Positions 1 through 64,000 of a stretch of DNA of 64,000 nucleotides are shown here, piece by piece. The stretch spans positions 1 to 64,000 of the forward strand of contig JAKAGT010000004.1 of NCBI GenBank assembly GCA_021825585.1. Reading direction: 5' to 3'. The stretch is from Bacteroidota bacterium (GTDB lineage Bacteria; Bacteroidota; Ignavibacteria; Kryptoniales; JAKASW01). A model generated the notes under the pieces. It was not told the DNA's origin. It saw only the letters and a list, made by a program, of their open reading frames with translations, and did not search any database. The stretch's first letter is position 1. Each line of letters opens with the position of its first letter. A program made the position numbers and the translations under genes.

Positions 1-50
1 GGCGGCATCAGCAGCAACTGATCCATGTTGTATTCTCTGAACTTTCTCAT
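1..50 (-). CDS. Partial transposase, N-terminus only (IS1182-like)
   Basis: An ATG at 50 on the minus strand opens a frame that runs off the window edge. It encodes MRKFREYNMDQLLLMPP, which resembles the start of IS1182-type DDE transposases (a short basic lead, then Y-N-x-x-Q-L-x-L-x-P-P). A purine-rich ribosome binding site (GGTGAAGGAGAGAG) lies just upstream. Only 17 residues are visible, so the family call rests on that short motif and on recollection of the family. Whether the element is intact cannot be seen. Confidence 0.5.
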   Translation of the reverse strand, partial: MRKFREYNMDQLLLMP

Positions 51-280
51 CTCACTCTCTCTCCTTCACCTATCTTCCTGCAATATTTATGCCGCCCATC
101 CCTCGGTTCCCCGACAGACTCCTAGAAGCACAAGCTCATTCAGAGAATCTTCCACCCCTGTGTGCCTGGAATCATCGTTTCTGAACGAAACCTCTGCGAC
201 GAGTGCCCGATCAAGTTCATCTTTAGTCGAAATCAAGTGTTTTTGTCACACCTCTCTTCTTAACATAAACACATAATAAT
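51..280. other. Intergenic region beside the transposase
   Basis: No recognisable gene. The minus strand has an open stretch of about 50 codons that ends in TAA near 93 and has no convincing start or ribosome binding site. It could be the flank or terminal region of the insertion element that begins at 50. No terminal inverted repeat could be confirmed, because the other end lies outside the window. Confidence 0.4.
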
Positions 281-2389
281 TTAAGCTGTCCGGTCGAAAG
301 TTTTCATCCTGGAAACGAATATTTCCAAAACGAGAAAGAAGAGGGCCGCCCCGGCAAAAAATGACGACAGGTCCTCTCCTCTTCTGAGTTTGTCGAGATT
401 CGAGACCGCATTTTTGTCCGCATTCAAAACAAAAACATCCTTTTCTCTGAATCCCAACTTCCTCATGTAAGCAGCTATCTCCGACTTTGTGGCCTGCGAA
501 AGATCAGACTCGCGGGGATCGACGTTGACGGAAATTTCGCATAACGTATCGCCGTTCGCAAGAGTGTAGGTGCCTAACCGATCGAGGCCGGTAATGACGA
601 ATTCCGCACCGGCACCGACGTATTGCGGCACAATTTCGGTTTTCGTGCGGTCAGGGGAGATCAGAATCGCCGACTTTATCCCGCCTAGAGAATAGCGGTA
701 GTCGACAGGCTCACCGGCATAGACCTGGATAGGTTTGTGCCTCACGGCCGCCGAGTAGAACATCGCTCGCTGTATGACTACCGGGAAAAACGGAGATTCG
801 GAAAAATTCGACGAACCCGTATCGGCAGGAGAAGCGACAACGAGGGTGAAACCACTCCCCACCTCACCGCCCATGAGAAATGGGCCCGACGACGTACTCA
901 TCAGGACATGAGCGAACGGGCTCGGCTCGATCTGCGCGCATTCGAAGACTTTCGTGACAAGCTGATTCTTTATCTGGTCCGCGCTCTGCTTGGTCGAGAA
1001 AATCCCGTGAAAGAAATTGTCACCTGCGTCGATCCTGTCGATGCTCAGGAAACTCCCTCCGACAGTTGTGAAGTATTTGGAGACCCTGCCGAGGTTCATT
1101 GCGGAAGTGATCTCACCAAACGCAGCAGACTGGCCGGCTACGGGGGCAAACAGCAGGGCCCCTCCACCGTCCCGGACAAATTGAACCAACTTCTGCCTGA
1201 AATTCTGACCGTCGAGATAAGACTCTACGATAACCACATCGGCTCCCGACAGATTAGTGTAGACGAACTGGCCGGGAGTTACCACCTTCGTATCGATTAC
1301 GGTTGAAGTGTCCATTGTGGCGTGCGCAGCGCTGAGCACGAAATCGGATGCGGAATCCGAAGTGACAAGCACGACCTTCAGCCTCTGAATCGCATAGAAG
1401 GAGAAGTAGTACCGATTATCGCTCTGGATGGAGTTGTCGTCAATTTGAATCACGCCCGTGTGATAGCCGCTGGATAAAACACTGAATGCCAGGTCCACGG
1501 TTCTGGAAGAGCCTGGAGGCATGTCGGCAACCGACTGTGCAACTTTGCGGTCGTCAAGGTAGAGGCTTACAACGACGCCGCTCTTTCCGGCCCCGCCGTT
1601 GTTAGTCAGCGTTGCCTGTACGTCGGAGGGCGTATTGATCTCGACGACGGGGTTCATAAGCTTGACGTTCGAAACGGACAAATTGTCGTTTGGAGATGCC
1701 GGCGTGCCGAGAAAGAAGATCATGGTCCCCGGAGGAATGTTCCGCGGCCCTGCCGCACCGCGACCCGAGTTTCCCGACGGCAAGGTAAACTCGTCCTTCT
1801 GCAAGTCCCCAATCACGTAAATCTCTTTGTTGAGATAATTCGACGATCCAAGTTTGCCGACCGCCGCATCTATCGCGGATAAATAACTGCCGCTGACGTC
1901 GGACCGTTCTGCTCTCGTCACATTCGTGGAAAGAGAACGTGGGTCGATGGTGGAAAGTATGCGCGAGGGGTCGGCCGCCCGGGACGTAAAGACAAGGCTG
2001 ACATCGTCGCCCGCACGAAAAGTGTTTATCAGCTGCGAGGCAACGGACTTGATCTGCGAGAAGATCTCGCCGTACTCATTTCTCGCGGAGGTGGAAGGAG
2101 AATTGTCGATTATCACAACGGAAGAGCTCTTGGAGTCGCCCGAGGCGGTGCCATTGAGCGCCGGGCGTGCAAAGGCTACGACGAGGGATGCGATTGCCAG
2201 CGTTCGGAGGAGCAGGAGGAGATAGTCCCTCAACTTCACGCGTTTGGCTGAAGCGTGCTGAATTTCCTTGAGAAACCGTATGGAGGAGAAGTCGACCTGC
2301 CGCAGCTTCTTGAGCTGCAGAAGATGGATCAGAATCGGGACGACTGCCGCGACGAGACCGAAAAGGACAAATCCATTAAGAAAGGTCAT
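281..2389 (-). CDS. BatA-domain / VWA-like membrane protein
   Basis: A 702-residue protein. Residues 1-77 match the BatA N-terminal double-membrane-helix domain: one helix at about 6-24, basic loop, second helix at about 55-75. A von Willebrand A-like domain follows with an incomplete MIDAS, DNSPS at 95-99. The rest is a long extracytoplasmic beta-rich part, and a last hydrophobic helix precedes the C-terminus (near LSSFFAGAALFFLVLEIF). Such proteins often sit with MoxR/BatB systems of the Bacteroidota; none is seen here. It is the last gene of a minus-strand operon and its ATG overlaps the upstream adenosyltransferase stop by 4 bp (ATGA), which suggests translational coupling. The specific role is unknown. 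Confidence 0.85.
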   Translation of the reverse strand: MTFLNGFVLFGLVAAVVPILIHLLQLKKLRQVDFSSIRFLKEIQHASAKRVKLRDYLLLLLRTLAIASLVVAFARPALNGTASGDSKSSSVVIIDNSPSTSARNEYGEIFSQIKSVASQLINTFRAGDDVSLVFTSRAADPSRILSTIDPRSLSTNVTRAERSDVSGSYLSAIDAAVGKLGSSNYLNKEIYVIGDLQKDEFTLPSGNSGRGAAGPRNIPPGTMIFFLGTPASPNDNLSVSNVKLMNPVVEINTPSDVQATLTNNGGAGKSGVVVSLYLDDRKVAQSVADMPPGSSRTVDLAFSVLSSGYHTGVIQIDDNSIQSDNRYYFSFYAIQRLKVVLVTSDSASDFVLSAAHATMDTSTVIDTKVVTPGQFVYTNLSGADVVIVESYLDGQNFRQKLVQFVRDGGGALLFAPVAGQSAAFGEITSAMNLGRVSKYFTTVGGSFLSIDRIDAGDNFFHGIFSTKQSADQIKNQLVTKVFECAQIEPSPFAHVLMSTSSGPFLMGGEVGSGFTLVVASPADTGSSNFSESPFFPVVIQRAMFYSAAVRHKPIQVYAGEPVDYRYSLGGIKSAILISPDRTKTEIVPQYVGAGAEFVITGLDRLGTYTLANGDTLCEISVNVDPRESDLSQATKSEIAAYMRKLGFREKDVFVLNADKNAVSNLDKLRRGEDLSSFFAGAALFFLVLEIFVSRMKTFDRTA

Positions 2390-2979
2390 GCCGATCGTTC
2401 TGAATCACCGCGTGGGTTCCAGAGGATTTCCCTGTCGCCGGAAATTTTGTTGGCAAACCTGGCAAGGGTGAACAGCAAATCTGAAAGACGATTGAGGTAG
2501 ATGACAGTCTCCCGCGAAGTCTCGCCTTGTTTCTTCAATGCAACCACGCGTCTTTCGGCCCGGCGGCAAACAGTTCTGGCCTCATGCAGGAGCGCTGCCT
2601 CCTTCGACCCGCCCGGCAGCACAAATGACTTCAGTTCAGCGAGCTGCGTGTCCACTTCATCTATAGAGCGTTCCAAATAAGCATAATCCTCGGGAGAAAT
2701 TCTCGTCAGGGCAGTGCTTTTTACATCGGCCGGCGAAGCCAGGTCGGCTCCGAGGACAAAGAGCTGCTGCTGGACTTTCAGCAGAATATTGTCGATAAGT
2801 TTGTATTCATCGCTCCCCTGCCGTTCGGGCTCTGCCAGGAACGAACGGACCACTCCGATCACCGAGTTCAGCTCATCGACGGTCCCGTAGGCTTCGATCA
2901 CCAGTTCATCTTTAGAAGTCCGCCTGCCGCCGAACAGGCTCGTCTCCCCCTTGTCGCCGGTCTTCGTATATATTTTCAA
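2386..2979 (-). CDS. PduO-type ATP:cob(I)alamin adenosyltransferase
   Basis: The 197-residue protein begins with the diagnostic MKIYTKTGDKGETSLFGGRR and carries YGTVDELNS and the C-terminal helix with CRRAERRVV and YLNRLSDLLF. This is the trimeric five-helix family that transfers adenosyl from ATP to cob(I)alamin to make coenzyme B12. The start is a TTG at 2979 overlapping the TGA of the upstream gene (TTGA), with GAGAGG as ribosome binding site. A B12-dependent mutase subunit lies at 22.8 kb and would be a client. Length and motifs are typical. Confidence 0.95.
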   Translation of the reverse strand: MKIYTKTGDKGETSLFGGRRTSKDELVIEAYGTVDELNSVIGVVRSFLAEPERQGSDEYKLIDNILLKVQQQLFVLGADLASPADVKSTALTRISPEDYAYLERSIDEVDTQLAELKSFVLPGGSKEAALLHEARTVCRRAERRVVALKKQGETSRETVIYLNRLSDLLFTLARFANKISGDREILWNPRGDSERSA

Positions 2980-3848
2980 GAAGAAATAAACCTCTCAAGC
3001 TCAATTGAAAGCTCCATCAGCACATTCGCTTTCGGCTGCTCATCTGCCGCGGAAAATGCGCGTGCCAGGTTGCGGCAGGTCCGCGCCAGGATTTCAAGGT
3101 CGGAAGAGTCCTTGAGAAAACGGGGTTCGAAAGAGAAGCCCATCCCGCTGATAAATTCCTCCGCATCTTTGCGCGACATGATCCTGCCTCTGTTGAAAAC
3201 ATCGACATAAATCTCTTTCCCTTCAAGGATGAACTTGACAAGGAAATGAGCCGGCGCTCCGACGCCGAAGACAGGCAGGTTAATCCTTCTTCCCACCAGG
3301 AGGTAGATCACCCCGAGCGATATAGGAATTCCGCGGCGAGTTTCGAGAACCCGGTGGATGACGCTGTTGTCCGGGTTATAGTAATCCTTCGAATTGCCCG
3401 CAAACCCGAGCTCATTCAGGAAAAAATCGTTCACATGCTGGACGACATCGTACGGATCTTCCAGATTCGAGATACGCTTGCGCAATTCATTGGCAAGCTC
3501 GTTAAGTACGGACTCAACGCGCGCGAAATCGATGTCGTGGTAGAGCGGCTTGGCAAGCATGAACAGTCCCCGTTCAAGCAAGAAATCGCGGCGAGACACG
3601 TAATCCAGAAGTACATCGTATTCCTTCTGGAGCTTGTCGACACAGATCTTCGTGATCAGGTTTTCGATCCGGCTCTTGACTGCGGACTCGGCGTTCCCCT
3701 TCTCGTTTTCGAGAAGCTGCACGACTTCGTCCCCGCCGTCGCGCAATTCGCGCTCTACGGCGGCTGCCACCTGGGGATCATCGTCATCGATGAGCCTCAT
3801 CAGTGCTCTGAACTTCTTCGCGGTCAGTGTCTCACTATTCATGGTCAT
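2976..3848 (-). CDS. SirB1/transglutaminase-like family protein
   Basis: A 290-residue protein. The central part holds the SirB1-type signature (ETRRGIPISLGVIYLLVGRR followed by GVGAPAHFLVKF), a transglutaminase-like fold domain without assured enzymatic activity. The N-terminal third is helical and charged, with a HEAT-like look (DDDDPQVAAAVERELRDGG). Its ATG overlaps the end of the LOG-family gene by 14 bp, and its stop overlaps the TTG of the adenosyltransferase, so it is in the same operon. The function is not established for the family. Confidence 0.85.
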   Translation of the reverse strand: MTMNSETLTAKKFRALMRLIDDDDPQVAAAVERELRDGGDEVVQLLENEKGNAESAVKSRIENLITKICVDKLQKEYDVLLDYVSRRDFLLERGLFMLAKPLYHDIDFARVESVLNELANELRKRISNLEDPYDVVQHVNDFFLNELGFAGNSKDYYNPDNSVIHRVLETRRGIPISLGVIYLLVGRRINLPVFGVGAPAHFLVKFILEGKEIYVDVFNRGRIMSRKDAEEFISGMGFSFEPRFLKDSSDLEILARTCRNLARAFSAADEQPKANVLMELSIELERFISS

Positions 3849-4713
3849 TGTAGTAATTCTTTCTTAGTTCTCGGGTAAGTATCTTGAAAGCCGTCTCCGG
3901 ATCATCGGCGAAGGAGAACAGCTTCATGTCGTCGCGACTGATAGCTCCTGCTTCTATCAGGTAATCAAAATCCAGAACTCTCTTCCAATACTCCGAGCCG
4001 TAGATAACCACGGTCATCCTCTTTTTTATCTTGCCCGTTTGCAGGAGGGTCAAGACCTCCATCAACTCGTCGAGTGTTCCGAATCCTCCCGGAAAAACGA
4101 CAAGCGCCTTGGCAAGATATACGAACCAGAATTTTCTCATGAAGAAATAGTGAAATTCAAAATTCAGATCGGGAGTTATGAATGGATTTGGGTACTGCTC
4201 ATGCGGCAGACTGATATTCAGGCCGATAGAGAGACCGTTGGCTCCTATGGCCCCCTTGTTCGCAGCCTGCATGATACCCGGTCCACCTCCCGAGCAGACG
4301 ACGAACCTCTGTCCCTGGTGGTCGCTTATTTCCTTTGCCCACCTCGTCAGCATTTCGCTCAGTTTTACCGCGTCTTCGTAATAATGGGCCATCTTCAGCT
4401 GAGCCCTGGCACTTCTCAGATCGCCCTCAAGTTTCTTCATCCGACGCGGATCATTCCGTTTCTTCGACAGACTCAGAACGGCCTGCTCGGCTTTCCTGAG
4501 GCGGCCCTCCGCTTCTTTAAGCGTAGAATTCCGTGCAGACCCGAAGAACACGACAGTGTCCTTTATTCTCTTTCGCCTGAATCTCGAAAGAGGTTCAAGA
4601 TATTCCGAGAGCATGCGAATCATCCGCGCGTCCGGGCTGTTCAGGAATGGGATGTTTTTGTAAGCCTTTTCAGGGATTTCAGGATGGGAAGCGGTAGCTT
4701 TTTTAGTCGACAT
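3835..4713 (-). CDS. LOG family protein (TIGR00730 type)
   Basis: A 292-residue protein with the LOG signature: CSGGGPGIMQAANKGA and the phosphoribohydrolase motif PGGFGTLDELMEVLTLLQTG. Family members hydrolyse nucleoside 5'-monophosphates, releasing the base and ribose phosphate, and include cytokinin-activating enzymes. This protein has an N-terminal extension of about 80 residues with a charged helical segment (KEAEGRLRKAEQAVLSLSKK) before the Rossmann core, seen in the longer bacterial subfamily. A good GGAGG ribosome binding site precedes the ATG. It is the first gene of the operon ending in the BatA protein. Confidence 0.9.
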   Translation of the reverse strand: MSTKKATASHPEIPEKAYKNIPFLNSPDARMIRMLSEYLEPLSRFRRKRIKDTVVFFGSARNSTLKEAEGRLRKAEQAVLSLSKKRNDPRRMKKLEGDLRSARAQLKMAHYYEDAVKLSEMLTRWAKEISDHQGQRFVVCSGGGPGIMQAANKGAIGANGLSIGLNISLPHEQYPNPFITPDLNFEFHYFFMRKFWFVYLAKALVVFPGGFGTLDELMEVLTLLQTGKIKKRMTVVIYGSEYWKRVLDFDYLIEAGAISRDDMKLFSFADDPETAFKILTRELRKNYYNDHE

Positions 4714-4764
4714 TTACCTCCAGTTGATGTATCGGTATATTCTCAGGCATAGCTGCAAATCGAA

Positions 4765-5496
4765 TCACAGGACGGATCTCCCCCCGTCGATTACCAGTAT
4801 CTGGCCGGTAACATAATCCGCATGCGCGAGATAAAGGACAGCCGAAGTTATGTCATCGGCTTTTCCGTATTTCTTGAGGGGCACTTTCGTCTCCTCGATA
4901 TGTTTTATCCCGGCTGTCTCCTCACCCGGTATGATGATGGTGCCGGGTGCGATCGCGTTGACCGTTATCTTGGGAGCAAGAGCCTTCGACAGAGCCCTGG
5001 TAAGCATAACGACGCCGGCTTTTGCCACGTTGTAGGCAATGTGCTCCGGCCACACCTGTAAACCACCAAGCGAGGCGAAGTTTATGATCTTTCCTCCCCG
5101 GTTTCCCATCGCCCTGGCAGCCGCCCTTGCACAATAGAACTGCCCGGTAAGATTGGTCGACAACACATAATTCCACAGGTCGTCGGAGATTTCGGCAAAC
5201 TTCTTCGCCGGGGGAAATATGGCTGCGTTGTTCACGAGGAGGTCGATCCGTCCGAAATAATCGACCGCCCGGCTGAACATCCTGTCGACCTGTTTGGAAT
5301 TTCTGATATCCGCCTTCACCGAAATCACGTCCGCTCCCAGACTCTTAATTTCCTCAACCGTTCTGCCTGCCTCCTCTGCCGAGTGGGCATAATTCACAAC
5401 GATGTCCCACCCGTCCTTGGCAAGTCCGATGGCGGACTGCCGCCCCAATCTTCTTCCGCTACCCGTTACAAGCGCAACATTTCTTTTGCCGGTCAT
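4765..5496 (-). CDS. SDR family oxidoreductase (FabG/pteridine reductase-like)
   Basis: A classical short-chain dehydrogenase: cofactor motif TGSGRRLGR, NNAA, the catalytic YNVAK, and a C-terminal VTGQILVIDGG. TGSGRRLGR with arginines after the glycines resembles pteridine reductases and suggests NADPH preference. I place the start at the ATG at 5496 (MTGKRNVALV), because GGAGAG lies 8 nt upstream. A longer frame to 5541 would need a weaker start and overlap the preceding gene. The substrate cannot be told from sequence. Confidence 0.88.
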   Translation of the reverse strand: MTGKRNVALVTGSGRRLGRQSAIGLAKDGWDIVVNYAHSAEEAGRTVEEIKSLGADVISVKADIRNSKQVDRMFSRAVDYFGRIDLLVNNAAIFPPAKKFAEISDDLWNYVLSTNLTGQFYCARAAARAMGNRGGKIINFASLGGLQVWPEHIAYNVAKAGVVMLTRALSKALAPKITVNAIAPGTIIIPGEETAGIKHIEETKVPLKKYGKADDITSAVLYLAHADYVTGQILVIDGGRSVL

Positions 5497-5524
5497 TAGA
5501 AGTCTCTCCGGGACTTTCTTCGGT

Positions 5525-6037
5525 TCAGCTGCCATTGCCAATTGGGTATGTCTCAGAGAATGAATCAGAGAACATCACGGCGACGAGCTCCAGGTTACGC
5601 GCGTCCAGATCGTCGAAGCTGCCATACTCGGAACTGTCAAGGTCCAGGACGCCGATCAGTTCGCCGTTCTTGATCAGTGGAAGGACTATTTCGCTCTTAG
5701 AGTCGGGATCACAAAAAATATGGTCGGGAAATTCATATACATTTGGAACGATTACCGTCTTTCTCTGCGCGGCTGCGGTACCGCAAACACCTTTACCCAC
5801 CTTGATCCGGGTGCATGCCACCTTGCCCTGGAAAGGACCCAGGACAAGCTCGCCGTTTTTGAGGAAGTAAAAGCCGACCCAGGATGCGTAATAAAGTGTT
5901 TGCTTGAGTGCGGCAGCCAAATTCGCTGCATTGGCAATTGAATCCGGCTCATCGGCCATGAGCGACTCCAGCTGGGGAAGGAGCTCTTTATAGACAGCCG
6001 CCCTGTCTTCTACCGACGATACCCTAATCTGTTCCAT
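5525..6037 (-). CDS. GAF-domain free methionine-(R)-sulfoxide reductase
   Basis: The 170-residue single GAF domain shows the fRMsr hallmarks: WVGFYFLKNGELVLGPFQG, then cysteines in ACTRI, GKGVCGTA and HIFCD, and the closing GVLDLDSS with a DxxD-type loop. These enzymes reduce free Met-(R)-SO using the paired cysteines. All three expected cysteines are present. It lies just upstream of the SDR gene and is probably co-transcribed with it. About 145 bp without a clear gene separate it from ygfZ. Confidence 0.92.
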   Translation of the reverse strand: MEQIRVSSVEDRAAVYKELLPQLESLMADEPDSIANAANLAAALKQTLYYASWVGFYFLKNGELVLGPFQGKVACTRIKVGKGVCGTAAAQRKTVIVPNVYEFPDHIFCDPDSKSEIVLPLIKNGELIGVLDLDSSEYGSFDDLDARNLELVAVMFSDSFSETYPIGNGS

Positions 6038-6182
6038 AAAATGACACCATAGCTATCATCAATACCTGCATTCAAATCGTTAACACCGGCTTTTCGGCGG
6101 GAAAACATGACTCGCCTGTCGTCATTTAAAGGAGACCCGAGAACAGTCTGCAAGCTCATGAGTTCAGGTACTCTAATCCTCC

Positions 6183-7292
6183 TCATACCAGAAACGGGAG
6201 CGTCGACATTTCAGCTTCAAATTCCTTTGCGCCAACTCTGACGCGATAGCGCGAGCCGGGAGCAACCTGATGCATGGAAATGTATGCGAGTCCAATTTCC
6301 CTACCGATACCGGGTGACTTCACGGAACCCGTCACAACACCGATCTCTGTCTCGGCACCGGATGATGATCTTAGATCGAACACTTTCGAACCGTGAGGCA
6401 TCTTCGAGTCGGCCACAAGTCCGACAAGGCGTTTCCTTACCTTGTCGTAGTTCTGCAATCTCGCAATCACTTCCTGGCCTATGTAGCATCCCTTTCGATC
6501 ACTTATCGCATCCATGATACTTACTTCAAGCGGATTGACATCTTCGTTCAATTCATGAGGGTAAAACGGCGTGCCATTTTCGATGCGCAGGACTTCGAAA
6601 GTCTCGAGCCCGGCAGGTGACCCGCCCAGTTTCCTGGCTTCCTCCGTCAGAGTGTTCCAGATTGTCTCCGTATCTTCAGGATTTACAATTACGATGTATC
6701 CGTCACCGACAGCCATATTTGTCTTCGCCAGCAGGATTTCCTTCGAGCCGAGAAAAGTACGTATAAAGTTGTGCCGAGGCATCTTGTCTATGTCCAGAAG
6801 GGTCCGGTGACTCGAATGTGCGACCTGCTTCAGGAAATCCGCTGCCGACGTTCCTGCCACAAGAAACGTCGGGAAGTTGTGTGTCACATCCTCCACCTTA
6901 ACATCTTCGGAAATGATAAACTTCTCTATCCATTTCTTCACATTTTCGGAATTACCCGGACTAGTCTGCAATAGAAGACTTCCCTGTTGTGCGTAAACAG
7001 TGCAGAGATCAACAACACGTCCCTTCTCGGTTGTAAGGAAGGTTTGCTTTCCCATCCCCGGACGCATGCCGTTCAGATCATTGGTGGAAATCCTGTTAAG
7101 AAGGTCAAGAGCATCCTTGCCGGTCAGCCTAAGCTTCCCCAAATGCGATACATCGAAAAAGGCCACGTAACGCCGCGCGGCAGAGTATTCCTCTTCAAGG
7201 GTTGTGTATGTTTCCGGCACCGAGCTACCATCGACTTGCACCATTTTTGCACCCAACGTCTTGTGAAGATCTATCAAAGTGCTTTCCGACAT
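6183..7292 (-). CDS. ygfZ: YgfZ/GcvT-like folate-binding protein
   Basis: A 369-residue aminomethyltransferase-fold protein. The signature KGCYIGQEV at 267-275, with the conserved cysteine, separates YgfZ from the glycine-cleavage T protein. YgfZ uses tetrahydrofolate and supports assembly or repair of certain Fe-S enzymes, including MiaB. The N-terminal GcvT fold (FFDVSHLGKLRLTGKDA) and a C-terminal beta-barrel (GREIGLAYIS) are both complete. No gcvH or gcvP is near, which fits YgfZ rather than GcvT. An intergenic region of about 146 bp separates it from the divergent membrane-protein gene. Confidence 0.92.
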   Translation of the reverse strand: MSESTLIDLHKTLGAKMVQVDGSSVPETYTTLEEEYSAARRYVAFFDVSHLGKLRLTGKDALDLLNRISTNDLNGMRPGMGKQTFLTTEKGRVVDLCTVYAQQGSLLLQTSPGNSENVKKWIEKFIISEDVKVEDVTHNFPTFLVAGTSAADFLKQVAHSSHRTLLDIDKMPRHNFIRTFLGSKEILLAKTNMAVGDGYIVIVNPEDTETIWNTLTEEARKLGGSPAGLETFEVLRIENGTPFYPHELNEDVNPLEVSIMDAISDRKGCYIGQEVIARLQNYDKVRKRLVGLVADSKMPHGSKVFDLRSSSGAETEIGVVTGSVKSPGIGREIGLAYISMHQVAPGSRYRVRVGAKEFEAEMSTLPFLV

Positions 7293-7387
7293 CTCTAACT
7301 CCTCTAAATACGGATAAATATATACTTGCCTTAATTCCCAATCAATGAAATAGAGGTTGACGGCGAGGCTGAGAGAGAAAAATGATG

Positions 7388-7417
7388 TTGAATTAATTCC
7401 CGGATCGGGTTTATATT
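7388..7417 (+). promoter_or_regulatory. Putative sigma70-like promoter of the DUF3098-like gene
   Basis: TTGAAT at 7388-7393 and TATATT at 7412-7417 are separated by 18 bp, 22 bp before the start codon. A ribosome binding site AAAGGA lies between. Assigned by pattern only. Confidence 0.45.
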
Positions 7418-7438
7418 ATACGAAAGGAAAACACTAAC

Positions 7439-7714
7439 ATGGCAAGAACGGTAAGGTCAAAGAGAGCAGAAAAGCAGAGAAAGTCGAAGATCTCTCAGGA
7501 AATGCCTTTGAAGCCGATCAACTACAAGATAATTATCGGCGGTGCACTGTTGATCATTGCGACATACGTCCTGCTTGCCACCAACAACTCGGTATACGGT
7601 TTCATACCGCTCGACCTCGTTCCGATACTTCTTTTCATCGGATACATTATCATCGTCCCGATCGGGATAATGTACAGAGGAAAGAAGAAACAGCCCCAGG
7701 CTGCCCCCAAATAA
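7439..7714 (+). CDS. Small two-helix membrane protein, DUF3098-like
   Basis: A 91-residue protein: a basic N-terminal tail (RTVRSKRAEKQRKSK), MPLKPINYKII leading into helix one (about 32-47), a polar NNSVYGF loop, helix two (about 59-78) and a basic tail. The pattern 'PL+xINY' before the first helix resembles the DUF3098 family common in Bacteroidota. No function is known. It is a lone plus-strand gene with its own promoter and an AAAGGA ribosome binding site. Confidence 0.8.
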   Translation: MARTVRSKRAEKQRKSKISQEMPLKPINYKIIIGGALLIIATYVLLATNNSVYGFIPLDLVPILLFIGYIIIVPIGIMYRGKKKQPQAAPK

Positions 7715-7731
7715 AGTTTGCCCCGTTACCC

Positions 7732-7769
7732 TGCGAAGGTGCCGACGACAAGCTTTCGATGCCTTCGCA
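7732..7769. terminator. Hairpin between convergent genes
   Basis: TGCGAAGG (7732-7739) and CCTTCGCA (7762-7769) form an 8-bp stem around a 22-nt loop, between the DUF3098-like gene (plus) and the SIMPL pseudogene (minus). There is no run of T, so an intrinsic terminator is only possible. Confidence 0.3.
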
Positions 7770-7783
7770 AGGCTTCCAAGATC

Positions 7784-8139
7784 CTACTTTAACTCGAAGT
7801 CGCAGTGGACCGTTACGGTTATGTCCTTTTCCTGCGTTGCAGTATTATAAACCCCGTAGCTGCTGATTTCCGTAGAATAGGGCTCGGTAATCTGAAATCA
7901 GCCACCGTCTTAAGGTCACCTTTAAGCAAGTCGTAAGCCATTCCGATCGTCGCCGGTTTAGCCGACCGGCTTATCGCGATGCGCCACTTCACGACGTCCG
8001 ACTGGAATCTCCCGGTCGCGGCTCCCACCACGTAGATCGTCTGATGTGCAGACCGCGCAGAGTAGAAGAAGATGCCGAAGACCGCGGCCGCGATTACCAT
8101 GCTTATTCCGACAATCAAAGATTCCTTAATACGCTTCAT
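7784..8139 (-). pseudogene. SIMPL-domain protein, internal deletion and frameshift
   Basis: From the ATG at 8139 the frame gives a signal anchor (IVGISMVIAAAVFGIFFY), then IYVVGAATGRFQSDVVKWRI, the start of a SIMPL (DUF541) domain. It ends at an out-of-frame stop after 106 residues. A shifted frame from about 7891 down to a TAG at 7784 reads ITEPYSTEISSYGVYN then KDITVTVHCDFELK, a typical SIMPL C-terminus. N- and C-terminal ends are therefore joined with the middle (roughly 110-140 residues) missing. A stop lies just upstream of the second piece in its own frame, so no full protein is possible. The deletion is seen directly; the original length is inferred from the family. Confidence 0.8.
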
Positions 8140-8174
8140 AGCATCAGCCTCAGTATGTTCTCAAGGACGGCCGC

Positions 8175-9473
8175 TTATCCGACTATTTTCAGAGAGTCGT
8201 AATTTGCAGCGATTGTTCTTTCGATGTCACGTTCGGTATGAGCAGTGGAAATAAATGCAGCCTCGAACTGTGACGGCGGCAGATATATTCCGCGCTGCAG
8301 CATCTCGCCGAAGTACCTCCTGAATTTTCCCGTATCGCTCGTCAGGGCAGATTTGAAGTCCCTCACGCTTTGATCTGTGAAGAACAGCGTGAACATTGAA
8401 CCGGCCCGGTTGATTCTGTACCGCAGTCCGAGTTTTTCGATGTTCCGTCTAATCCCGTCCTCCAGCAGCTTTCCCTTTTTCTCCAGCCGGTTGTACAGGC
8501 CTTTCTGCCTGTCGAGAATTTTAAGCTGGACCAGCCCGGCAGCCATCGCCAGTGGATTTCCGGAGAGTGTGCCCGCCTGGTATACTGGTCCGTCGGGTGA
8601 TATCATTCTCATGATGTCTTCGCGTCCGCCGTACGCCCCTACGGGGAGACCGGCTCCGATTATCTTTCCGAATGTCGTCAGATCCGGCCTGATTCCGAAT
8701 ATCTCCTGGGCTCCTCCTCGAGCAAGGCGAAACCCCGTCATTACCTCGTCCAGTATCAGGAGGGCTCCGTTCGAATGGGCGAGTTTCAACACCTTGTCGA
8801 GGAAGCCGTTCTCCGGAACGACCACACCCATGTTGCCGACAACCGGTTCGACGATCACAGCGGCGATCTCTCCGTTATTGTCCTTGAAGAGCCGTTCCAC
8901 CGAGAATATGTCGTTGAAGTCCGCAACCAGTGTCTTTGCGGCAAGTTCGGCGGGCACTCCCGGCGAGTCGGGCTGTCCGAAAGTCGTAGCGCCCGAGCCG
9001 GCTTTAATCAGGAAGCTGTCGAAGTGGCCGTGATAGCATCCCGCGAACTTCACTATCTTCTCGCGTCCCGTGAACGCACGTGCGGCTCTCACCGCGCTCA
9101 TCGTAGCCTCCGTGCCGCTGTTGACCATTCGCACGACTTCGACTGAAGGCATCATCTTTCTAACGAGTCTCGCCATATCTACTTCGTACGGCGTAGGCGC
9201 GCCAAAACTCGTCCCTTTCGAGGCCGTGTCCTTTACCGCGGCAATCACGTCCGGATGTGCGTGGCCGAGCACCATCGGTCCCCATGATCCCACGTAGTCG
9301 ATGAACTTGTTTCCATCCACGTCGTATAGGTACTGACCCTTTGCCCTCGCGATAAACAGCGGATCACTCCCCACGGACTTGAAAGCCCGCACGGGCGAGT
9401 TGACTCCGCCGGGCATATATTTCTTTGCTTCATTAAAAAGTTTGCTGCTTTTTTTTGTAATCAGATTCTTCAT
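8175..9473 (-). CDS. hemL: Glutamate-1-semialdehyde 2,1-aminomutase
   Basis: PLP enzyme converting glutamate-1-semialdehyde to 5-aminolevulinate, the second step of the C5 haem route. It has PGGVNSPVRAF at the N-terminus, the PLP-site LILDEVMTGFR, and the catalytic lysine in TTFGKIIGAGLPVGAYGG. I chose the ATG at 9473 (MKNLITKKSS), preceded by GGAGATGAG. An in-frame upstream extension of 19 residues has no family support. About 432 residues, the normal length. It is the last gene of the haem cluster. Confidence 0.97.
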   Translation of the reverse strand: MKNLITKKSSKLFNEAKKYMPGGVNSPVRAFKSVGSDPLFIARAKGQYLYDVDGNKFIDYVGSWGPMVLGHAHPDVIAAVKDTASKGTSFGAPTPYEVDMARLVRKMMPSVEVVRMVNSGTEATMSAVRAARAFTGREKIVKFAGCYHGHFDSFLIKAGSGATTFGQPDSPGVPAELAAKTLVADFNDIFSVERLFKDNNGEIAAVIVEPVVGNMGVVVPENGFLDKVLKLAHSNGALLILDEVMTGFRLARGGAQEIFGIRPDLTTFGKIIGAGLPVGAYGGREDIMRMISPDGPVYQAGTLSGNPLAMAAGLVQLKILDRQKGLYNRLEKKGKLLEDGIRRNIEKLGLRYRINRAGSMFTLFFTDQSVRDFKSALTSDTGKFRRYFGEMLQRGIYLPPSQFEAAFISTAHTERDIERTIAANYDSLKIVG

Positions 9474-9612
9474 CTCATCTCCGTTATGATGCTGAGTAAT
9501 GCGAACATCCTGCCGTGGGCCATGTGCCAATTTTTCACGATCCGGTTTTTCAGCCAGGACCGTATCGTGCTTCCGGCAACATCAGCCGGATCATTTCGCG
9601 GTTTCGGGAGAC

Positions 9613-10596
9613 TCATATCAGGTTATTCTCAAGATACCACAGATATGATTTCCGAATGGCATCTATGACGGGCCTCGGTTCATAACCGAGCTCTCGCTTG
9701 GCCCTTTCGGATGAAAAATAATGCGGCAGCGTGGCGCTTACAACGTGTGCCTTCGTAAGGACCGGAGGTTTACCGGTAAGAGTCGACAGTATTTCTAGAA
9801 TTGCGGCCGCCCATCTGGCAGACCAGAGCGGGACACGAACGTTCGGCGGGCTGGCGTCGACGACTTCTGCAATTCGTGTGAACAGTTCCTTGAATGAGAG
9901 ATTTTCTCCGCCAAGTATGTAACGTGCACCTGTAACGCCGGACCGCATGGCTGCAATCTGTCCGTCGACGACGTCATCCACCCCCACGACGCACATTCCT
10001 CCGGCCACGTAGGGCGTTATCTTCTTCCCTTTCAATACCTTCATGAGAACTCCGAAATGGGAATAGACGTCGCGCTGCCCAACTATGGATGCGGGATTGA
10101 CGATGACTGCATCGAGTCCGAGCCCAACCGCATTGTGCACTTCGACTTCGCTCAGGTGCTTGCTGTCGCTGTAAGCAACATTGTGTTCAAACCTGTTGTA
10201 CTCGTCCGTCTCGTCTGCGATCCCGCCTGAAGCCGGAATCCCGACCGCGGCGACCGAACTCGTATGGACCAGCCTTCTCACGCCCGCCTGAATGGCTGCA
10301 TCAAGGAGATTTGCAGTTCCCACGACGTTTACCTGCATCAGTTCTTTTCTGAGCCTGTTGTCAAAACTGACGAGGCCCGCGGTATGGAACACGAACTCCG
10401 ATCCGTCGAGCAATTGCGCCAGCCGATCCTTGCGAAGGACGTCGCCCAACACGATCTTTCCACTGAATCCGTCCAGCCCGAGAAGATTCGAACCTTCACG
10501 CACCATTGCCGTAACCTCATAGCCGAGTTCGCTCAGCTTGTGGCAAAGGTTTGAACCGATTAACCCGCTTGCGCCGGTGACTAAGACTTTTGACAT
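9613..10596 (-). CDS. Extended-SDR NAD(P)-dependent epimerase/reductase
   Basis: A 327-residue extended SDR: N-terminal TGASGLIGSNL dinucleotide motif, HTAG and a catalytic YSDSKHLSE. The pattern resembles dihydroflavonol-4-reductase-like proteins and the hopanoid-associated HpnA group. No hopanoid genes are near, so the substrate is open. It sits within the haem cluster between hemB and hemL on the same strand, separated from hemB by a perfect 10-bp hairpin, so it may be a passenger rather than a haem enzyme. Confidence 0.85.
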   Translation of the reverse strand: MSKVLVTGASGLIGSNLCHKLSELGYEVTAMVREGSNLLGLDGFSGKIVLGDVLRKDRLAQLLDGSEFVFHTAGLVSFDNRLRKELMQVNVVGTANLLDAAIQAGVRRLVHTSSVAAVGIPASGGIADETDEYNRFEHNVAYSDSKHLSEVEVHNAVGLGLDAVIVNPASIVGQRDVYSHFGVLMKVLKGKKITPYVAGGMCVVGVDDVVDGQIAAMRSGVTGARYILGGENLSFKELFTRIAEVVDASPPNVRVPLWSARWAAAILEILSTLTGKPPVLTKAHVVSATLPHYFSSERAKRELGYEPRPVIDAIRKSYLWYLENNLI

Positions 10597-10605
10597 TCAG
10601 TCGAA

Positions 10606-10630
10606 CCTTGCGGGGGACAGCCCCGCAAGG
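10606..10630 (-). terminator. Perfect 10-bp hairpin between hemB and epimerase gene
   Basis: CCTTGCGGGG and CCCCGCAAGG flank a 5-nt loop (GACAG), directly in the 41-bp gap between two minus-strand genes. No T run follows on either strand, so it is more likely a partial terminator or mRNA-stability element within the operon than a full stop. Confidence 0.5.
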
Positions 10631-10637
10631 TCAGCCC

Positions 10638-11657
10638 CTAGATTTTCAGTTGCTTCGCTGCATCAACAGCGTAATAGGTCAGGATGAGATCCGCGCCCGC
10701 TCGCTTTATCGCCGTCAGCGTTTCCATCATGATTCTCTGTTCATCCAGCCATCCGTTTCGTGCAGCCGCCTTGATCATTGAGTATTCTCCGCTGACCTGA
10801 TATGCGGCGGTCGGCATCTTGAATTCGCTCTTCACTCGGTAAATCACGTCCAGGTATGCCAGAGCCGGCTTGACCATGACGATGTCTGCTCCCTCATCGA
10901 TATCGAGAGCTACCTCGCGCACCGCTTCGTTGCTGTTGGCAGGGTCCATCTGGTGGCTCTTGCGGTCGCCGAATTTAGGCGTCGATTCCGCCGCCTCCCT
11001 GAAGGGTCCGTAGAAGCCCGAGCTGTATTTTGCGGCATAACTCATTATCGGAGTTGAGAGGAAGCCGTTCTCATCGAGGACATTCCGTATTGCGGCGACC
11101 CTTCCGTCCATCATGTCGCTGGGCGCGACCATGTCTGCCCCGGCCTGCACGTGAGTCAAAGACTCCTTGGCAAGAAGGTCGAGCGTCTCATCGTTGACAA
11201 TTTCGACCTGCCCCGGCGCGGTTTCCTTCAAGATGCCGCAATGCCCGTGTGACGTGTATTCACACAAGCAGACGTCGGTAATGATGAAAAGCTCGGGAAG
11301 CTGCTTCTTCAATTCGCGAATAGCCTGCTGGATAATTCCGTTCTCATCGTAGGCCTCGGAACCGTACTCATCCTTGTGCGAAGGAATTCCAAACAGAATA
11401 ATGGATTTCACGCCGGCCTTCAGCACGCCCTCGCACTCGCGCACGAGGCTGTCTGTCGACAGCTGGTACACGTTCGGCATGGATGAGATCTCATGACGGA
11501 CGTTCTTCCCCGGCACGACGAACATCGGGTAGATGAAGTCCGAAGGATGCAAGACAGTCTCGCGCACCATTTCACGAATCGTTTCGGTCATTCTCAACCG
11601 GCGCATGCGGACGGTCGGGAATCCGGTTTTCTTCTGATATTCCGTCATAGTAATCAT
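10638..11657 (-). CDS. hemB: Delta-aminolevulinic acid dehydratase (porphobilinogen synthase)
   Basis: 339 residues; condenses two 5-aminolevulinate molecules to porphobilinogen. The metal site reads DVCLCEYTSHGHCG, with the three cysteines of the zinc-dependent type rather than the Asp-rich magnesium type. Schiff-base lysines lie in MVKPALAYLDV and the preceding YAAKYSSGFYGPFR segment. GGAG overlapping the end of hemG serves as ribosome binding site; only 4 bp separate the genes. Confidence 0.97.
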   Translation of the reverse strand: MITMTEYQKKTGFPTVRMRRLRMTETIREMVRETVLHPSDFIYPMFVVPGKNVRHEISSMPNVYQLSTDSLVRECEGVLKAGVKSIILFGIPSHKDEYGSEAYDENGIIQQAIRELKKQLPELFIITDVCLCEYTSHGHCGILKETAPGQVEIVNDETLDLLAKESLTHVQAGADMVAPSDMMDGRVAAIRNVLDENGFLSTPIMSYAAKYSSGFYGPFREAAESTPKFGDRKSHQMDPANSNEAVREVALDIDEGADIVMVKPALAYLDVIYRVKSEFKMPTAAYQVSGEYSMIKAAARNGWLDEQRIMMETLTAIKRAGADLILTYYAVDAAKQLKI

Positions 11658-11661
11658 ATTA

Positions 11662-13020
11662 TTACGCTCCTATCAAAATTGCTTCGGCGGTCTTCTTTCC
11701 GTTTGCGATACAGTCTGAAACGGATATGCCATCCTTGTAATTACTGCAAATATAGAATCCCTTATGGAGGCTTTCAACGTGCTTGACGGCATCCAGGATT
11801 GCGAGGTGTCCGATATTATACTGTGGAATCGCCTTATCCCATTTGCTGATTGCCCGGAAAACGGGTTCACCCTCTATTTTCATTAGAGCGGCGTTTTCTC
11901 CGTGCGCAATCCTGGCTATCTGGTCGCTCGGCTCGGCGACAAGCTTCGGTTGACGCGACCCTCCGACGAATGTCGTCAGCTCCACACATCCGTCCGGGGC
12001 GCGCTCCGGAAATATGCTGGAGCTCCAGATCGTTCCGAGGATTTTCCTGTTCTCGACTTCCGGCACAAGAAAGCCGAATCCTCTCAGGTCCGTCTTGATT
12101 TGTTCTTTTCTGTAACCCAGGACGGCGACGGCCACGGGCGGATATTTTATCTTCGAGAGCTCACTCGAAAGTTCCGGAAGCCACGATCTGACAATTCCGG
12201 CCGCCGCGTACGACGGCACGGAGAGAACAACGGCATCGAACACATCGCTCTCTAATTTTCTGTTGCTGGAATAACTCACGATGAACTTATGGCCGTCAGG
12301 TTTGATGCTGTCAACCGAAACGTCGAAGTTAACATATCCCTCCATGGATTTCGCGATTGCCGAAGGAAGAACTCCCATCCCGCTTTTGAAGGCGAAGAGC
12401 TTCGACGAGATTCTTGCCTTCTCCGGTCGTTTCTTCCTTTCCCTTGCCCCCTTGATCGTGCCCTTGAGCAGACCGCCGTACTTCTGTTCCAGGGCGTACA
12501 GCTTAGGGAACGCAGCTCTGACACTTAATTCGGATGGATTGCCCGCATAAACTCCCGCGACGAACGGATTGATGGCGTAATCGAGAAGCTCTCTTCCCAG
12601 TCTGCGCGTGACGAAATCGGCAACCGACTCCTCGTACGCGGCGCGTCCGGCAAACGGCTCCCCGAACAATCTCAGCTTGCCGCCCGTCGTCCAGAGTTTG
12701 GTCGACAGAAATGAACCGGGTCCGGAAGGCAGCGCGTGGAGCTTCCCGTTGCGCAATATGAACCGATACTTGGCATTATCATCCGCATAGACCTTCTCAT
12801 CCTTTAGTGAAAGATCGGAGAGAAGTTCATCTATGACGAGGTTGGTTTCGGATGTGCTGTTAGGACCGTTCTCTACCAGGAACCCGTCCACAAATTTGGA
12901 ACCGATTGTTCCGCCGGGTACGCTGTTCTTCTCAAAGACGGTCACGTCAACGCCGCCCCGTTTAAGGAAATGGGCCGCGGCAAGACCTGAGATCCCTGCG
13001 CCGATTATTGCAACTCTCAT
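11662..13020 (-). CDS. hemG: Protoporphyrinogen/coproporphyrinogen oxidase, FAD type
   Basis: A FAD amine-oxidase-fold protein with the N-terminal GAGISGLAAAHFLKRGG dinucleotide motif and the PPO pattern GGTIGSKFVDGFLVENGPN. The C-terminal flavin segment is YICSNYKDGISVSDCI. It is the HemY/HemG-type oxygen-dependent oxidase. Some members of this fold act on coproporphyrinogen III instead of protoporphyrinogen IX, and sequence alone does not settle which. I prefer the ATG at 13020; a TTG two codons upstream is the alternative. Confidence 0.93.
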   Translation of the reverse strand: MRVAIIGAGISGLAAAHFLKRGGVDVTVFEKNSVPGGTIGSKFVDGFLVENGPNSTSETNLVIDELLSDLSLKDEKVYADDNAKYRFILRNGKLHALPSGPGSFLSTKLWTTGGKLRLFGEPFAGRAAYEESVADFVTRRLGRELLDYAINPFVAGVYAGNPSELSVRAAFPKLYALEQKYGGLLKGTIKGARERKKRPEKARISSKLFAFKSGMGVLPSAIAKSMEGYVNFDVSVDSIKPDGHKFIVSYSSNRKLESDVFDAVVLSVPSYAAAGIVRSWLPELSSELSKIKYPPVAVAVLGYRKEQIKTDLRGFGFLVPEVENRKILGTIWSSSIFPERAPDGCVELTTFVGGSRQPKLVAEPSDQIARIAHGENAALMKIEGEPVFRAISKWDKAIPQYNIGHLAILDAVKHVESLHKGFYICSNYKDGISVSDCIANGKKTAEAILIGA

Positions 13021-13130
13021 TTTCAAAAGACTATTCTAATTTTTTGTGGTTAAGATCGACACTTCCAGCCGGGCCGTCAGGATAATTGCCTCCCCCGGAG
13101 GCATCCAGGCTCTTTGCAGTCTGCCTCTCC

Positions 13131-14105
13131 TCATTGACCGAACTCCCGTATCTTCCTGAGGATGAGACCGGACAGCGCCTCGATGAACTTCGGCGAGTCA
13201 TTCAAGGCCGGCATCATCTCGAATTGTTGTATGCCGAGGCCGGCTGCTTCATTCCTATAAAGATGGTCAATCTCGTAAAGCGTCTCGGAGTGCTCACTCA
13301 CAAAACTTATCGGAATGACAAGGAGATATTTCACTCCTCTTTCCGCGAGGCTCTTTAACTCATCAGGCGTGGAGGGACCAATCCACTTCACCGGACCGAC
13401 CCGGCTCTGATATGAGAGCGAGTGAAGGTTTGGAAACTTCTTCGAGACCAGGTTGACTGTCTCGACGACCTGGTTTTGATAAGGATCGCCGCGATTGATA
13501 ATTCGTTCCGGGACGCCATGGGCGCTGTAAAGCATATGAACCCTGCCCCGGACATTCTCCGGAAATCTGGAAAGCGCAACGTTGATCCGGTCCGCAATTG
13601 CCTCGATATAAAGAGGATCGTCGTGATAACTCTCGATTTGGAGCACCTTCATCCTGCCGCTGGGATTCTCACTGACGCGGTTCCACTCTTCAAAACTCGA
13701 AAGGGTCGTCGTCCGCGAGTACTGCGGGTAGAGAGGGAGAAGAATCACGTTCTCAATGTTGTCCTTGACGAGTGTCTTGTAAGCGTCCTCTATGTAAGGC
13801 TTGAAGTAGCGCATTCCTACGTATACTTTCGCCTCACATTGCTCGCGCAGCTTCTTCTCCAATGCCGCGGCCTGCTTAACTGTCAGCTCGTATTGAGGAG
13901 ACTTCCCGCCCATTACGTCGTAATAGGAAGCCGTTTTCCCGGCCCGTCTTCTGGCAATTGCAGAAGCCAGGACCCTCCGCAAGAAGCCCTTGAGAGGAAT
14001 TTCTATTATGTAAGGATCCATGAAGAGATTGTAGAGAAACTCCTCTATATCATCCTTAGAGAGCGGTCCGCCGAGATTGAAAAGCACGACACCATATTTA
14101 CCCAT
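13131..14105 (-). CDS. hemH: Ferrochelatase
   Basis: 324 residues. Inserts Fe2+ into proto- or coproporphyrin. It starts GVVLFNLGGP (typical GGP), has YVGMRYFKPYIEDA, the LLPLYPQYSRTTTLSS signature, the metal-site YSAHGVPERII, and a C-terminal PISFVSEHSETLYEID with the conserved glutamates. There is no C-terminal membrane helix or 2Fe-2S cluster motif, so it is a soluble bacterial form. AAGGA precedes the ATG. Confidence 0.97.
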   Translation of the reverse strand: MGKYGVVLFNLGGPLSKDDIEEFLYNLFMDPYIIEIPLKGFLRRVLASAIARRRAGKTASYYDVMGGKSPQYELTVKQAAALEKKLREQCEAKVYVGMRYFKPYIEDAYKTLVKDNIENVILLPLYPQYSRTTTLSSFEEWNRVSENPSGRMKVLQIESYHDDPLYIEAIADRINVALSRFPENVRGRVHMLYSAHGVPERIINRGDPYQNQVVETVNLVSKKFPNLHSLSYQSRVGPVKWIGPSTPDELKSLAERGVKYLLVIPISFVSEHSETLYEIDHLYRNEAAGLGIQQFEMMPALNDSPKFIEALSGLILRKIREFGQ

Positions 14106-14309
14106 GCCAACATCCTTCGTTACAGATTACAACGCCCGTCGAAAGAGGATTAACCCGTAACTCCTCGACACCGATTCTTCCTGACATGCCTGTGACAGGC
14201 AAAAGCTCAAAGTCACAGAGACTCACTGAATCCTCCGCCTGGGGCCGCTGCGAAATCAAAAAACGGGGATGAAACAGCGTAAAGAGGAAATGAAAGGCGA
14301 AACATTTAG

Positions 14310-15338
14310 TTAATCTACCTCTCCCTTCCGAACAAAATCAACAAGGGCCTTCACGTTCGCGACGGGCGTCCCGGGGAGAATCCCGTGTCCGAGATTGAAA
14401 ATATGCCTCCCTTTAGGAGCTTCCCTGAGGACTTTGCCGGCCCGGCTGAGGATCACATCGGGACGCGCAAAGAGAACGGACGGATCAAGGTTGCCCTGCA
14501 CAACTCCGCCGGTTCTCGCCGCGGCCTCTCCGATGGGAACAGTCCAGTCGACCCCCACCGCGGAGGCGCCGATGCGAGCTATCTTCTCGAGTGACGAACC
14601 TGCCCCCTTGGAAAACACAATTACCGGGATCTCAGGCTGCAGCGACTTCACGATCTCCTTCATATACCGGAGTGAGAACTCTTCATATAACTCCGGTGAG
14701 AGGACGCCTGCCCACGTGTCGAAGATCTGCACGAAATCCGCCCCGGCTTCATACTGCATTCTCAAGTATGCAATCGAATTCCGGGCGAGCATCTCGAGAA
14801 GCTGATGTGCTGTCGACGGATCGTCGTAAAGCATCGCGCGCGCGCGCGTGAAATCGCCCCCCTTCCCCTCCACCATGTATGCCAGCAGGGTCCAGGGCGA
14901 GCCGCAAAAGCCTATCATGGGCACCCTGCCGTTCAACCGCTCGACGGCGATCCCGATTGCATCGGCCACGTATCCCAATGAACTGCGACAATCGACATCG
15001 TGAAGCTGCGAAACCGCGCTTTTGCCCTTCACGGGGTTTGTGAAGCGCGGGCCACCCTTCCCCTCTTCCACAACGAGGTGCATTCCCATAGCTTCAGGGA
15101 GAACGAGGATATCGGAGAAGATTATCGCCGCGTCGACTCCGACGATGTCAACCGGCTGGATCGTTACCTCAGCTGACAGTTCCGGAGTCTTGCACATCTC
15201 CAGGAAATCGTGGTCCGCCCTGACTGCCATATACTCCGGCAAGTACCTTCCCGCCTGACGCATGATCCAGACAGGGGTTCGACTTACGGATTGTCCTTTC
15301 AGAAGCCTGATGATTAAATCGTTATCAAATTTCTTCAT
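14310..15338 (-). CDS. hemE: Uroporphyrinogen decarboxylase
   Basis: Decarboxylates uroporphyrinogen III to coproporphyrinogen III. Signature motifs: PVWIMRQAGRYLPEY near the N-terminus, FSDILVLPEAMGM, GFCGSPWTLLAYMVEG, and FNLGHGILPGTP at the end. I chose the ATG at 15338 (MKKFDND); an in-frame TTG 18 bp upstream is possible. The start lies inside the end of hemD, so the two are translationally linked. A 204-bp gap without a clear gene separates it from hemH. A run of alternating GC (14837-14848) inside the gene is coding. Confidence 0.97.
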   Translation of the reverse strand: MKKFDNDLIIRLLKGQSVSRTPVWIMRQAGRYLPEYMAVRADHDFLEMCKTPELSAEVTIQPVDIVGVDAAIIFSDILVLPEAMGMHLVVEEGKGGPRFTNPVKGKSAVSQLHDVDCRSSLGYVADAIGIAVERLNGRVPMIGFCGSPWTLLAYMVEGKGGDFTRARAMLYDDPSTAHQLLEMLARNSIAYLRMQYEAGADFVQIFDTWAGVLSPELYEEFSLRYMKEIVKSLQPEIPVIVFSKGAGSSLEKIARIGASAVGVDWTVPIGEAAARTGGVVQGNLDPSVLFARPDVILSRAGKVLREAPKGRHIFNLGHGILPGTPVANVKALVDFVRKGEVD

Positions 15339-16110
15339 GTTCAAGTAAGCTCGCAATTAGTTCTTCTGTGGTTGAGTTTTCAGGCATTATGTCGACGACA
15401 AGTCCGTATTGTTCGGCGGATTTTTTTGTTGCAGGTCCTATCGCTGCCACCTGTTTGCCCTTCAACACCGAGGTCCCGAAGATGTTCAGGAAATTCTTAA
15501 CCTGTGACGGACTGAAAAAAACAGCGGTGTCGAAATGTCCCGAACTGATTTCCTCTTTCAGCCGCTCGTCGATATTTTCGTTCGGTAGAGTCCGATACAC
15601 CACGGCCTCATCCGGAAGCCCTCCCCTTGTCCTGACGAATTCCGCGATTTCACTCCCCGACAGATTCCCCTTCGGAATAAGCACTCTCTTCCCCTTGAGA
15701 TCGATGGAACCCATCGACTTCATCAGGTTCCTGGCATTGAATTTTTCAGGGACAAAATCAGGAGTGAATCCGAAATTCCGAATCGCGGCCATTGTCTTGC
15801 TCCCGATTGCGATTATCGCCGGCCTCCGGTGCCTGGTCGGGTCCGGCTTCAGCTGCGGAAAGAAATTTGCTGCCGCGTTCACAGATGTGAATACGATGAA
15901 GTCGTAATCATGGAAGTTGTCAAGCATCGACATCTCGCCGGCAGACAGAACGGCAGGTTCGATCCTGATCATCGGAACCACAAGAACAGTTGCGCCGAGC
16001 ATTGTCATCTGAGAGACGAACGACGCTGACTGTTCCTCGGTGCGAGTGACGATTATCCGCCTGAGTACCCGAAACCGCCTGTTGGATGGAGGATTTAATG
16101 TGCCCGTCAT
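15325..16110 (-). CDS. hemD: Uroporphyrinogen-III synthase
   Basis: 261 residues, poorly conserved as usual for the family. It shows RRIIVTRTEEQ at the N-terminus, DFIVFTSVNAAANFF, AIGSKTMAAI, KGKRVLIPKG and FFSPSQVKNFL with a closing AAIGPATKKSAEQYG. It cyclises hydroxymethylbilane with D-ring inversion. Position between hemC and hemE supports the call. It follows hemC by 30 bp. Confidence 0.93.
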   Translation of the reverse strand: MTGTLNPPSNRRFRVLRRIIVTRTEEQSASFVSQMTMLGATVLVVPMIRIEPAVLSAGEMSMLDNFHDYDFIVFTSVNAAANFFPQLKPDPTRHRRPAIIAIGSKTMAAIRNFGFTPDFVPEKFNARNLMKSMGSIDLKGKRVLIPKGNLSGSEIAEFVRTRGGLPDEAVVYRTLPNENIDERLKEEISSGHFDTAVFFSPSQVKNFLNIFGTSVLKGKQVAAIGPATKKSAEQYGLVVDIMPENSTTEELIASLLEHEEI

Positions 16111-16140
16111 ATCAATCCGAACAGTTTTGTCATCGGAGTT

Positions 16141-17082
16141 TCAATCCGAAGAACTCCGCGGATCGGATGCGGCTCTTATTTCATCCAGTATTTTGTCGGC
16201 CCCCGATGAAAGAAGCCTCTCGGCTAATTCAATCCCCTTCCCTGAGGGATTATCACGTTCGAATGGAACTGACTCCTTAATCAGGACCTCACCGTCCAGG
16301 GAGGCGACCATGCCCGTCAAAAGTCTCTTCTCGAGGGAAGTGTAAACACCTATAGGCACCTGGCATCCGCCTTCAAGCCGCCCGAGGAAATCCCGCTCGG
16401 CAAGCGCAGCAGCTCTCGAATCCCCGTTATCGAAACCGGATAGTATATCTTTTATTCCGGAGTCGCCGCTTCGGGCCTCGACGGCTATGATGCCCTGCCC
16501 GACCGCCGGAAGCATAGTGTCGGGATCAAGAACTTCTGTCACCTTGTCTGCCATCCCGAGCCGCTTTATGCCCGCGTAAGCAAGCATCATCCCGGCATAG
16601 CCTTCCTCCTCGAGCTTGCGAAGACGAGTATTCAGGTTGCCGCGCATTTCCGCGAGATTGAGATCGCTTCTCATATGAAGGAGCTGAGAACGCCGCCTGA
16701 GGCTTCCCGTCGCTACGGTCGATCCCTTCGGGAGTTCCAATAGCTTCATCCCGTCCTGGGCAATCAGTGCATCGCGGACATCCTCCCGCGCACTAAATGC
16801 GGCGATCTCGAGCCCGTCGGGGAGCTGGGTGGGCAAATCCTTCAAGCTGTGGACCGCGCAGTCAATTTCCCCCTCGAGAAGCGCCCTTTCTATCTCCTTC
16901 GTGAACAGCCCCTTGTCGCCGATTTTGGAGAGCGGCGAATCAAGGATCTTATCGCCAGTCGTCTTTATAGTCCTGATCTCTACCTCGATTCCGTTCGAGC
17001 TTCCGCGAAGGAAGCCGGCGACGAGATTCGCCTGGTACAGCGCCAGCTGGCTTCCCCTGGTGCCTATTCTAATCTTGTTCAT
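16141..17082 (-). CDS. hemC: Hydroxymethylbilane synthase (porphobilinogen deaminase)
   Basis: Polymerises four porphobilinogens on a dipyrromethane cofactor. The start MNKIRIGTRGSQLALYQA is typical. The chain includes HSLKDLPTQLPDGL, RRRSQLLHMRSDL, and the cofactor cysteine in LEGGCQVPIGVY. I chose the ATG at 17082, preceded by GGTGGGAAGAAAG, over an upstream start 4 codons away. The start overlaps the 3' end of hemA by 14 bp. Confidence 0.97.
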   Translation of the reverse strand: MNKIRIGTRGSQLALYQANLVAGFLRGSSNGIEVEIRTIKTTGDKILDSPLSKIGDKGLFTKEIERALLEGEIDCAVHSLKDLPTQLPDGLEIAAFSAREDVRDALIAQDGMKLLELPKGSTVATGSLRRRSQLLHMRSDLNLAEMRGNLNTRLRKLEEEGYAGMMLAYAGIKRLGMADKVTEVLDPDTMLPAVGQGIIAVEARSGDSGIKDILSGFDNGDSRAAALAERDFLGRLEGGCQVPIGVYTSLEKRLLTGMVASLDGEVLIKESVPFERDNPSGKGIELAERLLSSGADKILDEIRAASDPRSSSD

Positions 17083-18355
17083 CTTTCTTCCCACCTGATT
17101 CTTCGGATAGTCCGAAGAGAGACTTCATCAGCTTGACCCTGTCCACAAGCGAAGTTCCATCCTCCACATTCTTCAAATTAGTCAGGGGTTCGTGCAAAAT
17201 CTTGTTCACTATGGAGCGGGTGATCTCTTCGACAATTTCTGTATCAGTCCCGTTCATCCTGTTCTTGTTTCGCTTTATCTCGTCGATCCTGATTTTCTCG
17301 ATCTTATCGCGGAGCATTTTGATTGTCGGTCCGACCTCGAGCGAGTTGTACCATTTTATGAAACCGTTCAACTCCTCGTCGACGATTCGTCTCACCGCGG
17401 GGATTTCGGAACGTCTCATATCGAGGTTCTTTTGAACGATCATGTTGAGCGAATCGATGTCGTTCAGGAAAACACTGGCGACCTTCTTCACGCCCGGATC
17501 GACATTTCGCGGGACTCCAATGTCGATTATCAGCAGCGGCCTCGTCTCCCGCCCCTTCATTGCCGCGGCCACGATATCACGCGTCAGGATGTAGTTCGAT
17601 CCGCCGACGCTCGATATGACAATGTCTACCTGTGGAAGCTTCTGGCTCAGGGCATCGAGTGGAATTGCCTCGCCGATACCGAGTTGTTCCACCAGGTTCC
17701 GGGCCCGCTCAAGAGTCCTGTTGGCGACAAACAGCCGGGTGATTTCTTTCGGCTTCAGGTCTTTGGCCGCCAGTTCTGCAGTCTCTCCCGCACCGATAAG
17801 CATCGCGGTTTTGCCCCTGAGGTTGCCGAAGATCTTCTCCGCGAGCTCGACGGCGGCGTAGCTGACAGACACGGCCCCTTCGGAAATCCTCGTCTCAGTC
17901 TTTGCACGCTTGCCCACCTTCAGGGCAACCTGGCAGGCATGATGCAGAACGGTACCGACCATCCCGAGCTCGACGCCGGTGTTGTACGACTCTTTGACCT
18001 GTCCTAGTATCTGAATGTCGCCGAGCATCAGGGAATCGGAACCTGTGGCAACCGAGAAAAGATGTCTTACCGCATCGAAGCCTTCGAAAGTCTCAAAATC
18101 TACCTGAAGTTCCCCGCCGTGGAAATTTTTTCCCTCGCGGATGAGCTGGTACAGGCTGTTGTGAGTCTCCGGCGCTGCAGAGGGCATCAGGTAAAGCTCG
18201 GTCCTGTTGCAGGTCGATACGAGAAGCGATTCGCGCGCAACAGCCTTTATCTTATCGGATATCTCCCGGATCTCTTCCGAACTGTAGTATATCTTCTCGC
18301 GCGCTTCAACGTTCGCGGTTCTGTGGTTTATTGAAACCGCCGTTAATTTTAACAT
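17069..18355 (-). CDS. hemA: Glutamyl-tRNA reductase
   Basis: First committed enzyme of the C5 haem pathway; reduces glutamyl-tRNA to glutamate-1-semialdehyde with NADPH. It has SINHRTANVEAREKI, the active-site cysteine in LLVSTCNRTELYLM, ATGSDSLMLGDIQILGQVK and an NADPH domain with LIGAGETAELAAKDL. The helical C-terminal dimerisation tail is present, at 428 residues. It begins 4 bp after the hemX/ccsA-like gene stop. Confidence 0.97.
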   Translation of the reverse strand: MLKLTAVSINHRTANVEAREKIYYSSEEIREISDKIKAVARESLLVSTCNRTELYLMPSAAPETHNSLYQLIREGKNFHGGELQVDFETFEGFDAVRHLFSVATGSDSLMLGDIQILGQVKESYNTGVELGMVGTVLHHACQVALKVGKRAKTETRISEGAVSVSYAAVELAEKIFGNLRGKTAMLIGAGETAELAAKDLKPKEITRLFVANRTLERARNLVEQLGIGEAIPLDALSQKLPQVDIVISSVGGSNYILTRDIVAAAMKGRETRPLLIIDIGVPRNVDPGVKKVASVFLNDIDSLNMIVQKNLDMRRSEIPAVRRIVDEELNGFIKWYNSLEVGPTIKMLRDKIEKIRIDEIKRNKNRMNGTDTEIVEEITRSIVNKILHEPLTNLKNVEDGTSLVDRVKLMKSLFGLSEESGGKKDEQD

Positions 18356-18359
18356 CTAT

Positions 18360-19190
18360 TTATTGAAAATTGTGAAAACTATGCAAGAATACATTGACAA
18401 TTACCATCGACGCTATCGTCAGAACAAATCCAACCATCGAGACAATGACAACAGTGCGCCCGGTCCATCTCATAGCCTTCCTTGACAGCAGTGCGCTGAA
18501 ATAAATCACCCATACTATGTCCGTGATAATCAATTTCGGATCCGAATATGAAAAGTCGTCGATGGTTTTGGGAAGCCACACATAGCCGATAAGAATCGCA
18601 ATAGTCAGGAAAACGAACCCCAGTATGATCGAAGCGTAACTCAGCTTCTCTAGCGTCTGTAGATTCGGAAGTTTCCTGTAGACGATTCCGAAGCGGCTCG
18701 ACCTGATTTCGTGATACATCATCAGGTACAGGCCTCCGTAGACCGCCGAGATTGCGAGCGCGCTGTAACCGAGCATGGCACTCGCGACATGTATCCCGAG
18801 CACACTCGATTTAAGAACGGGGTTCAAATGCACGTCGTCCTTTATAAACGCGGCCGACACGACATCAAACAGAAATGCCAGGGACAGGATGAATAGCCCC
18901 GTGTCTTTGACCTGAGTCCTGAGCTCGATGAAAAGGTACGCACCGCCGATAGTCAGCGAAATAATGCTCATTATCTCGAATACGGACGTCACGGGAGGAT
19001 GTCCGGTCAGCAGCGTCCTCGAGAAAAGGTAGACCACCTGCACAATCAGCGTTGCGACCAGGAATTTCGTCCTGTTCCGAATCCCGAACTGTTCATCCAG
19101 AAAAAAAGCCAGTCCGTAAAGAAAGAGAGTGAACAGGTATAGAACCGGCAGGGAAATTTTCAGCAAATCCACAAAATATTCCAACATCAT
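18360..19190 (-). CDS. HemX/CcsA-like cytochrome c assembly membrane protein
   Basis: An integral membrane protein of about 276 residues with eight predicted helices. It belongs to the cytochrome c assembly/HemX group (PF01578-like): SRTLLTGHPPVTSVFEIMS, then GIHVASAMLGYSALAISAVYGGLYLM, with histidines on helix edges. HemX-type proteins sit beside hemA and may modulate its level or handle haem. The WWD motif of true CcsA is not obvious. I chose the ATG at 19190; a TTG-started extension to 19217 is less likely. It heads the haem operon. Confidence 0.85.
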   Translation of the reverse strand: MMLEYFVDLLKISLPVLYLFTLFLYGLAFFLDEQFGIRNRTKFLVATLIVQVVYLFSRTLLTGHPPVTSVFEIMSIISLTIGGAYLFIELRTQVKDTGLFILSLAFLFDVVSAAFIKDDVHLNPVLKSSVLGIHVASAMLGYSALAISAVYGGLYLMMYHEIRSSRFGIVYRKLPNLQTLEKLSYASIILGFVFLTIAILIGYVWLPKTIDDFSYSDPKLIITDIVWVIYFSALLSRKAMRWTGRTVVIVSMVGFVLTIASMVIVNVFLHSFHNFQ

Positions 19191-19309
19191 TTCATAAGTT
19201 AGGAAAGGGTGCCCCAAACTTCAACACCGCCTCGAGCGCACCCGGACGCCATTTGTCTACTAAAGTTGAACTCAGACTTGACTTATAATTTGCTTGGGAA
19301 TAAATTTCA

Positions 19310-19738
19310 ATGTCAATGAAGTATCTGATAGGTTTCTTCGCGATAGCGCTGGCTGCGTTCATGCCGAGTTCCTCCGTAACCTTCCAGGATGCGCGGGGTT
19401 CGGCAGATCCGAATTCCAACAGCATAACTCTTCAGTGGTCCACCCTGACAGAGGACGGCGTGAAGGACTTCGTAATCCAGAAGGCATCCCAGCTCAACGG
19501 ACAGTACAGCAATATCGGCACCGTGTCCGCCAAAGGTGCCGGAACTACTTACCAGTACGTCGATGCCGGCATTTACAAGACGACCTCCAGCACACTCTTC
19601 AAATACCAAATCGTGGCACAGGACATAAGCGGCAATTCCATCGGTTCGGCTCAATGTCTTGTCGAATATACATTCTCACAAAGTCTCTCCGGCGTGGCAC
19701 AGCGAACCTGGGGCAGCATCAAAGCAATGTTTAGATGA
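19310..19738 (+). CDS. Secreted FnIII-like single-domain protein
   Basis: 142 residues. A signal peptide (YLIGFFAIALAAFMPSSS) is followed by a fibronectin-III-like fold: ITLQWSTLTEDGVKDFVIQK, then YQYVDAGIYKTTSSTLFKYQIVA-like strands. That pattern is common in exported proteins of Bacteroidota/Ignavibacteria. Its stop overlaps the ATG of the SpoIID-like gene, so the two are coupled. It could be an accessory to that enzyme or a surface adhesin; the sequence does not decide. The divergent gap to the haem operon is about 120 bp. Confidence 0.75.
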   Translation: MSMKYLIGFFAIALAAFMPSSSVTFQDARGSADPNSNSITLQWSTLTEDGVKDFVIQKASQLNGQYSNIGTVSAKGAGTTYQYVDAGIYKTTSSTLFKYQIVAQDISGNSIGSAQCLVEYTFSQSLSGVAQRTWGSIKAMFR

Positions 19739-21030
19739 TTTCCCGAAAGGGAACCCTCCAATTTCTCGCTGTCATATTCTTCTCCATCTTGTTCTCCGTT
19801 GCTGCCTTCGGTCGGCCGATCTTTACTTATACAAGCCAGCCGAATATCAGGGTGAGTTTGAGGGGCAATCTTAAGACCTTGTCTCTCCATGTTTACGGGG
19901 CCTTCAAGCTGAAGTATCAGGACATTCCGATAAACGAGATTGAAAACACCGGAGTGACGTTCGTTTTTTCCGATGAAGGGACGCCCGAGGCGCATCTTCC
20001 CAACCAGGAGCTGAAGTTCTTCTCTCCGATAACTATAGAGCCTTCATCCGAAGCGAATGCCGGCAGCGATACGGCTTCTTCCGGTCCGGGCATCAGATTT
20101 TCGTCGGAGACTTATCCCGGTACGATGGAGATAATTCCCGAGAGCGACGGAACGTTCAGACTCCTGAACATAGTGCCGCTCGAAACATACCTTCGCGGCG
20201 TTGTGCCGAACGAGCTGGTCAACCACATGACGCAGAACGAGCTCCAGGCATGCATGGCGCAGGCAATCGCTGCGAGAAACTTCGCCTTCTACAGGCTGAC
20301 GACCAGGGATTCGAGTCAGTTCGACGTTTACTCGGACACGCGCGACCAGGTGTACTCGGGAGAGGAGAGGTACCAGCCGCTCGCAGACAGCGCCGTCGAG
20401 TTGACCTCAGGAATGATCGTGGAATATGACGGACAACCCGCCAGGTGTTTCTTCCATTCCACATGCGGAGGACATACCGAAGACGTCCGCAATGTCTGGC
20501 AGGGCCAGCCTTCACTTGCATACCTTAGGGGAGTCTCGGACACCGACTCGGTTACCGGCCAGCCCTTCTGTATCGATTCACCGCAGTTCTCCTGGACGGC
20601 AACGTTTACGGGGCGTGAACTTACCAGGCTGGTAAAAGCCAACCTCTCCTTCGCGAGCCCCGTCTATGCAGGCAGACGCGTGACGGGAGAGGTAAGCGAT
20701 TTGAAGGTTCTCGACCGGTTCAATTCCTCCCGCGTTGACACGCTCGCGATAACAATGGACAACGGGGATGTGTACTACGTCAGAGGAGATCGCACGCGCT
20801 ATCTCTTCCGGGACAAAAACGGCACAATTCTCCGGAGCAGCATGTTCAGTATAAAGACGGACAGGAATTTCGGCGGTAATGTCGATAAGGTTACAATAAA
20901 CGGGCGTGGTAACGGCCACGGGGTGGGAATGTGTCAATGGGGCGCGCTCGGGATGTCGAAACTTGGTTACACTTACCTGCAAATTCTGTCGCATTATTAT
21001 CCCGGAACAGTGGTAAAGAGAGTATACTGA
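19735..21030 (+). CDS. SpoIID/LytB-domain protein
   Basis: 431 residues with a signal peptide (FLAVIFFSILFSVAAFGRP). The SpoIID/LytB domain shows LETYLRGVVPNELVNHM, AQAIAARNFAFY, the FFHSTCGGHTEDV block, and the C-terminal RGNGHGVGMCQWGALGM. SpoIID proteins are glycan-strand lytic transglycosylases that trim peptidoglycan lacking stem peptides. They occur in non-sporulating Gram-negatives, where the role is cell-wall remodelling. The stop TGA shares one base with the next ATG (TGATG), so translation is coupled to the Maf gene. Confidence 0.92.
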   Translation: MISRKGTLQFLAVIFFSILFSVAAFGRPIFTYTSQPNIRVSLRGNLKTLSLHVYGAFKLKYQDIPINEIENTGVTFVFSDEGTPEAHLPNQELKFFSPITIEPSSEANAGSDTASSGPGIRFSSETYPGTMEIIPESDGTFRLLNIVPLETYLRGVVPNELVNHMTQNELQACMAQAIAARNFAFYRLTTRDSSQFDVYSDTRDQVYSGEERYQPLADSAVELTSGMIVEYDGQPARCFFHSTCGGHTEDVRNVWQGQPSLAYLRGVSDTDSVTGQPFCIDSPQFSWTATFTGRELTRLVKANLSFASPVYAGRRVTGEVSDLKVLDRFNSSRVDTLAITMDNGDVYYVRGDRTRYLFRDKNGTILRSSMFSIKTDRNFGGNVDKVTINGRGNGHGVGMCQWGALGMSKLGYTYLQILSHYYPGTVVKRVY

Positions 21031-21608
21031 TGAAGCTCCCTCATATTTATCTCGCATCCAGATCACCCAGACGACGCCAGATGCTGGAGATGGTCGGAAT
21101 ACAATTCACGCTGATAGACATAGAGGTCGACGAAGACAACCATTTCGCCGATAACCCGCGCGAGTACGTCATAACCCTCTCGGGCAAAAAGGCCGAGGAA
21201 GCCGCAAAGAGGATCTCAAAGGGAATTGTCGCCACCGCCGATACCATCGTCTATCTGGACGGCAAGGTAATGAACAAACCGGCAGACGAAGAAGATGCGC
21301 GGAGGATGCTCGGCCTGCTGAGCGGGAGGACGCACCAGGTTTATACCGGCTTCACACTTTTAAGCGTACCTGACGGAAAGATCGTGCAGGATTGCGGCAT
21401 GACCGACGTGACGTTCAGGCAGCTGGACCGTGAAGAGATAGACGAGTACGTGCGTTCAGGAGCACCCATGGACAAAGCCGGCGCTTATGGAATCCAGGAC
21501 GATCTCAGCGCACTGTTCGTGGAGAGAATAAACGGCGATTTTTACAACGTGGTTGGACTACCGCTTCCAAGGTTTTATCTTGCATTGAGGAACTTCACCA
21601 ATGCTTAG
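21030..21608 (+). CDS. Maf-family nucleoside triphosphate pyrophosphatase
   Basis: Starts MKLPHIYLASRSPRRRQML, the Maf signature (SxSPRR). It contains ATADTIVYLDGKVMNKP and DKAGAYGIQDDLSALF, the two conserved catalytic blocks with the DK and Q residues. About 192 residues, as usual. Maf proteins hydrolyse dTTP/UTP or modified NTPs to monophosphates as house-cleaning enzymes. I chose the ATG at 21030, which overlaps the preceding TGA. Its end overlaps the flippase-like gene by 8 bp. Confidence 0.95.
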   Translation: MKLPHIYLASRSPRRRQMLEMVGIQFTLIDIEVDEDNHFADNPREYVITLSGKKAEEAAKRISKGIVATADTIVYLDGKVMNKPADEEDARRMLGLLSGRTHQVYTGFTLLSVPDGKIVQDCGMTDVTFRQLDREEIDEYVRSGAPMDKAGAYGIQDDLSALFVERINGDFYNVVGLPLPRFYLALRNFTNA

Positions 21609-22563
21609 CAAGTTTCGCGGCAAACTTTTTATTTCCATAGCAATAGCTGCTCTTATCGGGGTGGCATTCTCCCTCTTTGCAAACACGGAGCACCTCAAGG
21701 AAGCATTTGCCACGTTCGCCTACGAGCTCCTCCCGATCATCCTTGCCCTTACCGTAATAAATTACCTCATGCGCTTCGTCCGATGGCAATTCTATCTTCG
21801 TGCGCTAAGGATAGAAATTCCACGATCGGAGAGTCTCGGTGTCTTCATGTCATCACTATCGATGGCCGTCACTCCGGGAAAGATGGGCGAATTGGTGAAA
21901 TCTTATTTCCTTAAATCGCTCCATTCCATCCCGATGAGCAAGTCTGCTCCCATAATCCTCGCCGAACGAATTACCGACGTCCTCGCACTTCTCATAATAT
22001 CGATGGTCGGCGCCTACTCCATCGGATACGAGAAGAAAGTCATCGTGGTGTTCGGCCTCATACTCCTGGCCGGTATCTCCGTCATAGCGAACCGCACCAT
22101 GTCGATGAAAATCATAAGGTTTTCCCAGAGATTTCGGTTCGTGGCGAAGTGGATCAAACTCATCGAGACGGCATACGAAAGCTCGCATACGCTCCTCATG
22201 GGCCGGGTATTGACTGTCTCGACTCTGTTGGGGCTTGTCGCGTGGTTCTCCGAGTGCATCGGCTTCTTTTTCGTTCTGGACGGACTCGGTGTTCACCTGA
22301 AGCTCCTGTCGGCCGCATTCATCTATGCTTTTTCCACGGTCGTCGGAGCAGTCTCATTCCTGCCCGGCGGACTCGGTGCAACCGAGACCTCTCTGGCGGG
22401 ACTCCTCATACTGGCAAAGATTCCCAAGGGAGCTTCGGTGGCGGCAACATTCATAATCCGGGCCTGCACACTCTGGTTCGCTGTCATAATTGGCGCGGGA
22501 GTGCTATCTTACATGCAGAGAAGGTATGCTGTGAGTCTCAACGAGAGATTCGAGAACAACTGA
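21601..22563 (+). CDS. LPG-synthase-TM/flippase-like membrane protein (UPF0104)
   Basis: 320 residues with seven or eight predicted helices. It matches the AglD/MprF transmembrane family: NYLMRFVRWQFYLRAL, SLSMAVTPGKMGELVKSYFL, AERITDVLALL and AVSFLPGGLGATETSLAGLL. These proteins are thought to move lipid-linked molecules across the membrane. The substrate is unknown. It is the last gene of the coupled FnIII-SpoIID-Maf-flippase set, which hints at an envelope role. Confidence 0.88.
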   Translation: MLSKFRGKLFISIAIAALIGVAFSLFANTEHLKEAFATFAYELLPIILALTVINYLMRFVRWQFYLRALRIEIPRSESLGVFMSSLSMAVTPGKMGELVKSYFLKSLHSIPMSKSAPIILAERITDVLALLIISMVGAYSIGYEKKVIVVFGLILLAGISVIANRTMSMKIIRFSQRFRFVAKWIKLIETAYESSHTLLMGRVLTVSTLLGLVAWFSECIGFFFVLDGLGVHLKLLSAAFIYAFSTVVGAVSFLPGGLGATETSLAGLLILAKIPKGASVAATFIIRACTLWFAVIIGAGVLSYMQRRYAVSLNERFENN

Positions 22564-22748
22564 CTTCCGGAATGCAGAGTTGAGTTTAAGGTTATTGAAC
22601 AGGCTGAATGGTCCGAGTAAGAAATCTATGAGGCGCGTGTTCTCTATGCTTGGTTGTTTTCTCCGTACAGGTTTGGCTCCCGAAGTTTAGCTTTATCAGG
22701 TCCCCGGCTCGGGCCGGATTCCGGGGAGAAGAATGGCAGTTGAAATGC

Positions 22749-22765
22749 TTACAGGCCGCCTGTAA
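22749..22765. promoter_or_regulatory. 17-bp palindrome upstream of the B12-binding gene
   Basis: TTACAGGC and GCCTGTAA are exact inverted 8-bp arms around one C, 35 bp before the ATG of the mutase subunit. It looks like a dimeric repressor site or a small hairpin. No regulator gene is adjacent. Confidence 0.4.
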
Positions 22766-22799
22766 AACAAGCGCTCTCCAATAGTACGAAAGGGTTGCG

Positions 22800-23222
22800 A
22801 TGGAAAGAAAAATTCGAGTCTTGATCGCAAAGGCCGGGCTCGACGGGCACGACAGAGGGGCTAAAGTGGTTGCAGCGGCGTTGAGAGATGCCGGGATGGA
22901 GGTCATCTATACCGGGTTGCGCCAGACTCCGGAAATGATCGTAGAAGCGTCGATACAGGAAGACGTGGACGTCATCGGTATAAGCCTCCTAAGCGGCGCA
23001 CACATGACGATATTTCCCAAGATTCTCGGCCTCATGAATGAAAGGGGAATGGAAGGCGTCCTCCTCTTCGGCGGAGGAATAATTCCCGACAAGGACATCA
23101 AGACTCTAAAGGATCTCGGTGTGGGCGAACTGTTCACACCCGGTACGCTGACTTCAGATATAGTGATTTACGTTCGTAATTGGGCAAAAGAACACAAAGG
23201 AATCAACTTGGAGTCAAAATGA
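22800..23222 (+). CDS. Cobalamin-binding subunit of methylmalonyl-CoA-mutase type
   Basis: A 140-residue stand-alone B12-binding domain. DGHDRG at 15-20 supplies the DxHxxG motif, whose His17 would ligate cobalt. ISLLSGAH and [18 protein letters not shown] with a C-terminal FTPGT complete the fold. It matches the small subunit of split methylmalonyl-CoA mutases, but no large subunit is in the window. The last codons overlap the following ATG, so it is coupled to the methyltransferase gene. The PduO adenosyltransferase at 2.4 kb could supply cofactor. Confidence 0.93.
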
Positions 23223-24286
23223 AAAGCGATCCGCTTCAAAAACTAGCTGAGAGATTAAACTCTCTCTCGGTCGACAGCTTCTGGGACGTCGGAAGATTCA
23301 TCGTCGAAAAAGTCCTGCCATATGCAAAGTCAAACAAATTGTCGGAGGAAGAACTCTACAGGGTTCTGACATCCTACCCGGGATTCAAGTTTCAGCCGAC
23401 ACTCCTCAAGCAGTGCCAGATGTACTTCACTTACTATCCCGATCTGAAGAGGAGAAGGCTTCCGGAGAACTTCTACTTCGAACTTGCCACGAAAGTCTCG
23501 GACGAAGAGAAGCGAAAAGATTACGAGAAGGAATCGCTGCAGAACAAGTGGACTATTGCCGAACTGAGGAAGAAGATACGCGAGGACGTGTTGACCGAGC
23601 GCGAGTCGGAACGAACGAAGTTCGGCTTCGATTTGAGAAATTCAAACGTGTGGAACTTCGACGTTCCGGATCCCCGTTTCGGAAGGTCGGGCTACAAAGG
23701 AAGAATCGCCGGGCAGATTGTGGCAAATGCGATTTATCACTATACCGATCACGGTGCATTCATCGTAGATCCATTCGCCGGCAGCGGGACGCTCGGAGAT
23801 GTCATTGACAAGATATCTTATTTCGGCGACCGCCGCTATCAGATGTTCGATAACGAGCCTTCCGACGATAGGATTAAACAGAACAACATCTTCCTGACGG
23901 GCATACCGGTCGAGACTAATTCGGTGGATTACCTATTCATCGATCCCCCCGAGGAAATTTACTCCGGGATTGAGGACCTGACCGTCGCCCTTTCGAATTT
24001 CAAGATGAAGTTCAAGACGATCTTCAGGGAAGCCAACAGGGTCCTTAAAATCGGCGGCAAGGTTTCCGTAGTAGTCGCGCCTGACGCGGGAGAAGCGGGC
24101 GTCGCGGACTACCCGTTTGAAGTGCAGCGAATGTTTACCGACGCCGGTTTCCGGATCGCAGGAAAAGTCTATCTACCGACACGTTCGGCGAGGAGATTCA
24201 ACTATTTCGAGAAGAAACCCCTCGTCGCCGAAATGACGGAGTTCATTACACTGGAAAAACAGCAGGAGCCCCAGAAAGCAGGCTAG
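23219..24286 (+). CDS. DNA-methylase-like SAM methyltransferase
   Basis: 355 residues from the ATG at 23219, which overlaps the TGA of the B12 gene. The N-terminal 120 residues are helical and resemble the DUF1016-type N-terminal region ([17 protein letters not shown]). The C-terminal half carries DPFAGSGT at 184-191, a SAM-binding motif I of DNA methylases, and DPPE at 242-245 in place of the usual DPPY/NPPY, then a Rossmann methyltransferase body ([17 protein letters not shown]). No restriction gene is near. Target nucleic acid, if any, is unknown. The unexpected coupling to a B12-binding subunit is discussed in the findings. Confidence 0.7.
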
Positions 24287-24368
24287 ACGGGCCAGCTCGC
24301 GTTTCCGTCGACCGATCCCCCGTGCCTTCAGGCCTTCACGCGGCCGTGCTGCCCTTTGTCCGGCCGGC

Positions 24369-24986
24369 TCAATTCCCCGGTAAAATACTCTTGAAGGGGA
24401 TTGCACCTTCCCTTACCAGCTGAATCTCTCCCTTTGTGACATCCACAACCGTGGAAGGAGTCTGCGAGACAAGCTCACCCGCGTCCACGATCAAGTCCAC
24501 AGCGTTGAGAACTTTTCTATTTATCATGTCGATGCGGTTCGGGTTAGGCTCACCCGACAGATTTGCACTGGTAGAAGTGATCGGAATCCGGCAGATTGCC
24601 AGCAGCTCGCGGCAGAAATGGTCGCTCGAGAGCCTTATGCCGAGCTTGCCCGAGTTGGCCGTTAGAATCGTCGAGACTATTGGAGACGCCTTAAACACAA
24701 TTGTCAGGGGACCGGGCCAGAACTTCTCCATCAACTCTCTTCCCACATCCGGAACGTCCAGTACAAGCTCGTCCAGTGCATCCACCCCGGGTATGAGGAC
24801 GAGTATAGGATTGGACTTGGGTCTGGATTTTATCTGGTAGACTCTCTCAACAGACTTCGCTTCCAGTGCGTTCGCTCCGAGTCCGTAGATTGTCTCGGTA
24901 GGATAGACTATGACCCCGCCGTTTAATATCACCTGGGCTGCCCTCGTCACGTTTCGCTCCGAATCCGCACCGACAATCTTAGCCAT
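24369..24986 (-). CDS. tsaC: L-threonylcarbamoyladenylate synthase (Sua5/YciO/YrdC)
   Basis: Makes threonylcarbamoyl-AMP for the t6A37 modification of ANN-decoding tRNAs. It has GGVIVYPTETIYGLGANA, YQIKSRPKSNPI and SANLSGEPNP, the ATP/Thr pocket motifs. About 205 residues, the short TsaC form without the Sua5 C-terminal domain. I chose the ATG at 24986 (MAKIVG), preceded by GGAGAGGGAAG. It starts within the end of the heptosyltransferase gene. Confidence 0.95.
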   Translation of the reverse strand: MAKIVGADSERNVTRAAQVILNGGVIVYPTETIYGLGANALEAKSVERVYQIKSRPKSNPILVLIPGVDALDELVLDVPDVGRELMEKFWPGPLTIVFKASPIVSTILTANSGKLGIRLSSDHFCRELLAICRIPITSTSANLSGEPNPNRIDMINRKVLNAVDLIVDAGELVSQTPSTVVDVTKGEIQLVREGAIPFKSILPGN

Positions 24987-26001
24987 CTTCCCTCTCCAAA
25001 AGTTCAAATGCTATACGCACGACTTCCTCGGGCATTATTCTCATCATACAAGCAAAAGTACGTGTCGGGCAAGAATGGCCCCCATGCAGGGTACAGGGGC
25101 GGCATCCGAGATCATTCGTCTCAATGACCACCGACTTCTCGTGGTACGGAAAAAAGCCGAAGTCTCTTATCGTGGGACCGAAGATAGCTACGGTGGGAGT
25201 ATTGAAAGCCGACGCCATATGGACCGGCGCAGAATCGTTTGCAATTAACAGGGAAGCGCGCCGTATGATTTCAGCCGACGTCATGACGGGGAATTCGCCG
25301 ATCGCCGGTACTACGCCCTCGCCGTTCCCGGCAAAACTCTTGACCAAACCAATATCCTTCTTTCCACCAACGAGTATAACACTGCCGAATCTCCGGAGCA
25401 ATCTACCGGCAACCTCGGACATCCTTTCCACAGGATACCGCTTCGTCTCCCATACTGTCCCGGGCGCGATCACCGCATACGGCAGCGCAATCCCGTTCCG
25501 GGCGAGAAAGTCGTCAACCTGCTTCGCTTCTTCATCTCCCGGGTAGAGTCTCGGCGCTTCCCTGCCGGCGGTGATTCCAAGAGGAGCAAGCAGCGACAGG
25601 CTGCGATCCACGTCATGGACGCCGAACCTCCACGGCATAAGATCGGTGAAACTTCTTCTCAAAGCCGAGTTATCGAACCCGACCCTTACCTCCGCACGAG
25701 TCCCCGAAGACAACAAACAGCTTCTTAGTGAACGGTGCGGCGAGAGCACGATGTCATAGCGCCTGGCGCGAAGCTCCCTCATGAGCCGGAGGAAAGCCGG
25801 AGGTGATTTATGCCGATGATGCTTGTCAAAGACCAGCGCCTCCGCGATATCGGGATGATTCTTCAGGACAGATGAAGTCTCGGGAATAACAAGGACATCG
25901 ATGAGGATACCGGGTACGCTCTTCTTCAGGACCTGCACCAGTGGCAACGTGAGTATGACGTCCCCGAGAAATGCCGTCTGGATTACGAGGGCCCGCTTCA
26001 T
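24979..26001 (-). CDS. waaF: Glycosyltransferase family 9 heptosyltransferase
   Basis: 340 residues, GT9: N-terminal RALVIQTAFLGDVILTLPLVQVL (trimmed), APGTVWETKRYPVERM (nucleotide-sugar binding) and a C-terminal NDSAPVHMASAFNTPTVAIFG. GT9 enzymes transfer heptose from ADP-heptose to the lipid A core in the inner membrane's cytoplasmic face. The ATG overlaps the stop of the LpxL-like gene by 4 bp. The exact acceptor position (WaaC or WaaF type) cannot be fixed from sequence. Confidence 0.88.
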   Translation of the reverse strand: MKRALVIQTAFLGDVILTLPLVQVLKKSVPGILIDVLVIPETSSVLKNHPDIAEALVFDKHHRHKSPPAFLRLMRELRARRYDIVLSPHRSLRSCLLSSGTRAEVRVGFDNSALRRSFTDLMPWRFGVHDVDRSLSLLAPLGITAGREAPRLYPGDEEAKQVDDFLARNGIALPYAVIAPGTVWETKRYPVERMSEVAGRLLRRFGSVILVGGKKDIGLVKSFAGNGEGVVPAIGEFPVMTSAEIIRRASLLIANDSAPVHMASAFNTPTVAIFGPTIRDFGFFPYHEKSVVIETNDLGCRPCTLHGGHSCPTRTFACMMRIMPEEVVRIAFELLEREDG

Positions 26002-26921
26002 CTCTTTTTCATCTTGCGGAGGAGATCGTGAAATTCGGGAACGTGCTTGAATCGCTTATGGAACCAGAGCCATTTGTCGGGATACCTTCGGATGTAGTCC
26101 TCCAGGATGTTGACGTGACGTTGTGTCAGCTCCCTTACGCTCTCCTCCGACTCGTCCTTCAGGTCGCTGTAGTCTATACTCTGAAGGTCGACCCGGTACG
26201 TCCCGTCATCGTTCCTTATGATGAAGCCGAACTGGACTGCCGCCCCCGTCCGAAGCGCAAAGGACGACGGTCCCTGGAACGTAGGCACGTCGATGCCGAA
26301 GAACCTTGCGGTGAGGCTCTCCTTCGACGCGCTTTGGTCTGCAAGAAGGGCAAGTATGCCGTTGGACATCAACTGGCTCAGTGCCGCACGGATGGATTTT
26401 CCCATTGGCACGGTCACATTTCCGAGATGGGCCCTGTAGGCTTCGGCCACTTTGTCGACCGCTTCGTTGTGAAACGGATGCACAATGATGAGGAGATTCT
26501 TCGGGGACAGTGCACCGACCGTGAGCGCTATCAACTCCCAGTTCGAGAAATGCCCGCTGATCATTACCAGCCCTCTTCCCTTCTCGAGATCGGTCTGTAC
26601 GAGCCGGTTCGTTTCGTCCGAATATTCGACGAAATCCCGCAAATTCTCCCTCGTGAATTTCGGGAAATAAAGGAACTCGAAGAGAACGGTAACGAAGTTT
26701 ACGTACGACCCTTCGAGTATCTTCTCAATCTCGTCGTCCCCTTTTTCAGGGAAACAGAGATGGAGATTCGCCCGCGCGACGGCCGCCCGAACGGGGATGT
26801 GCCTGTAAACAAACCGTCCCAAAGAAGCGGCCATCTTCTGAACGCGACGCAGCGGAAAAAGCCGGACCAGGAACCCGGCCAGCTTGAAGAGACCGGACTG
26901 AACGTGATCAGCAACTCTCAT
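25998..26921 (-). CDS. lpxL: Lysophospholipid/lipid A acyltransferase, LpxL/HtrB family
   Basis: 307 residues. The HxxxxE/D catalytic motif is GHFSNWE; other family motifs are ARANLHLCFPEKG at the N-terminal part, ADQSASKE and TFQGPSSFALRTGA. It transfers a secondary acyl chain from acyl-ACP to a lipid A precursor at the inner membrane. The neighbouring heptosyltransferase supports an LPS role. No N-terminal membrane helix is obvious; the first hydrophobic segment is short (LFKLAGFLVRLF). Confidence 0.9.
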   Translation of the reverse strand: MRVADHVQSGLFKLAGFLVRLFPLRRVQKMAASLGRFVYRHIPVRAAVARANLHLCFPEKGDDEIEKILEGSYVNFVTVLFEFLYFPKFTRENLRDFVEYSDETNRLVQTDLEKGRGLVMISGHFSNWELIALTVGALSPKNLLIIVHPFHNEAVDKVAEAYRAHLGNVTVPMGKSIRAALSQLMSNGILALLADQSASKESLTARFFGIDVPTFQGPSSFALRTGAAVQFGFIIRNDDGTYRVDLQSIDYSDLKDESEESVRELTQRHVNILEDYIRRYPDKWLWFHKRFKHVPEFHDLLRKMKKR

Positions 26922-26927
26922 TTCGCG

Positions 26928-28049
26928 TCACTTTATTCTGAAGCCGAACACTTTCCCGTTATCCGTGCAAACCGCGAGATAGTGTTCATAAATCGCCGGA
27001 CCCGTCCGAATGCGTCCGTCGAGATCTATTGTCTGAACCACTTTGCCACTGTCCTTATCGACCACATAGATCTTCTGGTCGAGCCCGCCGAAGATAATCT
27101 GTGATCTCGTCTGCGCTGCAGAAGTGATTATGGGAGCGCCGGTACTGACTTTCCAGAGAAGGCACCCGTTGGCGATATTCAGCGCGTAGAATTCGCCGTC
27201 GTTGCAGCCGAAATACACGCGCTTCCTGTCGCTGATCGGCATGGACAGGATCTTCTCACCGGTCCGGAAGCTGTACGCAAGCACGCCGCCGCGTGTGAGG
27301 GCCAGAAACTCGCCGGCGTTGTCTCCGACGAAAATCAGGCTGTCATTCATGGACGCGGAGCACCATATCATCGATCCGGCCTTGTATTTCCATTTCTCCT
27401 TCCCGTCAACAGGACTTACCGCATAGACATACCCGTCCTCGCAGCCGAAGACACACAGGCTCTCGTCCACCACTGGAGCCACCCTTATCGGGGCGGGAAA
27501 TTTCTCATGAAAAATCTCTTTCCCCGTTCTCAGGCCGTACCTGTACAGGTCTCCCGTCACAGTAGACACATAGAGCGAACTGTCAAGAAGAGCCGGAGGA
27601 GCCTCGACGTCCGGTATCTGTTTCGACCAGACCGGCTTGCCGGTCAGCAGGTTGTATGCGAACAGGTTCTCCTTCGACTGGGATGACGCGACGACGATGA
27701 TGCTGCCCGAGACAAGCGGGGGCGCAAAGGCTGCCCCGCCAAAATTCTTTGTCGCTATCTCGTCGCCGTTCGCAGCATTCAGGAGATCGACATCGCCCCG
27801 GAGGGTTCCGACAAAAACGATTCCGCCGGCGATTGTCGGGGAGAATGTCCCGAAACCCGCTCCGACGTTGCGCTCCCAGACCTCTGTCAGCCCCGAGGAT
27901 TCAATATCGCTCATCGACGTGTGAAGCGAATTCCTTCCGAACATCGGCCAGTTTTCGGGAAACTGGCCGACAGGTTTCGAAAGCCGCAGGGTCCCGCAGG
28001 ACATGTAAATCAATGACAGGAGCAATATGGCAGGGCGAAATGCTTTCAA
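26928..28049 (-). CDS. PQQ-like beta-propeller lipoprotein (BamB-like)
   Basis: 373 residues. A lipobox (LLSLIYMSCG, Cys18) follows a basic N-terminus. Repeated PQQ-type blades follow, for example GGIVFVGTLRGDVDLLNAANG, SSLYVSTVTGDLYRYGLRTG and GCNDGEFYALNIANG. Seven to eight blades fit the length. BamB-like proteins aid outer-membrane assembly, but none of the propellers' partners is encoded beside it. It ends 6 bp before the LpxL gene start. Confidence 0.85.
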   Translation of the reverse strand: MKAFRPAILLLSLIYMSCGTLRLSKPVGQFPENWPMFGRNSLHTSMSDIESSGLTEVWERNVGAGFGTFSPTIAGGIVFVGTLRGDVDLLNAANGDEIATKNFGGAAFAPPLVSGSIIVVASSQSKENLFAYNLLTGKPVWSKQIPDVEAPPALLDSSLYVSTVTGDLYRYGLRTGKEIFHEKFPAPIRVAPVVDESLCVFGCEDGYVYAVSPVDGKEKWKYKAGSMIWCSASMNDSLIFVGDNAGEFLALTRGGVLAYSFRTGEKILSMPISDRKRVYFGCNDGEFYALNIANGCLLWKVSTGAPIITSAAQTRSQIIFGGLDQKIYVVDKDSGKVVQTIDLDGRIRTGPAIYEHYLAVCTDNGKVFGFRIK

Positions 28050-28116
28050 GACTTCAAACCAGATGGTGAAGTCAGAGGGCCGGATTCAACGGCAGGTTTA
28101 ATTGATGTCCGCCCGT

Positions 28117-29613
28117 TCACGACGCAACTCTCTCCGTTTTACCCTGCGTCAACCGGGCGGAAATCAACCCGACAACGATCGTGGTCAAAGAGCCTATCAT
28201 CGTGTACCATGTCCATGCGATCGGGGTGAAGAAGAAGATGTAGATGAGAATCATCAAACCCGCGGTAAAACCGATGATGGCATCCTTCTGCTGCGGTTTC
28301 TTGAAGAGCACGCCGAGCAGAAAAGTGCCGAGCAGCCCCCCGTAAGTCACGGATGCAATTGAAAGCGCGACGACGATCACAGCCTGGTTCGAGTGTATGA
28401 AGATGAACGCGGTTCCCACGAGTATTAATGTCCAGATAAGGCTGAAGAGCTTGGACAGCCTGAGGTCCTTGGCATCGTCATCCTCATGCTTGCTGAAGTA
28501 GGGTTTGTAGAGATCGACCAGCGTGGATGAAGCGAGTGAGTTTATCGATCCACTCAAGGAGCCCATCGCGCTTGCGAAAAGTCCCGCCACGATAATCCCG
28601 CTGACTCCCGTCGGGAGCTGTTCGACTATGAACTTCGGAAAAATCTGATCGCCGTCCTTGAACGGGTAAGCGTGGTAGAACGCATATAGTACGATCCCGA
28701 TCACCAGGAAGAACAGAAACTGGAGTGCGACGAAGAACCCGCTGGCAATGACCGCCTTCTGGCTGCTCCTAACGGAATCGGTGGCGAGGAGGCGCTGGAC
28801 TATGAGCTGGTCGGTGCCGTGAGATGCCATCGACAGAAAGGCGCCGCCTAACACGCTGGCTATGAACGTATAGTTTATCGTGAAGAAATGGGCGAGACCT
28901 CCGCTGAATCCCCAGTGTATGAACTCCAGCTTATCCTTCGCCAGGGCCATGGACATGACGGTTCCCCATCCGCCGGGGATGCGAGTCAACATTATATAAA
29001 GAGCAATCGACGCGCCGCCGATGTAAATGAACATCTGTACGACGTCCGTCCAGATTACCGCCTTTATTCCGCCAGTGTAGGTATAGATGAATGTGAAAAT
29101 TGTGATGATGATGATTGCTATGGCATAGACGTAAACGACCGGATAGCCGCTGAATATCTTATAGCCCTGGAAGATAATCGCCAGGGGAATGGCAGTAGTG
29201 AAAAGCCTCACCCCTGTCGCGAGTGTCCGGGTGATGAGAAACACGACGGAAGCATAGTTCCGGGTCTTCTCGCCGAAGCGGGTCCTGAGGAGCTCATAAG
29301 CGGTCACGAGCTCGCCGCGGTAGTACGGCGGCAGGAACAGAATAGCTATGATTATCCTGCCGAGTATGTAGCCCAGTGCAATCTGCAGGAAATTGAGGTT
29401 TGTAAGATAAGCGAGGCCAGGAATGGAAATGAAGGTTATCGCGCTCGTTTCCGTCGCAACTACGGCAAAAGAGACCACAAGCCATGGTATCTTTCTGCCG
29501 CCGAGAAAATAATCTTTCGTGCTGGTCTGTTTTCCTCCCGTCAGCACGCCGAACAAAGCAACCCCGACTAAGTATACCAATACAATGATATAATCAATAA
29601 CCGTGAATCCCAT
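28117..29613 (-). CDS. Sodium:solute symporter (SSS family)
   Basis: 498 residues with about 13 transmembrane helices. The N-terminus GFTVIDYIIVLVYLVGVALF, then TKDYFLGGRKIPWLVVSFAV, and TSAITFISIPG plus a GLFASAMGSLSGSINSLAS helix are SSS (SLC5) family hallmarks. The substrate (sugar, inositol, sialic acid or other) cannot be deduced. It follows the STAS-gene operon by 28 bp. Confidence 0.93.
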   Translation of the reverse strand: MGFTVIDYIIVLVYLVGVALFGVLTGGKQTSTKDYFLGGRKIPWLVVSFAVVATETSAITFISIPGLAYLTNLNFLQIALGYILGRIIIAILFLPPYYRGELVTAYELLRTRFGEKTRNYASVVFLITRTLATGVRLFTTAIPLAIIFQGYKIFSGYPVVYVYAIAIIIITIFTFIYTYTGGIKAVIWTDVVQMFIYIGGASIALYIMLTRIPGGWGTVMSMALAKDKLEFIHWGFSGGLAHFFTINYTFIASVLGGAFLSMASHGTDQLIVQRLLATDSVRSSQKAVIASGFFVALQFLFFLVIGIVLYAFYHAYPFKDGDQIFPKFIVEQLPTGVSGIIVAGLFASAMGSLSGSINSLASSTLVDLYKPYFSKHEDDDAKDLRLSKLFSLIWTLILVGTAFIFIHSNQAVIVVALSIASVTYGGLLGTFLLGVLFKKPQQKDAIIGFTAGLMILIYIFFFTPIAWTWYTMIGSLTTIVVGLISARLTQGKTERVAS

Positions 29614-29641
29614 TTGATCTCCAGGAAATAGTGACGGAATA

Positions 29642-29973
29642 TTACTTTACGGTCTCCGGCGAGACGTGAATAGTGAAGACCTTTTCCAGTTGAGTAACTC
29701 TGAAAAGGTTTCGGACATCAGCGTTGGGTACAATCAAATGAACCTCGCCCTTCGAGTCACGCATCATCCTTTCCGCAACCAGGAGCGCGCTCAGGCCGGA
29801 AGAATCGCACGAGTTTACCGAGCTCATGTCGACCACCAGTTTCTTCAACGGAGGTCTGCAGAGCACAAGGAACTCTGCCTTGAGCTGCGGCGACGTCTGG
29901 GTATCAAGATGTTCGAGATTGATCCTCAGCGTCGTGTGCCCCTTATGATTTTCAGCTTCGAATAATTTCTTTT

Positions 29974-29977
<4 letters not shown>
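29642..29977 (-). CDS. STAS-domain anti-sigma factor antagonist-like protein
   Basis: 111 residues. The STAS fold shows LVVDMSSVNSCDSSGLSALL, where the serine of DSSG is the usual phosphorylation site for an antisigma-factor kinase. The flanking hydrophobic strands fit. No cognate anti-sigma kinase or sigma factor is in the neighbourhood. Its start overlaps the stop of the unknown gene upstream by 4 bp. Confidence 0.88.
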
Positions 29978-33271
<3,294 letters not shown>

Positions 33272-33299
33272 TGGATAATGCTTATTTGGTGATATTTTG

Positions 33300-33328
33300 A
33301 ATGTAATTAACTTGGGTAACTATAACAA
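33300..33328 (-). promoter_or_regulatory. Putative sigma70-like promoter of the rodZ-ligA operon
   Basis: On the minus strand TTGTTA (33323-33328) and TACATT (33300-33305) are 17 bp apart. The predicted start of transcription is about 22 bp before the RodZ-like ATG. Pattern only. Confidence 0.45.
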
Positions 33329-33400
33329 CGTTCAATTGCACGTGAGGAACACTTGCTCGGCTCAGGCCATTCCACGCTCCTATCCAGTTGTTTCCGGCGC

Positions 33401-33428
33401 TTGACATTATCGCATGCTTTTTCAATAT
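33401..33428 (+). promoter_or_regulatory. Putative lexA promoter
   Basis: TTGACA at 33401-33406 matches the sigma70 -35 exactly. A -10-like CAATAT lies at 33423-33428 with 16-bp spacing. The likely transcription start falls inside the inverted repeat at 33432-33447, which would allow autorepression. Confidence 0.5.
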
Positions 33429-33431
33429 TTA

Positions 33432-33447
33432 GTAGAAATATATCTAC
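33432..33447. promoter_or_regulatory. Candidate LexA operator (inverted repeat)
   Basis: GTAGA-N6-TCTAC, spaced AATATA, lies between the promoter and the ribosome binding site AAAGGAGG of lexA. Arms are exact 5-bp inverted repeats. It differs from the known LexA boxes of Gram-positives and gamma- and alpha-proteobacteria, so the binding protein is inferred from position only. Confidence 0.4.
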
Positions 33448-33465
33448 CATCCAAAGGAGGAGACG

Positions 33466-34095
33466 ATGGAAGGTCTTACGGAACGACAGGCAAAGGTCTT
33501 GAAGTTCATTCGGGATCACGATAAGAAATTCGGCTATCCGCCGACGATCAGGGAGATTGCCGAGCACCTCGGCACCAAGTGGAATCACGGGGTCGAGCGC
33601 CACCTGGAGGCCCTCGAGAGGAAGGGATACTTGAAACGTTCGCCCGACAAGAGCCGCGGCCTTCAACTGCCTTACAGTTCAACCGGAACAGAGGTCCCGA
33701 TTGTCGGAAGAATCACCGCCGGCAAGCCGGTACTGGCGGTAGAGAATATCGAAGACAGGGTAGTGCTTGATCCCGCTTTTGTAAAGGGCGAGAGCAACTT
33801 CCTCCTGATGGTGGAAGGCCTCAGTATGAAAAATGCCGGGATACTGGATGGCGATCTTGTTTTGGTCAGACAACAAACCGGCGCAGAAACGGGCGACATC
33901 GTGGCGGCCCTGATAAACGATGAGGAAGCGACCGTCAAGAGATTCAAGCGCAAAGGTGATCAGATCATACTTGAGCCCGAGAACCCCGACTTCGAGCCTA
34001 TCTATTCGGATAATGTTTCGGTAAAGATTATCGGCAAGATTATGGCTGTCCTGAGACTGCTGGATAACCAACTCACGATCAAGAGACTTCGATAG
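33466..34095 (+). CDS. lexA: LexA SOS repressor
   Basis: 209 residues. The N-terminal winged HTH (GYPPTIREIAEHLG) has a less usual recognition segment (TKWNHGVERHLEALERKGYL). The self-cleavage site is A85-G86 in RITAGKP, and the catalytic dyad Ser120 (EGLSMKNAGI) and Lys158 (ATVKRF) is intact. RecA-stimulated cleavage is therefore expected. dinB follows 175 bp downstream, making a compact SOS locus. AAAGGAGG precedes the ATG. Confidence 0.97.
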   Translation: MEGLTERQAKVLKFIRDHDKKFGYPPTIREIAEHLGTKWNHGVERHLEALERKGYLKRSPDKSRGLQLPYSSTGTEVPIVGRITAGKPVLAVENIEDRVVLDPAFVKGESNFLLMVEGLSMKNAGILDGDLVLVRQQTGAETGDIVAALINDEEATVKRFKRKGDQIILEPENPDFEPIYSDNVSVKIIGKIMAVLRLLDNQLTIKRLR

Positions 34096-34270
34096 AGGAG
34101 TCCTTCGATTCCGAAGCGGTACGAAACACCGGCACCAGGGCAGGACTTGCTGCCATTGCCGCATGGAAGTAACTTGAGCCATCGGCAATCTTCATTCCCG
34201 CAATGTACACCGGAGTTCTCTGCAGCATGCCTTCGCTGAAATTATGAAAGGCCAAGTTTAGCACCGGGAA

Positions 34271-35635
34271 ATGGAAAGCAGAAGACATCCCACAATTTTC
34301 CACATCGATATCGATGCGTTCTTCGCTTCGGTGGAGGAGGCGCTGTGCCCTGCGTTGAGGGGCAAGCCGGTGATTGTCGGCGGCCTTCCGAACGATCGTG
34401 GTGTCGTATCGTGTCCTAATTACGAGGCGAGAAAGCTCGGAGTCAAGACAGCGATGCCTCTGTCGAAAGCATACTCCCTCGCGCCAAACGCGATGTTCGT
34501 AAGGGGCAGTTACAAGAGCTACGAGAAATATTCGAGAAGATTCATGGAGGTTCTCAATGACTTCTCGCCGCTGGTCCAGGCTGTAAGTCTGGATGAAGCT
34601 TTCCTGGATGCTGACGGATGTCTTCATTTCTGGAACGGCGATCCTCGCGTGATGGCAAATGCGATCAAGCGGGCAGTTTTCGAAGAGCTGAAGATAACCG
34701 TTTCAATAGGAGTCGCATCCAACAAGCTTTGTGCGAAAGTCGCGTCCGACTATTCAAAGAAGCTCGCAAGAGAATCCGCAGGGGGAAAGATATTGCCACC
34801 AGACGGACTTCTAATAGTCGGAGCCGGAAGAGAAAAGGAGTTTCTCTCGCCGCTTCCCGTGTCTGCGATCCCGGGAATCGGGAAAAGGACCGCGGCGGCT
34901 CTACAGGATCTCGGGATTAGATCGGTGCGGGATCTTGCACAATCAAGCCCCGACCTTCTCAGGAAAATATTCGGGGTCGTGGGGACCTACCTGCACAACG
35001 CGGCAAACGGTATCGGGGCCAGCGCGCTGGCGACCGGCAGGCGTGAACCGAGGTCCATCTCTCGCGGCACAACTTTCGGGCAGGATTCAAACGACGAGAA
35101 CTTCATTACATCCGTAATTTTTTACCTATCCGAAAAGGTCGCCCATGCGCTGAGAAAAGAAGGTGCGACGGCTTCGACCGTTGTCTTCAAGCTCCGTTAC
35201 TCGGATGGAGCGCCGCTGAACGGATACCGAACGCCCGGCGCTAATGCCGACCGCAGGTTCGTGACCTACCAGAAGAACTCCACTCTTGAAGAGCCCACAG
35301 ATTCCGAGTTCGAAATCGCTGCAGCGGCTTTCTCCCTTTTCAAGAAGCTCTGGCTCCAGGGGGTGAAAGTGAGACTGGTCGGCGTCGGCGTTATGAACGT
35401 TTCAGGCAAATGCGACCAGCTTAATTTATTCGACTCACTCAAGACAAAGCGCTCAAACCTCCTCAAAGGCATAGACAGCATAAGAGACAAGTTCGGTTAC
35501 AATTCGATCTATTTCGGGATGATTGATAGGCTTGGAACGGATTACGACATACGTCATCGCGCAGATATGCAAACCGAAAACGGCATTGCTGAACACCCTT
35601 TCAATGGTATGGACGCCGTTGACCTGCGTCAATGA
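34271..35635 (+). CDS. dinB: Y-family DNA polymerase IV
   Basis: 454 residues. Catalytic motifs: HIDIDAFFASVE near the N-terminus and SLDEAFLDADG. The RGVVSCPNYEARKLGVKTAMP block is typical of DinB. Helix-hairpin-helix and little-finger domains follow. The C-terminus is longer than E. coli Pol IV by about 100 residues and reads QLNLFDSLK, a plausible beta-clamp binding motif (QxxLF). Probably in the LexA regulon because it sits next to lexA; no LexA-box copy of the lexA repeat was found directly upstream. Confidence 0.95.
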   Translation: MESRRHPTIFHIDIDAFFASVEEALCPALRGKPVIVGGLPNDRGVVSCPNYEARKLGVKTAMPLSKAYSLAPNAMFVRGSYKSYEKYSRRFMEVLNDFSPLVQAVSLDEAFLDADGCLHFWNGDPRVMANAIKRAVFEELKITVSIGVASNKLCAKVASDYSKKLARESAGGKILPPDGLLIVGAGREKEFLSPLPVSAIPGIGKRTAAALQDLGIRSVRDLAQSSPDLLRKIFGVVGTYLHNAANGIGASALATGRREPRSISRGTTFGQDSNDENFITSVIFYLSEKVAHALRKEGATASTVVFKLRYSDGAPLNGYRTPGANADRRFVTYQKNSTLEEPTDSEFEIAAAAFSLFKKLWLQGVKVRLVGVGVMNVSGKCDQLNLFDSLKTKRSNLLKGIDSIRDKFGYNSIYFGMIDRLGTDYDIRHRADMQTENGIAEHPFNGMDAVDLRQ

Positions 35636-35692
35636 AACCCAGTTTGAACTTTCTGCTTGATTGATTCGGCCGCATTGGGAATATTGACATAG

Positions 35693-36646
35693 ATGAAAAT
35701 GTTCCCGCAAGTCGTCAAAGTACCTTCTGCCGAAGGAATACCGGGAAGAATCGTCGGCCACGCGTTGACCGCTACGTACCGCTTCGGCGCTCTTCTGTCG
35801 GGCGTTCTCTTCGCTATGATGCTCACATCCTTCCAGCCCCTTCCCTCGCTGGTAGCCGAGTTCAGTTTCGGCCATTTCCGCGACCCAAAAGGGATCAGCC
35901 TCGACCCGACAGGATCTATATACGTTGCCGACACGGGTGCAGATTTACTCCTCAGGTTCAACGCGTCCGGAGATTCGACGGGCGAGGTCGGCGGCTACGG
36001 ATGGGGCAACTTCCAGTTCGACATGCCCTATGACGTCTGCGCGACCAACGGGGTGGAAATCTACGTCGCCGATTACAATAACAACCGCATCGAACGGTTT
36101 GACCGGACACTCGCAAACGTGGCTTCGCTCTCCACGGACCAGTCTAACGACGATTCGAAGCGGTTCGGCTATCCCTCCGGCGTCGCCGTATCGAGATTGG
36201 GAGATCTCTTCATCTGCGACGATGAGAACGTGAGAATCGTGAAAGTGAACACATTTTCCACGGTCGAACGCACATTCGGAGGTTACGGTGAAGGAGCCGG
36301 GAGCCTGACAATGCCGCGGCAGGTGGCGATAGGGCCGAGCGATGATGTCTACGTCTCAGACAAGGGAAGAATCGCCGTCTACGACAATTTCGGGAATTAC
36401 CTTAGGTCGATCGGTGTCGGAATTCTGCATGAACCGACGGGAATAGGAATCGACGGCAACCAGATCGGTGTCTGCGATTCGGACACACTCTACTTTTTCA
36501 AGCTTGACGGGACATTGACCGGGAAATTTTCAAACGACGACATATTGGGGGCAAAGATAGGCCGCTTTAATGATGTGGCAATGAGCGGCAACAAGGTATA
36601 CATTTTGACCGACAAGAACGTCGTCGTAGCAAAATCTGATTTCTAG
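35693..36646 (+). CDS. NHL-repeat beta-propeller protein, exported
   Basis: 317 residues. A hydrophobic segment near 31-45 (GALLSGVLFAMMLTSF) looks like a signal sequence or membrane anchor, with an unusually long N-terminus. The rest is a chain of NHL-type units, such as DPKGISLDPTGSIYVADTGA and YDVCATNGVEIYVADYNNNR and MPRQVAIGPSDDVYVSDKG. Six-bladed propellers of this kind bind peptides, RNA or sugars; the ligand is unknown. The ribosome binding site before the ATG is weak. Confidence 0.78.
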   Translation: MKMFPQVVKVPSAEGIPGRIVGHALTATYRFGALLSGVLFAMMLTSFQPLPSLVAEFSFGHFRDPKGISLDPTGSIYVADTGADLLLRFNASGDSTGEVGGYGWGNFQFDMPYDVCATNGVEIYVADYNNNRIERFDRTLANVASLSTDQSNDDSKRFGYPSGVAVSRLGDLFICDDENVRIVKVNTFSTVERTFGGYGEGAGSLTMPRQVAIGPSDDVYVSDKGRIAVYDNFGNYLRSIGVGILHEPTGIGIDGNQIGVCDSDTLYFFKLDGTLTGKFSNDDILGAKIGRFNDVAMSGNKVYILTDKNVVVAKSDF

Positions 36647-36721
36647 AAGTTGACGTAATGTCTTTTTGGTGAATCGTAGTTCCATTAAGTCTTTACCAAG
36701 GACAAATCAAAGGAGGTTCAG

Positions 36722-37246
36722 ATGCGTCGTTATGCAACAGTTGCCTTTCTCACGCTTTTCATAGTTATGTCTCATCTCTTCGCACAGTCTTCAGGCAAGG
36801 ATGTGTCGAAGGATGTATCGGAATTTTTCCCGGAGAATTCTTTCCAGGATGCGTATATCACGCCGGATTCAACCGTTCACGTGACTCTTCGCTACTACGG
36901 CGTAATAATGAACGCGATGTATGTGTACTCGCCGTCGGGATGCATTGTAGCCCGCGATCTTTTCAGTGCGGTACTTCACTCGACACTAAAGGTCTTCGCT
37001 ACTCTTCCGGCCGCGCAGAAAGTCGACATACGATGTATTCAGGTACCTGACGATGCTGCAGGCGGACCGACAACCACTCGCTGCTGGTTCTCGGTCGAGA
37101 GAAGCTCCCTGACAAGCCAGGCTTTCAAAGACGCAGTGAAAGCGCTGCCGACTCTCGGCAAATCGTGCAGCGGGAAGGAGACGATATTGAAGGCATTCAG
37201 CGATTACTACCTGGACGGCGGAGCGCAACGCGACTTGACGCAATGA
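36722..37246 (+). CDS. Exported protein of unknown function
   Basis: 174 residues with a clear signal peptide (YATVAFLTLFIVMSHLFA, cleavage near AQSS). The mature part has cysteines at CIVARD, IRCIQ, TRCWF and SCSGK, which could form two disulfides. No family was recognised. AAAGGAGG precedes the ATG by 6 nt, a strong site. It ends before a long hairpin at 37262. Confidence 0.7.
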   Translation: MRRYATVAFLTLFIVMSHLFAQSSGKDVSKDVSEFFPENSFQDAYITPDSTVHVTLRYYGVIMNAMYVYSPSGCIVARDLFSAVLHSTLKVFATLPAAQKVDIRCIQVPDDAAGGPTTTRCWFSVERSSLTSQAFKDAVKALPTLGKSCSGKETILKAFSDYYLDGGAQRDLTQ

Positions 37247-37261
37247 GAGAGTATTCCGTTA

Positions 37262-37299
37262 CCGGGGTGCCCGCAAGAACTCTTGCCCGGGCACTCCGG
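37262..37299 (+). terminator. Long GC-rich hairpin after the exported-protein gene
   Basis: CCGGGGTGCCCGCAAG pairs with CTTGCCCGGGCACTCCGG over about 16 bp with a 2-nt bulge and one G-U, closed by AACT. No T run follows, so either a weak terminator or a stability element. Confidence 0.5.
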
Positions 37300-37479
37300 A
37301 ACAACTGTAAGAACAATTTAAATCGATGAAGTCCCGAGCATACGGCAGTCCTGCTCCAAGACCACCTTTCCCGGAATTGTTCCTCTTTACGGATTCTGCA
37401 TCCCGCGCGATGTCGTCAAGCGAGAAGATCCCGTGTACAATGTCAGGCGTCTTTCTTCGCGAGTTGGTGCAGTGGCCAG
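37300..37479. other. Short intergenic stretch with an unrecognised minus-strand open frame
   Basis: On the minus strand a 74-codon open frame (37483-37259) starts at an ATG overlapping the stop of the T9SS cargo gene. It reads SLDDIARDAESVKRN and GKGGLGAGLPYARDF, with coding-like composition, then runs into the hairpin. It is not recognised, has no separate ribosome binding site and may be chance or a decayed gene end. Confidence 0.25.
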
Positions 37480-40400
37480 TCATTTCATCAACATTAATTT
37501 TTTCGTCTCCACGAAATTTCCGGCTGTGAGGCGGTAGAAATACAGACCGCTCGGCAAGCCGCTCGCATCAAAAGTCATGTGATAACTTCCCGGCGTCTTC
37601 GTTTCATCGACAAGTGTTTTCACTTCACGACCCAGGATGTCATAAATGACGATTCTAACATGTGACGGCGTTGGGATGTCATACGAGACAGTCGTGGAAG
37701 GATTGAATGGGTTAGGATAGTTTTGGGAAATTGAGAATGAAGATGGTACATCAATGAGTTCTTGGACGGCTGTAATTTGCGAAGTGACGTCTGAAACAGT
37801 TGACGTTGCCCAATCCCATCTGTGGATTCTCTGCCCATTCATTTTAAGCAGCATGAGAGTGTACATGCCATGAGAAATCAATTGAGATGCATCCGCTGTT
37901 GTAAGATCGATATCACTAGGATATGGGAGCGATGTATAGATCGTGCCGGGAAAATTCGTCAAAAGCTGTGGATCAGCGACTCCTTGAATTCCCGTAAAGA
38001 ACTGGGACATTGGAGAAGGTGGACTGGATAAAGAATTCAGTGCATTGCTCACATAGCTATATGCTTGGCTGCCTGAGCCATTGTACCACGCTATGGGATA
38101 GTACCAGTTTTCGATAATGCCCGGATCCGTATCCAAATAAGTATCGTACGGACTGGGAGTATCAACCGCCCAATTTCGAAACTTCTTAGCCAGAATTCTG
38201 CAGCCGACCTGCAGATTATACTTCCAGTCTGTCTTCACTTGTTGAATACTAAAGGTGTCTGCGGGGCTTGTGACGTTGATCTGCATAAGTCCAACATCAC
38301 CGGTCGGACCAGTAAGCACTTGGCCCGTTCCGTTATCGAACTGAATCCATTGCGGGCTCTCATTTGAAATGACCGCTGCAATGATGATTGATGGAATTGA
38401 ATCTTGTACAGCCAGCAAACTCACTTGATCATCTATATCAGTTAAGGCAGGATTTTGTCCAATTGCTGACAATATATTCAGAGGGGGAGAAACCGCATAG
38501 TCGTTGTCTTTGCTGGTCTGTATCAATGAATTGTTATTGTCTGCTACCACCCACACATAATATGTCCCCGACACTAAGTTGGCGGGAATCGTCACAGTCT
38601 CACTCTGGCTAATCGTAGCTGCTGCGGATATTGAGCCAGCCGGCTCCGAACTACCAATGTCATTCGATGCATCGCCATAGCCGTTCGAGCCACCTGAAGC
38701 AGTGATGCGCACTTGGGAGTTAGATGTACCTGCTGTACCTGTGCCGTTGTTTCGTATCCACCAGTTTACAGTAACCGATGCGCCTGGCGTTACACTGTAG
38801 CTACTCAGCGTTACATTCAACGGTTGGAGGTCTATAGTGCCACCACCCTTCGGCAATTGCACAGCGAAGCTGTACGACGCGGAAGACTGTCCATCCGGGT
38901 TGGTCACTTTGACAGTCCACGTATCCGCCAAAGTATCTGTTATGATTGACATCTGCAATTGGGTACTATTGATAAAAGTCACCTCCGAGTCAGGGACTTT
39001 GTACCCCCCTGTTGGCGGTAGTGGTGGAACGTTCCAGGTAAGTGTCAAAGTCGGTTTGTTTACAAAATTGGTTCCGTTGATGGTGATTACCTGACGAGTG
39101 GTGGAGCCAATCACCGGATTTGGAGTTACATTCGTGATTGTAGGCGCAGCTGCCTGCGAACTTTTTGGCACATGGATGAAATTTTGAAACCATGTCGGTG
39201 AAATTGTTCTGTGTCGCCATAAAAAATTCCACGTACTGCTGGTGCTCGTTGAATAACTCGATTCTGTAACGGTGATAGTTCCATCACCGTTTACGCTCTC
39301 TACTACCGCTACGTGTCCAAGTCCTCCAGCACCGTTGTCGGTCTGAGCTATTGAACCGACCGTCGGATTCGAGTCAACAACTATGCTATTTGCCGATGCT
39401 TCATTATCCCAGTCACTGGCATTACCATGTAGAGCAGTCAGCTGCGTTGTATTGTATCCTAACTCTCGGAGGCGACCATGTGCGTACCACGTGCAATTTC
39501 CCAAAGCGCTACCAAGTTGAGGGTTAGGTGGGTTCGTTGAAGACGGCGCATAACCGCTTTGCCAAAATATGTTTGCGGTTGTGTAATAACTGCTTGTAAA
39601 GTCCGGTCTTGATACATCGCCACCCGATGGTGCCGATGAAATTCTCGACTCTGCTGTCCATCCTTGCTGACCATTCAAGCTCGGCGGTTCAGAATCCCAC
39701 TGGATTTTCCACCAATTTCCTGTATAACTCGGGCTCCCCCCTGTTGCATACATAGGACCATCAGTAATAGTACCGTGGGCACCGCCATCTTGATTGAAAA
39801 GGACGGTAGTCAAGCTTACATCACGTACAGCGGCACCATCTGTGACCGCCATGATGCGATTTCCTTTCGCGAACCCAGAATTGTTTGGTGAAATAGTAAA
39901 GCTGCCGTCGCTCATATCCATCACACTTCCACCATTATAGGATGCTGTGACTCTGACCTTACATACAGGAGAAGGCGTATTGGGAATAGTCCAAGGAAAA
40001 TCAATTGAAGTGTTAGTGGTTGCATATCCGGTAGTAACGGAACTCCATGTTGAACCACCGTTCGTTGAATAATCAATTTGAACCCCTGTAATATTTCCTG
40101 TTGCAGTAGCGGTGATATTGTGGACACTTCCAACTTGCCAGTTCTCGCCACCGTTGGGGGAAGTAACCGTGATCGTCGGAACTAAGACAGGTACATTCAC
40201 CGTAACTGGATATACAGAAGTGTTATTGTTCTCGTTGCTCTCACTAAAAAATCCACTCGGATAGGTTTGGGTCGGTGGGTCCACATAAGCAACTATATAA
40301 TAGGTTCCTGGATTTACAGTGGGAATAGCAACTGTCGCATCTACCGTTTTTGAGTTGTTAGTGTTCAAATAGCTGACAGGAAAGTCTGGCGTTGAGCCAT

Positions 40401-41775
40401 TGCTTTCCCAAAGTTGTTGGTCTCCCGTGTCCCATGAAGAGTTTGTCGAAAAATATAAACGGGCAAGCACGTACGTTGAATTACTTGGCAGGTTACCGCC
40501 TGAATGGTTTACAGTTACATAGATGTGGACGCCAGTTTGGCCTGCCGTGTAAGCAGCACTTGTGCTCAGGTTTGTTGAAATGGTTAAGTCTGGTAAGACA
40601 ACAGGCGGTGTATAGGTAACGGTAAAAGTTTGTGATGCTGTTGCACCGGAAACGTCCTTTAAAGTTGCTGTCCATGAATCTGTTCCTGACCATGTGGGGT
40701 TTGTTTCTACCACTCTGGGCCTCAATGTCATAGAAGTGTTGGAGTTAACCGTTACCTTGTTGTTCCAATTGGCATCCCCTTTGTACCATGTCACACTTCC
40801 ACTAGTCGATCCGCTCCAGGTGAATGTTACTTGGTCAACATTGTTGAAATTATCTCCGCTTGCGGAGAGCGTTGCATCATATGGAGCCGTACTTGTTGTG
40901 ATAGCTGAAGGGCTCAAGCTGCTAAGGGCGAGAGTCGGCATGCAGTTTGATGCCACCACTGAAACCGTATTGGAATTAGTAGATCCATAAGAGTTTTTCG
41001 CCTGGATGAAGTAAGTGTAATTTGATCCTGGGGCTATGTCTGAATTATTGATGAATTGGGTTCCAGTTACCCCCGAGTAGTATAAAGTCGAATTTCTATA
41101 CACATCATAAGAAGTAGCACCACTTGAAGTTGTCCAGTTCAATGTTATCTGACTTGCCGTTCCGTTGCAACTTGCTGTACCAGTTAAGGAAAAGGATCCC
41201 GGCGGGCCCCCACAAACGGTGGATGGTACACTTACGTTGATTGTGTTTGATTGTGTCGACCCGGAAGAGTTCTTCGCGATCACATAATACGAGTAAGTTT
41301 GTCCGGCAAGAACGTTTGCGTTATTATCAAATGAGGTGCTTGTTACCGTAGTCCGATAGCTTCCGTTTTTATAAATGTCATACGATGTGGCACCCGCTGA
41401 GGACGTCCAAGTCAGCATTACCGCGGGGGCGGGGGGCGGCGTAGTATTGCAATAGGCATATCCCGAAAGGGTAAATGAACCCGGCGAAGCTTGGACTTTA
41501 TCCAATCCATCTTGCACCGACCAACCGGAATATCCGTTGCTCCAGTTTACATACCACCACGTATAACTGCTCCCGCTCTGCGGACCAGATGCAACTGTGC
41601 CTTGAGACCCAGCTGTCTCTGTCGTAACAAGTGAGGCACTAGTACTATAACTAGAGCGCACATTCAAGTTTGCGTTTGCTTGCACTTTATCACCAATATT
41701 GAATTTGTTTTGTGCTAGCAGACCATTAACGCACAAAAACAAAAGGGTAACAGGAAATAGAGTTCTTTTAACCAT
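37480..41775 (-). CDS. Giant T9SS-secreted peptidoglycan hydrolase: SH3, FnIII, CHAP, SLT domains
   Basis: 1431 residues with a signal peptide (FPVTLLFLCVNGLLA). Domains in order: bacterial SH3-like (about 25-90), two FnIII-like domains (about 103-190, 195-275), a beta-sandwich (280-390), CARDB-like (395-525), SPNGGENW-type (537-630), second SH3-like (635-715), CHAP amidase (about 750-870) with Cys761 in NCTWY and His821 in GHVAVVE, IPT-like (875-975), CARDB (980-1100), lysozyme-like SLT (about 1128-1250) with Glu1139 and GLMQI, and a type IX sorting domain (1344-1431, YPNPFNPST). CHAP cuts stem peptides; SLT cleaves glycan. Base composition looks AT-richer than neighbouring genes, suggesting transfer. 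Target could be own wall or other bacteria. Confidence 0.82.
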   Translation of the reverse strand: MVKRTLFPVTLLFLCVNGLLAQNKFNIGDKVQANANLNVRSSYSTSASLVTTETAGSQGTVASGPQSGSSYTWWYVNWSNGYSGWSVQDGLDKVQASPGSFTLSGYAYCNTTPPPAPAVMLTWTSSAGATSYDIYKNGSYRTTVTSTSFDNNANVLAGQTYSYYVIAKNSSGSTQSNTINVSVPSTVCGGPPGSFSLTGTASCNGTASQITLNWTTSSGATSYDVYRNSTLYYSGVTGTQFINNSDIAPGSNYTYFIQAKNSYGSTNSNTVSVVASNCMPTLALSSLSPSAITTSTAPYDATLSASGDNFNNVDQVTFTWSGSTSGSVTWYKGDANWNNKVTVNSNTSMTLRPRVVETNPTWSGTDSWTATLKDVSGATASQTFTVTYTPPVVLPDLTISTNLSTSAAYTAGQTGVHIYVTVNHSGGNLPSNSTYVLARLYFSTNSSWDTGDQQLWESNGSTPDFPVSYLNTNNSKTVDATVAIPTVNPGTYYIVAYVDPPTQTYPSGFFSESNENNNTSVYPVTVNVPVLVPTITVTSPNGGENWQVGSVHNITATATGNITGVQIDYSTNGGSTWSSVTTGYATTNTSIDFPWTIPNTPSPVCKVRVTASYNGGSVMDMSDGSFTISPNNSGFAKGNRIMAVTDGAAVRDVSLTTVLFNQDGGAHGTITDGPMYATGGSPSYTGNWWKIQWDSEPPSLNGQQGWTAESRISSAPSGGDVSRPDFTSSYYTTANIFWQSGYAPSSTNPPNPQLGSALGNCTWYAHGRLRELGYNTTQLTALHGNASDWDNEASANSIVVDSNPTVGSIAQTDNGAGGLGHVAVVESVNGDGTITVTESSYSTSTSSTWNFLWRHRTISPTWFQNFIHVPKSSQAAAPTITNVTPNPVIGSTTRQVITINGTNFVNKPTLTLTWNVPPLPPTGGYKVPDSEVTFINSTQLQMSIITDTLADTWTVKVTNPDGQSSASYSFAVQLPKGGGTIDLQPLNVTLSSYSVTPGASVTVNWWIRNNGTGTAGTSNSQVRITASGGSNGYGDASNDIGSSEPAGSISAAATISQSETVTIPANLVSGTYYVWVVADNNNSLIQTSKDNDYAVSPPLNILSAIGQNPALTDIDDQVSLLAVQDSIPSIIIAAVISNESPQWIQFDNGTGQVLTGPTGDVGLMQINVTSPADTFSIQQVKTDWKYNLQVGCRILAKKFRNWAVDTPSPYDTYLDTDPGIIENWYYPIAWYNGSGSQAYSYVSNALNSLSSPPSPMSQFFTGIQGVADPQLLTNFPGTIYTSLPYPSDIDLTTADASQLISHGMYTLMLLKMNGQRIHRWDWATSTVSDVTSQITAVQELIDVPSSFSISQNYPNPFNPSTTVSYDIPTPSHVRIVIYDILGREVKTLVDETKTPGSYHMTFDASGLPSGLYFYRLTAGNFVETKKLMLMK

Positions 41776-42163
41776 AAGTGAAACTCCTTTCCGAGTTTTA
41801 AAATGACATATTTACATTACAGAATGTTGGTTTTGATCTTCCAACCACCGTCGGAACCCTTCGGAAAATCTGCTTAAAGCTTCCGACCATCGTATATTTT
41901 TCCACCTTTCGTTCTCACTTGAAACAGCCCTTGAAGCGTTACGTAAAAAAATGGAAGCGATCATAAACTCCGTAATCGCTTATCCAACGTGGTCTTCTAA
42001 CAAGTGTTTCATCATCCACTACTTTCTACTTTGTGCCTACTCGCTCTTCGTCCGCTCGGGTGCTGGCGGCGCCGACGCCACGGTATCCCGTGAAGCCGTA
42101 TTGTCGCACAGGAGTCACCGGCGCAGCGCAAACCCGCGCTGCGCCAGGTACCACATGAAAAAA
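41776..42163. other. 388-bp gap between the T9SS cargo and the PEGA gene
   Basis: No gene is recognised. It carries the 5' region of the T9SS cargo gene (ribosome binding site GGAAAGGAG before its ATG), then an AT-rich stretch, then a GC-rich patch (about 42050-42145) containing the hairpin at 42120. The change in composition within the gap is visible by eye and could mark a junction. Confidence 0.5.
42120..42145 (-). terminator. 9-bp GC-rich hairpin downstream of the PEGA lipoprotein gene
   Basis: GGCGCAGCG and CGCTGCGCC are exact inverted arms with an 8-nt loop, starting 19 bp after the stop of the minus-strand PEGA gene. No T run follows, so it is a possible rather than certain terminator. 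Confidence 0.4.
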
Positions 42164-42505
42164 TCACTGACCAGTCTTTGGGATAAGTTGGAAATTGTAG
42201 TTATCCATCGGTCCATAGCACCACACCCAGAACGGCCAGATGAAGAAGCCGCCGATGAATGGACCCGCCTTCAGCTCTTTTTCAAGCACCACGGTCTTAT
42301 CCTGGTATCCCAGCTTCCTGAGCGTGACGTTGTATTGCGTCCAGTCTAAGTCACTTAGAGTTATCGACAACGGTGTTTTCCCCTGTGCCTGGCCGTTGAT
42401 CTCGACATCGGCTCCCTGTGGCTCAGAAGCGATCTGAACCGAAGTGCTGCAGGAACTTAGGAAAAATGCCGCGCCGACAACCAAGGCGAAAGTGAACGTT
42501 TTCAT
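42164..42505 (-). CDS. PEGA-domain lipoprotein
   Basis: 113 residues from the ATG at 42505, preceded by AAGGAGACACAA. Lipobox LSSCS at the end of the signal peptide (TFALVVGAAFFLSSC), then a PEGA domain: VQIASEPQGADVEINGQAQG and TPLSITLSDL. The C-terminus is hydrophobic and aromatic (FIGGFFIWPFWVWCYGPMDN), possibly membrane-associated. A longer frame starting at 42682 reads through a purine-rich repeat and is not credible. Likely surface lipoprotein of unknown role. Confidence 0.82.
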   Translation of the reverse strand: MKTFTFALVVGAAFFLSSCSTSVQIASEPQGADVEINGQAQGKTPLSITLSDLDWTQYNVTLRKLGYQDKTVVLEKELKAGPFIGGFFIWPFWVWCYGPMDNYNFQLIPKTGQ

Positions 42506-42589
42506 TTGTGTCTCCTTCTTTTGTCGTGATTTTGTTTCGCTTGATACCTTTTTGTCATTTTGCCAATCGGCTACTTCATGATTTTCTTT

Positions 42590-42682
42590 CCGGCACTCCA
42601 CTGACCCGCCAACCCATTTCCCCATTACCCCCGATTTCGTCTCTCCGGTATTCCATTTTCCCTCCATTCCACCATTCCCCAC
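42590..42682. repeat. Degenerate purine-rich repeat
   Basis: The minus strand carries imperfect GGAATGG/GGGAAATGG-type units (for example GGAATGGTGGAATGGAGGG) over about 90 bp between the zinc-ribbon and PEGA genes. The strand asymmetry in purines is strong and visible. Its function is unknown. Confidence 0.5.
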
Positions 42683-42970
42683 CTATGATTTCTTTCCTCT
42701 ATTCCAACCATATGCTTCTCCGCACTCCGGACAAAACCTTGCCGTGGGATAATAGATAGGCTCGCCGCATCGCGGACATACTTCGATGAGCTTCGAGCCG
42801 CAAGATGTGCAGAACTGCTGATTCTCAAAAGAGGCCGAGAAATTTCCGCAGGACTGACAGATTCGAAAGCGCTCCGGTTCCGAAGCCCTTTGAAATCTTC
42901 TGGTTTTATTTTTGCCCCTTAGTCCACCCGACACATTTACTTCCTTCTTTTGATTGTCATGAAAACTCAA
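42683..42970 (-). CDS. Double zinc-ribbon protein
   Basis: 95 residues. Four CxxC knuckles: CQSC (38), CTSC, CPRC and CPEC, arranged as two zinc ribbons (GNFSASFENQQFCTSCGSK, then VCPRCGEPIYYPTARFCPEC). The N-terminal 35 residues are basic. Such small proteins bind nucleic acid or protein partners. No partner is evident; it lies beside the PEGA and Uma2 genes. Confidence 0.75.
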   Translation of the reverse strand: MSFHDNQKKEVNVSGGLRGKNKTRRFQRASEPERFRICQSCGNFSASFENQQFCTSCGSKLIEVCPRCGEPIYYPTARFCPECGEAYGWNRGKKS

Positions 42971-43204
42971 TCATAATCTATTGGCATCTATCATGCCGCG
43001 CGGAAACCGCCTGAATCATTCTAATTCGGAGTCCAGACTTTGAGAAAAGAAACTGCGGTTGCTTGAGGATGAAACTCCGGTTTCCTAACCTCACTGATTT
43101 AAGCCTGGCCGTATGTTATACAGCTGATGTTTTCAGCCATGTCTCTATGTTGATTTTCGTTGAGTGGTTCGTTAACGTTTTAATACAAGCCGAGGAGAAA
43201 AGCC

Positions 43205-43750
43205 ATGAATGTCCAGGTGAAGTACACATATCAGGATCTGCTCACGACTCCAGATGACGGCAACCGATATGAAATCTGCGAAGGAGAACTTATCATGACA
43301 CCGTCGCCCAACAGAGCGCATCAGCGAATAGCGGCCAATCTGACAACTCTCCTTATGAATCATGTTAAGCAGAAAGCAAGTGGAGAAGTTTATCCCGCTC
43401 CTTTTGACGTTTATTTCGACGAAGAGACAGTTCTAGAACCGGACATTCTCTTTGTTTCGAAGGATCGCCTGCATATTATTGACGAGCATAAGGTCAACGG
43501 TGCTCCTGATCTAGTGGTCGAAATCGTTTCCGATTCGACTGAATCACGAGACAGGGGCTTCAAGTTTAAGCTCTACGCGAAAGAGGGCGTGAAGGAGTAC
43601 TGGATCGTCGATCCAACAGGTAAGATTGTCGAAATATATGAGTTGGAACAGACCGGGTTTTCGTTGTCGGGAAAATTCAGCGGCAGGGATGAAGTCCGGT
43701 CAACTTACTTCGCTGATTTGGAGTTTACGGCAAATCAGATTTTTGAATGA
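43205..43750 (+). CDS. Uma2 family (DUF820) PD-(D/E)XK nuclease-like protein
   Basis: 181 residues. Pattern YTYQDLLTTPDDGNRYEICEG at the start, GELIMTPSPNRAHQRI, then LEPDILFVS with the catalytic D and VVEIVSDST (E-x-V) of the PD-(D/E)XK core, ending KEYWIVDP. A GAGGAGAAAAGCC ribosome binding site precedes the ATG. The family is abundant in cyanobacteria and mobile regions; in vivo substrates are unknown. The lone plus-strand gene lies between minus-strand genes. Confidence 0.88.
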   Translation: MNVQVKYTYQDLLTTPDDGNRYEICEGELIMTPSPNRAHQRIAANLTTLLMNHVKQKASGEVYPAPFDVYFDEETVLEPDILFVSKDRLHIIDEHKVNGAPDLVVEIVSDSTESRDRGFKFKLYAKEGVKEYWIVDPTGKIVEIYELEQTGFSLSGKFSGRDEVRSTYFADLEFTANQIFE

Positions 43751-43766
43751 CTATCGGATATCCCAC

Positions 43767-45173
43767 TTATTCCTTCTTCACAACTTCAATTCCCAGCTGC
43801 TTTAGAGTCTTTCTCAAACCTTGTGGAGACATCCCCGCCTTCTTGGCCACCCTACTTATGTTTCCATCTGATTGCTCTAAGAGCGCCTTGTAGTAAGTAC
43901 GTTTGAACTCAATCTCCGCTTCTTTGAGTTTCGGGATTTGACCATCCGGCCATTCATGTCTCGGTCGGACAACACCGGATCGCATCCTCTTGGACAGTGA
44001 AGATTTCCTGCGGAGAAGGACGAAGTCCTCAACCTTCAGAGTATCGCCTTTCCGTTTTATTACCGCATCCTTGACCGCGCTTTCCACCGAGCGCACGTTT
44101 CCATCCCAGTGTTGGTCTAACAGAAAGACTAATGCATCGGGATCGATCTCACATCTCTTCCCATCCGAGAGATACTTGTATTTATCAAGAAAGTATCGGA
44201 CAAGAGGCTCGATGTCTTCCCTTCGCTCTCTGAGCGGCGGTATCTCAATGACGGCCTGCATGATTCGGTGGTAGAAGTCGGCCCTCATCGAACCATCCAC
44301 CACCTTATCTTCCGGATCTAGATTGGTCGCAAATATAACCCGAACCTCCAAAGAGATTTCCGGCTTTCGCGCGTCTTGCCCAACCCTGGATATGCTCTTG
44401 TACTGCATGAAGTGAAGGAGCTTTAGCTGGACAGCCTCACGAAGAGAAGATATTTCAGGAAGATAAATGGTTCCACCATTTGCCGACTCGAACTTTCCGA
44501 TCTTTACCCTGTCAGCCCCAGTGAACGCTCCGGCTTCATGTCCGAACAGCTCTGATTCTATCAGGGTTTCGTTCAGACTGGGAATAGGTACTTCTACAAA
44601 AGGTTTGTCGTTTCTCCTGCTTTTCTCATGAATCAGGTGTGCGATGAGATCTTTGCCAACCCCGGATTCCCCGATAAGAAGCACATCTTCGTCGACATTA
44701 GCAAGCCTTGCTGCCTCAAGGTTTACGCGCTTCATGGCATCACTCGCAAAGATGAACTTGTCGTGAGAAGCATCATAGTTTTCCTTGAATACCTGTGCTC
44801 GAATTTCGAGTTCTCTCTTCTCAAGAGCCTTCTCCAATTTAGCTGCAAGCAGTTCGATGTTGAAGCCCTTAGGTACGAAATCGTCAGCGCCGGCCTTGAT
44901 CGCCCGTACGGCGTTTTCGGCCTCTCCATGATCTGTTACCATCATTATCGGCAAATAGGGACTTACCTCAGCATGTATCCTTGACAACACTTCCAACCCG
45001 TCAATATCCGGGAGTTCAAGGTCAAGCAATACCGCGTCCACTGTGCTGATCTTTAGTATCTCCAGCGCTCTCTTACCCGAATTTGCCTTGACCACTTCAT
45101 ATTTCTTACTGAGCAGGGAGCCGATATCGTTCAGATATTTCATGCTGTCGTCGACTATCAGAAGTTTAAGCAT
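43767..45173 (-). CDS. Sigma54-type response regulator, Walker B aspartate missing
   Basis: 468 residues, NtrC architecture: receiver (1-120; Asp8/Asp9 pocket, phospho-acceptor Asp51), AAA+ domain (about 140-380) and a Fis-type HTH (SDGNISRVAKKAGMSPQGL). Walker A is GESGVGKD (168-175) and the sigma54-contact loop GAFTGA (215-220) is intact. Walker B reads GTIYLPEI instead of GTLFLDEI, so Pro239 replaces the magnesium-binding aspartate. It lies 124 bp downstream of the sensor kinase gene and is its likely partner. ATPase activity is uncertain. Confidence 0.9.
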   Translation of the reverse strand: MLKLLIVDDSMKYLNDIGSLLSKKYEVVKANSGKRALEILKISTVDAVLLDLELPDIDGLEVLSRIHAEVSPYLPIMMVTDHGEAENAVRAIKAGADDFVPKGFNIELLAAKLEKALEKRELEIRAQVFKENYDASHDKFIFASDAMKRVNLEAARLANVDEDVLLIGESGVGKDLIAHLIHEKSRRNDKPFVEVPIPSLNETLIESELFGHEAGAFTGADRVKIGKFESANGGTIYLPEISSLREAVQLKLLHFMQYKSISRVGQDARKPEISLEVRVIFATNLDPEDKVVDGSMRADFYHRIMQAVIEIPPLRERREDIEPLVRYFLDKYKYLSDGKRCEIDPDALVFLLDQHWDGNVRSVESAVKDAVIKRKGDTLKVEDFVLLRRKSSLSKRMRSGVVRPRHEWPDGQIPKLKEAEIEFKRTYYKALLEQSDGNISRVAKKAGMSPQGLRKTLKQLGIEVVKKE

Positions 45174-45297
45174 TCACACACTCCTTCCTTAGTCTGGATG
45201 TTCGTTCCGAAGGACGTTTCGATCAGCATCAACACGAGGTTTGTGTCCGCACGGAAAAGATTCAACGGATGTAATGCACGCCCGGTTTTATATTCAC

Positions 45298-48200
45298 TCA
45301 TACAGCTTTTTCTATTCTTACAACGAACTTTGCGCCCACCCTGGATTCATCGAGATGGATCTCGCCGCCGTACTTAGAGAGGCATGACAACACATAGCGA
45401 AGACCGAATCCATGACCCGACCCCTTTGTGGTAAAATCCCCGGAGAGGACCAGCGATCGTGACTCAACTGGGACTCCCGGACCGTTGTCTTCTTCCTCGA
45501 TTACTATGCTCGTCGCTGTTGCATGAACGCCTACAAATATTGTTTTGGGATTCTCAGGAGAACCAAAAGAGGATATCGCCTCGATAGAATTTCGGATTAG
45601 TATTAGGAGTATTTCTCTCAACTCTCCCTCCCCAATTATGCCCCTTGCGCCTGCTGACTTATCCTCATATCCAAAAAGAAAGTCCCTATACTCGCTTCTG
45701 AATTTGCCAACTTCGTCCGCGGCCACGCGGCCGATTTCGGAAACAAATTCCTCGTCGAACATCTTCCTGAGATCATCAAGAGAAGACTTGATAGACGAAA
45801 TATTATTCAACGTCTCTTTCTGTATCCGTCCATCCAACTCCGAGGTCTCAATTGTTCTTGTCAGCTTCGCCCTCATCGCTTTGACGTTCTGAAGGAGATG
45901 CCCTGAAGCTTGTTTGAGAATCCCTGCTGTAGGACGCGGAAGTCCCGATCCCTGATCGTGAATACCACTGCCAATGATCACATCAATGGCGTCAGTAATG
46001 TTCTCGATTTCTCCTTGAACGTTTTCTATGTATTCATTCAGGACCGCGAGGAACCTGGCTTTCGGATCGTCATTGGCATCCTGAACTTCAACCCCTTTCG
46101 CCGATTGATCTACCGATACTTCGTTCTTTTGATTTGACGAGTCCCCGATTAGATCATTCAGGTTGTCCACAAAGAAAGCGAGCCTGTTCAACACAACTGC
46201 CGGTCCCTCACCGTGCGAGAATTTCCGGAGGAGCGAGTAGAGTCTTCCGTACGCCGCCCTTCTTAATAATTCTCCGCTCTTCCTTTTCTCCTTCACTCTT
46301 ACCAATACTGTGGTCAGGAGGAGTGTCAAGAAAATCGGCAGCAGATGCTCGGTTACGAGATCGTGAGATCCACGAATCCACCTGCCTGTGCTGAAGAATA
46401 TCTGTTCCAACAGATAAATGCCGCCGTCAATCCCCGCGAAGACGAACATTGCAATAGCAGAGAAGGCGAGTGGGGCCTTCAGGCCACGCGCTATCTTTTT
46501 ACTTCCGAAATAAGGAAATCTCACGGTCAAGAGAAGCAAGACAAGAATAAAAAGAGAAAGGGACTCGGCAGTCGCTGTGCGGAACCGAGGACTCATAATT
46601 AGACCGGTCAGATTCTTTCTTGCCAGGAAGTAATCCCTTTCTATTCCAGTGTGCTCATACACTGTTATGCGGCTGCCGGGAAGCACGTTGACAAACCGCT
46701 TCACACCGCTCTCAGGGAAATTGACCTCGATAGCATACTTTGCATCGGGATCCGTAATGCCAAATAATTGTGTCCTCGAGCTTGAACTCGCGTATCCGTA
46801 TGTGCTCATGACTTCTCGATATGCTTTCATCCTTCCATTCATCAATAGCTTGATCTTCGCTCCAATTCCATCCCTGTTGCTTTCATCTCCTTCGATATTC
46901 ACTTCGATGAAGTTCTTGTGTTTCCCCGGAACTGAATTCAAGTTGTTTTTGAAGAGCATGGTATGCCCCTGGTATTGCCCTACTATGGCATCGAGATCGC
47001 CGTTGCCATCCACATCAAAAGTAGCTGCGCCGGTGTTGTAACCGTTGTAGTAATCAGAGCCGGGCAAGAACTTCGCTGTTTCATCCACAAAGACCGGCAC
47101 GCCATTTCTGCCATTGCCGGTGTTTCTGTAAAACCTGATTGTTCCCAGTCCGACGACCAGCACATCAAGCCTGCCGTCGTTCTCAAAATCTCCGAATACG
47201 GATCCGTACGTGTAGGTGCTATCTGCCAGCCCCGACTCCCTTGAAACGTCTCTGAAGTGACCGTCCCCCTCATTTAGAAATAATCTATTTGACGCTTCTC
47301 GATCTCCTACAAAAATGTCCAGCTTACCATCATTATTGAAGTCTGCCAGGAGGACGGAGTTAGTTTCGTGGAATTGGCCGCGGCCGGTTCCGCTCTCCTT
47401 TGTAATGTCCCGAAATGTTCCGTCACCATTGTTCAGATAGAGAGAATTTTCCGCGTTCCATCTTCCGACGTATAAATCCGGATATCCATCTCCGTTCAAA
47501 TCCCCGAAGACAGCCGTTATGCTCTTGCCCTTGGAAGCGAGACCGCATTCCTTCGTAACATCCCTGAATCTTCCTCCTCCTTTGTTCATGAATAATCTAT
47601 CGGAGCGGACAAAGCTTGTCGCGAAAAGATCCAGATAGCCGTCGTTATTCACGTCTGCAAGGGTCACGCATTCACTCCGCATCAGATCTGTATCGAGACC
47701 CGATTCACTCGTTTCGTCCCTGAAATAGCCCCTCCCGTTATTCACGAGTACAACGGGCGGACCACTGAGATAGGAGTCTATGATATCGTCACTGCCGTCT
47801 TCATTGATATCACCTATCGCTACACTGAGGCCAAAGTTGGACTTATACAACTTGTTCTCCACGGATCTGCCGGTCACGCCATGTTGGTCTGCCATATCGA
47901 ACGTGTTGCCCGGGAAAGTCGCCCCATCTTGACTAAGATAAAGCCTGTTCTGTCCCGATAATTCTACCAGGTAGACATAGGGAATTGGGAGACTTCTGTC
48001 GAACTTACCTATGCCGACCCCATAGGTTGTGCCCGCATCAAACATCACGACCGAAAACCTCGCTGTGCGTAAGAATTCTCTATCTCGCGGCGCGACGGCG
48101 GTCGGCCACCCCCTAGCACCGACGAAGTACTTGACTACCGAAGTCCCACCTATAAGGATTGTATTCTGATTAAGCCTGGCCAGTATTCCTCTGTTATAAA

Positions 48201-49269
48201 GGGGAAGAATCGCAGCTACCTGCCAGTCACTTATCGTCCCTCTTTTCTTGGAGTACTCCCCCTTGAGTAACGACCCGGTCATCGTCAGGGCAAAGACATC
48301 GGAGTCGTTCATCGCCAAAAGGGAACAAATTTCATCAACCGGTATCGCTCCCGCTCCATAGGGACTTCTTGTGCGAATCTTGATTGCGGAATCTTCAATG
48401 ACCTTGTATGCACCTGCATCAGTTCTTGAGGCAATAAATAACCTCTTAGAGCTTAGAAAGAAAATCGTACTTGAGTCGAACATGGTGCAGCTTATCAATC
48501 CCTCATCCAGTTCAAAAGTCTTAACGCCAGTCTTATAAATATCTATCAAAGGAGAGATCCGAAGTGCCTCATTACTGGCCTCAACAATCGCCCCCTCGTT
48601 CACGGCTATCACGGGAAACTCCTTTTGATTGGGACTAGAACCGAACACCCCACCTCCCGAGTTAGAGCCAATGGGGAGGATGTGCTGGGTGAATCGGGCC
48701 TCCAATTTCCCGTTCTGATTCTCAGTTATCTTAAAATATGCGTACTCAAAAATCGTCGTCAGGAAGCCTTCGCCACGTCCAGTGAACCTGATATCAACAA
48801 GCGAATGTCCGAGTGGAATCTTAAATGCGGTAAGCCTGGAGAGTCTGTAGCTCGCGCCATGTTTTGCGAGTACCCCCGCGTATAGCGGAGCAATTGTCAT
48901 GGTTGCACCGAATCTCACCAGCTCTGGGGAAAATATCACATATTTGCCGTCGCTGCTCATGCAGCCAATCTGGCGGTCCTCGGCACGGTAGAGCACATTC
49001 CAGTGCTTACCGTCCGAATGTGTGATCGAAGTCCTTGTGTAAGCGAGTAAGTTACTGTCGGAGATTACTGTGAACCCCAACACTGGATTCACATCGGGGT
49101 TGGGCTGGACTTCGTAATCCGAATCAGAGACTGGAGAGGCGGATATGGAGCGGGTAGACGCAGTCGAATCTGCCACAGCCTGCTTCTTCATCATAAGCGA
49201 AGAGGGGCCACTCAAGAATACCACGACGACCGTAAAACCTAAGGCGAATACCTTTTTGCCAGCCTTCAT
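45298..49269 (-). CDS. Sensor kinase with FG-GAP/ASPIC-UnbV extracytoplasmic domain
   Basis: 1323 residues. Signal or anchor segment (ALGFTVVVVFLSGPSS), then a beta-rich region (50-470), six FG-GAP/VCBS calcium-loop repeats (DINEDGSDD 487, DVNNDGYLD 539, DLNGDGYPD 590, DFNNDGKLD 643, DFENDGRLD 694, DVDGNGDLD 752) and an ASPIC/UnbV domain (about 800-874). Three membrane helices (about 902-921, 931-954, 973-991) precede a coiled-coil linker and a C-terminal HATPase (N-box LIRNSIEAI, G1 DNGPGVP, G2 GHGFGL). No classical HisKA H-box is seen; His1019 in RKFSHGEGPA is one candidate. The regulator follows at 43767. Confidence 0.82.
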   Translation of the reverse strand: MKAGKKVFALGFTVVVVFLSGPSSLMMKKQAVADSTASTRSISASPVSDSDYEVQPNPDVNPVLGFTVISDSNLLAYTRTSITHSDGKHWNVLYRAEDRQIGCMSSDGKYVIFSPELVRFGATMTIAPLYAGVLAKHGASYRLSRLTAFKIPLGHSLVDIRFTGRGEGFLTTIFEYAYFKITENQNGKLEARFTQHILPIGSNSGGGVFGSSPNQKEFPVIAVNEGAIVEASNEALRISPLIDIYKTGVKTFELDEGLISCTMFDSSTIFFLSSKRLFIASRTDAGAYKVIEDSAIKIRTRSPYGAGAIPVDEICSLLAMNDSDVFALTMTGSLLKGEYSKKRGTISDWQVAAILPLYNRGILARLNQNTILIGGTSVVKYFVGARGWPTAVAPRDREFLRTARFSVVMFDAGTTYGVGIGKFDRSLPIPYVYLVELSGQNRLYLSQDGATFPGNTFDMADQHGVTGRSVENKLYKSNFGLSVAIGDINEDGSDDIIDSYLSGPPVVLVNNGRGYFRDETSESGLDTDLMRSECVTLADVNNDGYLDLFATSFVRSDRLFMNKGGGRFRDVTKECGLASKGKSITAVFGDLNGDGYPDLYVGRWNAENSLYLNNGDGTFRDITKESGTGRGQFHETNSVLLADFNNDGKLDIFVGDREASNRLFLNEGDGHFRDVSRESGLADSTYTYGSVFGDFENDGRLDVLVVGLGTIRFYRNTGNGRNGVPVFVDETAKFLPGSDYYNGYNTGAATFDVDGNGDLDAIVGQYQGHTMLFKNNLNSVPGKHKNFIEVNIEGDESNRDGIGAKIKLLMNGRMKAYREVMSTYGYASSSSRTQLFGITDPDAKYAIEVNFPESGVKRFVNVLPGSRITVYEHTGIERDYFLARKNLTGLIMSPRFRTATAESLSLFILVLLLLTVRFPYFGSKKIARGLKAPLAFSAIAMFVFAGIDGGIYLLEQIFFSTGRWIRGSHDLVTEHLLPIFLTLLLTTVLVRVKEKRKSGELLRRAAYGRLYSLLRKFSHGEGPAVVLNRLAFFVDNLNDLIGDSSNQKNEVSVDQSAKGVEVQDANDDPKARFLAVLNEYIENVQGEIENITDAIDVIIGSGIHDQGSGLPRPTAGILKQASGHLLQNVKAMRAKLTRTIETSELDGRIQKETLNNISSIKSSLDDLRKMFDEEFVSEIGRVAADEVGKFRSEYRDFLFGYEDKSAGARGIIGEGELREILLILIRNSIEAISSFGSPENPKTIFVGVHATATSIVIEEEDNGPGVPVESRSLVLSGDFTTKGSGHGFGLRYVLSCLSKYGGEIHLDESRVGAKFVVRIEKAV

Positions 49270-49315
49270 TTTGCCTCCGCCACATTATCCCCACCCCTGT
49301 GCAGATATTTCCCCC

Positions 49316-49344
49316 AGGTTAATCACTTATTTGGAATAAGTCAA
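49316..49344 (-). promoter_or_regulatory. Putative promoter and palindrome upstream of the sensor kinase
   Basis: Minus-strand TTGACT (49339-49344) and TAACCT (49316-49321) are 17 bp apart. The exact palindrome ACTTATT-N3-AATAAGT (49325-49341) fills the spacer and overlaps the -35. It looks like an operator for a dimeric regulator, about 50 bp before the kinase ATG. Confidence 0.5.
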
Positions 49345-49427
49345 ACCTTTTGGGATTTTCTTAAGGCTCGGGTAGACCTCCAGGATGCTGAAGGATCAGC
49401 GCCGTATACTTTACACAAAAAGAGCTG

Positions 49428-50414
49428 CTACAGCACTTCCGGATTCACAATGGCTTGCGGTTTCTCCCCCTGTAGAACGGCTATGGCGTTCATTGCCGCA
49501 AGTTCGGACATCTTCCCTCTCGTCTCGAATGTGGCGCTTCCCAGATGAGGCGCGAGAACGACATTCGCCAGCTTGAAGAATTCCCTTCTCACCTTAGGCT
49601 CGTTTGTGTACACATCGAGACCCGCCCCGGCAATCTTTTTTTCCTTCAACGCATGTATCAATGCCGGCTCGTCGACAACCTCGCCGCGTGCCGTATTGAT
49701 GAGTATGGAATTCGATTTCATCAGCCCGATCTCTCTCCTCCCAATCATTCCTCTGGTTTCTTCAGTCAACGGGACGTTGAGACTGATGAAATCAGATTGC
49801 GACAGCAGCCTGTCCAGGCTCGCTGCCCTCGCGCCTGAGCTTTCCATCACCCTGTTTCGCCTGTGAGAGAAATATAAAATCCGCATTCCGAAACCCTTCG
49901 CTCGCATCGTCACGGCCGTGCCAATCCTTCCCGCGCCCACTATCCCGATGGTTTTTCCGGAAACATCGTGACCGAGCATCATCATGGGGGTCCAACCCTT
50001 AAACTTTCCCGCCCTCACGAGCCTGTCCCCCTCTGCGATACGCCTGGCTGCCGCCAGAAGAAGCCCAAACGTCATGTCAGCGGTCGCGTCGGTCAGCACC
50101 CCCGGTGTATTTGTGACGGCTATTCCCTTCTCGGTCGCGGCTTTCACATCCACATTATTGTACCCGACTGCGAAATTCGAAATGACCTTGAGCTCGCCGA
50201 GACCGGAAATCACGCGGGCATCGAACTTGTTGCTCAGCATCGCGACGACACCGAACTTTCCCTTTAGCCGGCGCAATAGTTCCGACTGTGATAGATCCCT
50301 GTCCTCTTTGTTCACTTCCACTGCGAAATGCTTACTAAGAAGTTCAAGACCGATTTCCGGAATCTGTCGTGTTACGAGCATCCTGGGGTGCGACCCGGTT
50401 GGCGGCATTTTCAC
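49428..50414 (-). CDS. D-2-hydroxyacid dehydrogenase (glyoxylate reductase type)
   Basis: 328 residues. NAD(P)-binding GIVGAGRIGTAVTMRAKGFG, the catalytic arginine in NTARGEVVDE, glutamate in DVYTNEP and histidine in APHLGSAT form the family triad. Similar enzymes reduce glyoxylate or hydroxypyruvate. Substrate cannot be set from sequence; phosphoglycerate dehydrogenase is less likely because the C-terminal regulatory domain is absent. Confidence 0.9.
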   Translation of the reverse strand: MKMPPTGSHPRMLVTRQIPEIGLELLSKHFAVEVNKEDRDLSQSELLRRLKGKFGVVAMLSNKFDARVISGLGELKVISNFAVGYNNVDVKAATEKGIAVTNTPGVLTDATADMTFGLLLAAARRIAEGDRLVRAGKFKGWTPMMMLGHDVSGKTIGIVGAGRIGTAVTMRAKGFGMRILYFSHRRNRVMESSGARAASLDRLLSQSDFISLNVPLTEETRGMIGRREIGLMKSNSILINTARGEVVDEPALIHALKEKKIAGAGLDVYTNEPKVRREFFKLANVVLAPHLGSATFETRGKMSELAAMNAIAVLQGEKPQAIVNPEVL

Positions 50415-50441
50415 TGGTTCCTTTTCAACAGTAATTGGTCC

Positions 50442-52511
50442 CTACCTCACCGTGCTGCCGCTGTCGATGTCGGTGGCGGTCGTCAGTACGGTGAGTTTGC
50501 CGTCTTCCGTCGACGCGGCGAGAAGCATTCCGTTGGACTCAAGTCCCATGAGTTTGGCCGGAGCCAGGTTCGCAACGACAATTATGTTCTTGCCTACGAG
50601 GTCTTCCGGTTTGTAATGCTTCGATATGCCCGCAACTATCTGGCGCTTTTCTTTCCCTATCTGCACCTCGAGCTTCAGGAGCTTCTCCGACTTCTGCACC
50701 TTCTCACATGCGACGATCTTCGCGACACGGAGATCCACCTTCCTGAAATCGTCGATGGAGATTTCTGGCTTTATCGGTGCCGCTTCGGGCAATGGAGCCG
50801 GTCCGACAGCAGGCTCGCCGCTTGCCGTTTTTCGAATTTGTTCTTCTATCGTCGAGTCCTCTATTTTCGTGAAGAGAATCTTAAGATCCCCTGTCTCTTT
50901 ACCTGATTCAACCTTCATTTCCGCGGCATTGTCCCACCCGGCGCCCGCCGCCGTGCCGTCAAGCTTCAGCATCTTCCAGATATCCTCTGAGGCGTTCGGA
51001 AGCACCGGCGAAAGGAGTATTGCGAGCGACCTGGTCAACTGTGCGCAGATGTTGATTGTAGTCGCGCACTGTTCGGGATCGTCCTTTCGGGTACGCCACG
51101 GCTCGGAATCGTTGAAATACTTGTTCGCGGCTCTCGCAAGCGACATAGCCTCGACAACCCCGTCCCTGAACCTGAAATCACCGAACAAGTTTCCGACACT
51201 GCCTGGGGCCTTCTTCATCTGTTCGATAGCCCACTCGTCCAGCTTCCCGACTTTCGTGCGTGCAGGTATCTTACCGTCGTAGTACCTCTGTACAAACTGC
51301 AGTGTACGATTGACGAAGTTGCCGAGCGTGTCGGCCAGCTCGTTGTTGACCCGGGCCTGGAAATCCTTCCAGTAGAAATCGCTGTCCCTCGACTCGGGGA
51401 GACTGAGCGCAAGCGAATATCGCAGTGTATCGGCCGGGAAGACCTCGATAAAATCCTTAAGGTCGATCCCCCAGCCGCGGCTCTTGGAAAACTTCTTCCC
51501 CTCGAAGTTCAGAAACTCGTTCGCCGGAACGGTGTCGGGAAGTATGTAATTTGATTTTCCTCCCATGTTCCAGGCCATGAGTATCGCAGGAAAGATCAGA
51601 GTATGGAATACGATATTGTCCTTGCCTATAAATGCGATATACCGGGTCTGGCCGTCCTGCCAGTATTTTTTCCAGAGGTCCGGCTCCCCTCTCTTCTGCG
51701 AGAGTTCCTTCGTCGAGGAGATGTAACCAAGCACGGCCTCGAACCACACATAAATAACCTTATTTTCGTAACCCTGCAGGGGTACGGGAATTCCCCAGTG
51801 AAGGTCGCGCGTGATGGCACGGTCTTCGAGTCCCTCCTTCAGCCAGCTGTCTATATAACCGCTGACGTTCTCTTTCCATTTTTTGGAATCGACGTATTTT
51901 TCCAGCTCCTTCTGAAAGCGTCCGAGCGGGAAATACCAGTGTTTCGTCTCGCGGACCACCGGCGTGGCCCCGCATATCTTGCACTTCGGATCGATTAACT
52001 GCGTCTGCTCCAGCCAGGTTCCGCACTTCTCACACTGATCGCCGCGTGCTTCCGGATTCCCGCATACGGGACATGTCCCTTCCACATAACGGTCGGCCAG
52101 AAACATCCTGTCGTTTTCGCAATAGAGCTGCTTCTCGGATTTCTCAACGAGTATCTTCTGACGGTAGAGTTCCAGGAAAAATTCCTGACCGGTCTGGTGA
52201 TGCACCGGCAGGGTAGTTCGGGAATAATTATCAAAGCTCACGCCGAACTTCTCGAAGCTCTCTTTGTTCATGAAATGATAACGGTCCACTATTTCCTGCG
52301 GTGTGGTGCCTTCCTTTTCGGCTGTGATCGTTACGGCAACTCCGTGTTCATCGGAGCCGCATATGAATACGACATCTTCGCCCTTCAGGCGGAGATAACG
52401 GACATAGATGTCGGCCGGGAGGTAAGCACCGGCAAGATGACCAAGATGGATGGGCCCGTTCGCGTATGGAAGTGCTGCTGTAACAAGTGTTCTGGAGAAA
52501 TCTGATTGCAA
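50442..52511 (-). CDS. metG: Methionyl-tRNA synthetase
   Basis: 689 residues. The HIGH motif is HLGH in NGPIHLGHLAGAYLP; two zinc knuckles are CPVC/CEKC and CKIC; the KMSKS loop is KKFSKSRGW. A C-terminal tRNA-binding domain (about 585-689, VDLRVAKIVACEKVQKSEKL) of Trbp111 type supports dimerisation. The ribosome binding site for its ATG lies in the RicT-like gene's end region, 10 bp away. Confidence 0.98.
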   Translation of the reverse strand: MQSDFSRTLVTAALPYANGPIHLGHLAGAYLPADIYVRYLRLKGEDVVFICGSDEHGVAVTITAEKEGTTPQEIVDRYHFMNKESFEKFGVSFDNYSRTTLPVHHQTGQEFFLELYRQKILVEKSEKQLYCENDRMFLADRYVEGTCPVCGNPEARGDQCEKCGTWLEQTQLIDPKCKICGATPVVRETKHWYFPLGRFQKELEKYVDSKKWKENVSGYIDSWLKEGLEDRAITRDLHWGIPVPLQGYENKVIYVWFEAVLGYISSTKELSQKRGEPDLWKKYWQDGQTRYIAFIGKDNIVFHTLIFPAILMAWNMGGKSNYILPDTVPANEFLNFEGKKFSKSRGWGIDLKDFIEVFPADTLRYSLALSLPESRDSDFYWKDFQARVNNELADTLGNFVNRTLQFVQRYYDGKIPARTKVGKLDEWAIEQMKKAPGSVGNLFGDFRFRDGVVEAMSLARAANKYFNDSEPWRTRKDDPEQCATTINICAQLTRSLAILLSPVLPNASEDIWKMLKLDGTAAGAGWDNAAEMKVESGKETGDLKILFTKIEDSTIEEQIRKTASGEPAVGPAPLPEAAPIKPEISIDDFRKVDLRVAKIVACEKVQKSEKLLKLEVQIGKEKRQIVAGISKHYKPEDLVGKNIIVVANLAPAKLMGLESNGMLLAASTEDGKLTVLTTATDIDSGSTVR

Positions 52512-52521
52512 TATATCACCG

Positions 52522-53532
52522 TTAGTGGTTTTGTATCTGAAATGATTTTATTTCGTTTAAGTTCACCGCTTCTACCACCCCCGTACCCTGGTGCCGCAAG
52601 TAGACCCGGTAGTTGAAGACATCCACCTTTTCGATGTACCCCTCTCCTTTTGCCGTTACGACCTTTGAACTCAGCGGGGGAAATTCCTTCAATGCTTCGA
52701 GATAGTTGTTGAGTTCGAAGAGGATGCAGCATTTCAGTCTTCCGCAGGCCCCGGCCAGTCTCGACGGATTTAGGGACAGGTTCTGGAATCTGGCGTGGTC
52801 GAGCGTGACACGCCGGATCTGAGTCATCCAGACCGAGCAACAGACTTCCCTCCCGCAGACACCCACGCCGCCGACCTTCTTAGCTTCGTCGCGGGCACCA
52901 ATCTGCCTCAACTCTATTCTCGTTCTGTAGATAGAGGCAAGGTCACGCACGAGCGCTCTGAAGTCAACCCTGCTGTCCGCCGTAAAATAGAATGTTATCC
53001 TGGAGCGGTCGAACTGGTATTCCACCGCCGTCAGTTTCATAACCAGGTTGTGTTTCTGACATTTCTCCTTGAATACCGAGACGGCTTTCTCTTCTGTCTG
53101 TCGATTCTCATCGAGCTGTGTCAGTTCTGCTTCCTTCGCTGTCCGGAGAATTTTCCGCATCGGCTGGCCGACGAGACCCCTTGCCCGTCTCTTCCTGCGG
53201 ACGGTCTCCCCAATCGAGACCACCGTGCCGAGGTCGACGCCTCGATCGGCCTCGAGAATGACACGGGAACCCACGTGTAGCGTCCCGTTGGAGTCGTTTA
53301 TGTAGAACCCCCCGCGATTGGACTTGAATTGAACTTCAACGGTATCAAGTGAAGCCTCGGCGTTTTCCAAATCCCCGCCAATGGGGTTCGAACCGGTGGC
53401 ACAATCCGCGCAGCTTCCGCACGGTCCGATGGTTCCAGAGATTGATGTGCCTTCAACCTCTTCTACGGAAAGCTCAAAATCTCTATCTTCAAGCCCTTCC
53501 AGGCCTTCAAAATCGCCCAGAGCATTAGACAT
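52522..53532 (-). CDS. ricT: PSP1-domain (RicT/YaaT-like) protein
   Basis: 336 residues. The PSP1 C-terminal region has the cysteine blocks CGREVCCSVW and ACGRLKCC that in RicT help bind Fe-S clusters with RicA and RicF. The N-terminal 75 residues are acidic with a CGSCADC cluster. In Bacillus the complex stimulates RNase Y-dependent mRNA processing. It overlaps the holB stop by 8 bp and precedes metG, a common arrangement in FCB genomes. Confidence 0.9.
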   Translation of the reverse strand: MSNALGDFEGLEGLEDRDFELSVEEVEGTSISGTIGPCGSCADCATGSNPIGGDLENAEASLDTVEVQFKSNRGGFYINDSNGTLHVGSRVILEADRGVDLGTVVSIGETVRRKRRARGLVGQPMRKILRTAKEAELTQLDENRQTEEKAVSVFKEKCQKHNLVMKLTAVEYQFDRSRITFYFTADSRVDFRALVRDLASIYRTRIELRQIGARDEAKKVGGVGVCGREVCCSVWMTQIRRVTLDHARFQNLSLNPSRLAGACGRLKCCILFELNNYLEALKEFPPLSSKVVTAKGEGYIEKVDVFNYRVYLRHQGTGVVEAVNLNEIKSFQIQNH

Positions 53533-54664
53533 GACGAGCCTCTTTTTTCTTGTTCAGCAACCCGCTCAGGTTCAACATCAAATTTACGAAAAGCAACCCT
53601 AAATTCACATTATTGTAAATCTGAGATATTGCACCGTCAACGCTGTTTGCCGCTTCGATAAGGTGCTCCGTATCGAAACTCGCCACCATTTTTCCGAGAA
53701 CGTCGATCTTGTCCTGGTTGATAACGTCACCGGGCGAGCCGAAGTGCATAACCGCGACATCGCGAAGCCAAATTTGCAGCATCTTAAAAAGCGCCTCGAC
53801 TTTCAGAACATCTTTTGACTCCAGCGCCTTCGCAGCGCGCGACGCAAACATGGAATAATTGTTCATCACGACATCGCGCAGGATTTCCAATGCCTCATCC
53901 CGAATCTCCAGAGTATTTGCCTCGAGAAGCTCCACTGCCTTGCTGTAAGAGCCGGACGCCAGTCTCGCCTTCAGTTTTGCGTCGGATGCGTCTAGCCCGT
54001 GCCTGGAGACCAGCTCCCCGGCAATCTCTTTCTCCGAAAGGAGGTCGAATCGAATCGACTGACACCGGGATGCTATCGTCGGAAGAAGAGAACTCGGCTT
54101 GCTCGTGCTCAGGATAAACAAACTTCCTTTGCTCGGCTCTTCCAGCACTTTGAGGAGCGCATTTGCCGACTCGGTCCCTACCTCTTCGGCCTGCATGACA
54201 ATCACAACCCGGGTACCATGCTGGTACAGAGACAGGGAATCCTCGCGTATCACCTCGCGTATGCTGCTGATCTTGATCACCTGTGCTTTCGGGACTGAGA
54301 TCCGGTGATAAGGGTCCTGCGCCTTCAATGAAATCTCTTCCCGGACTCTTTTCATCGTTTTCTCATCGAGCTTGTCCAGAGGCCCGTCGTCTTTGGTTTC
54401 GTTTTCGCCGCGGGGAAGAGGGAATACGAGATGGACATTCGGATGCCTGAGAGTCTCAACCTGTTTGCACGAAGCGCATTCTCCGCAGGAATCCTGACCA
54501 CCCTTCTCGCAGTTGAGTACTTTGGCCAGCTCTATTGCCATCGCGTCCTTTCCGACACCCTCGGGGCCCTCGAAAAGAAATGCGTTAGGTATCTTGCCAG
54601 TGCTCAGGATTTGCCGTATCAGCCCCTTCACTCTTTGCTGACCGATTACATTTCCCCACCCCAT
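53525..54664 (-). CDS. holB: DNA polymerase III delta' subunit
   Basis: 379 residues. AAA+ clamp-loader subunit: VIGQQRVKGLIRQILS, Walker A-like GPEGVGKDAM, a zinc module CGECASC, and SRC sensor motif in TIASRCQSIRF. No Walker B DEAD is conserved, as usual for delta'. It helps load the beta clamp. Its start overlaps the Omp85 stop by 1 bp. Confidence 0.93.
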   Translation of the reverse strand: MGWGNVIGQQRVKGLIRQILSTGKIPNAFLFEGPEGVGKDAMAIELAKVLNCEKGGQDSCGECASCKQVETLRHPNVHLVFPLPRGENETKDDGPLDKLDEKTMKRVREEISLKAQDPYHRISVPKAQVIKISSIREVIREDSLSLYQHGTRVVIVMQAEEVGTESANALLKVLEEPSKGSLFILSTSKPSSLLPTIASRCQSIRFDLLSEKEIAGELVSRHGLDASDAKLKARLASGSYSKAVELLEANTLEIRDEALEILRDVVMNNYSMFASRAAKALESKDVLKVEALFKMLQIWLRDVAVMHFGSPGDVINQDKIDVLGKMVASFDTEHLIEAANSVDGAISQIYNNVNLGLLFVNLMLNLSGLLNKKKEARHV

Positions 54665-56661
54665 CAGAATGCCTGTCCAATTCCGAAGTGAACCACGAGC
54701 TGCCTGAGTATAGTCGTCCCGCTCTGCTGAAACATAAACTGCTTGCCGACCGGCGCGTTTGGATCATACAACCTGAACCCGAAGTCAACCCTTAGCGGGA
54801 AACCGAACGAGGTATTATATCTGAGACCGAACCCGGTCGCGACTGCGATGGTCTTCATCGTGATCTGCTTGTAACTGTCCCACAGGTCTCCGGCGTCGAT
54901 GAACACGACGCCTCCAAAATCTCCGACGATGCGGTACCTGTCCTCGAAATTGGATTCGAGTAGAGTAGTTCCACCGTATTCAGGCGACGGGACCTGCCCG
55001 AGCTCACGAGTTCTCCAGCCGCGTATGCTTCCCGAACCGCCGGCGAAGAACCTGTAGTTCAAAGGAATCGGTCCGGCGAGATCTTGCGCGAATGTACCGT
55101 ATTCCTGTGCGTATCCCACCTTTATTTTCATCGCGTAAACGTTCGTCGCACTCTGATTTGTGGCAAGGAACCATTTGCCCAGGAGCGTAAATTTCCAGTA
55201 TCGCGCATACGGGAAGTCGGAATGCCTGAAGAGAGAGTGAATTAAACCAGGCAGTATTCCTCCCTCCTCCAGCGTCATCAGATTGAAAAAACCGGCTGTG
55301 GGCGACGAGAGGTCGTTTGTCTTGTCCCGTTGGAGCGTGAACGACAAAATGGAGTTGAACTGAGGAGTCTCTAGTCCGGGCGGAAGAGGAATTGCCTGCA
55401 GGGAATCCACTTTAGCACGCTCGATATCCCAGTCCAAAAAACCGGTGGTGTATTTGGCGAGCCTGTCGCTTACCCGCACCCTGTTTCTCAGCACGAGTTG
55501 AAGATACGGTTTCTCCTTGTCCACCAGAAAGGAGACCCCCCATGTCAGACTGGTTGCATTGGACCAGAGGTACGGCTGCGTGAGCTGTGCCGTGGCATCG
55601 ACTCTTCCCACCGAGACGGTGTCGTTCAACACTTTAGAGTTAAACGTGACCAGTTGAAAGGTCTGCAGCAAAAGACTCGTGTTTACGCTAAGGAGGCGTG
55701 CATCGCCCAGGAAATCGCGGTGCAGATACCCGAGTCCACCCCCGAAATTGAAGGCGTTGTTCTCGTCGTTGACAAGTAGTTCAGGGGTTATCTCATGAGT
55801 TGGCCGCGCCCTAAGCGAAATCCGTCCTTCCAGCGAGTCAATCCGGGGCGGAGTCTCCGGCATCACAATTTTTGCCATCTCGAATAAGTTGAGCGCGTAG
55901 AGCCTTTGCTCGCTTTCGGCCTTTCTCGTGTAGCTATAGACATCACCCGGCTTGAAAAGCATCTCCCGGAGTACGATCCCCTTCGAGAAGGACGGGCCTC
56001 CGCTGTCAGGGAACAGAACGGCGAGCTTGCCCCACATGTATCTTATTCCAGAAGAGAAGTAAAGATCAACGTAAACGTGGCTGCTGTCACGGGCGATTGT
56101 GACAATTGAGCTGTCTTTTTTTGCGTACGCGTAACCATCATCCTGCAGAAGTCCGACAATCCGTCTGCTTTCCTGCTCGACTCTCTGGGCTGAGTAACGG
56201 GCGCCAGTTGCCAGAAAAGGTTTCTCTTCAAGGAGCTGGCGGAATTCGCGGGTGGTGTCTCGAATACCATGGTAATTCACGGAATCGACCGAAGCGGAAG
56301 GCCCCTCGCGGATAATGATACGAATATCGACGCTCCGTTTCTTCAAATCAAAGGTAACGGCGCTGTCCACCCTCGCAAAGAAAAAGCCGTTATTCTTATA
56401 AAAGTCTCTGATTCGCACCAGGTCGGTCCTGAGAACGAACGGATCAAAATAAGCCGGCGGTCCGCCGATGATGTGGATAAGCCCGTAAGTGAATTGGTAA
56501 AAAGGAGCCGGAGATTCCTTCTCCAGCAGGACCGTGCGCAATTCGCTCCCGGTAAACGACTTGTTCCCGCTGAATGCAATGGAACGAACCATATAGTTCT
56601 CCTGGGCGACAACTCTGGGAACGATGGAGAGAGACACCGCAATAATAGCAAGTAACTTCAT
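54664..56661 (-). CDS. BamA/TamA-family (Omp85) outer-membrane protein
   Basis: 665 residues with a signal peptide (LLAIIAVSLSIVPRVVAQ). POTRA-like modules (about 25-320) contain IAFSGNKSFTGSELR and VDSVNYHGIRDT. A 16-strand Omp85 barrel follows, with the surface-antigen lid motif RFFAGGSGSIRGWRTREL and a terminal aromatic Phe665. Probably inserts or translocates outer-membrane proteins; it is shorter than BamA (usual about 800). Which partner proteins it serves is unknown. Confidence 0.9.
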   Translation of the reverse strand: MKLLAIIAVSLSIVPRVVAQENYMVRSIAFSGNKSFTGSELRTVLLEKESPAPFYQFTYGLIHIIGGPPAYFDPFVLRTDLVRIRDFYKNNGFFFARVDSAVTFDLKKRSVDIRIIIREGPSASVDSVNYHGIRDTTREFRQLLEEKPFLATGARYSAQRVEQESRRIVGLLQDDGYAYAKKDSSIVTIARDSSHVYVDLYFSSGIRYMWGKLAVLFPDSGGPSFSKGIVLREMLFKPGDVYSYTRKAESEQRLYALNLFEMAKIVMPETPPRIDSLEGRISLRARPTHEITPELLVNDENNAFNFGGGLGYLHRDFLGDARLLSVNTSLLLQTFQLVTFNSKVLNDTVSVGRVDATAQLTQPYLWSNATSLTWGVSFLVDKEKPYLQLVLRNRVRVSDRLAKYTTGFLDWDIERAKVDSLQAIPLPPGLETPQFNSILSFTLQRDKTNDLSSPTAGFFNLMTLEEGGILPGLIHSLFRHSDFPYARYWKFTLLGKWFLATNQSATNVYAMKIKVGYAQEYGTFAQDLAGPIPLNYRFFAGGSGSIRGWRTRELGQVPSPEYGGTTLLESNFEDRYRIVGDFGGVVFIDAGDLWDSYKQITMKTIAVATGFGLRYNTSFGFPLRVDFGFRLYDPNAPVGKQFMFQQSGTTILRQLVVHFGIGQAF

Positions 56662-56680
56662 CTAGTGTAACTCAAGATAC

Positions 56681-56719
56681 AAAAAAGCCCAGTTGAATTC
56701 GAGAATCCAGCTGGGCTTT
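56681..56719 (-). terminator. Intrinsic terminator of the DUF2795 gene
   Basis: AAAGCCCAG (56684-56692) pairs with CTGGGCTTT (56711-56719). On the minus strand the stem is followed by TTTTTT, and the DUF2795 gene ends 19 bp upstream. Confidence 0.85.
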
Positions 56720-56737
56720 GATAAAAAAATTAGAAGC

Positions 56738-56962
56738 CTAATACTCGCCTTCGTCTTCGTAGAAGAAATCGTCATCGCTGGGATAATCGGGCCAAATCTC
56801 CTCTATACTCTCATAAGGCTCATCGGTGTCTTCCAACTCACGAAGGTTTTCAACGACCTCGGTTGGCGCTCCGGTTCTTACAGCATAATCTATCAACTCA
56901 TCTTTAGTAGCAGGCCAAGGAGCATCTTCGAGGTAAGTCGCAAGTTCCGGCGTCCATATCAT
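56738..56962 (-). CDS. DUF2795-like acidic small protein
   Basis: 74 residues from the ATG at 56962, preceded by AGGAGGTTATAGAC. A WxPELxxYLxxxxWPxxKxEL pattern gives the DUF2795 fold, followed by an acidic tail (DFFYEDEGEY). A longer frame to 57019 lacks a ribosome binding site. The function is unknown. It ends in the terminator at 56681. Confidence 0.85.
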   Translation of the reverse strand: MIWTPELATYLEDAPWPATKDELIDYAVRTGAPTEVVENLRELEDTDEPYESIEEIWPDYPSDDDFFYEDEGEY

Positions 56963-57026
56963 GTCTATAACCTCCTTTCTTTCCACGGCGCTAATCGCCT
57001 CACACACTTTCAAATACAAAACAGAA

Positions 57027-57968
57027 TCATTTTTGTGCTAGTTCGCCCGCATATAACGCGCGTGTCTTATACTCTGGGCCCTCGAAAAAGTAACCGCTTG
57101 GATCCACAAACACGCCATTCTTCATTACTCCGTAATGAAGATGAGGTCCCGTTGACAGGCCTGTGTCGCCGCTAAGGGCAATTACCTGACCGCGTTTAAC
57201 CTTCTGACCGTCGCTAACGAGCGGTTTTTCCAGATGGGCGAACAATGTTGAATAGCCAAAACCATTATCGATTTCCACAACGTTGCCATATCCGCCACGC
57301 CGTCCGACATACGTTACAACGCCATTACCGGTTGCGTGAACATGGCTTCCGGCCGGGCACGCTATATCAATCCCCTCATGCATAAGAAGCATGTGCAGTA
57401 TCGGATGGAATCTCATCCCAAATCCGTCGGTGATTGTTCCATGGCGTATCGGATCGATAGCGGGAATATGCGCGAAGAGCTGCTGGTTACTTTTGTACTT
57501 CGACAATATCTGTTCATAGCTCTGTTGCTGCAGCTTCGCCTCTCTCTCGAGAGTATATAGCGAGTTCGAAGCATTCGCAATCAACCTGTTCGCATCGGCA
57601 GGCACACCGTAATCACGATTTATCTCCACACCGCCAACCGCCACCTTCCGGACATCCTCAGGTATCAAAGGCAAGTTCACGGACGTCCTCAGTTGATCGT
57701 CACTGTTGCCCAGTTTCCTGATGACGAGCTTAAAGTTGTCCAACTTATCGTTGAGGGAAGTCAATTGTGCCTTCAAGACCGCATTCTCTCTTGACATGCT
57801 GTCAGCCCGCAGACTCTTTAGTCCGAACAAATCCAGGCCAAAATAGCCCGATAACATCGTCATTAAAGACGAAGCGAACACCAACGCGATCACCACGAGG
57901 GACAATCTCGCCCCCCCGATCGCCTTATAGCTCAGATCGGACTTCGAATAATAATATAGTTTTCGCAT
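57027..57968 (-). CDS. M23 family metallopeptidase (LytM-like)
   Basis: 313 residues from the ATG at 57968, preceded by AGGAAG. N-terminal membrane helix (about 20-43), a coiled-coil region (AVLKAQLTSLNDKLDNFK), then the LytM domain: zinc ligands His and Asp in HEGIDIACPAG and the HLH of GPHLHYGV. Either an active peptidoglycan endopeptidase or a divisome/elongasome activator. All metal ligands are conserved. Confidence 0.92.
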   Translation of the reverse strand: MRKLYYYSKSDLSYKAIGGARLSLVVIALVFASSLMTMLSGYFGLDLFGLKSLRADSMSRENAVLKAQLTSLNDKLDNFKLVIRKLGNSDDQLRTSVNLPLIPEDVRKVAVGGVEINRDYGVPADANRLIANASNSLYTLEREAKLQQQSYEQILSKYKSNQQLFAHIPAIDPIRHGTITDGFGMRFHPILHMLLMHEGIDIACPAGSHVHATGNGVVTYVGRRGGYGNVVEIDNGFGYSTLFAHLEKPLVSDGQKVKRGQVIALSGDTGLSTGPHLHYGVMKNGVFVDPSGYFFEGPEYKTRALYAGELAQK

Positions 57969-58166
57969 CGATACTTCCTTCTTTGCGTAGAGAAATCTGC
58001 TTTTTGGGAGACAGCACAAAAAAGCAATAAAGGCCTTTATCGCACGTAATAGCTTGTGAATTTCGACCTGTGGAAGTTAAAAAGGGTTGGAGTATTTGTC
58101 AAGAAGAAAAATGAGTAGGCAGAAATAAATCAAAAAAGGTGCGTCAGCATCACTAATCGTACTACA

Positions 58167-58526
58167 TCAGAACATGGATGGAAATAGAGCTACGGCAACA
58201 CCAATCAAAACCCCATCCAATACACCCACAGTCAATGACAGCAGGATTGCCGCCAACCAATTTCGTCCGACCATTTCGCTAATTATGAACAACCCGACCA
58301 GCCCACCAACGCCACCTGAGATACCACCGATCAAAATTCTTCCGAACCCAATAGGCTCGCTTCTCACAAAATGAGCGGCCGATGTCGCAATGATCGCCAC
58401 GACGGTAGACCCGATCAAACTTCCAAACAGCAGATCACGTTGTTCCCCCGTGAGGAAGGTTTTCTTCGTGTTTTGTATTGCCGACACTACCAATGACATC
58501 CTTGACGTTTGCCCGTTTAATTGCAA
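58167..58526 (-). CDS. Small membrane protein of unknown function
   Basis: 119 residues with three hydrophobic segments (LLFGSLIGSTVVAIIATSAA, about 60-82 with GIGGVSG-like glycines, and LLSLTVGVLDGVLIGVAVAL). The start is uncertain: TTG at 58526 or ATG at 58499. No family was recognised. Bounded by intergenic gaps on both sides. Confidence 0.45.
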   Translation of the reverse strand: MQLNGQTSRMSLVVSAIQNTKKTFLTGEQRDLLFGSLIGSTVVAIIATSAAHFVRSEPIGFGRILIGGISGGVGGLVGLFIISEMVGRNWLAAILLSLTVGVLDGVLIGVAVALFPSMF

Positions 58527-59163
58527 TTAACCCTCAATCAAACAGCCGCCATTTAATGGATTAGGATAAAAAAAACGAGGCACTCCCGGGCAGGAGTGCC
58601 TGTTTTCCGCAGCGGGAAGAAGAATCTTCACTTGGGGTTTGACCGCTAAATTAGGAGGCTGCATTAGGGCATGCGAGTCGTGCTTCGCGATTTGTGGCAG
58701 CGTGGGATAACTAAGCGGCAAGACCTTCTTCCCATGTCAGGGGGCTGTTTGCGGGTATGCTAAACTCTTTTACTGATTGACTCATCCGCAAACCGCTTTC
58801 CTGTTATATCAATTTCTTCAATGAACTGTCTAACTCAACTCTCTGGTTCTATTAATATCCAACGCCGTGCCAAAATTAATAGCCAATTCCATGCTGTTTT
58901 CGAACGCCACCGGTATATCCTGGTTGCAATTTGAGATAGCTTTTGCAAGTTGCGAATAAAAACCGAGTGTAAGCCCGTTTTTGGCATACGAATCGGCCCA
59001 GAAACGTCGATGCGAGAATCGATAATCTTTCTTCGTCGCAGATAATTGCAAAGCAGCGCATACTCCTGCACTGTCCGACACATTTTGTGCCGGATATTTC
59101 CTCCAACCGCAGCAGAAACATCACTGCTTTGGATGCTCGAAAGAAGGTCGTTATATTTTTCAT
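58527..59163. other. 637-bp region without a recognised gene
   Basis: It holds a strong minus-strand terminator (58578-58601), an inverted repeat GTTTGCGG (58747-58754) with CCGCAAAC (58786-58793), and a 24-codon minus-strand ORF (58785-58711; internal NSPLTWEEGLAA). Between 58830 and 59169 several overlapping short open frames appear in all minus frames, none with a family or a good ribosome binding site. A small RNA or a decayed gene fits better than an active protein gene. Confidence 0.5.
58578..58601 (-). terminator. Strong intrinsic terminator
   Basis: AGGCACTCC and GGAGTGCCT form a 9-bp stem with a 6-nt loop. On the minus strand it is followed after CG by a run of eight T. It must end a transcript entering from 58.6-59.2 kb, where no convincing protein gene is found. 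Confidence 0.85.
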
Positions 59164-59646
59164 ATGCACTGGATAGTAGATGGATATAACGTAATTCTCG
59201 CCGATGCGAGACTTTCGAAACTCATTAGAAGGGATTCCGAGTCTGCCCGAAGTGAGTTATTGCGCGAGGTAATGAAGTTCGCAGGAACGAGGAGACACAA
59301 GGTCACACTCATCTATGACGGGAAATTTTCGACGCCGACCGAGAAAGTCTCTGCGTCGGTTGAAATCAGATTCTCCCGTCCCAATGAGACCGCCGATGAT
59401 CTCATAAAGCGGGAAATCGGCAATTCGGAGAGAAGGAGATCATTGTTCGTGGTCACGGATGACCTTGCGATAATCGGCTACGCTAAGGAATGCGGCGCAA
59501 ATGCCGTCGGGAGCAGGGAGTTTATGCTGCAGGTCCGCGGATCCGGGCTGAGAACCGGGAACCAGGTGGAACATGGCAGCGAGAAGCCCGAGCCGAGCGG
59601 GAATCCCGATCTCGAATTACTAAGAGTATTCGGAGTAAAGAAATGA
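59164..59646 (+). CDS. NYN-domain (YacP/Rae1-like) nuclease
   Basis: 160 residues. Starts HWIVDGYNVILADARL, the YacP signature with the first catalytic Asp. NETADDLIKREIG and VVTDDLAIIGYA provide further acidic residues of the NYN/PIN active site. YacP (Rae1) is a ribosome-associated mRNA endonuclease in Bacillus. Its last codons overlap the DUF1573 start (ATGA). Confidence 0.9.
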   Translation: MHWIVDGYNVILADARLSKLIRRDSESARSELLREVMKFAGTRRHKVTLIYDGKFSTPTEKVSASVEIRFSRPNETADDLIKREIGNSERRRSLFVVTDDLAIIGYAKECGANAVGSREFMLQVRGSGLRTGNQVEHGSEKPEPSGNPDLELLRVFGVKK

Positions 59647-60335
59647 CCAAATTCATTCTTGTGCTGTTCATAACTTCCGTCGCAGCTGCCCTCGTTACTC
59701 AACAAGCTGAAGCACAGCTTAAAGTGGTCGGGGGAAATGACATCAGCTTCGGGAGAGTATACCAAACCGGCAAGCTGGTACATAAGAAGATTGCTTTGAA
59801 AAATGTGGGAACGGACACAATATCAATCGGCGGAATTACCACAAGCTGCGGCTGTACCGTCGCCTCGATTACCGACAGCGTCCTCACTCCTGGCGAGGAA
59901 AGTGAAGTGAAAGTTCAGTTCAACCCGACCGGATACATAGGCGAAGTCACAAAATACGTTTATATCACTAACACTTATCCGCAGTCCCGGCTCGTGACCG
60001 TGAAGATGACAGGGAACATCGTGTACGCGCTTCAGCCGACGCCCAGCTACATCGTGTTCAACAACATAATCAAGGGGCAACCGGACAGCGGCAGCGTCAC
60101 GCTCAGCAACACATCGGATGAGACGATTCGTATAACGAAAGTGGAACTTCCCTCCCCGGAATTGACCTACAAGCTTAAGAAGAAAGTATTGAAACCGGGG
60201 GAGTTTTCGGATCTGGATATCTACGTCGACAGCACCGCGAAGAGCAGCATAGACGGTTATGTCAGGGTAAAAACGACGAGCAAGCTACAGCCCGTGCTTC
60301 AGTTAAGGATGTTTGTCGGTATAATCGGAAATTGA
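59643..60335 (+). CDS. DUF1573 exported protein
   Basis: 230 residues. Signal peptide (KFILVLFITSVAAALVTQQA). DUF1573 block: FGRVYQTGKLVHKKIALKN, TTSCGCTVAS with the typical CGC, and a second Ig-like repeat to the end. These proteins are exported in Bacteroidota and of unknown role. Starts at the ATG at 59643, which overlaps the preceding TGA. Confidence 0.9.
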   Translation: MTKFILVLFITSVAAALVTQQAEAQLKVVGGNDISFGRVYQTGKLVHKKIALKNVGTDTISIGGITTSCGCTVASITDSVLTPGEESEVKVQFNPTGYIGEVTKYVYITNTYPQSRLVTVKMTGNIVYALQPTPSYIVFNNIIKGQPDSGSVTLSNTSDETIRITKVELPSPELTYKLKKKVLKPGEFSDLDIYVDSTAKSSIDGYVRVKTTSKLQPVLQLRMFVGIIGN

Positions 60336-60339
60336 AAGG

Positions 60340-61605
60340 CTAGGCCGATGCCTGCTTCCGGCTGGTGAGAAACACCGGATCAGCGCCTGAAAGGACAACT
60401 TCCTTCGTAACGATGCATTTCGAAACGTTAGACATCGAAGGGAGGTTGTACATTATATCGAGCATTTTTTCTTCTATGATGGACCTGAGTCCCCGGGCTC
60501 CGGTCCCGCGGTCAATTGCCTTCTCAACGATAGCCATCAAAGCTTCGTCCGCAAATTCAAGCTCGACCCCTTCGAGTTTGAAAAGCTTCTTATACTGCTT
60601 GACCAACGCGTTCTTAGGCAGGGTCAATATGTCCTTCATGGATTCCCTGCTCAGAGTGTGAAGCGTAGCGACCACGGGGAGTCGGCCGATAAATTCAGGT
60701 ATCAATCCGAACTTTAGCAGATCGTCGGGCTGAACGAGCGGCAGCAGTTCGTTCACTTCGGTGTCGTGGATCGAGTGGATTTCTGCGCCGAAGCCGATCT
60801 CATTCCTGTTCGTACGCCGCCCTATCACCTTCTCCAATCCCTCAAAAGCTCCGCCGCAGATGAAGAGGATATTTCTCGTGTTGACGTTGATGAGCGGCTG
60901 CTCAGGATGCTTCCTTCCTCCGCGCGGTGGAACTCCGGCCGTAGTACCTTCCAGGATCTTCAGCAGAGCCTGCTGAACCCCTTCTCCGGACACATCCCGC
61001 GTTATCGACGGGGTGTCGCTCTTGCGCGCAATCTTATCGATCTCGTCGACATAGACTATTCCCCGCTCGGCACGCGTCACGTCGTAGTCCGTATTCTGCA
61101 ATAAGTGGACGAGAATGGTCTCGACATCGTCACCGACGTATCCCGCTTCAGTCAGGGTAGTGGCATCGGCTATGGCAAAGGGGACATTCAGTATTTTCGC
61201 CAGGGTCTGGGCAAGAAGGGTCTTGCCCGTTCCTGTAGGACCGATCAGTAGAATATTGCTTTTCTCTATCTCCGTATCGTCTTCAGAAGAGAGGCCGGTT
61301 GGGAGAGAGATTCGCTTATAATGGTTATAAACAGCGACAGATAAGATTTTCTTGGCGTGATCCTGCCCTATCACATACTCGTCGAGCGCCTCCTTGATTT
61401 CCGCCGGAGTCAGAGGCGCCTTCTCGGAATATTCCCTTTGAGGTTGTTTGTACGCCGGTATGTTGCTTCGCAGAATTTCGACCGAATGTTCGACGCAGAT
61501 GTCGCAGATATATACGTCACCCGGCCCCGCGACGAGGCTCTTTACCTCTTTCGCCTCACGCCCGCAGAACGAACAACGCATATCTTCCTGGTGCTGTTTA
61601 CCCAT
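60340..61605 (-). CDS. clpX: ClpX ATP-dependent unfoldase
   Basis: 421 residues. N-terminal zinc-binding domain (CSFC...CDIC), Walker A GPTGTGKT, Walker [11 protein letters not shown], and the C-terminal [11 protein letters not shown]. The IGF-loop for ClpP docking is likely in the middle (GIGF-like REIGFGAE region). Unfolds proteins for ClpP. Confidence 0.97.
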
Positions 61606-61611
61606 TGAAAA

Positions 61612-61731
61612 CTAAGATTCCTCTTCAATATCCTTTTGACGTTGTGCCTTCAAGTCAGCAATCACCGTTGGAACCGCTATGGTGAACAGGACTACGAAGA
61701 CCAGAATTACAAGCAGAAACAAACTGCCCAT
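61612..61731 (-). CDS. Micro-ORF: 39-residue membrane protein between clpX and clpP
   Basis: ATG at 61731 to TAG at 61612. The first 24 residues are one hydrophobic helix (SLFLLVILVFVVLFTIAVP), then a charged tail (DLKAQRQKDIEEES). A GGAG lies 14 nt upstream and AAGAAC adjacent, so the ribosome binding site is only fair. The gap to the clpX start is 6 bp. It fits a single-pass small protein of the clp operon; no family is recognised. Confidence 0.5.
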   Translation of the reverse strand: MGSLFLLVILVFVVLFTIAVPTVIADLKAQRQKDIEEES

Positions 61732-61758
61732 ATGTTCTTATTCAACTCCGAGTTAGTT

Positions 61759-62370
61759 TCACTTCTTTTTGCCTTCTCGCTTGATCAATACATTGTCTAT
61801 CAAACCGTACTTTACAGCGTCTTCGCCGGACATAAAATAATCCCTGTCCGTGTCTTTTTCAATTTGTTCGATCGGTTTCTTGGAATGGAGGGAGAGTATC
61901 TCGTTCAGCCGGCGTTTCGTCTTGATGACCTCTTCTGCCTGAATACTGATATCCGCCGCGGAGCCCTGGAAACCGCCCCACGGTTGATGAATCATTATCC
62001 GGGCGTTGGGAAGCGAGGTCCTCTTGCCTGCAGCGCCGCCCGCGAGCAGAACCGCCCCCATGCTTGCTGCCAGGCCGACACACGTGGTCGCAACATCCGG
62101 CCTGATATACTGCATGGTATCGTAAACCGCCAAGCCTGCCGAGACGCTGCCGCCGGGACTGTTGATATAGAGATTTATGTCCTTGCTCGGTTCTTCGCTC
62201 TCGAGGAAGAGAAGTTGAGCGATTACAAGACTCGCGACAGTGTCATCGATTTGCGTACCGATGAAGATGATTCTTTCCTTCAGCAGCCTCGAGAAGATAT
62301 CGTAGGCCCGTTCGCCGCGACCCGTCTGCTCGATTACGTAGGGAATTGTAAGTTGGTTGTAGATTTCCAT
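61759..62370 (-). CDS. clpP: ClpP serine peptidase
   Basis: 203 residues with catalytic Ser103 in [12 protein letters not shown] and His128 in [10 protein letters not shown]. Typical N-terminal region with axial gating loop. It assembles to a 14-mer with ClpX. Upstream of clpX, downstream of tig, in the normal order. Confidence 0.97.
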
Positions 62371-62374
62371 TTAG

Positions 62375-63661
62375 TCAGTCCTCGTGTTCGTGTGTCGGTT
62401 CTTTGTCGACAACCTTTATTTCAGCATTGTCAACGATGAAATTAAACATCTCGTTGAACAACAGTTTGTTCTTAACATCGTTTGAATTCTTGTAGAAATC
62501 AAGCAGTTTGTTCCGATCCATCCTGTACTTCGACGCCTCGTCGTCCGCCGTTCGCTCCAGTACCGCATCGTCCACCTTAAGACCTTCTTTCTGTATTATG
62601 GCCGCGGCGAGGAGATTCCATTTGACCGCACGTATCGACGATTCTCTGTAGCGTTCCTTGACTAAACTTTCGTCCACTTCCTGGTTCCGCGACTCTTTCT
62701 TCAATTCTTCTATGAGGTCGTTCAAGTAATCTTCGACCATGCTATCAGGAACTTCGAACTCATTCGTTTTCAGAAGCTCTTCCGCAATTTTGCTCCGGAG
62801 TTCTTCTTCTGCTTTTTCTTCATAGTAATGCTCAAGTTCCCGCTCGATGTCTTTCTTGAGCGCGTCCAGGCTCTCCATCTTCCCGCCAGATACCTTCTTC
62901 GCAAATTCATCGGTAAGATCGGGCATCACGTATTTCTCGAGCTTCTTCACCAGTACCTTGAACGGTTTCTTCCCGGTAGGTTCACCTTTCTTGCCATAAG
63001 TCTCGAGTTCCATATTGAACTCATCGCCGGGCTTGCTTTTCACGAGCCTGTCGCGTATTTCGCTGAGTTCCGGTGCCTTGCTCCTGAGATCTATCCGGTA
63101 GTTCTCCCTGCGCTGTCCGATCAAGGGTACACCTTTTTCATCGATGACCTGAAGGTCGACCGTGGCCATAGCCCTCTCGTTTTCCAGCGAATCTGTCTCC
63201 TGCAGCTCCGCGTTTGCCTCCTGGATATGCATCAGCTCATGCTCTACACTCTCAGGAAGAATCCGGTACATCGACCTTTCGAGCTTCATTCCCCTGTAAT
63301 CCCTGGGCTCAATATCAGGAACTACTTCGTATGTCAGACGGAAATGGAGGGGCTCCCCGATTTTTCTTTCGTCGAGATTGTAGTCGACGACCCCTGCCAC
63401 CTTCGTGTTCTCTTTCTCAAAAATTCCCTTGACGATTTCGTTCACAATGTCCGGAATCGATTCGGATTCAATATCTTCGCCGTACCTCTTCTTCACTATG
63501 GCAAGAGGAGTCTTCCCCTTTCTGAAACCCGGCACGGCCGCATTACGCTGAAATTCCGTATATGCACTCTCAAATTTATTTTTTACCTGCTCATCTTCTG
63601 CAGTTGCAGTCACCTCGAGTTGCTTCTTTAGTCCACCTAAATCTACGATGTTGTAATCCAC
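62375..63661 (-). CDS. tig: Trigger factor
   Basis: 428 residues: ribosome-binding GFRKGKTP motif at the N-terminus, PPIase-like middle (VDLQVIDEKGVP), and C-terminal substrate-binding helices. The start codon is GTG at 63661, preceded by AAAAGGAG. It lies 22 bp after the nested tRNA locus and may share its transcript. Confidence 0.95.
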   Translation of the reverse strand: MDYNIVDLGGLKKQLEVTATAEDEQVKNKFESAYTEFQRNAAVPGFRKGKTPLAIVKKRYGEDIESESIPDIVNEIVKGIFEKENTKVAGVVDYNLDERKIGEPLHFRLTYEVVPDIEPRDYRGMKLERSMYRILPESVEHELMHIQEANAELQETDSLENERAMATVDLQVIDEKGVPLIGQRRENYRIDLRSKAPELSEIRDRLVKSKPGDEFNMELETYGKKGEPTGKKPFKVLVKKLEKYVMPDLTDEFAKKVSGGKMESLDALKKDIERELEHYYEEKAEEELRSKIAEELLKTNEFEVPDSMVEDYLNDLIEELKKESRNQEVDESLVKERYRESSIRAVKWNLLAAAIIQKEGLKVDDAVLERTADDEASKYRMDRNKLLDFYKNSNDVKNKLLFNEMFNFIVDNAEIKVVDKEPTHEHED

Positions 63662-63682
63662 TTTTTCTCCTTTTGATTAATG

Positions 63683-63876
63683 TGCGAGAGAGGGGACTTG
63701 AACCCCTACGAGTTTCCTCATCCCGCAAAACCCTCCTTGCCTTCGTGGGTAGAGGGGGAGTCGAACCCCCATCCCGTTCCCGGGACTAGCTCCTAAGGCT
63801 AGCGCGTCTGCCAGTTCCGCCATCTACCCGCTGAAGAGTTTTGCGGGACGCGTCTGCCAAATTCCGCCACTCTCGC
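63683..63876 (-). tRNA. Outer Leu-type tRNA with the anticodon loop replaced
   Basis: Minus strand. Acceptor GCGAGAG/CTCTCGC, D arm GCGGAATTTGGCAGACGC, type II variable arm GAGGAAACTC, T arm AGGGG-TTCAAGT-CCCCT, discriminator A, no CCA. All arms pair. The anticodon stem TCCCG/CGGGA is intact but the loop is replaced by 118 nt: TCCCGCAAAACTCTTC and GGAGGGTTTTGCGGGA extend the stem to 16 bp, with the complete tRNA-Leu(UAG) (63746-63829) at the tip. No choice of 7-nt loop gives the universal U33, so no anticodon is readable. It may be a pseudo-tRNA, a scaffold or a split-type gene. Confidence 0.75.
63746..63829 (-). tRNA. tRNA-Leu (anticodon UAG), nested in the outer tRNA
   Basis: Minus strand, 84 nt. 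Acceptor GGGTAGA/TCTACCC, D arm GCGGAACTGGCAGACGC, anticodon arm CTAGC-CTTAGGA-GCTAG giving TAG, variable arm CCCGGGAACGGG, T arm GGGGG-TTCGACT-CCCCC, discriminator A. A perfect cloverleaf. No CCA is encoded. It lies entirely inside the anticodon loop of the outer tRNA. Confidence 0.95.
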
Positions 63877-64000
63877 AGGTCTTAAAATATAACCTTTGGA
63901 GGCCCAATCTTCAAAGACAGCCTGCCCCCCTTCCCACGCCTCAAATTCGACCAATTCCGCCGAATACGAGATGTGTTAGGGTTCCGACCTGCCTGCCGCG
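63877..64000 (-). other. Upstream end of the window
   Basis: Contains the promoter above. An upstream minus-strand frame that ends in TAA near 63883 shows no family and no start inside the window; nothing else is supported. Confidence 0.4.
63886..63914 (-). promoter_or_regulatory. Promoter of the nested tRNA locus
   Basis: Minus-strand TTGAAG (63909-63914) and TATATT (63886-63891) are separated by 17 bp. The predicted start near 63879 lies 3 bp before the outer tRNA 5' end, so the outer tRNA is transcribed first and reads on towards tig. Confidence 0.7.

Follow-up and report, generated by a model that had tools for sequence, protein, structure and literature searches.

The question raised by this locus is what an integrin-like propeller does when it forms the sensory half of a histidine kinase, and whether the two halves belong to one protein at all. 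The window, i.e., the whole 64,000-nucleotide stretch of DNA that was analysed, contains a sensor kinase reading frame of 1,323 residues on the minus strand, uninterrupted by stops. The results bear out a sensor kinase whose sensory half is an integrin-like FG-GAP/ASPIC region and whose gene is directly followed by that of a response regulator, and we consider it likely that this protein serves as the membrane sensor in a sigma-54 dependent two-component module controlling surface proteins. The kinase gene is laid out as follows.

45298..49269, minus strand: FG-GAP/ASPIC sensor histidine kinase, 1323 aa (stop-free reading frame; Pfam; homologs with the same fusion)
48070..49164, minus strand: N-terminal part of the ectodomain (residues 36-400), probably forming a first beta-propeller, as inferred from about 28 strands in the model
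46915..48066, minus strand: FG-GAP beta-propeller, residues 402-785, with six calcium-type loops (PF13517/PF01839; structural match to CRTAC1 and integrin alpha)
46666..46869, minus strand: ASPIC/UnbV domain, residues 801-868 (PF07593, 30.4 bits)
46300..46584, minus strand: three transmembrane helices, residues 896-990 (hydropathy; helices in the model)
45655..46242, minus strand: putative phospho-acceptor-like region, called "HGE" here, residues 1010-1205 (matched by no Pfam or NCBIfam model; His invariant in 42/42 loci)
46213-46215, minus strand: putative phosphorylated His1019 within the HGE region
45307..45624, minus strand: HATPase_c catalytic domain, residues 1216-1321 (PF02518; match to the ThkA CA domain)

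An earlier note on this sequence had described a 1323-residue kinase whose sensory half, made of six FG-GAP calcium loops and an ASPIC/UnbV domain, is connected to an HATPase domain by three membrane helices; Pfam, hydropathy and the loop motifs agree with this description. FG-GAP_3 (PF13517) matched in five stretches with 171.5 bits (cut-off 26.9), UnbV_ASPIC at residues 801-868 (cut-off 23.4) and HATPase_c at residues 1216-1321 with 50.5 bits (cut-off 26.4). The calcium-type loops start at residues 487, 539, 590, 643, 694 and 752; five of the six were recovered by a regular expression, and the loop at 694, with a Glu in the third position, was read by eye from the alignment. Hydrophobic segments at residues 7-25, 896-914, 929-947 and 972-990 correspond to a signal or anchor and three helices. 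An N-terminal lipobox is present in three relatives (L056, L058 and L059) and absent in the window kinase. The response regulator said to follow directly starts 125 bp downstream, also on the minus strand.

A chimera or a frameshift could have joined a secreted propeller to a kinase, and a sequencing error near residues 900-990 had been named as the finding that would overturn the proposal. This explanation has next to no chance of being right and is rejected, since other genomes also encode this full-length protein, with identities of 28-63%, and nothing was found in favour of an artefact. Six further homologs from five other genomes carry the fusion from end to end (63, 40, 36, 31, 30 and 30% identity), and 29 fetched loci show it by HMM; it is kept by 11 aligned named or window proteins, down to about 28% identity. 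Across a census of 42 loci, FG-GAP repeats were present in 29 and ASPIC in 28. This census consisted of 40 loci fetched out of 49 matches plus two (L057 and L058) from a search with a seven-row alignment of residues 785-1323, which found 10 loci; scanning the genome contigs with the whole protein as a single sequence found no relative. Matches outside the census are in G373, G321, G184, G286 (two), G331:C186, G289, G073:C19 and G192. The search model A9 was built from 14 of the 42 loci, and L065, L066 and L067 were excluded from the counts as repeats of other loci. The same ectodomain is also joined to other signalling outputs, a HisKA_3 kinase in L045 and a Ser/Thr kinase in L047.

The ectodomain model was matched best by CRTAC1 (cartilage acidic protein 1, PDB 9etn; Foldseek E 9e-23, phmmer E 4e-16), with a Z of 41.2 over 446 aligned residues of the propeller and ASPIC domain (2.6 Å, 21% identity). 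The order of the two domains, an FG-GAP propeller and then ASPIC/UnbV, is CRTAC1-like in both the Pfam matches and the joint structural match. CRTAC1 is a secreted protein without a kinase, whereas the window propeller and ASPIC domain are joined to one. Behind CRTAC1, the model aligned with other propellers including integrin alpha heads (Z about 28), which bears out the integrin-like sensory half. The view that ASPIC/UnbV proteins are usually plain secreted propellers is supported too: in 100 related genomes, the majority of the other matches of FG-GAP/ASPIC type lie in shorter reading frames, many of about 500-640 aa. In its own genome, the ASPIC/UnbV domain of the kinase was the sole match (36.2 bits). 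The strands that make residues 36-400 probably a first propeller lie within residues 52-382 of the predicted model. No Pfam match was found in residues 36-400, and homologs L045 and L047 have a PSII_BNR match in part of this region. For the ectodomain the rows of the structure alignments mainly span model residues 368-753, and for the kinase half 224-444, which leaves the probable N-terminal propeller and the first helices of the HGE region with no fold assignment.

The FG-GAP loops would hold Ca2+, judging by their motifs, whose Asp residues are mostly invariant across 11 proteins. This conservation would also suit an ectodomain that senses Ca2+ itself, its loops emptying and filling with periplasmic calcium and thereby setting kinase activity. 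In other propellers, however, loops of this kind often have a structural role, and shorter relatives without a kinase carry similar FG-GAP repeats. No calcium genes were present among the annotated neighbours examined. A calcium loop of this type controls pili in PilY1, according to PMC3123361. On balance we regard calcium sensing as unlikely, though the strongest of the competing explanations; the likeliest cue would be a polymer or protein belonging to the cell surface or matrix.

Between the membrane and the ATPase domain, residues 990-1210 gave no Pfam or NCBIfam match at E 0.1, hence no recognised HisKA-clan domain. The earlier note had overlooked this, as well as the zinc-ribbon gene and the palindromes and sigma-54-like element described below. 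A single invariant His (H1019) precedes the ATPase domain in all 42 aligned loci and would be the phospho-acceptor; by its sequence, the HGE region is an unusual, putative phospho-acceptor-like region. The CA domain motifs are intact in the window kinase (N1227, DNGPG, G1287/G1289), and N1227, D1261, G1263, G1265, G1287 and G1289 are invariant across seven aligned proteins. The CA domain model matched ThkA with a Z of 19.4 (141 aligned, 2.3 Å), and it also matched the structures of ZraS and NtrB. Four FG-GAP members (L051, L052, L077 and L079) have Asn in place of the D-box Asp, and therefore not all members need be active kinases. In three loci (L081, L082 and L093) a complete HisKA-HATPase kinase stands ahead of the HGE region, which has lost its own ATPase motifs but kept the His; the motifs are lost as well in L092, a fragment at a contig end. 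These loci would fit an HGE-CA core that is mainly a phosphotransferase or phosphatase, like ChpT or Spo0B, with the true kinase elsewhere. We consider this improbable for the window protein, which has no second kinase domain by Pfam and keeps both the N-box Asn and the D-box Asp, as do 34 of the 42 loci.

The favoured reading, a kinase that phosphorylates its neighbour, leads to the regulator and to the genes behind it.

43767..45173, minus strand: NtrC-type response regulator with receiver, sigma-54 activation domain and Fis-type HTH (Pfam; alignment of 14)
43049..43084, no strand assigned: tandem palindromes GAAAC-N4-GTTTC and GCAAC-N4-GTTTC with a spacing of 22 bp, which would be enhancer sites bound by the regulator; unique in 4.97 Mb at up to one mismatch
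42983..42999, minus strand: sigma-54-like -24/-12 element GCGGCATGATAGATGCC, weak alone but the best site found in the region; the second palindrome lies 49 bp away
42683..42934, minus strand: double zinc-ribbon protein, about 83 aa from a GTG (open frame to 42970), predicted output gene (tblastn conservation; PF12773)
42164..42505, minus strand: PEGA-domain lipoprotein downstream of the zinc ribbon (PF08308, 40.1 bits)
37480..41775, minus strand: 1431-aa CHAP protein with a type IX sorting tail, possible output member (PF05257, PF18962)

The regulator contains PF00072, PF00158, PF25601 and HTH_8 (22.8 bits, cut-off 22), as expected of the NtrC type, and a GAFTGA loop; its Walker B reads LPEI, with the Asp replaced by Pro. 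An NtrC-type regulator directly adjoins the kinase on the same strand in 40 of the 42 loci, and rpoN was present in 8 of 8 genomes tested. In the window, a Uma2 gene on the opposite strand lies between the regulator and the palindromes. Allowing up to one mismatch, the palindrome pair occurs once in the 4.97-Mb genome, ahead of the zinc-ribbon gene; it has a single occurrence per genome, at the kinase locus, in G000, G006 and G012. Pairs 21-23 bp apart were found between the regulator and the zinc-ribbon gene in eight loci. The scan with a pattern gap of 8 covered the own genome only, and the scans with gaps of 7 and 9 covered four genomes. With up to three mismatches allowed, the reversed control pattern also gave one match in the own genome, so pairs at that level, such as the wider-pattern matches at G000:C71, G012:C12 and G003:C16, are no evidence; the window pair has one mismatch.

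About one score like that of GCGGCATGATAGATGCC is expected by chance in the region, and a two-mismatch scan of the whole window for the sigma-54 consensus gave no excess (3 found, 3.4 expected); the site is visible only after restriction to the region behind the regulator, together with its spacing. In all eight loci compared the best sigma-54-like site lies 49-52 bp beyond the palindrome pair, and only this constant spacing makes the window element credible. A full-consensus site, CTGGCACAGGTTTTGCA, precedes the zinc-ribbon gene in Candidatus Chrysopegis (L061), with three GGGAAC..GTTCCC palindromes upstream. In L051 and L052 the zinc ribbon is divergent and no good sigma-54 site was found nearby. 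The zinc-ribbon gene has a putative sigma-54 dependent promoter with candidate enhancer sites upstream.

The zinc-ribbon gene had no annotation in the window. Its product matched PF12773 with 40.7 bits (cut-off 27.3) and has the four CxxC knuckles of a double zinc ribbon, whose eight Cys are the same in all 12 aligned proteins. The gene is present in 20 of 29 FG-GAP loci and absent in five with room on both sides (L058, L070, L072, L074 and L083). Zinc-ribbon genes also stand beside other NtrC-type activators in loci that have no propeller kinase (L095, L096, L098 and L102) and, in the same genus, away from any such activator. One could suppose from this that the kinase acts elsewhere and that another activator serves the zinc-ribbon promoter, the neighbourhood being inherited without function. 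This seems to us a poor prospect, given that the pairing extends over many genera, that the palindrome pair is unique to the kinase locus in three genomes and that the promoter spacing is constant.

The neighbouring genes point to a kinase that turns on a small zinc protein and genes of the cell surface. The PEGA lipoprotein is also the next gene in L053 and L055. Por_Secre_tail (PF18962), the mark of type IX cargo, was found in the window CHAP protein and in L055, L057 and L095. Such tails follow the zinc ribbon in 10 of 20 loci, three of the 20 downstream stretches being shorter than 2.5 kb; 11 reading frames carry them in 71 kb downstream, and the other 127 kb of these loci contain 4. Curli operons and pilus/type II secretion-like operons can likewise begin with a zinc-ribbon gene of the same family. 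From these contents, the output operons appear to encode surface or exported proteins, and the downstream genes would be co-transcribed with the zinc ribbon. The CHAP protein possibly belongs to the same output, or its gene may have a promoter of its own.

Sequence comparison gives the circuit good support through the domains, the fusion, the pairing, the palindromes, the promoter spacing, the zinc-ribbon gene and rpoN. In the mechanism that we propose, a Ca2+-loaded CRTAC1-like propeller/ASPIC ectodomain, lying in the periplasm behind a second propeller, would change state on an external cue. The change would pass through the three membrane helices to the kinase core, where His1019 would be phosphorylated, and the phosphate would move on to the adjoining regulator. 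The regulator would then bind the two tandem palindromes and activate one sigma-54 promoter, driving the zinc-ribbon gene and then genes for surface or exported proteins. We infer both the direction of control and the zinc-ribbon function. The propeller kinase may be a new bacterial route to sense the cell's own surface. More tentatively, and with the balance tipping against it, a whole bacterial class could have here a module dedicated to sensing its surface from the outside in. In this view, an integrin/CRTAC1-like propeller kinase, having a phosphotransfer domain type of its own (HGE), would act with an NtrC regulator and a sigma-54 operon. The double zinc-ribbon protein at the head of that operon would be the first product shared by curli, pilus/type II-like and type IX surface operons, and would aid their production or export.

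ASPIC/FG-GAP propellers are widespread, as CRTAC1 in animals and as secreted proteins in bacteria, where their role is poorly known. Here the propeller is wired to a kinase, and since the regulator, predicted binding sites and promoter are defined, its cue becomes a reporter experiment. Besides a putative phospho-acceptor region recognised by no profile, the module presents a small zinc-ribbon gene as a marker of sigma-54 operons for surface structures in the class concerned. Among the papers listed by searches of the open PMC literature, none describes the FG-GAP/ASPIC-kinase architecture in its title or in the opening of its abstract.

Among known systems, NtrB/NtrC and ZraS/ZraR likewise pair a kinase with a sigma-54 activator, and the CA domain resembles theirs. 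Kinases of the NtrB/ZraS type have a phospho-acceptor box with the usual proline, whereas the HGE box is without it, no HisKA domain was found, and the window regulator differs from the NtrC/ZraR type in its Walker B. The hybrid two-component sensors of Bacteroides have a propeller ectodomain too; BT4663 (PDB 4a2m) was the second-best Foldseek entry for the window ectodomain, and the related HGE loci L081 and L082 carry Reg_prop/Y_Y_Y sensors. Hybrid sensors have one membrane helix and a fused AraC regulator, in contrast to three helices and a separate sigma-54 regulator here, and neither Reg_prop nor Y_Y_Y matched the window kinase at E 0.1 in Pfam. Against the NCBIfam models of the PrsK/PrsR system, the window kinase scored 17.5 bits (TIGR02916, cut-off 300) and the regulator 288.2 bits (TIGR02915, cut-off 502.6). 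As PMC1569441 and PMC9850573 describe it, this sigma-54 system of PEP-CTERM bacteria shares with the window a transmembrane kinase with an NtrC-type regulator, and an activator motif plus -24/-12 promoter ahead of genes for exported surface proteins. Compared with that description, the window module has a different ectodomain, one target promoter, a zinc-ribbon gene and type IX cargo instead of PEP-CTERM proteins.

The window kinase is encoded by a single open reading frame, and its features by Pfam (all above cut-off) and hydropathy are as follows.

45298-49269, minus strand: kinase gene, 1,323 aa, uninterrupted by stops
Residues 7-25: N-terminal hydrophobic segment (hydropathy)
Five FG-GAP_3 stretches and FG-GAP (Pfam)
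Residues 801-868: UnbV_ASPIC (Pfam)
Residues 896-914, 929-947 and 972-990: three membrane segments C-terminal to ASPIC (hydropathy)
Residues 1216-1321: HATPase_c (Pfam)

The hydropathy segments therefore place the propellers on the outer side of the membrane and the kinase on the inner side. A response regulator of NtrC type follows on the same strand, 125 bp after the kinase, and thus Pfam, hydropathy and gene order bore out the layout described in the earlier note (FG-GAP, ASPIC/UnbV, three membrane helices, HATPase and a regulator directly after). That note had named two genes joined by a sequencing error as the refuting case. A search of 100 related genomes found full-length homologs, which rules out an artefactual fusion of propeller and kinase; the fusion recurs at 30-63% identity to the window kinase (63, 40, 36, 31, 30 and 30% among seven aligned members), and 11 proteins (the window kinase and named records) agree with the seven-member alignment that it is intact. 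The named relatives belong to 'Bacteroidetes bacterium' MAGs and to Candidatus Chrysopegis kryptomonas (locus L061), whose genome (G018) and that of the window are listed under one order. Within the genus the kinase is patchy, being whole in 4 of 13 genomes, its own included, where it is the sole ASPIC protein; another of the 13, G008, holds only an N-terminal fragment, located where a contig ends.

An AlphaFold model of the ectodomain (residues 36-905, ten relatives added, mean pLDDT 77.6) showed two successive all-beta regions, then ASPIC and a helix. Its top match was murine CRTAC1 (9etn), both by Foldseek (E 9e-23) and by VIA (Z 41.2, 446 residues, 2.6 Å), the latter alignment spanning model positions 367-839, or residues 402-874 of the window kinase. 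The next VIA matches were other propellers (Z 28-32), including integrin alpha heads, in agreement with the proposed integrin-like FG-GAP sensory half, and the BT4663 heparin sensor was the second Foldseek entry. From its approximately 28 strands, we infer that the first all-beta region would also be a propeller. Lipobox-like motifs at the N-termini of three relatives (FTNC, FAGC and IIGC in L056, L058 and L059) suggest that some ectodomains may be lipidated. Two other loci carry FG-GAP/ASPIC ectodomains on different kinases.

L047:6658-10227, plus strand: ectodomain, membrane helices and Ser/Thr protein kinase (PF00069, 192 bits); ASPIC just under cut-off (22.2 vs 23.4)
L045:1834-5220, plus strand: ectodomain on a HisKA_3 kinase, adjoined by a LuxR-like regulator

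Only the ATPase domain of the kinase core, with a ThkA-like fold (Z 19.4), was matched by profiles; Pfam and NCBIfam gave no matches to the stretch between membrane and ATPase (the HGE region, residues 1010-1205). The single invariant histidine of this stretch, H1019 in the window kinase, lies in an F-x-H-G-E box. A 14-row alignment model of the region, A9, matched in 42 of 391 genomes of the class and in 10 of 395 from a phylum-wide draw, one of the 10 being outside the class. The histidine was kept in all 42 HGE loci examined, 14 of which supplied rows of the model, the N-box Asn in 38 and the D-box Asp likewise in 38, and an NtrC-type regulator was immediately adjacent on the same strand in 40. 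The sensor halves differ: 29 of the 42 have FG-GAP, 28 of these with ASPIC too, and the three intracellular HGE kinases run through Pfam (L076, L084, L085) have PAS domains. Two HTCS-like members (HTCS, hybrid two-component sensor) lie beside NtrC and zinc-ribbon genes.

L081:3435-7709: HGE kinase
L082:2732-6973: HGE kinase

Both combine Reg_prop/Y_Y_Y and a complete HisKA-HATPase kinase with a following HGE region whose ATPase has decayed and whose histidine is intact. The same decay with an intact histidine, again beside NtrC and zinc-ribbon genes, was observed in the second, HGE-type domain of L093, which also has HisKA-HATPase, and in the contig-end fragment L092. Since the histidine survives where the ATPase has decayed, these loci suggest that the HGE region may be a phosphotransfer device for the regulator. 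In the window regulator (43767-45173) the Walker B Asp is replaced by Pro (LPEI); among 40 regulators from HGE loci, 19 have this form, 14 have Asp and 1 has Ser, with 6 unmatched by the search expression, and Pro also stands in 4 of 5 NtrC-type regulators at other loci.

Behind the regulator lies an unannotated gene.

42683-42934, minus strand: double zinc-ribbon reading frame (PF12773), from GTG

By tblastn, which took in 24 stretches including several duplicates, the window and nine other loci have a relative beside the kinase on the downstream side of the regulator; in L051 and L052 the relative is divergent and lies upstream of the kinase. All eight cysteines are invariant in the 12 aligned sequences. 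The gene is single in its own genome at E 1e-8, and an HMM found it in 20 of 29 FG-GAP loci. A second zinc-ribbon type precedes a conserved lipoprotein cluster in genus mates (L099, L100, L101, L103, L104), where neither a nearby sigma-54 activator nor a good site was found.

In eight loci (the window, L053, L054, L055, L057, L059, L060 and L062) the interval between regulator and zinc ribbon holds a pair of palindromes spaced 21-23 bp apart, of the form GAAAC-N4-GTTTC or GTAAA-N6-TTTAC and in some cases with a mismatch. In all eight, the best sigma-54-like site of the region, picked independently of the palindromes, lies 49-52 bp past the second one; in the window it is a weak one. The site of L061 matches the full consensus and is accompanied by three palindromes of other sequence; in L044 the site reads TCGGCATAGAATTTGCA, and GGAAAA-type repeats lie upstream of it. 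The palindrome pair (≤1 mismatch) occurs once per genome in G000, G006 and G012, each time at the kinase locus, and all 8 genomes tested have rpoN. Taken with the site layout, these results suggest that the regulator acts at a single promoter. In the window a Uma2-family gene (43205-43750, plus strand, opposite to its neighbors) lies between regulator and palindromes; the gap is below 200 bp in L053 and L055, too small for it.

A reading frame with a type IX sorting tail was found downstream of the zinc ribbon in 10 of the 20 loci, at a density of 11 in 71 kb, compared with 4 in 127 kb for the rest of these loci. In five (L057, L060, L062, L068, L079) it starts -13 to +11 bp from the zinc-ribbon stop, counting the open frame from stop to stop. 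In the window a PEGA lipoprotein comes next, and after it a CHAP protein that bears a sorting tail. In L081, T2SSF and T2SSE-type genes follow the zinc ribbon. Beside other sigma-54 activators, zinc-ribbon genes of this family with a sigma-54-like site lead curli genes.

L102:1646-5706: CsgE-CsgF-CsgG-curlin repeats
L096:5035-7717: CsgF-CsgG

Strong sigma-54-like sites precede the zinc ribbon in L095, L096, L098 and L102, with inverted repeats (read by eye).

The conserved layout points to a circuit in which the kinase would signal to the regulator, and the regulator to a single sigma-54 promoter ahead of the zinc ribbon and surface genes. Several observations count against so simple a circuit. 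Nine FG-GAP loci are without a zinc ribbon; four of them run into a contig end, but the other five have room for it. Half of the zinc-ribbon loci have no sorting tail within the stretch covered, a sigma-54 site was not visible near the zinc ribbon of L051 and L052, and the D-box Asp is no longer present in four FG-GAP members.

No description of the FG-GAP/ASPIC kinase architecture was found in the titles or abstract openings of the open-access papers that the literature searches listed. The window kinase was rejected as an HTCS on its domain content (Pfam). The window pair falls below both the PrsK and PrsR models, and therefore it is no member of PrsK/PrsR. The likeness is in the manner of working: for PrsK/PrsR, PMC1569441 sets out a kinase together with a sigma-54 regulator, and exported-protein genes preceded by an upstream motif in two parts; RpoN-dependent transcription of one such gene is reported in PMC9850573. 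The window pair likewise would join a kinase and a sigma-54 regulator to a motif ahead of exported-protein genes.

What the first reader, a model, noticed from the sequence alone, without database searches (positions are those of the whole stretch)
63683..63876. A tRNA gene inside the anticodon loop of another tRNA gene
On the minus strand the four arms of a Leu-type tRNA close perfectly around an insert that is itself an intact tRNA-Leu(UAG). The inserted flanks, TCCCGCAAAACTCTTC and GGAGGGTTTTGCGGGA, pair over 16 bp with two G-U pairs, so the insertion is structured and not a random break. Both D arms are nearly identical, suggesting duplication. Processing by RNase P and 3' maturation would release the inner tRNA and leave two outer halves held together by the helix, like the complementary tails of split archaeal tRNAs. 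No 7-nt loop with U33 can be built, so the outer tRNA is either decoding-dead or a scaffold. I do not recall a described bacterial example of this arrangement.
Basis: partly seen in the sequence, partly recalled or inferred. Interest (0 to 1): 0.92.

Follow-up and report, generated by a model that had tools for sequence, protein, structure and literature searches.

The report
tRNA genes nested inside tRNA genes
The only tRNA gene for leucine codon CUA found in this bacterium sits inside the remains of an older tRNA gene for the same codon, framed by a pairing repeat, and the same nesting has arisen again and again in distant bacterial phyla, which points to an undescribed way of destroying and replacing an essential tRNA gene in one step.

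Summary
On the minus strand an intact tRNA-Leu(UAG) (63829-63745), the only one found in the genome, lies inside a second tRNA-Leu whose acceptor, D, variable and T arms are perfect but whose 17-nt anticodon arm is exactly replaced by a 16-bp inverted repeat holding the inner gene. A sister species (G006) has the same nest; a same-genus genome (G003) has the outer tRNA whole, with anticodon UAG, before tig. So it is not an assembly error, and the outer gene is a broken former tRNA-Leu(UAG). Scans found about 28 such nests in Ignavibacteria-type Bacteroidota, Patescibacteria, Elusimicrobia and Kiritimatiellaeota, including multi-layer nests. Where the outer anticodon can be read, inner and outer isoacceptors agree. 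The flanks resemble a dispersed TCCCG...CGGGA palindrome family. Outer copies decay (palindromes in D arm or T loop), so a split or scaffold tRNA is unlikely. Best reading: an inverted-repeat cassette destroys the resident tRNA and supplies its replacement. How it moves is inferred, not shown. I found no published description.

The parts
63870..63876 (-). outer tRNA-Leu, 5' acceptor strand GCGAGAG
   Evidence: pairs 7/7 with 63684-63690; identical to the un-nested tRNA of G003
63849..63869 (-). outer tRNA-Leu D arm and junction (TGGCGGAATTTGGCAGACGCG)
   Evidence: identical to G003; in G006 part of it is replaced by a palindrome
63833..63848 (-). left arm of inverted repeat, TCCCGCAAAACTCTTC
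   Evidence: 16 bp with 63721-63736; same TCCCGCAAA start in G199, G203, G211, G245, G324, G173
63745..63829 (-). inner intact tRNA-Leu(UAG), the only UAG isoacceptor found in the assembly
   Evidence: ARAGORN, Rfam, genome tRNA list
63721..63736 (-). right arm of inverted repeat, GGAGGGTTTTGCGGGA
   Evidence: fully Watson-Crick partner in G006
63708..63720 (-). outer tRNA-Leu variable arm TGAGGAAACTCGT
   Evidence: same as G003
63691..63707 (-). outer tRNA-Leu T arm AGGGG-TTCAAGT-CCCCT
   Evidence: same as G003; one loop difference in G006
63683..63690 (-). outer tRNA-Leu 3' acceptor strand CTCTCGC plus A73
   Evidence: 7/7 pairing with 63870-63876
63884..63915 (-). probable promoter (TTTG...TATATTTT, Bacteroidota-like -33/-7) just upstream of the outer tRNA
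   Evidence: inference; the stretch is visibly conserved before this locus in the genus
62375..63661 (-). tig (trigger factor), 21 nt after the outer tRNA
   Evidence: Pfam Trigger_N 1.8e-27 and Trigger_C 4.8e-23

Best explanation
This is a tRNA replacement by nested insertion. A cassette, inverted repeat - tRNA-Leu(UAG) - inverted repeat, replaced the anticodon arm of the resident tRNA-Leu(UAG) before tig. The insertion killed the resident gene and supplied a working tRNA of the same isoacceptor in one step, so the cell survived. The inner tRNA is now the functional gene; it would be transcribed from the old promoter together with tig and cut out by normal tRNA end-processing (inferred). The outer is a relic free to decay, though its acceptor-T part may still mark processing ends (inferred). 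The repeat arms resemble a dispersed TCCCG...CGGGA palindrome family, so the most likely carrier is a REP/REPIN-like single-strand palindrome mobilised by a Y1 (RAYT/IS200-type) transposase, possibly fixed by recombination (inferred). Shown: nesting, exact arm replacement, sole copy in the assembly, recurrence, matching isoacceptors, outer decay, palindrome enrichment. Not shown: the mobilising enzyme, transcription and processing.
For: Filled and empty sites within one genus, twice: G000/G006 against G003 (CTGGACTTAGGATCCAG replaced) and G211 against G263 (CTAGCCTTAGGAGCTAG replaced). The window's inner tRNA is the only tRNA-Leu(UAG) among 47 tRNAs, and all class II tRNAs were typed. About 12 nests in the class and about 17 elsewhere. 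The outer-3'-half test found 19 of 74 loci (the window and 73 scan loci) against 29 of 740 in a swapped-flank null, and 9 of those 19 have a flank helix at p<=0.01 against 1 of 55 other loci. Isoacceptors match wherever the outer anticodon is retained (UAG/UAG in G073, G021, L137, L141; CAG/CAG in L096, L098; CAA/CAA in L097). The same TCCCGCAAA arms occur on different outers. TCCCGC(N10-40)GCGGGA palindromes exceed the reversed-pattern control: 69 v 6 in G000, 43 v 4 in G003, 46 v 9 in G203. A second TCCCG...CGGGA palindrome sits in G006's outer D arm. G000 has 10 Y1_Tnp matches, one in a RAYT-like gene, another beside two TCCCGC palindromes. In G211 about 48 kb with a tyrosine-recombinase gene lies in the inner tRNA's anticodon loop, as expected if the inner tRNA is the live gene.
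Against: No transposase is tied to the nests. The exact 16-nt arm is not repeated elsewhere in the genome. Arms differ between phyla (CCTGCC type, AT-rich types). A general scan for perfect inverted repeats of 8 bp or more showed no excess in the own-genome sample. Exact replacement of an anticodon arm is not a known outcome of REP transposition (own knowledge). Polarity inside the genus is weakly supported, so repeated nesting or a reversion in G003 is not settled. No expression data. The palindrome count in G000 includes one tandem array (contig C6), which inflates it.
Confidence: 0.7

Rival explanations
1. No mobile element: the tRNA was locally duplicated and hairpin-driven replication errors (template switching at the anticodon-arm hairpin) placed one copy inside another and built the inverted repeats; gene conversion then homogenised them.
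For: Inner and outer are nearly identical in parts of G203, G245 and L098. Tandem 5' copies with a TCCCG hairpin in place of the anticodon arm precede intact tRNAs in G043, G061, G116, G166 and G192, and in G192 the leader is duplicated along with the tRNA.
Against: In the window, G211, G309 and G021 inner and outer are different tRNA types. The same TCCCGCAAA arms recur on different outers, and TCCCG palindromes are dispersed.
Confidence: 0.25
2. Scar of an integrative element with a tyrosine recombinase that entered the tRNA, carried a replacement tRNA, and was then deleted except for the tRNA.
For: A tyrosine-recombinase gene lies in the inner tRNA of G211, and what reads like another one follows a tRNA-Leu(CAG) with a nested fragment in G203 (L078, read by eye). 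Scan loci in Flavobacteriia and Solobacterium have a tRNA 5' half followed by an intact tRNA.
Against: No duplicated anticodon-loop core at the flanks. Perfect inverted repeats and loss of the whole anticodon arm are not expected from that reaction. Where an element does sit in G211 the outcome looks different: the 5' half is repeated and no inverted repeat is made.
Confidence: 0.15
3. The outer tRNA works as a structured RNA (scaffold, split-tRNA-like or non-decoding leucyl-tRNA) and the nest is kept for that.
For: The outer body is perfect in the window, L084, L104, L148 and L157. Differences between window and G006 in the outer 3' half are only in loops, and helix differences keep pairing. 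LeuRS of E. coli does not need the anticodon (own knowledge).
Against: The outer D arm is destroyed in G006, T loops carry palindromes in L096, L235, G211 and G286, and the outer has largely decayed in G001, G002 and G007-G012.
Confidence: 0.07
4. Assembly artefact or a plain tandem of two tRNA-Leu genes.
For: Nearly all examples are in draft genomes or MAGs; G000 has 88 contigs and 4% contamination.
Against: Same nest in a distinct species (G006). Nests in unrelated assemblies from many projects. Perfect outer pairing across the insert.
Confidence: 0.02

Closest known systems
Integrative elements and phages that insert into tRNA genes and restore them
   Same: Target is a tRNA gene and the function is preserved by sequence that the insert brings
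   Different: Insert is about 120-250 nt without integrase, carries a whole tRNA, is bounded by inverted repeats, removes the anticodon arm and leaves the old gene broken on both sides
REP/REPIN palindromes with RAYT (Y1) transposases
   Same: Inverted-repeat arms that look like a dispersed palindrome family; Y1 transposase genes in the genome; TCCCG palindromes have entered outer tRNA relics
   Different: Loop carries a tRNA gene; exact swap for an anticodon arm; no enzyme shown; the conserved tetranucleotide that marks REPs was not tested
Group I introns in bacterial tRNA-Leu(UAA)
   Same: Insert in the anticodon region of a tRNA-Leu
   Different: No ribozyme core (no Rfam intron match); the anticodon arm is lost, so nothing could be spliced back; insert contains a tRNA
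Split and permuted tRNAs of archaea and algae
   Same: Outer halves held together by an extra helix
   Different: Halves lack an anticodon arm in the window type; outers decay; bacteria lack the splicing endonuclease (own knowledge)
Rickettsia palindromic elements
   Same: Palindromes inserted into genes (own knowledge)
   Different: Do not carry a replacement for the gene they enter (own knowledge)

Membership tests
Split / trans-spliced tRNA | both halves together hold a complete tRNA with anticodon | tested here: not met
   anticodon arm absent in window and G006
Split / trans-spliced tRNA | halves are joined to a functional tRNA | not testable with these tools
   no RNA data
Group I intron in tRNA | ribozyme core in the insert | tested here: not met
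   Rfam scan of 60000-64000 gives only the inner tRNA and one match below its family's cut-off
REPIN / RAYT palindrome | arms belong to a dispersed palindrome family in the genome | tested here: inconclusive
   TCCCGC palindromes 69 v 6 control (one tandem array included), 13 v 2 in a 428-kb sample with arms of 7 or more; but the 16-nt arm itself is not repeated
REPIN / RAYT palindrome | Y1 transposase in the genome | tested here: met
   10 PF01797 matches, one in a RAYT-like gene
REPIN / RAYT palindrome | conserved tetranucleotide next to the hairpin | not tested
REPIN / RAYT palindrome | this transposase moves this element | not testable with these tools
   needs an assay
tRNA-targeting integrative element | integrase gene in the insert | tested here: not met
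   insert in the window (63721-63848) is 128 nt, tRNA included, too short for an integrase gene
tRNA-targeting integrative element | att core repeated in direct orientation at both ends | tested here: not met
   no copy of CTTAGGA at the two junctions; the ends are inverted, not direct, repeats
tRNA gene (inner) | full cloverleaf with anticodon, over the Rfam threshold | tested here: met
   56.8 bits against cut-off 29

The most novel reading that the evidence does not exclude
These cassettes are a selfish 'break and rescue' element: they target the anticodon-arm palindrome of one essential tRNA gene, destroy it and make the host depend on the copy they carry. Each new copy is itself the next target, which would give the Russian-doll nests of G245 and G324 and the stacked outer 3' halves of G286, G254 and G207.
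Probability: 0.3. Interest if true: 0.93.

Novelty: categorically new. Interest (0 to 1): 0.82.

Why it matters
A 2014 review calls bacterial tRNA genes surprisingly uniform, with group I/II introns as the only significant exception (PMC4033280). tRNA genes nested in tRNA genes, recurring in at least four phyla and sometimes in more than two layers, would be a new gene architecture. It also gives filled and empty sites for how an essential single-copy tRNA gene can be swapped, and it shows that annotation tools miss the outer genes.

Tried and rejected
Exact copies of the 16-nt arm as a repeated element in the genome: none. Genome-wide excess of perfect inverted repeats of 8 bp or more: none in the own-genome sample, slight in others; a scan aimed at TCCCGC palindromes then showed the excess. 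Integron attC idea (GTTAGA in L089, L107): only two loci, dropped. Nesting in class I tRNAs: no true nest in 382 class genomes, though tRNA-Thr 5' copies with TCCCG hairpins, or lying next to an intact tRNA-Thr, turned up. Scan hits in Flavobacteriia, Solobacterium and Lachnospiraceae: 5' half plus intact tRNA only, not counted as nests. A first helix statistic had a pruning bug and was replaced. An alignment of G006 was given a partly wrong stretch on its 5' side; only its 3' half was used. Ten literature searches gave no description of nested tRNA genes; only open-access papers are held.

Full report
OBSERVATION. On the minus strand the sequence 63876-63683 reads GCGAGAG-TGGCGGAATTTGGCAGACGCG-[TCCCGCAAAACTCTTC-AGC-tRNA-Leu(UAG)-GAAGGCAA-GGAGGGTTTTGCGGGA]-TGAGGAAACTCGT-AGGGGTTCAAGTCCCCT-CTCTCGC-A. 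ARAGORN and Rfam see only the inner tRNA. The outer acceptor and T stem are perfect, and the flanks pair over 16 bp with two G-U. The RNA folds as the nested shape with z = -4.6.

UN-NESTED STATE. The window lies in genome G000 (88 contigs). G003 of the same genus has at the same place, before tig, the outer tRNA uninterrupted: GACGCG-CTGGACTTAGGATCCAG-TGAGG, a normal tRNA-Leu(UAG). So the outer was a tRNA-Leu(UAG), and exactly its 17-nt anticodon arm is gone. G006, a distinct species and sister to G000 in a trigger-factor tree (support 1.0), has the same nest. In G006 the helix is fully Watson-Crick, but the outer D arm is broken: GCAGACGC is replaced by TCCCGATAATCTCGAAGAGATGTATCGGGA. Most other genus members have a GGGTAGA- or GGGCACG-type tRNA-Leu(UAG) with a decayed outer; G007 still has GCGAGAG...CTCTCGC at the edges. 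Tree support around G003 is low (0.58-0.73), so one nesting plus a reversion or several nestings cannot be told apart.

SOLE COPY. The genome has 47 tRNAs. All class II ones were typed: Ser x4, Leu UAA, CAG, GAG, the nested UAG, and Tyr. The inner tRNA is the only tRNA-Leu(UAG) found, so it is probably essential (inference).

RECURRENCE IN THE CLASS. A pattern for a Leu D arm inside a Leu D arm hit 7 of 391 class genomes, 8 places, against 1 for the reversed pattern; one of the 8, L078, is a 5' fragment beside a tRNA-Leu(CAG) rather than a full nest. G199, G203 and G211 share the window's junction GACGCG|TCCCGCAAA...; G073, G021 and G226 are nested at the D/anticodon junction with the outer anticodon arm kept. 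Anchoring on tig in one family gives un-nested GGGCACG tRNAs in G263, G049, G191, G355, G195, G218 and G092. Nests are in G199, G203, G211, G173 and G309, and more than one layer in G245 and G324. Intact tRNAs followed by stacked outer 3' halves are in G286, G254 and G207. In one genus G263 is empty and G211 filled; again exactly the 17-nt arm, here CTAGCCTTAGGAGCTAG, is replaced. G211 also has about 48 kb with a phage-integrase gene (Pfam 3.8e-27) inside the inner tRNA's anticodon loop, as expected for a live tRNA target.

RECURRENCE ELSEWHERE. A scan of 84,980 named genomes gave 84 stretches. Not all are nests: many are a 5' half followed by an intact tRNA. True nests with both outer halves occur in Elusimicrobia (L084), Kiritimatiellaeota (L139) and many Patescibacteria (L089, L097, L098, L103, L111, L115, L117, L118, L131, L137, L138, L141, L148), plus unclassified L094 and L157. 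The automatic test found an outer 3' half in 19 of 74 loci (the window included) against 29 of 740 with swapped flanks; two of the 19 (L113, L151) are tandem genes rather than nests; 9 of the 19 had a significant flank helix, against 1 of the 55 others. The count of about 28 in all rests partly on reading by eye. Wherever the outer anticodon survives it matches the inner one.

WHAT THE FLANKS ARE. TCCCGC(N10-40)GCGGGA palindromes are well above the reversed-pattern control in this genome (69 v 6, partly one tandem array) and in relatives; in a 428-kb sample 13 v 2. Similar palindromes sit in outer relics: D arm of G006, T loops of L096, L235, G211 and G286. In other families 15-17-nt TCCCG hairpins exactly replace the anticodon arm of tRNA-Leu or tRNA-Thr copies lying next to intact genes. 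The genome has Y1-transposase genes, and one IS200-like gene has TCCCGC palindromes nearby. This links the nest to REP-like palindromes, but no enzyme is shown to do it.

INTERPRETATION. The simplest history is insertion of an inverted-repeat tRNA cassette into the resident tRNA, viable only because the cassette carries the same isoacceptor. That explains the isoacceptor match, the single copy, the decay of outers and the multi-layer nests. Local duplication with hairpin-driven template switching is the main rival and may operate in G203, G245 and L098, where inner and outer are nearly identical.

NOVELTY. Searches of the open-access literature found no nested tRNA genes. A review names introns as the only significant structural exception in bacterial tRNA genes (PMC4033280). 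'Categorically new' refers to the gene architecture; the suspected parts (palindromes, Y1 enzymes, tRNA targets) are known kinds.

Noticed in passing
G000 C6:2086-2602: Tandem array built on TCCCGCACAAGCGGGATGACCTCTGCGTGGGCTCTA, next to a tRNA at C6:2614.
   Followed up: no
G000, whole genome: No tRNA-Leu(CAA) among the 47 tRNAs; UUG would have to be read by tRNA-Leu(UAA).
   Followed up: partly
L233 (G184 C285): Near-tandem units of a tRNA-Leu 5' half whose anticodon arm is TCCCGATTTATCGGGA; the array reaches the contig end.
   Followed up: no
L080, L083, L101, L146, L154 and similar (Flavobacteriia): A tRNA-Leu 5' half directly upstream of an intact tRNA-Leu(CAA), repeated in several genera; probably another kind of tRNA-gene remodelling.
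   Followed up: no
L074 and L241 (G211 C55, about 69-117 kb): About 48 kb with a phage-integrase gene lies in the anticodon loop of the inner tRNA of a nest.
   Followed up: partly
L100 (Patescibacteria), downstream of the tRNA: The start of a RAYT-like gene seems to lie just after a tRNA-Leu with a nested 5' half (read by eye).
   Followed up: no
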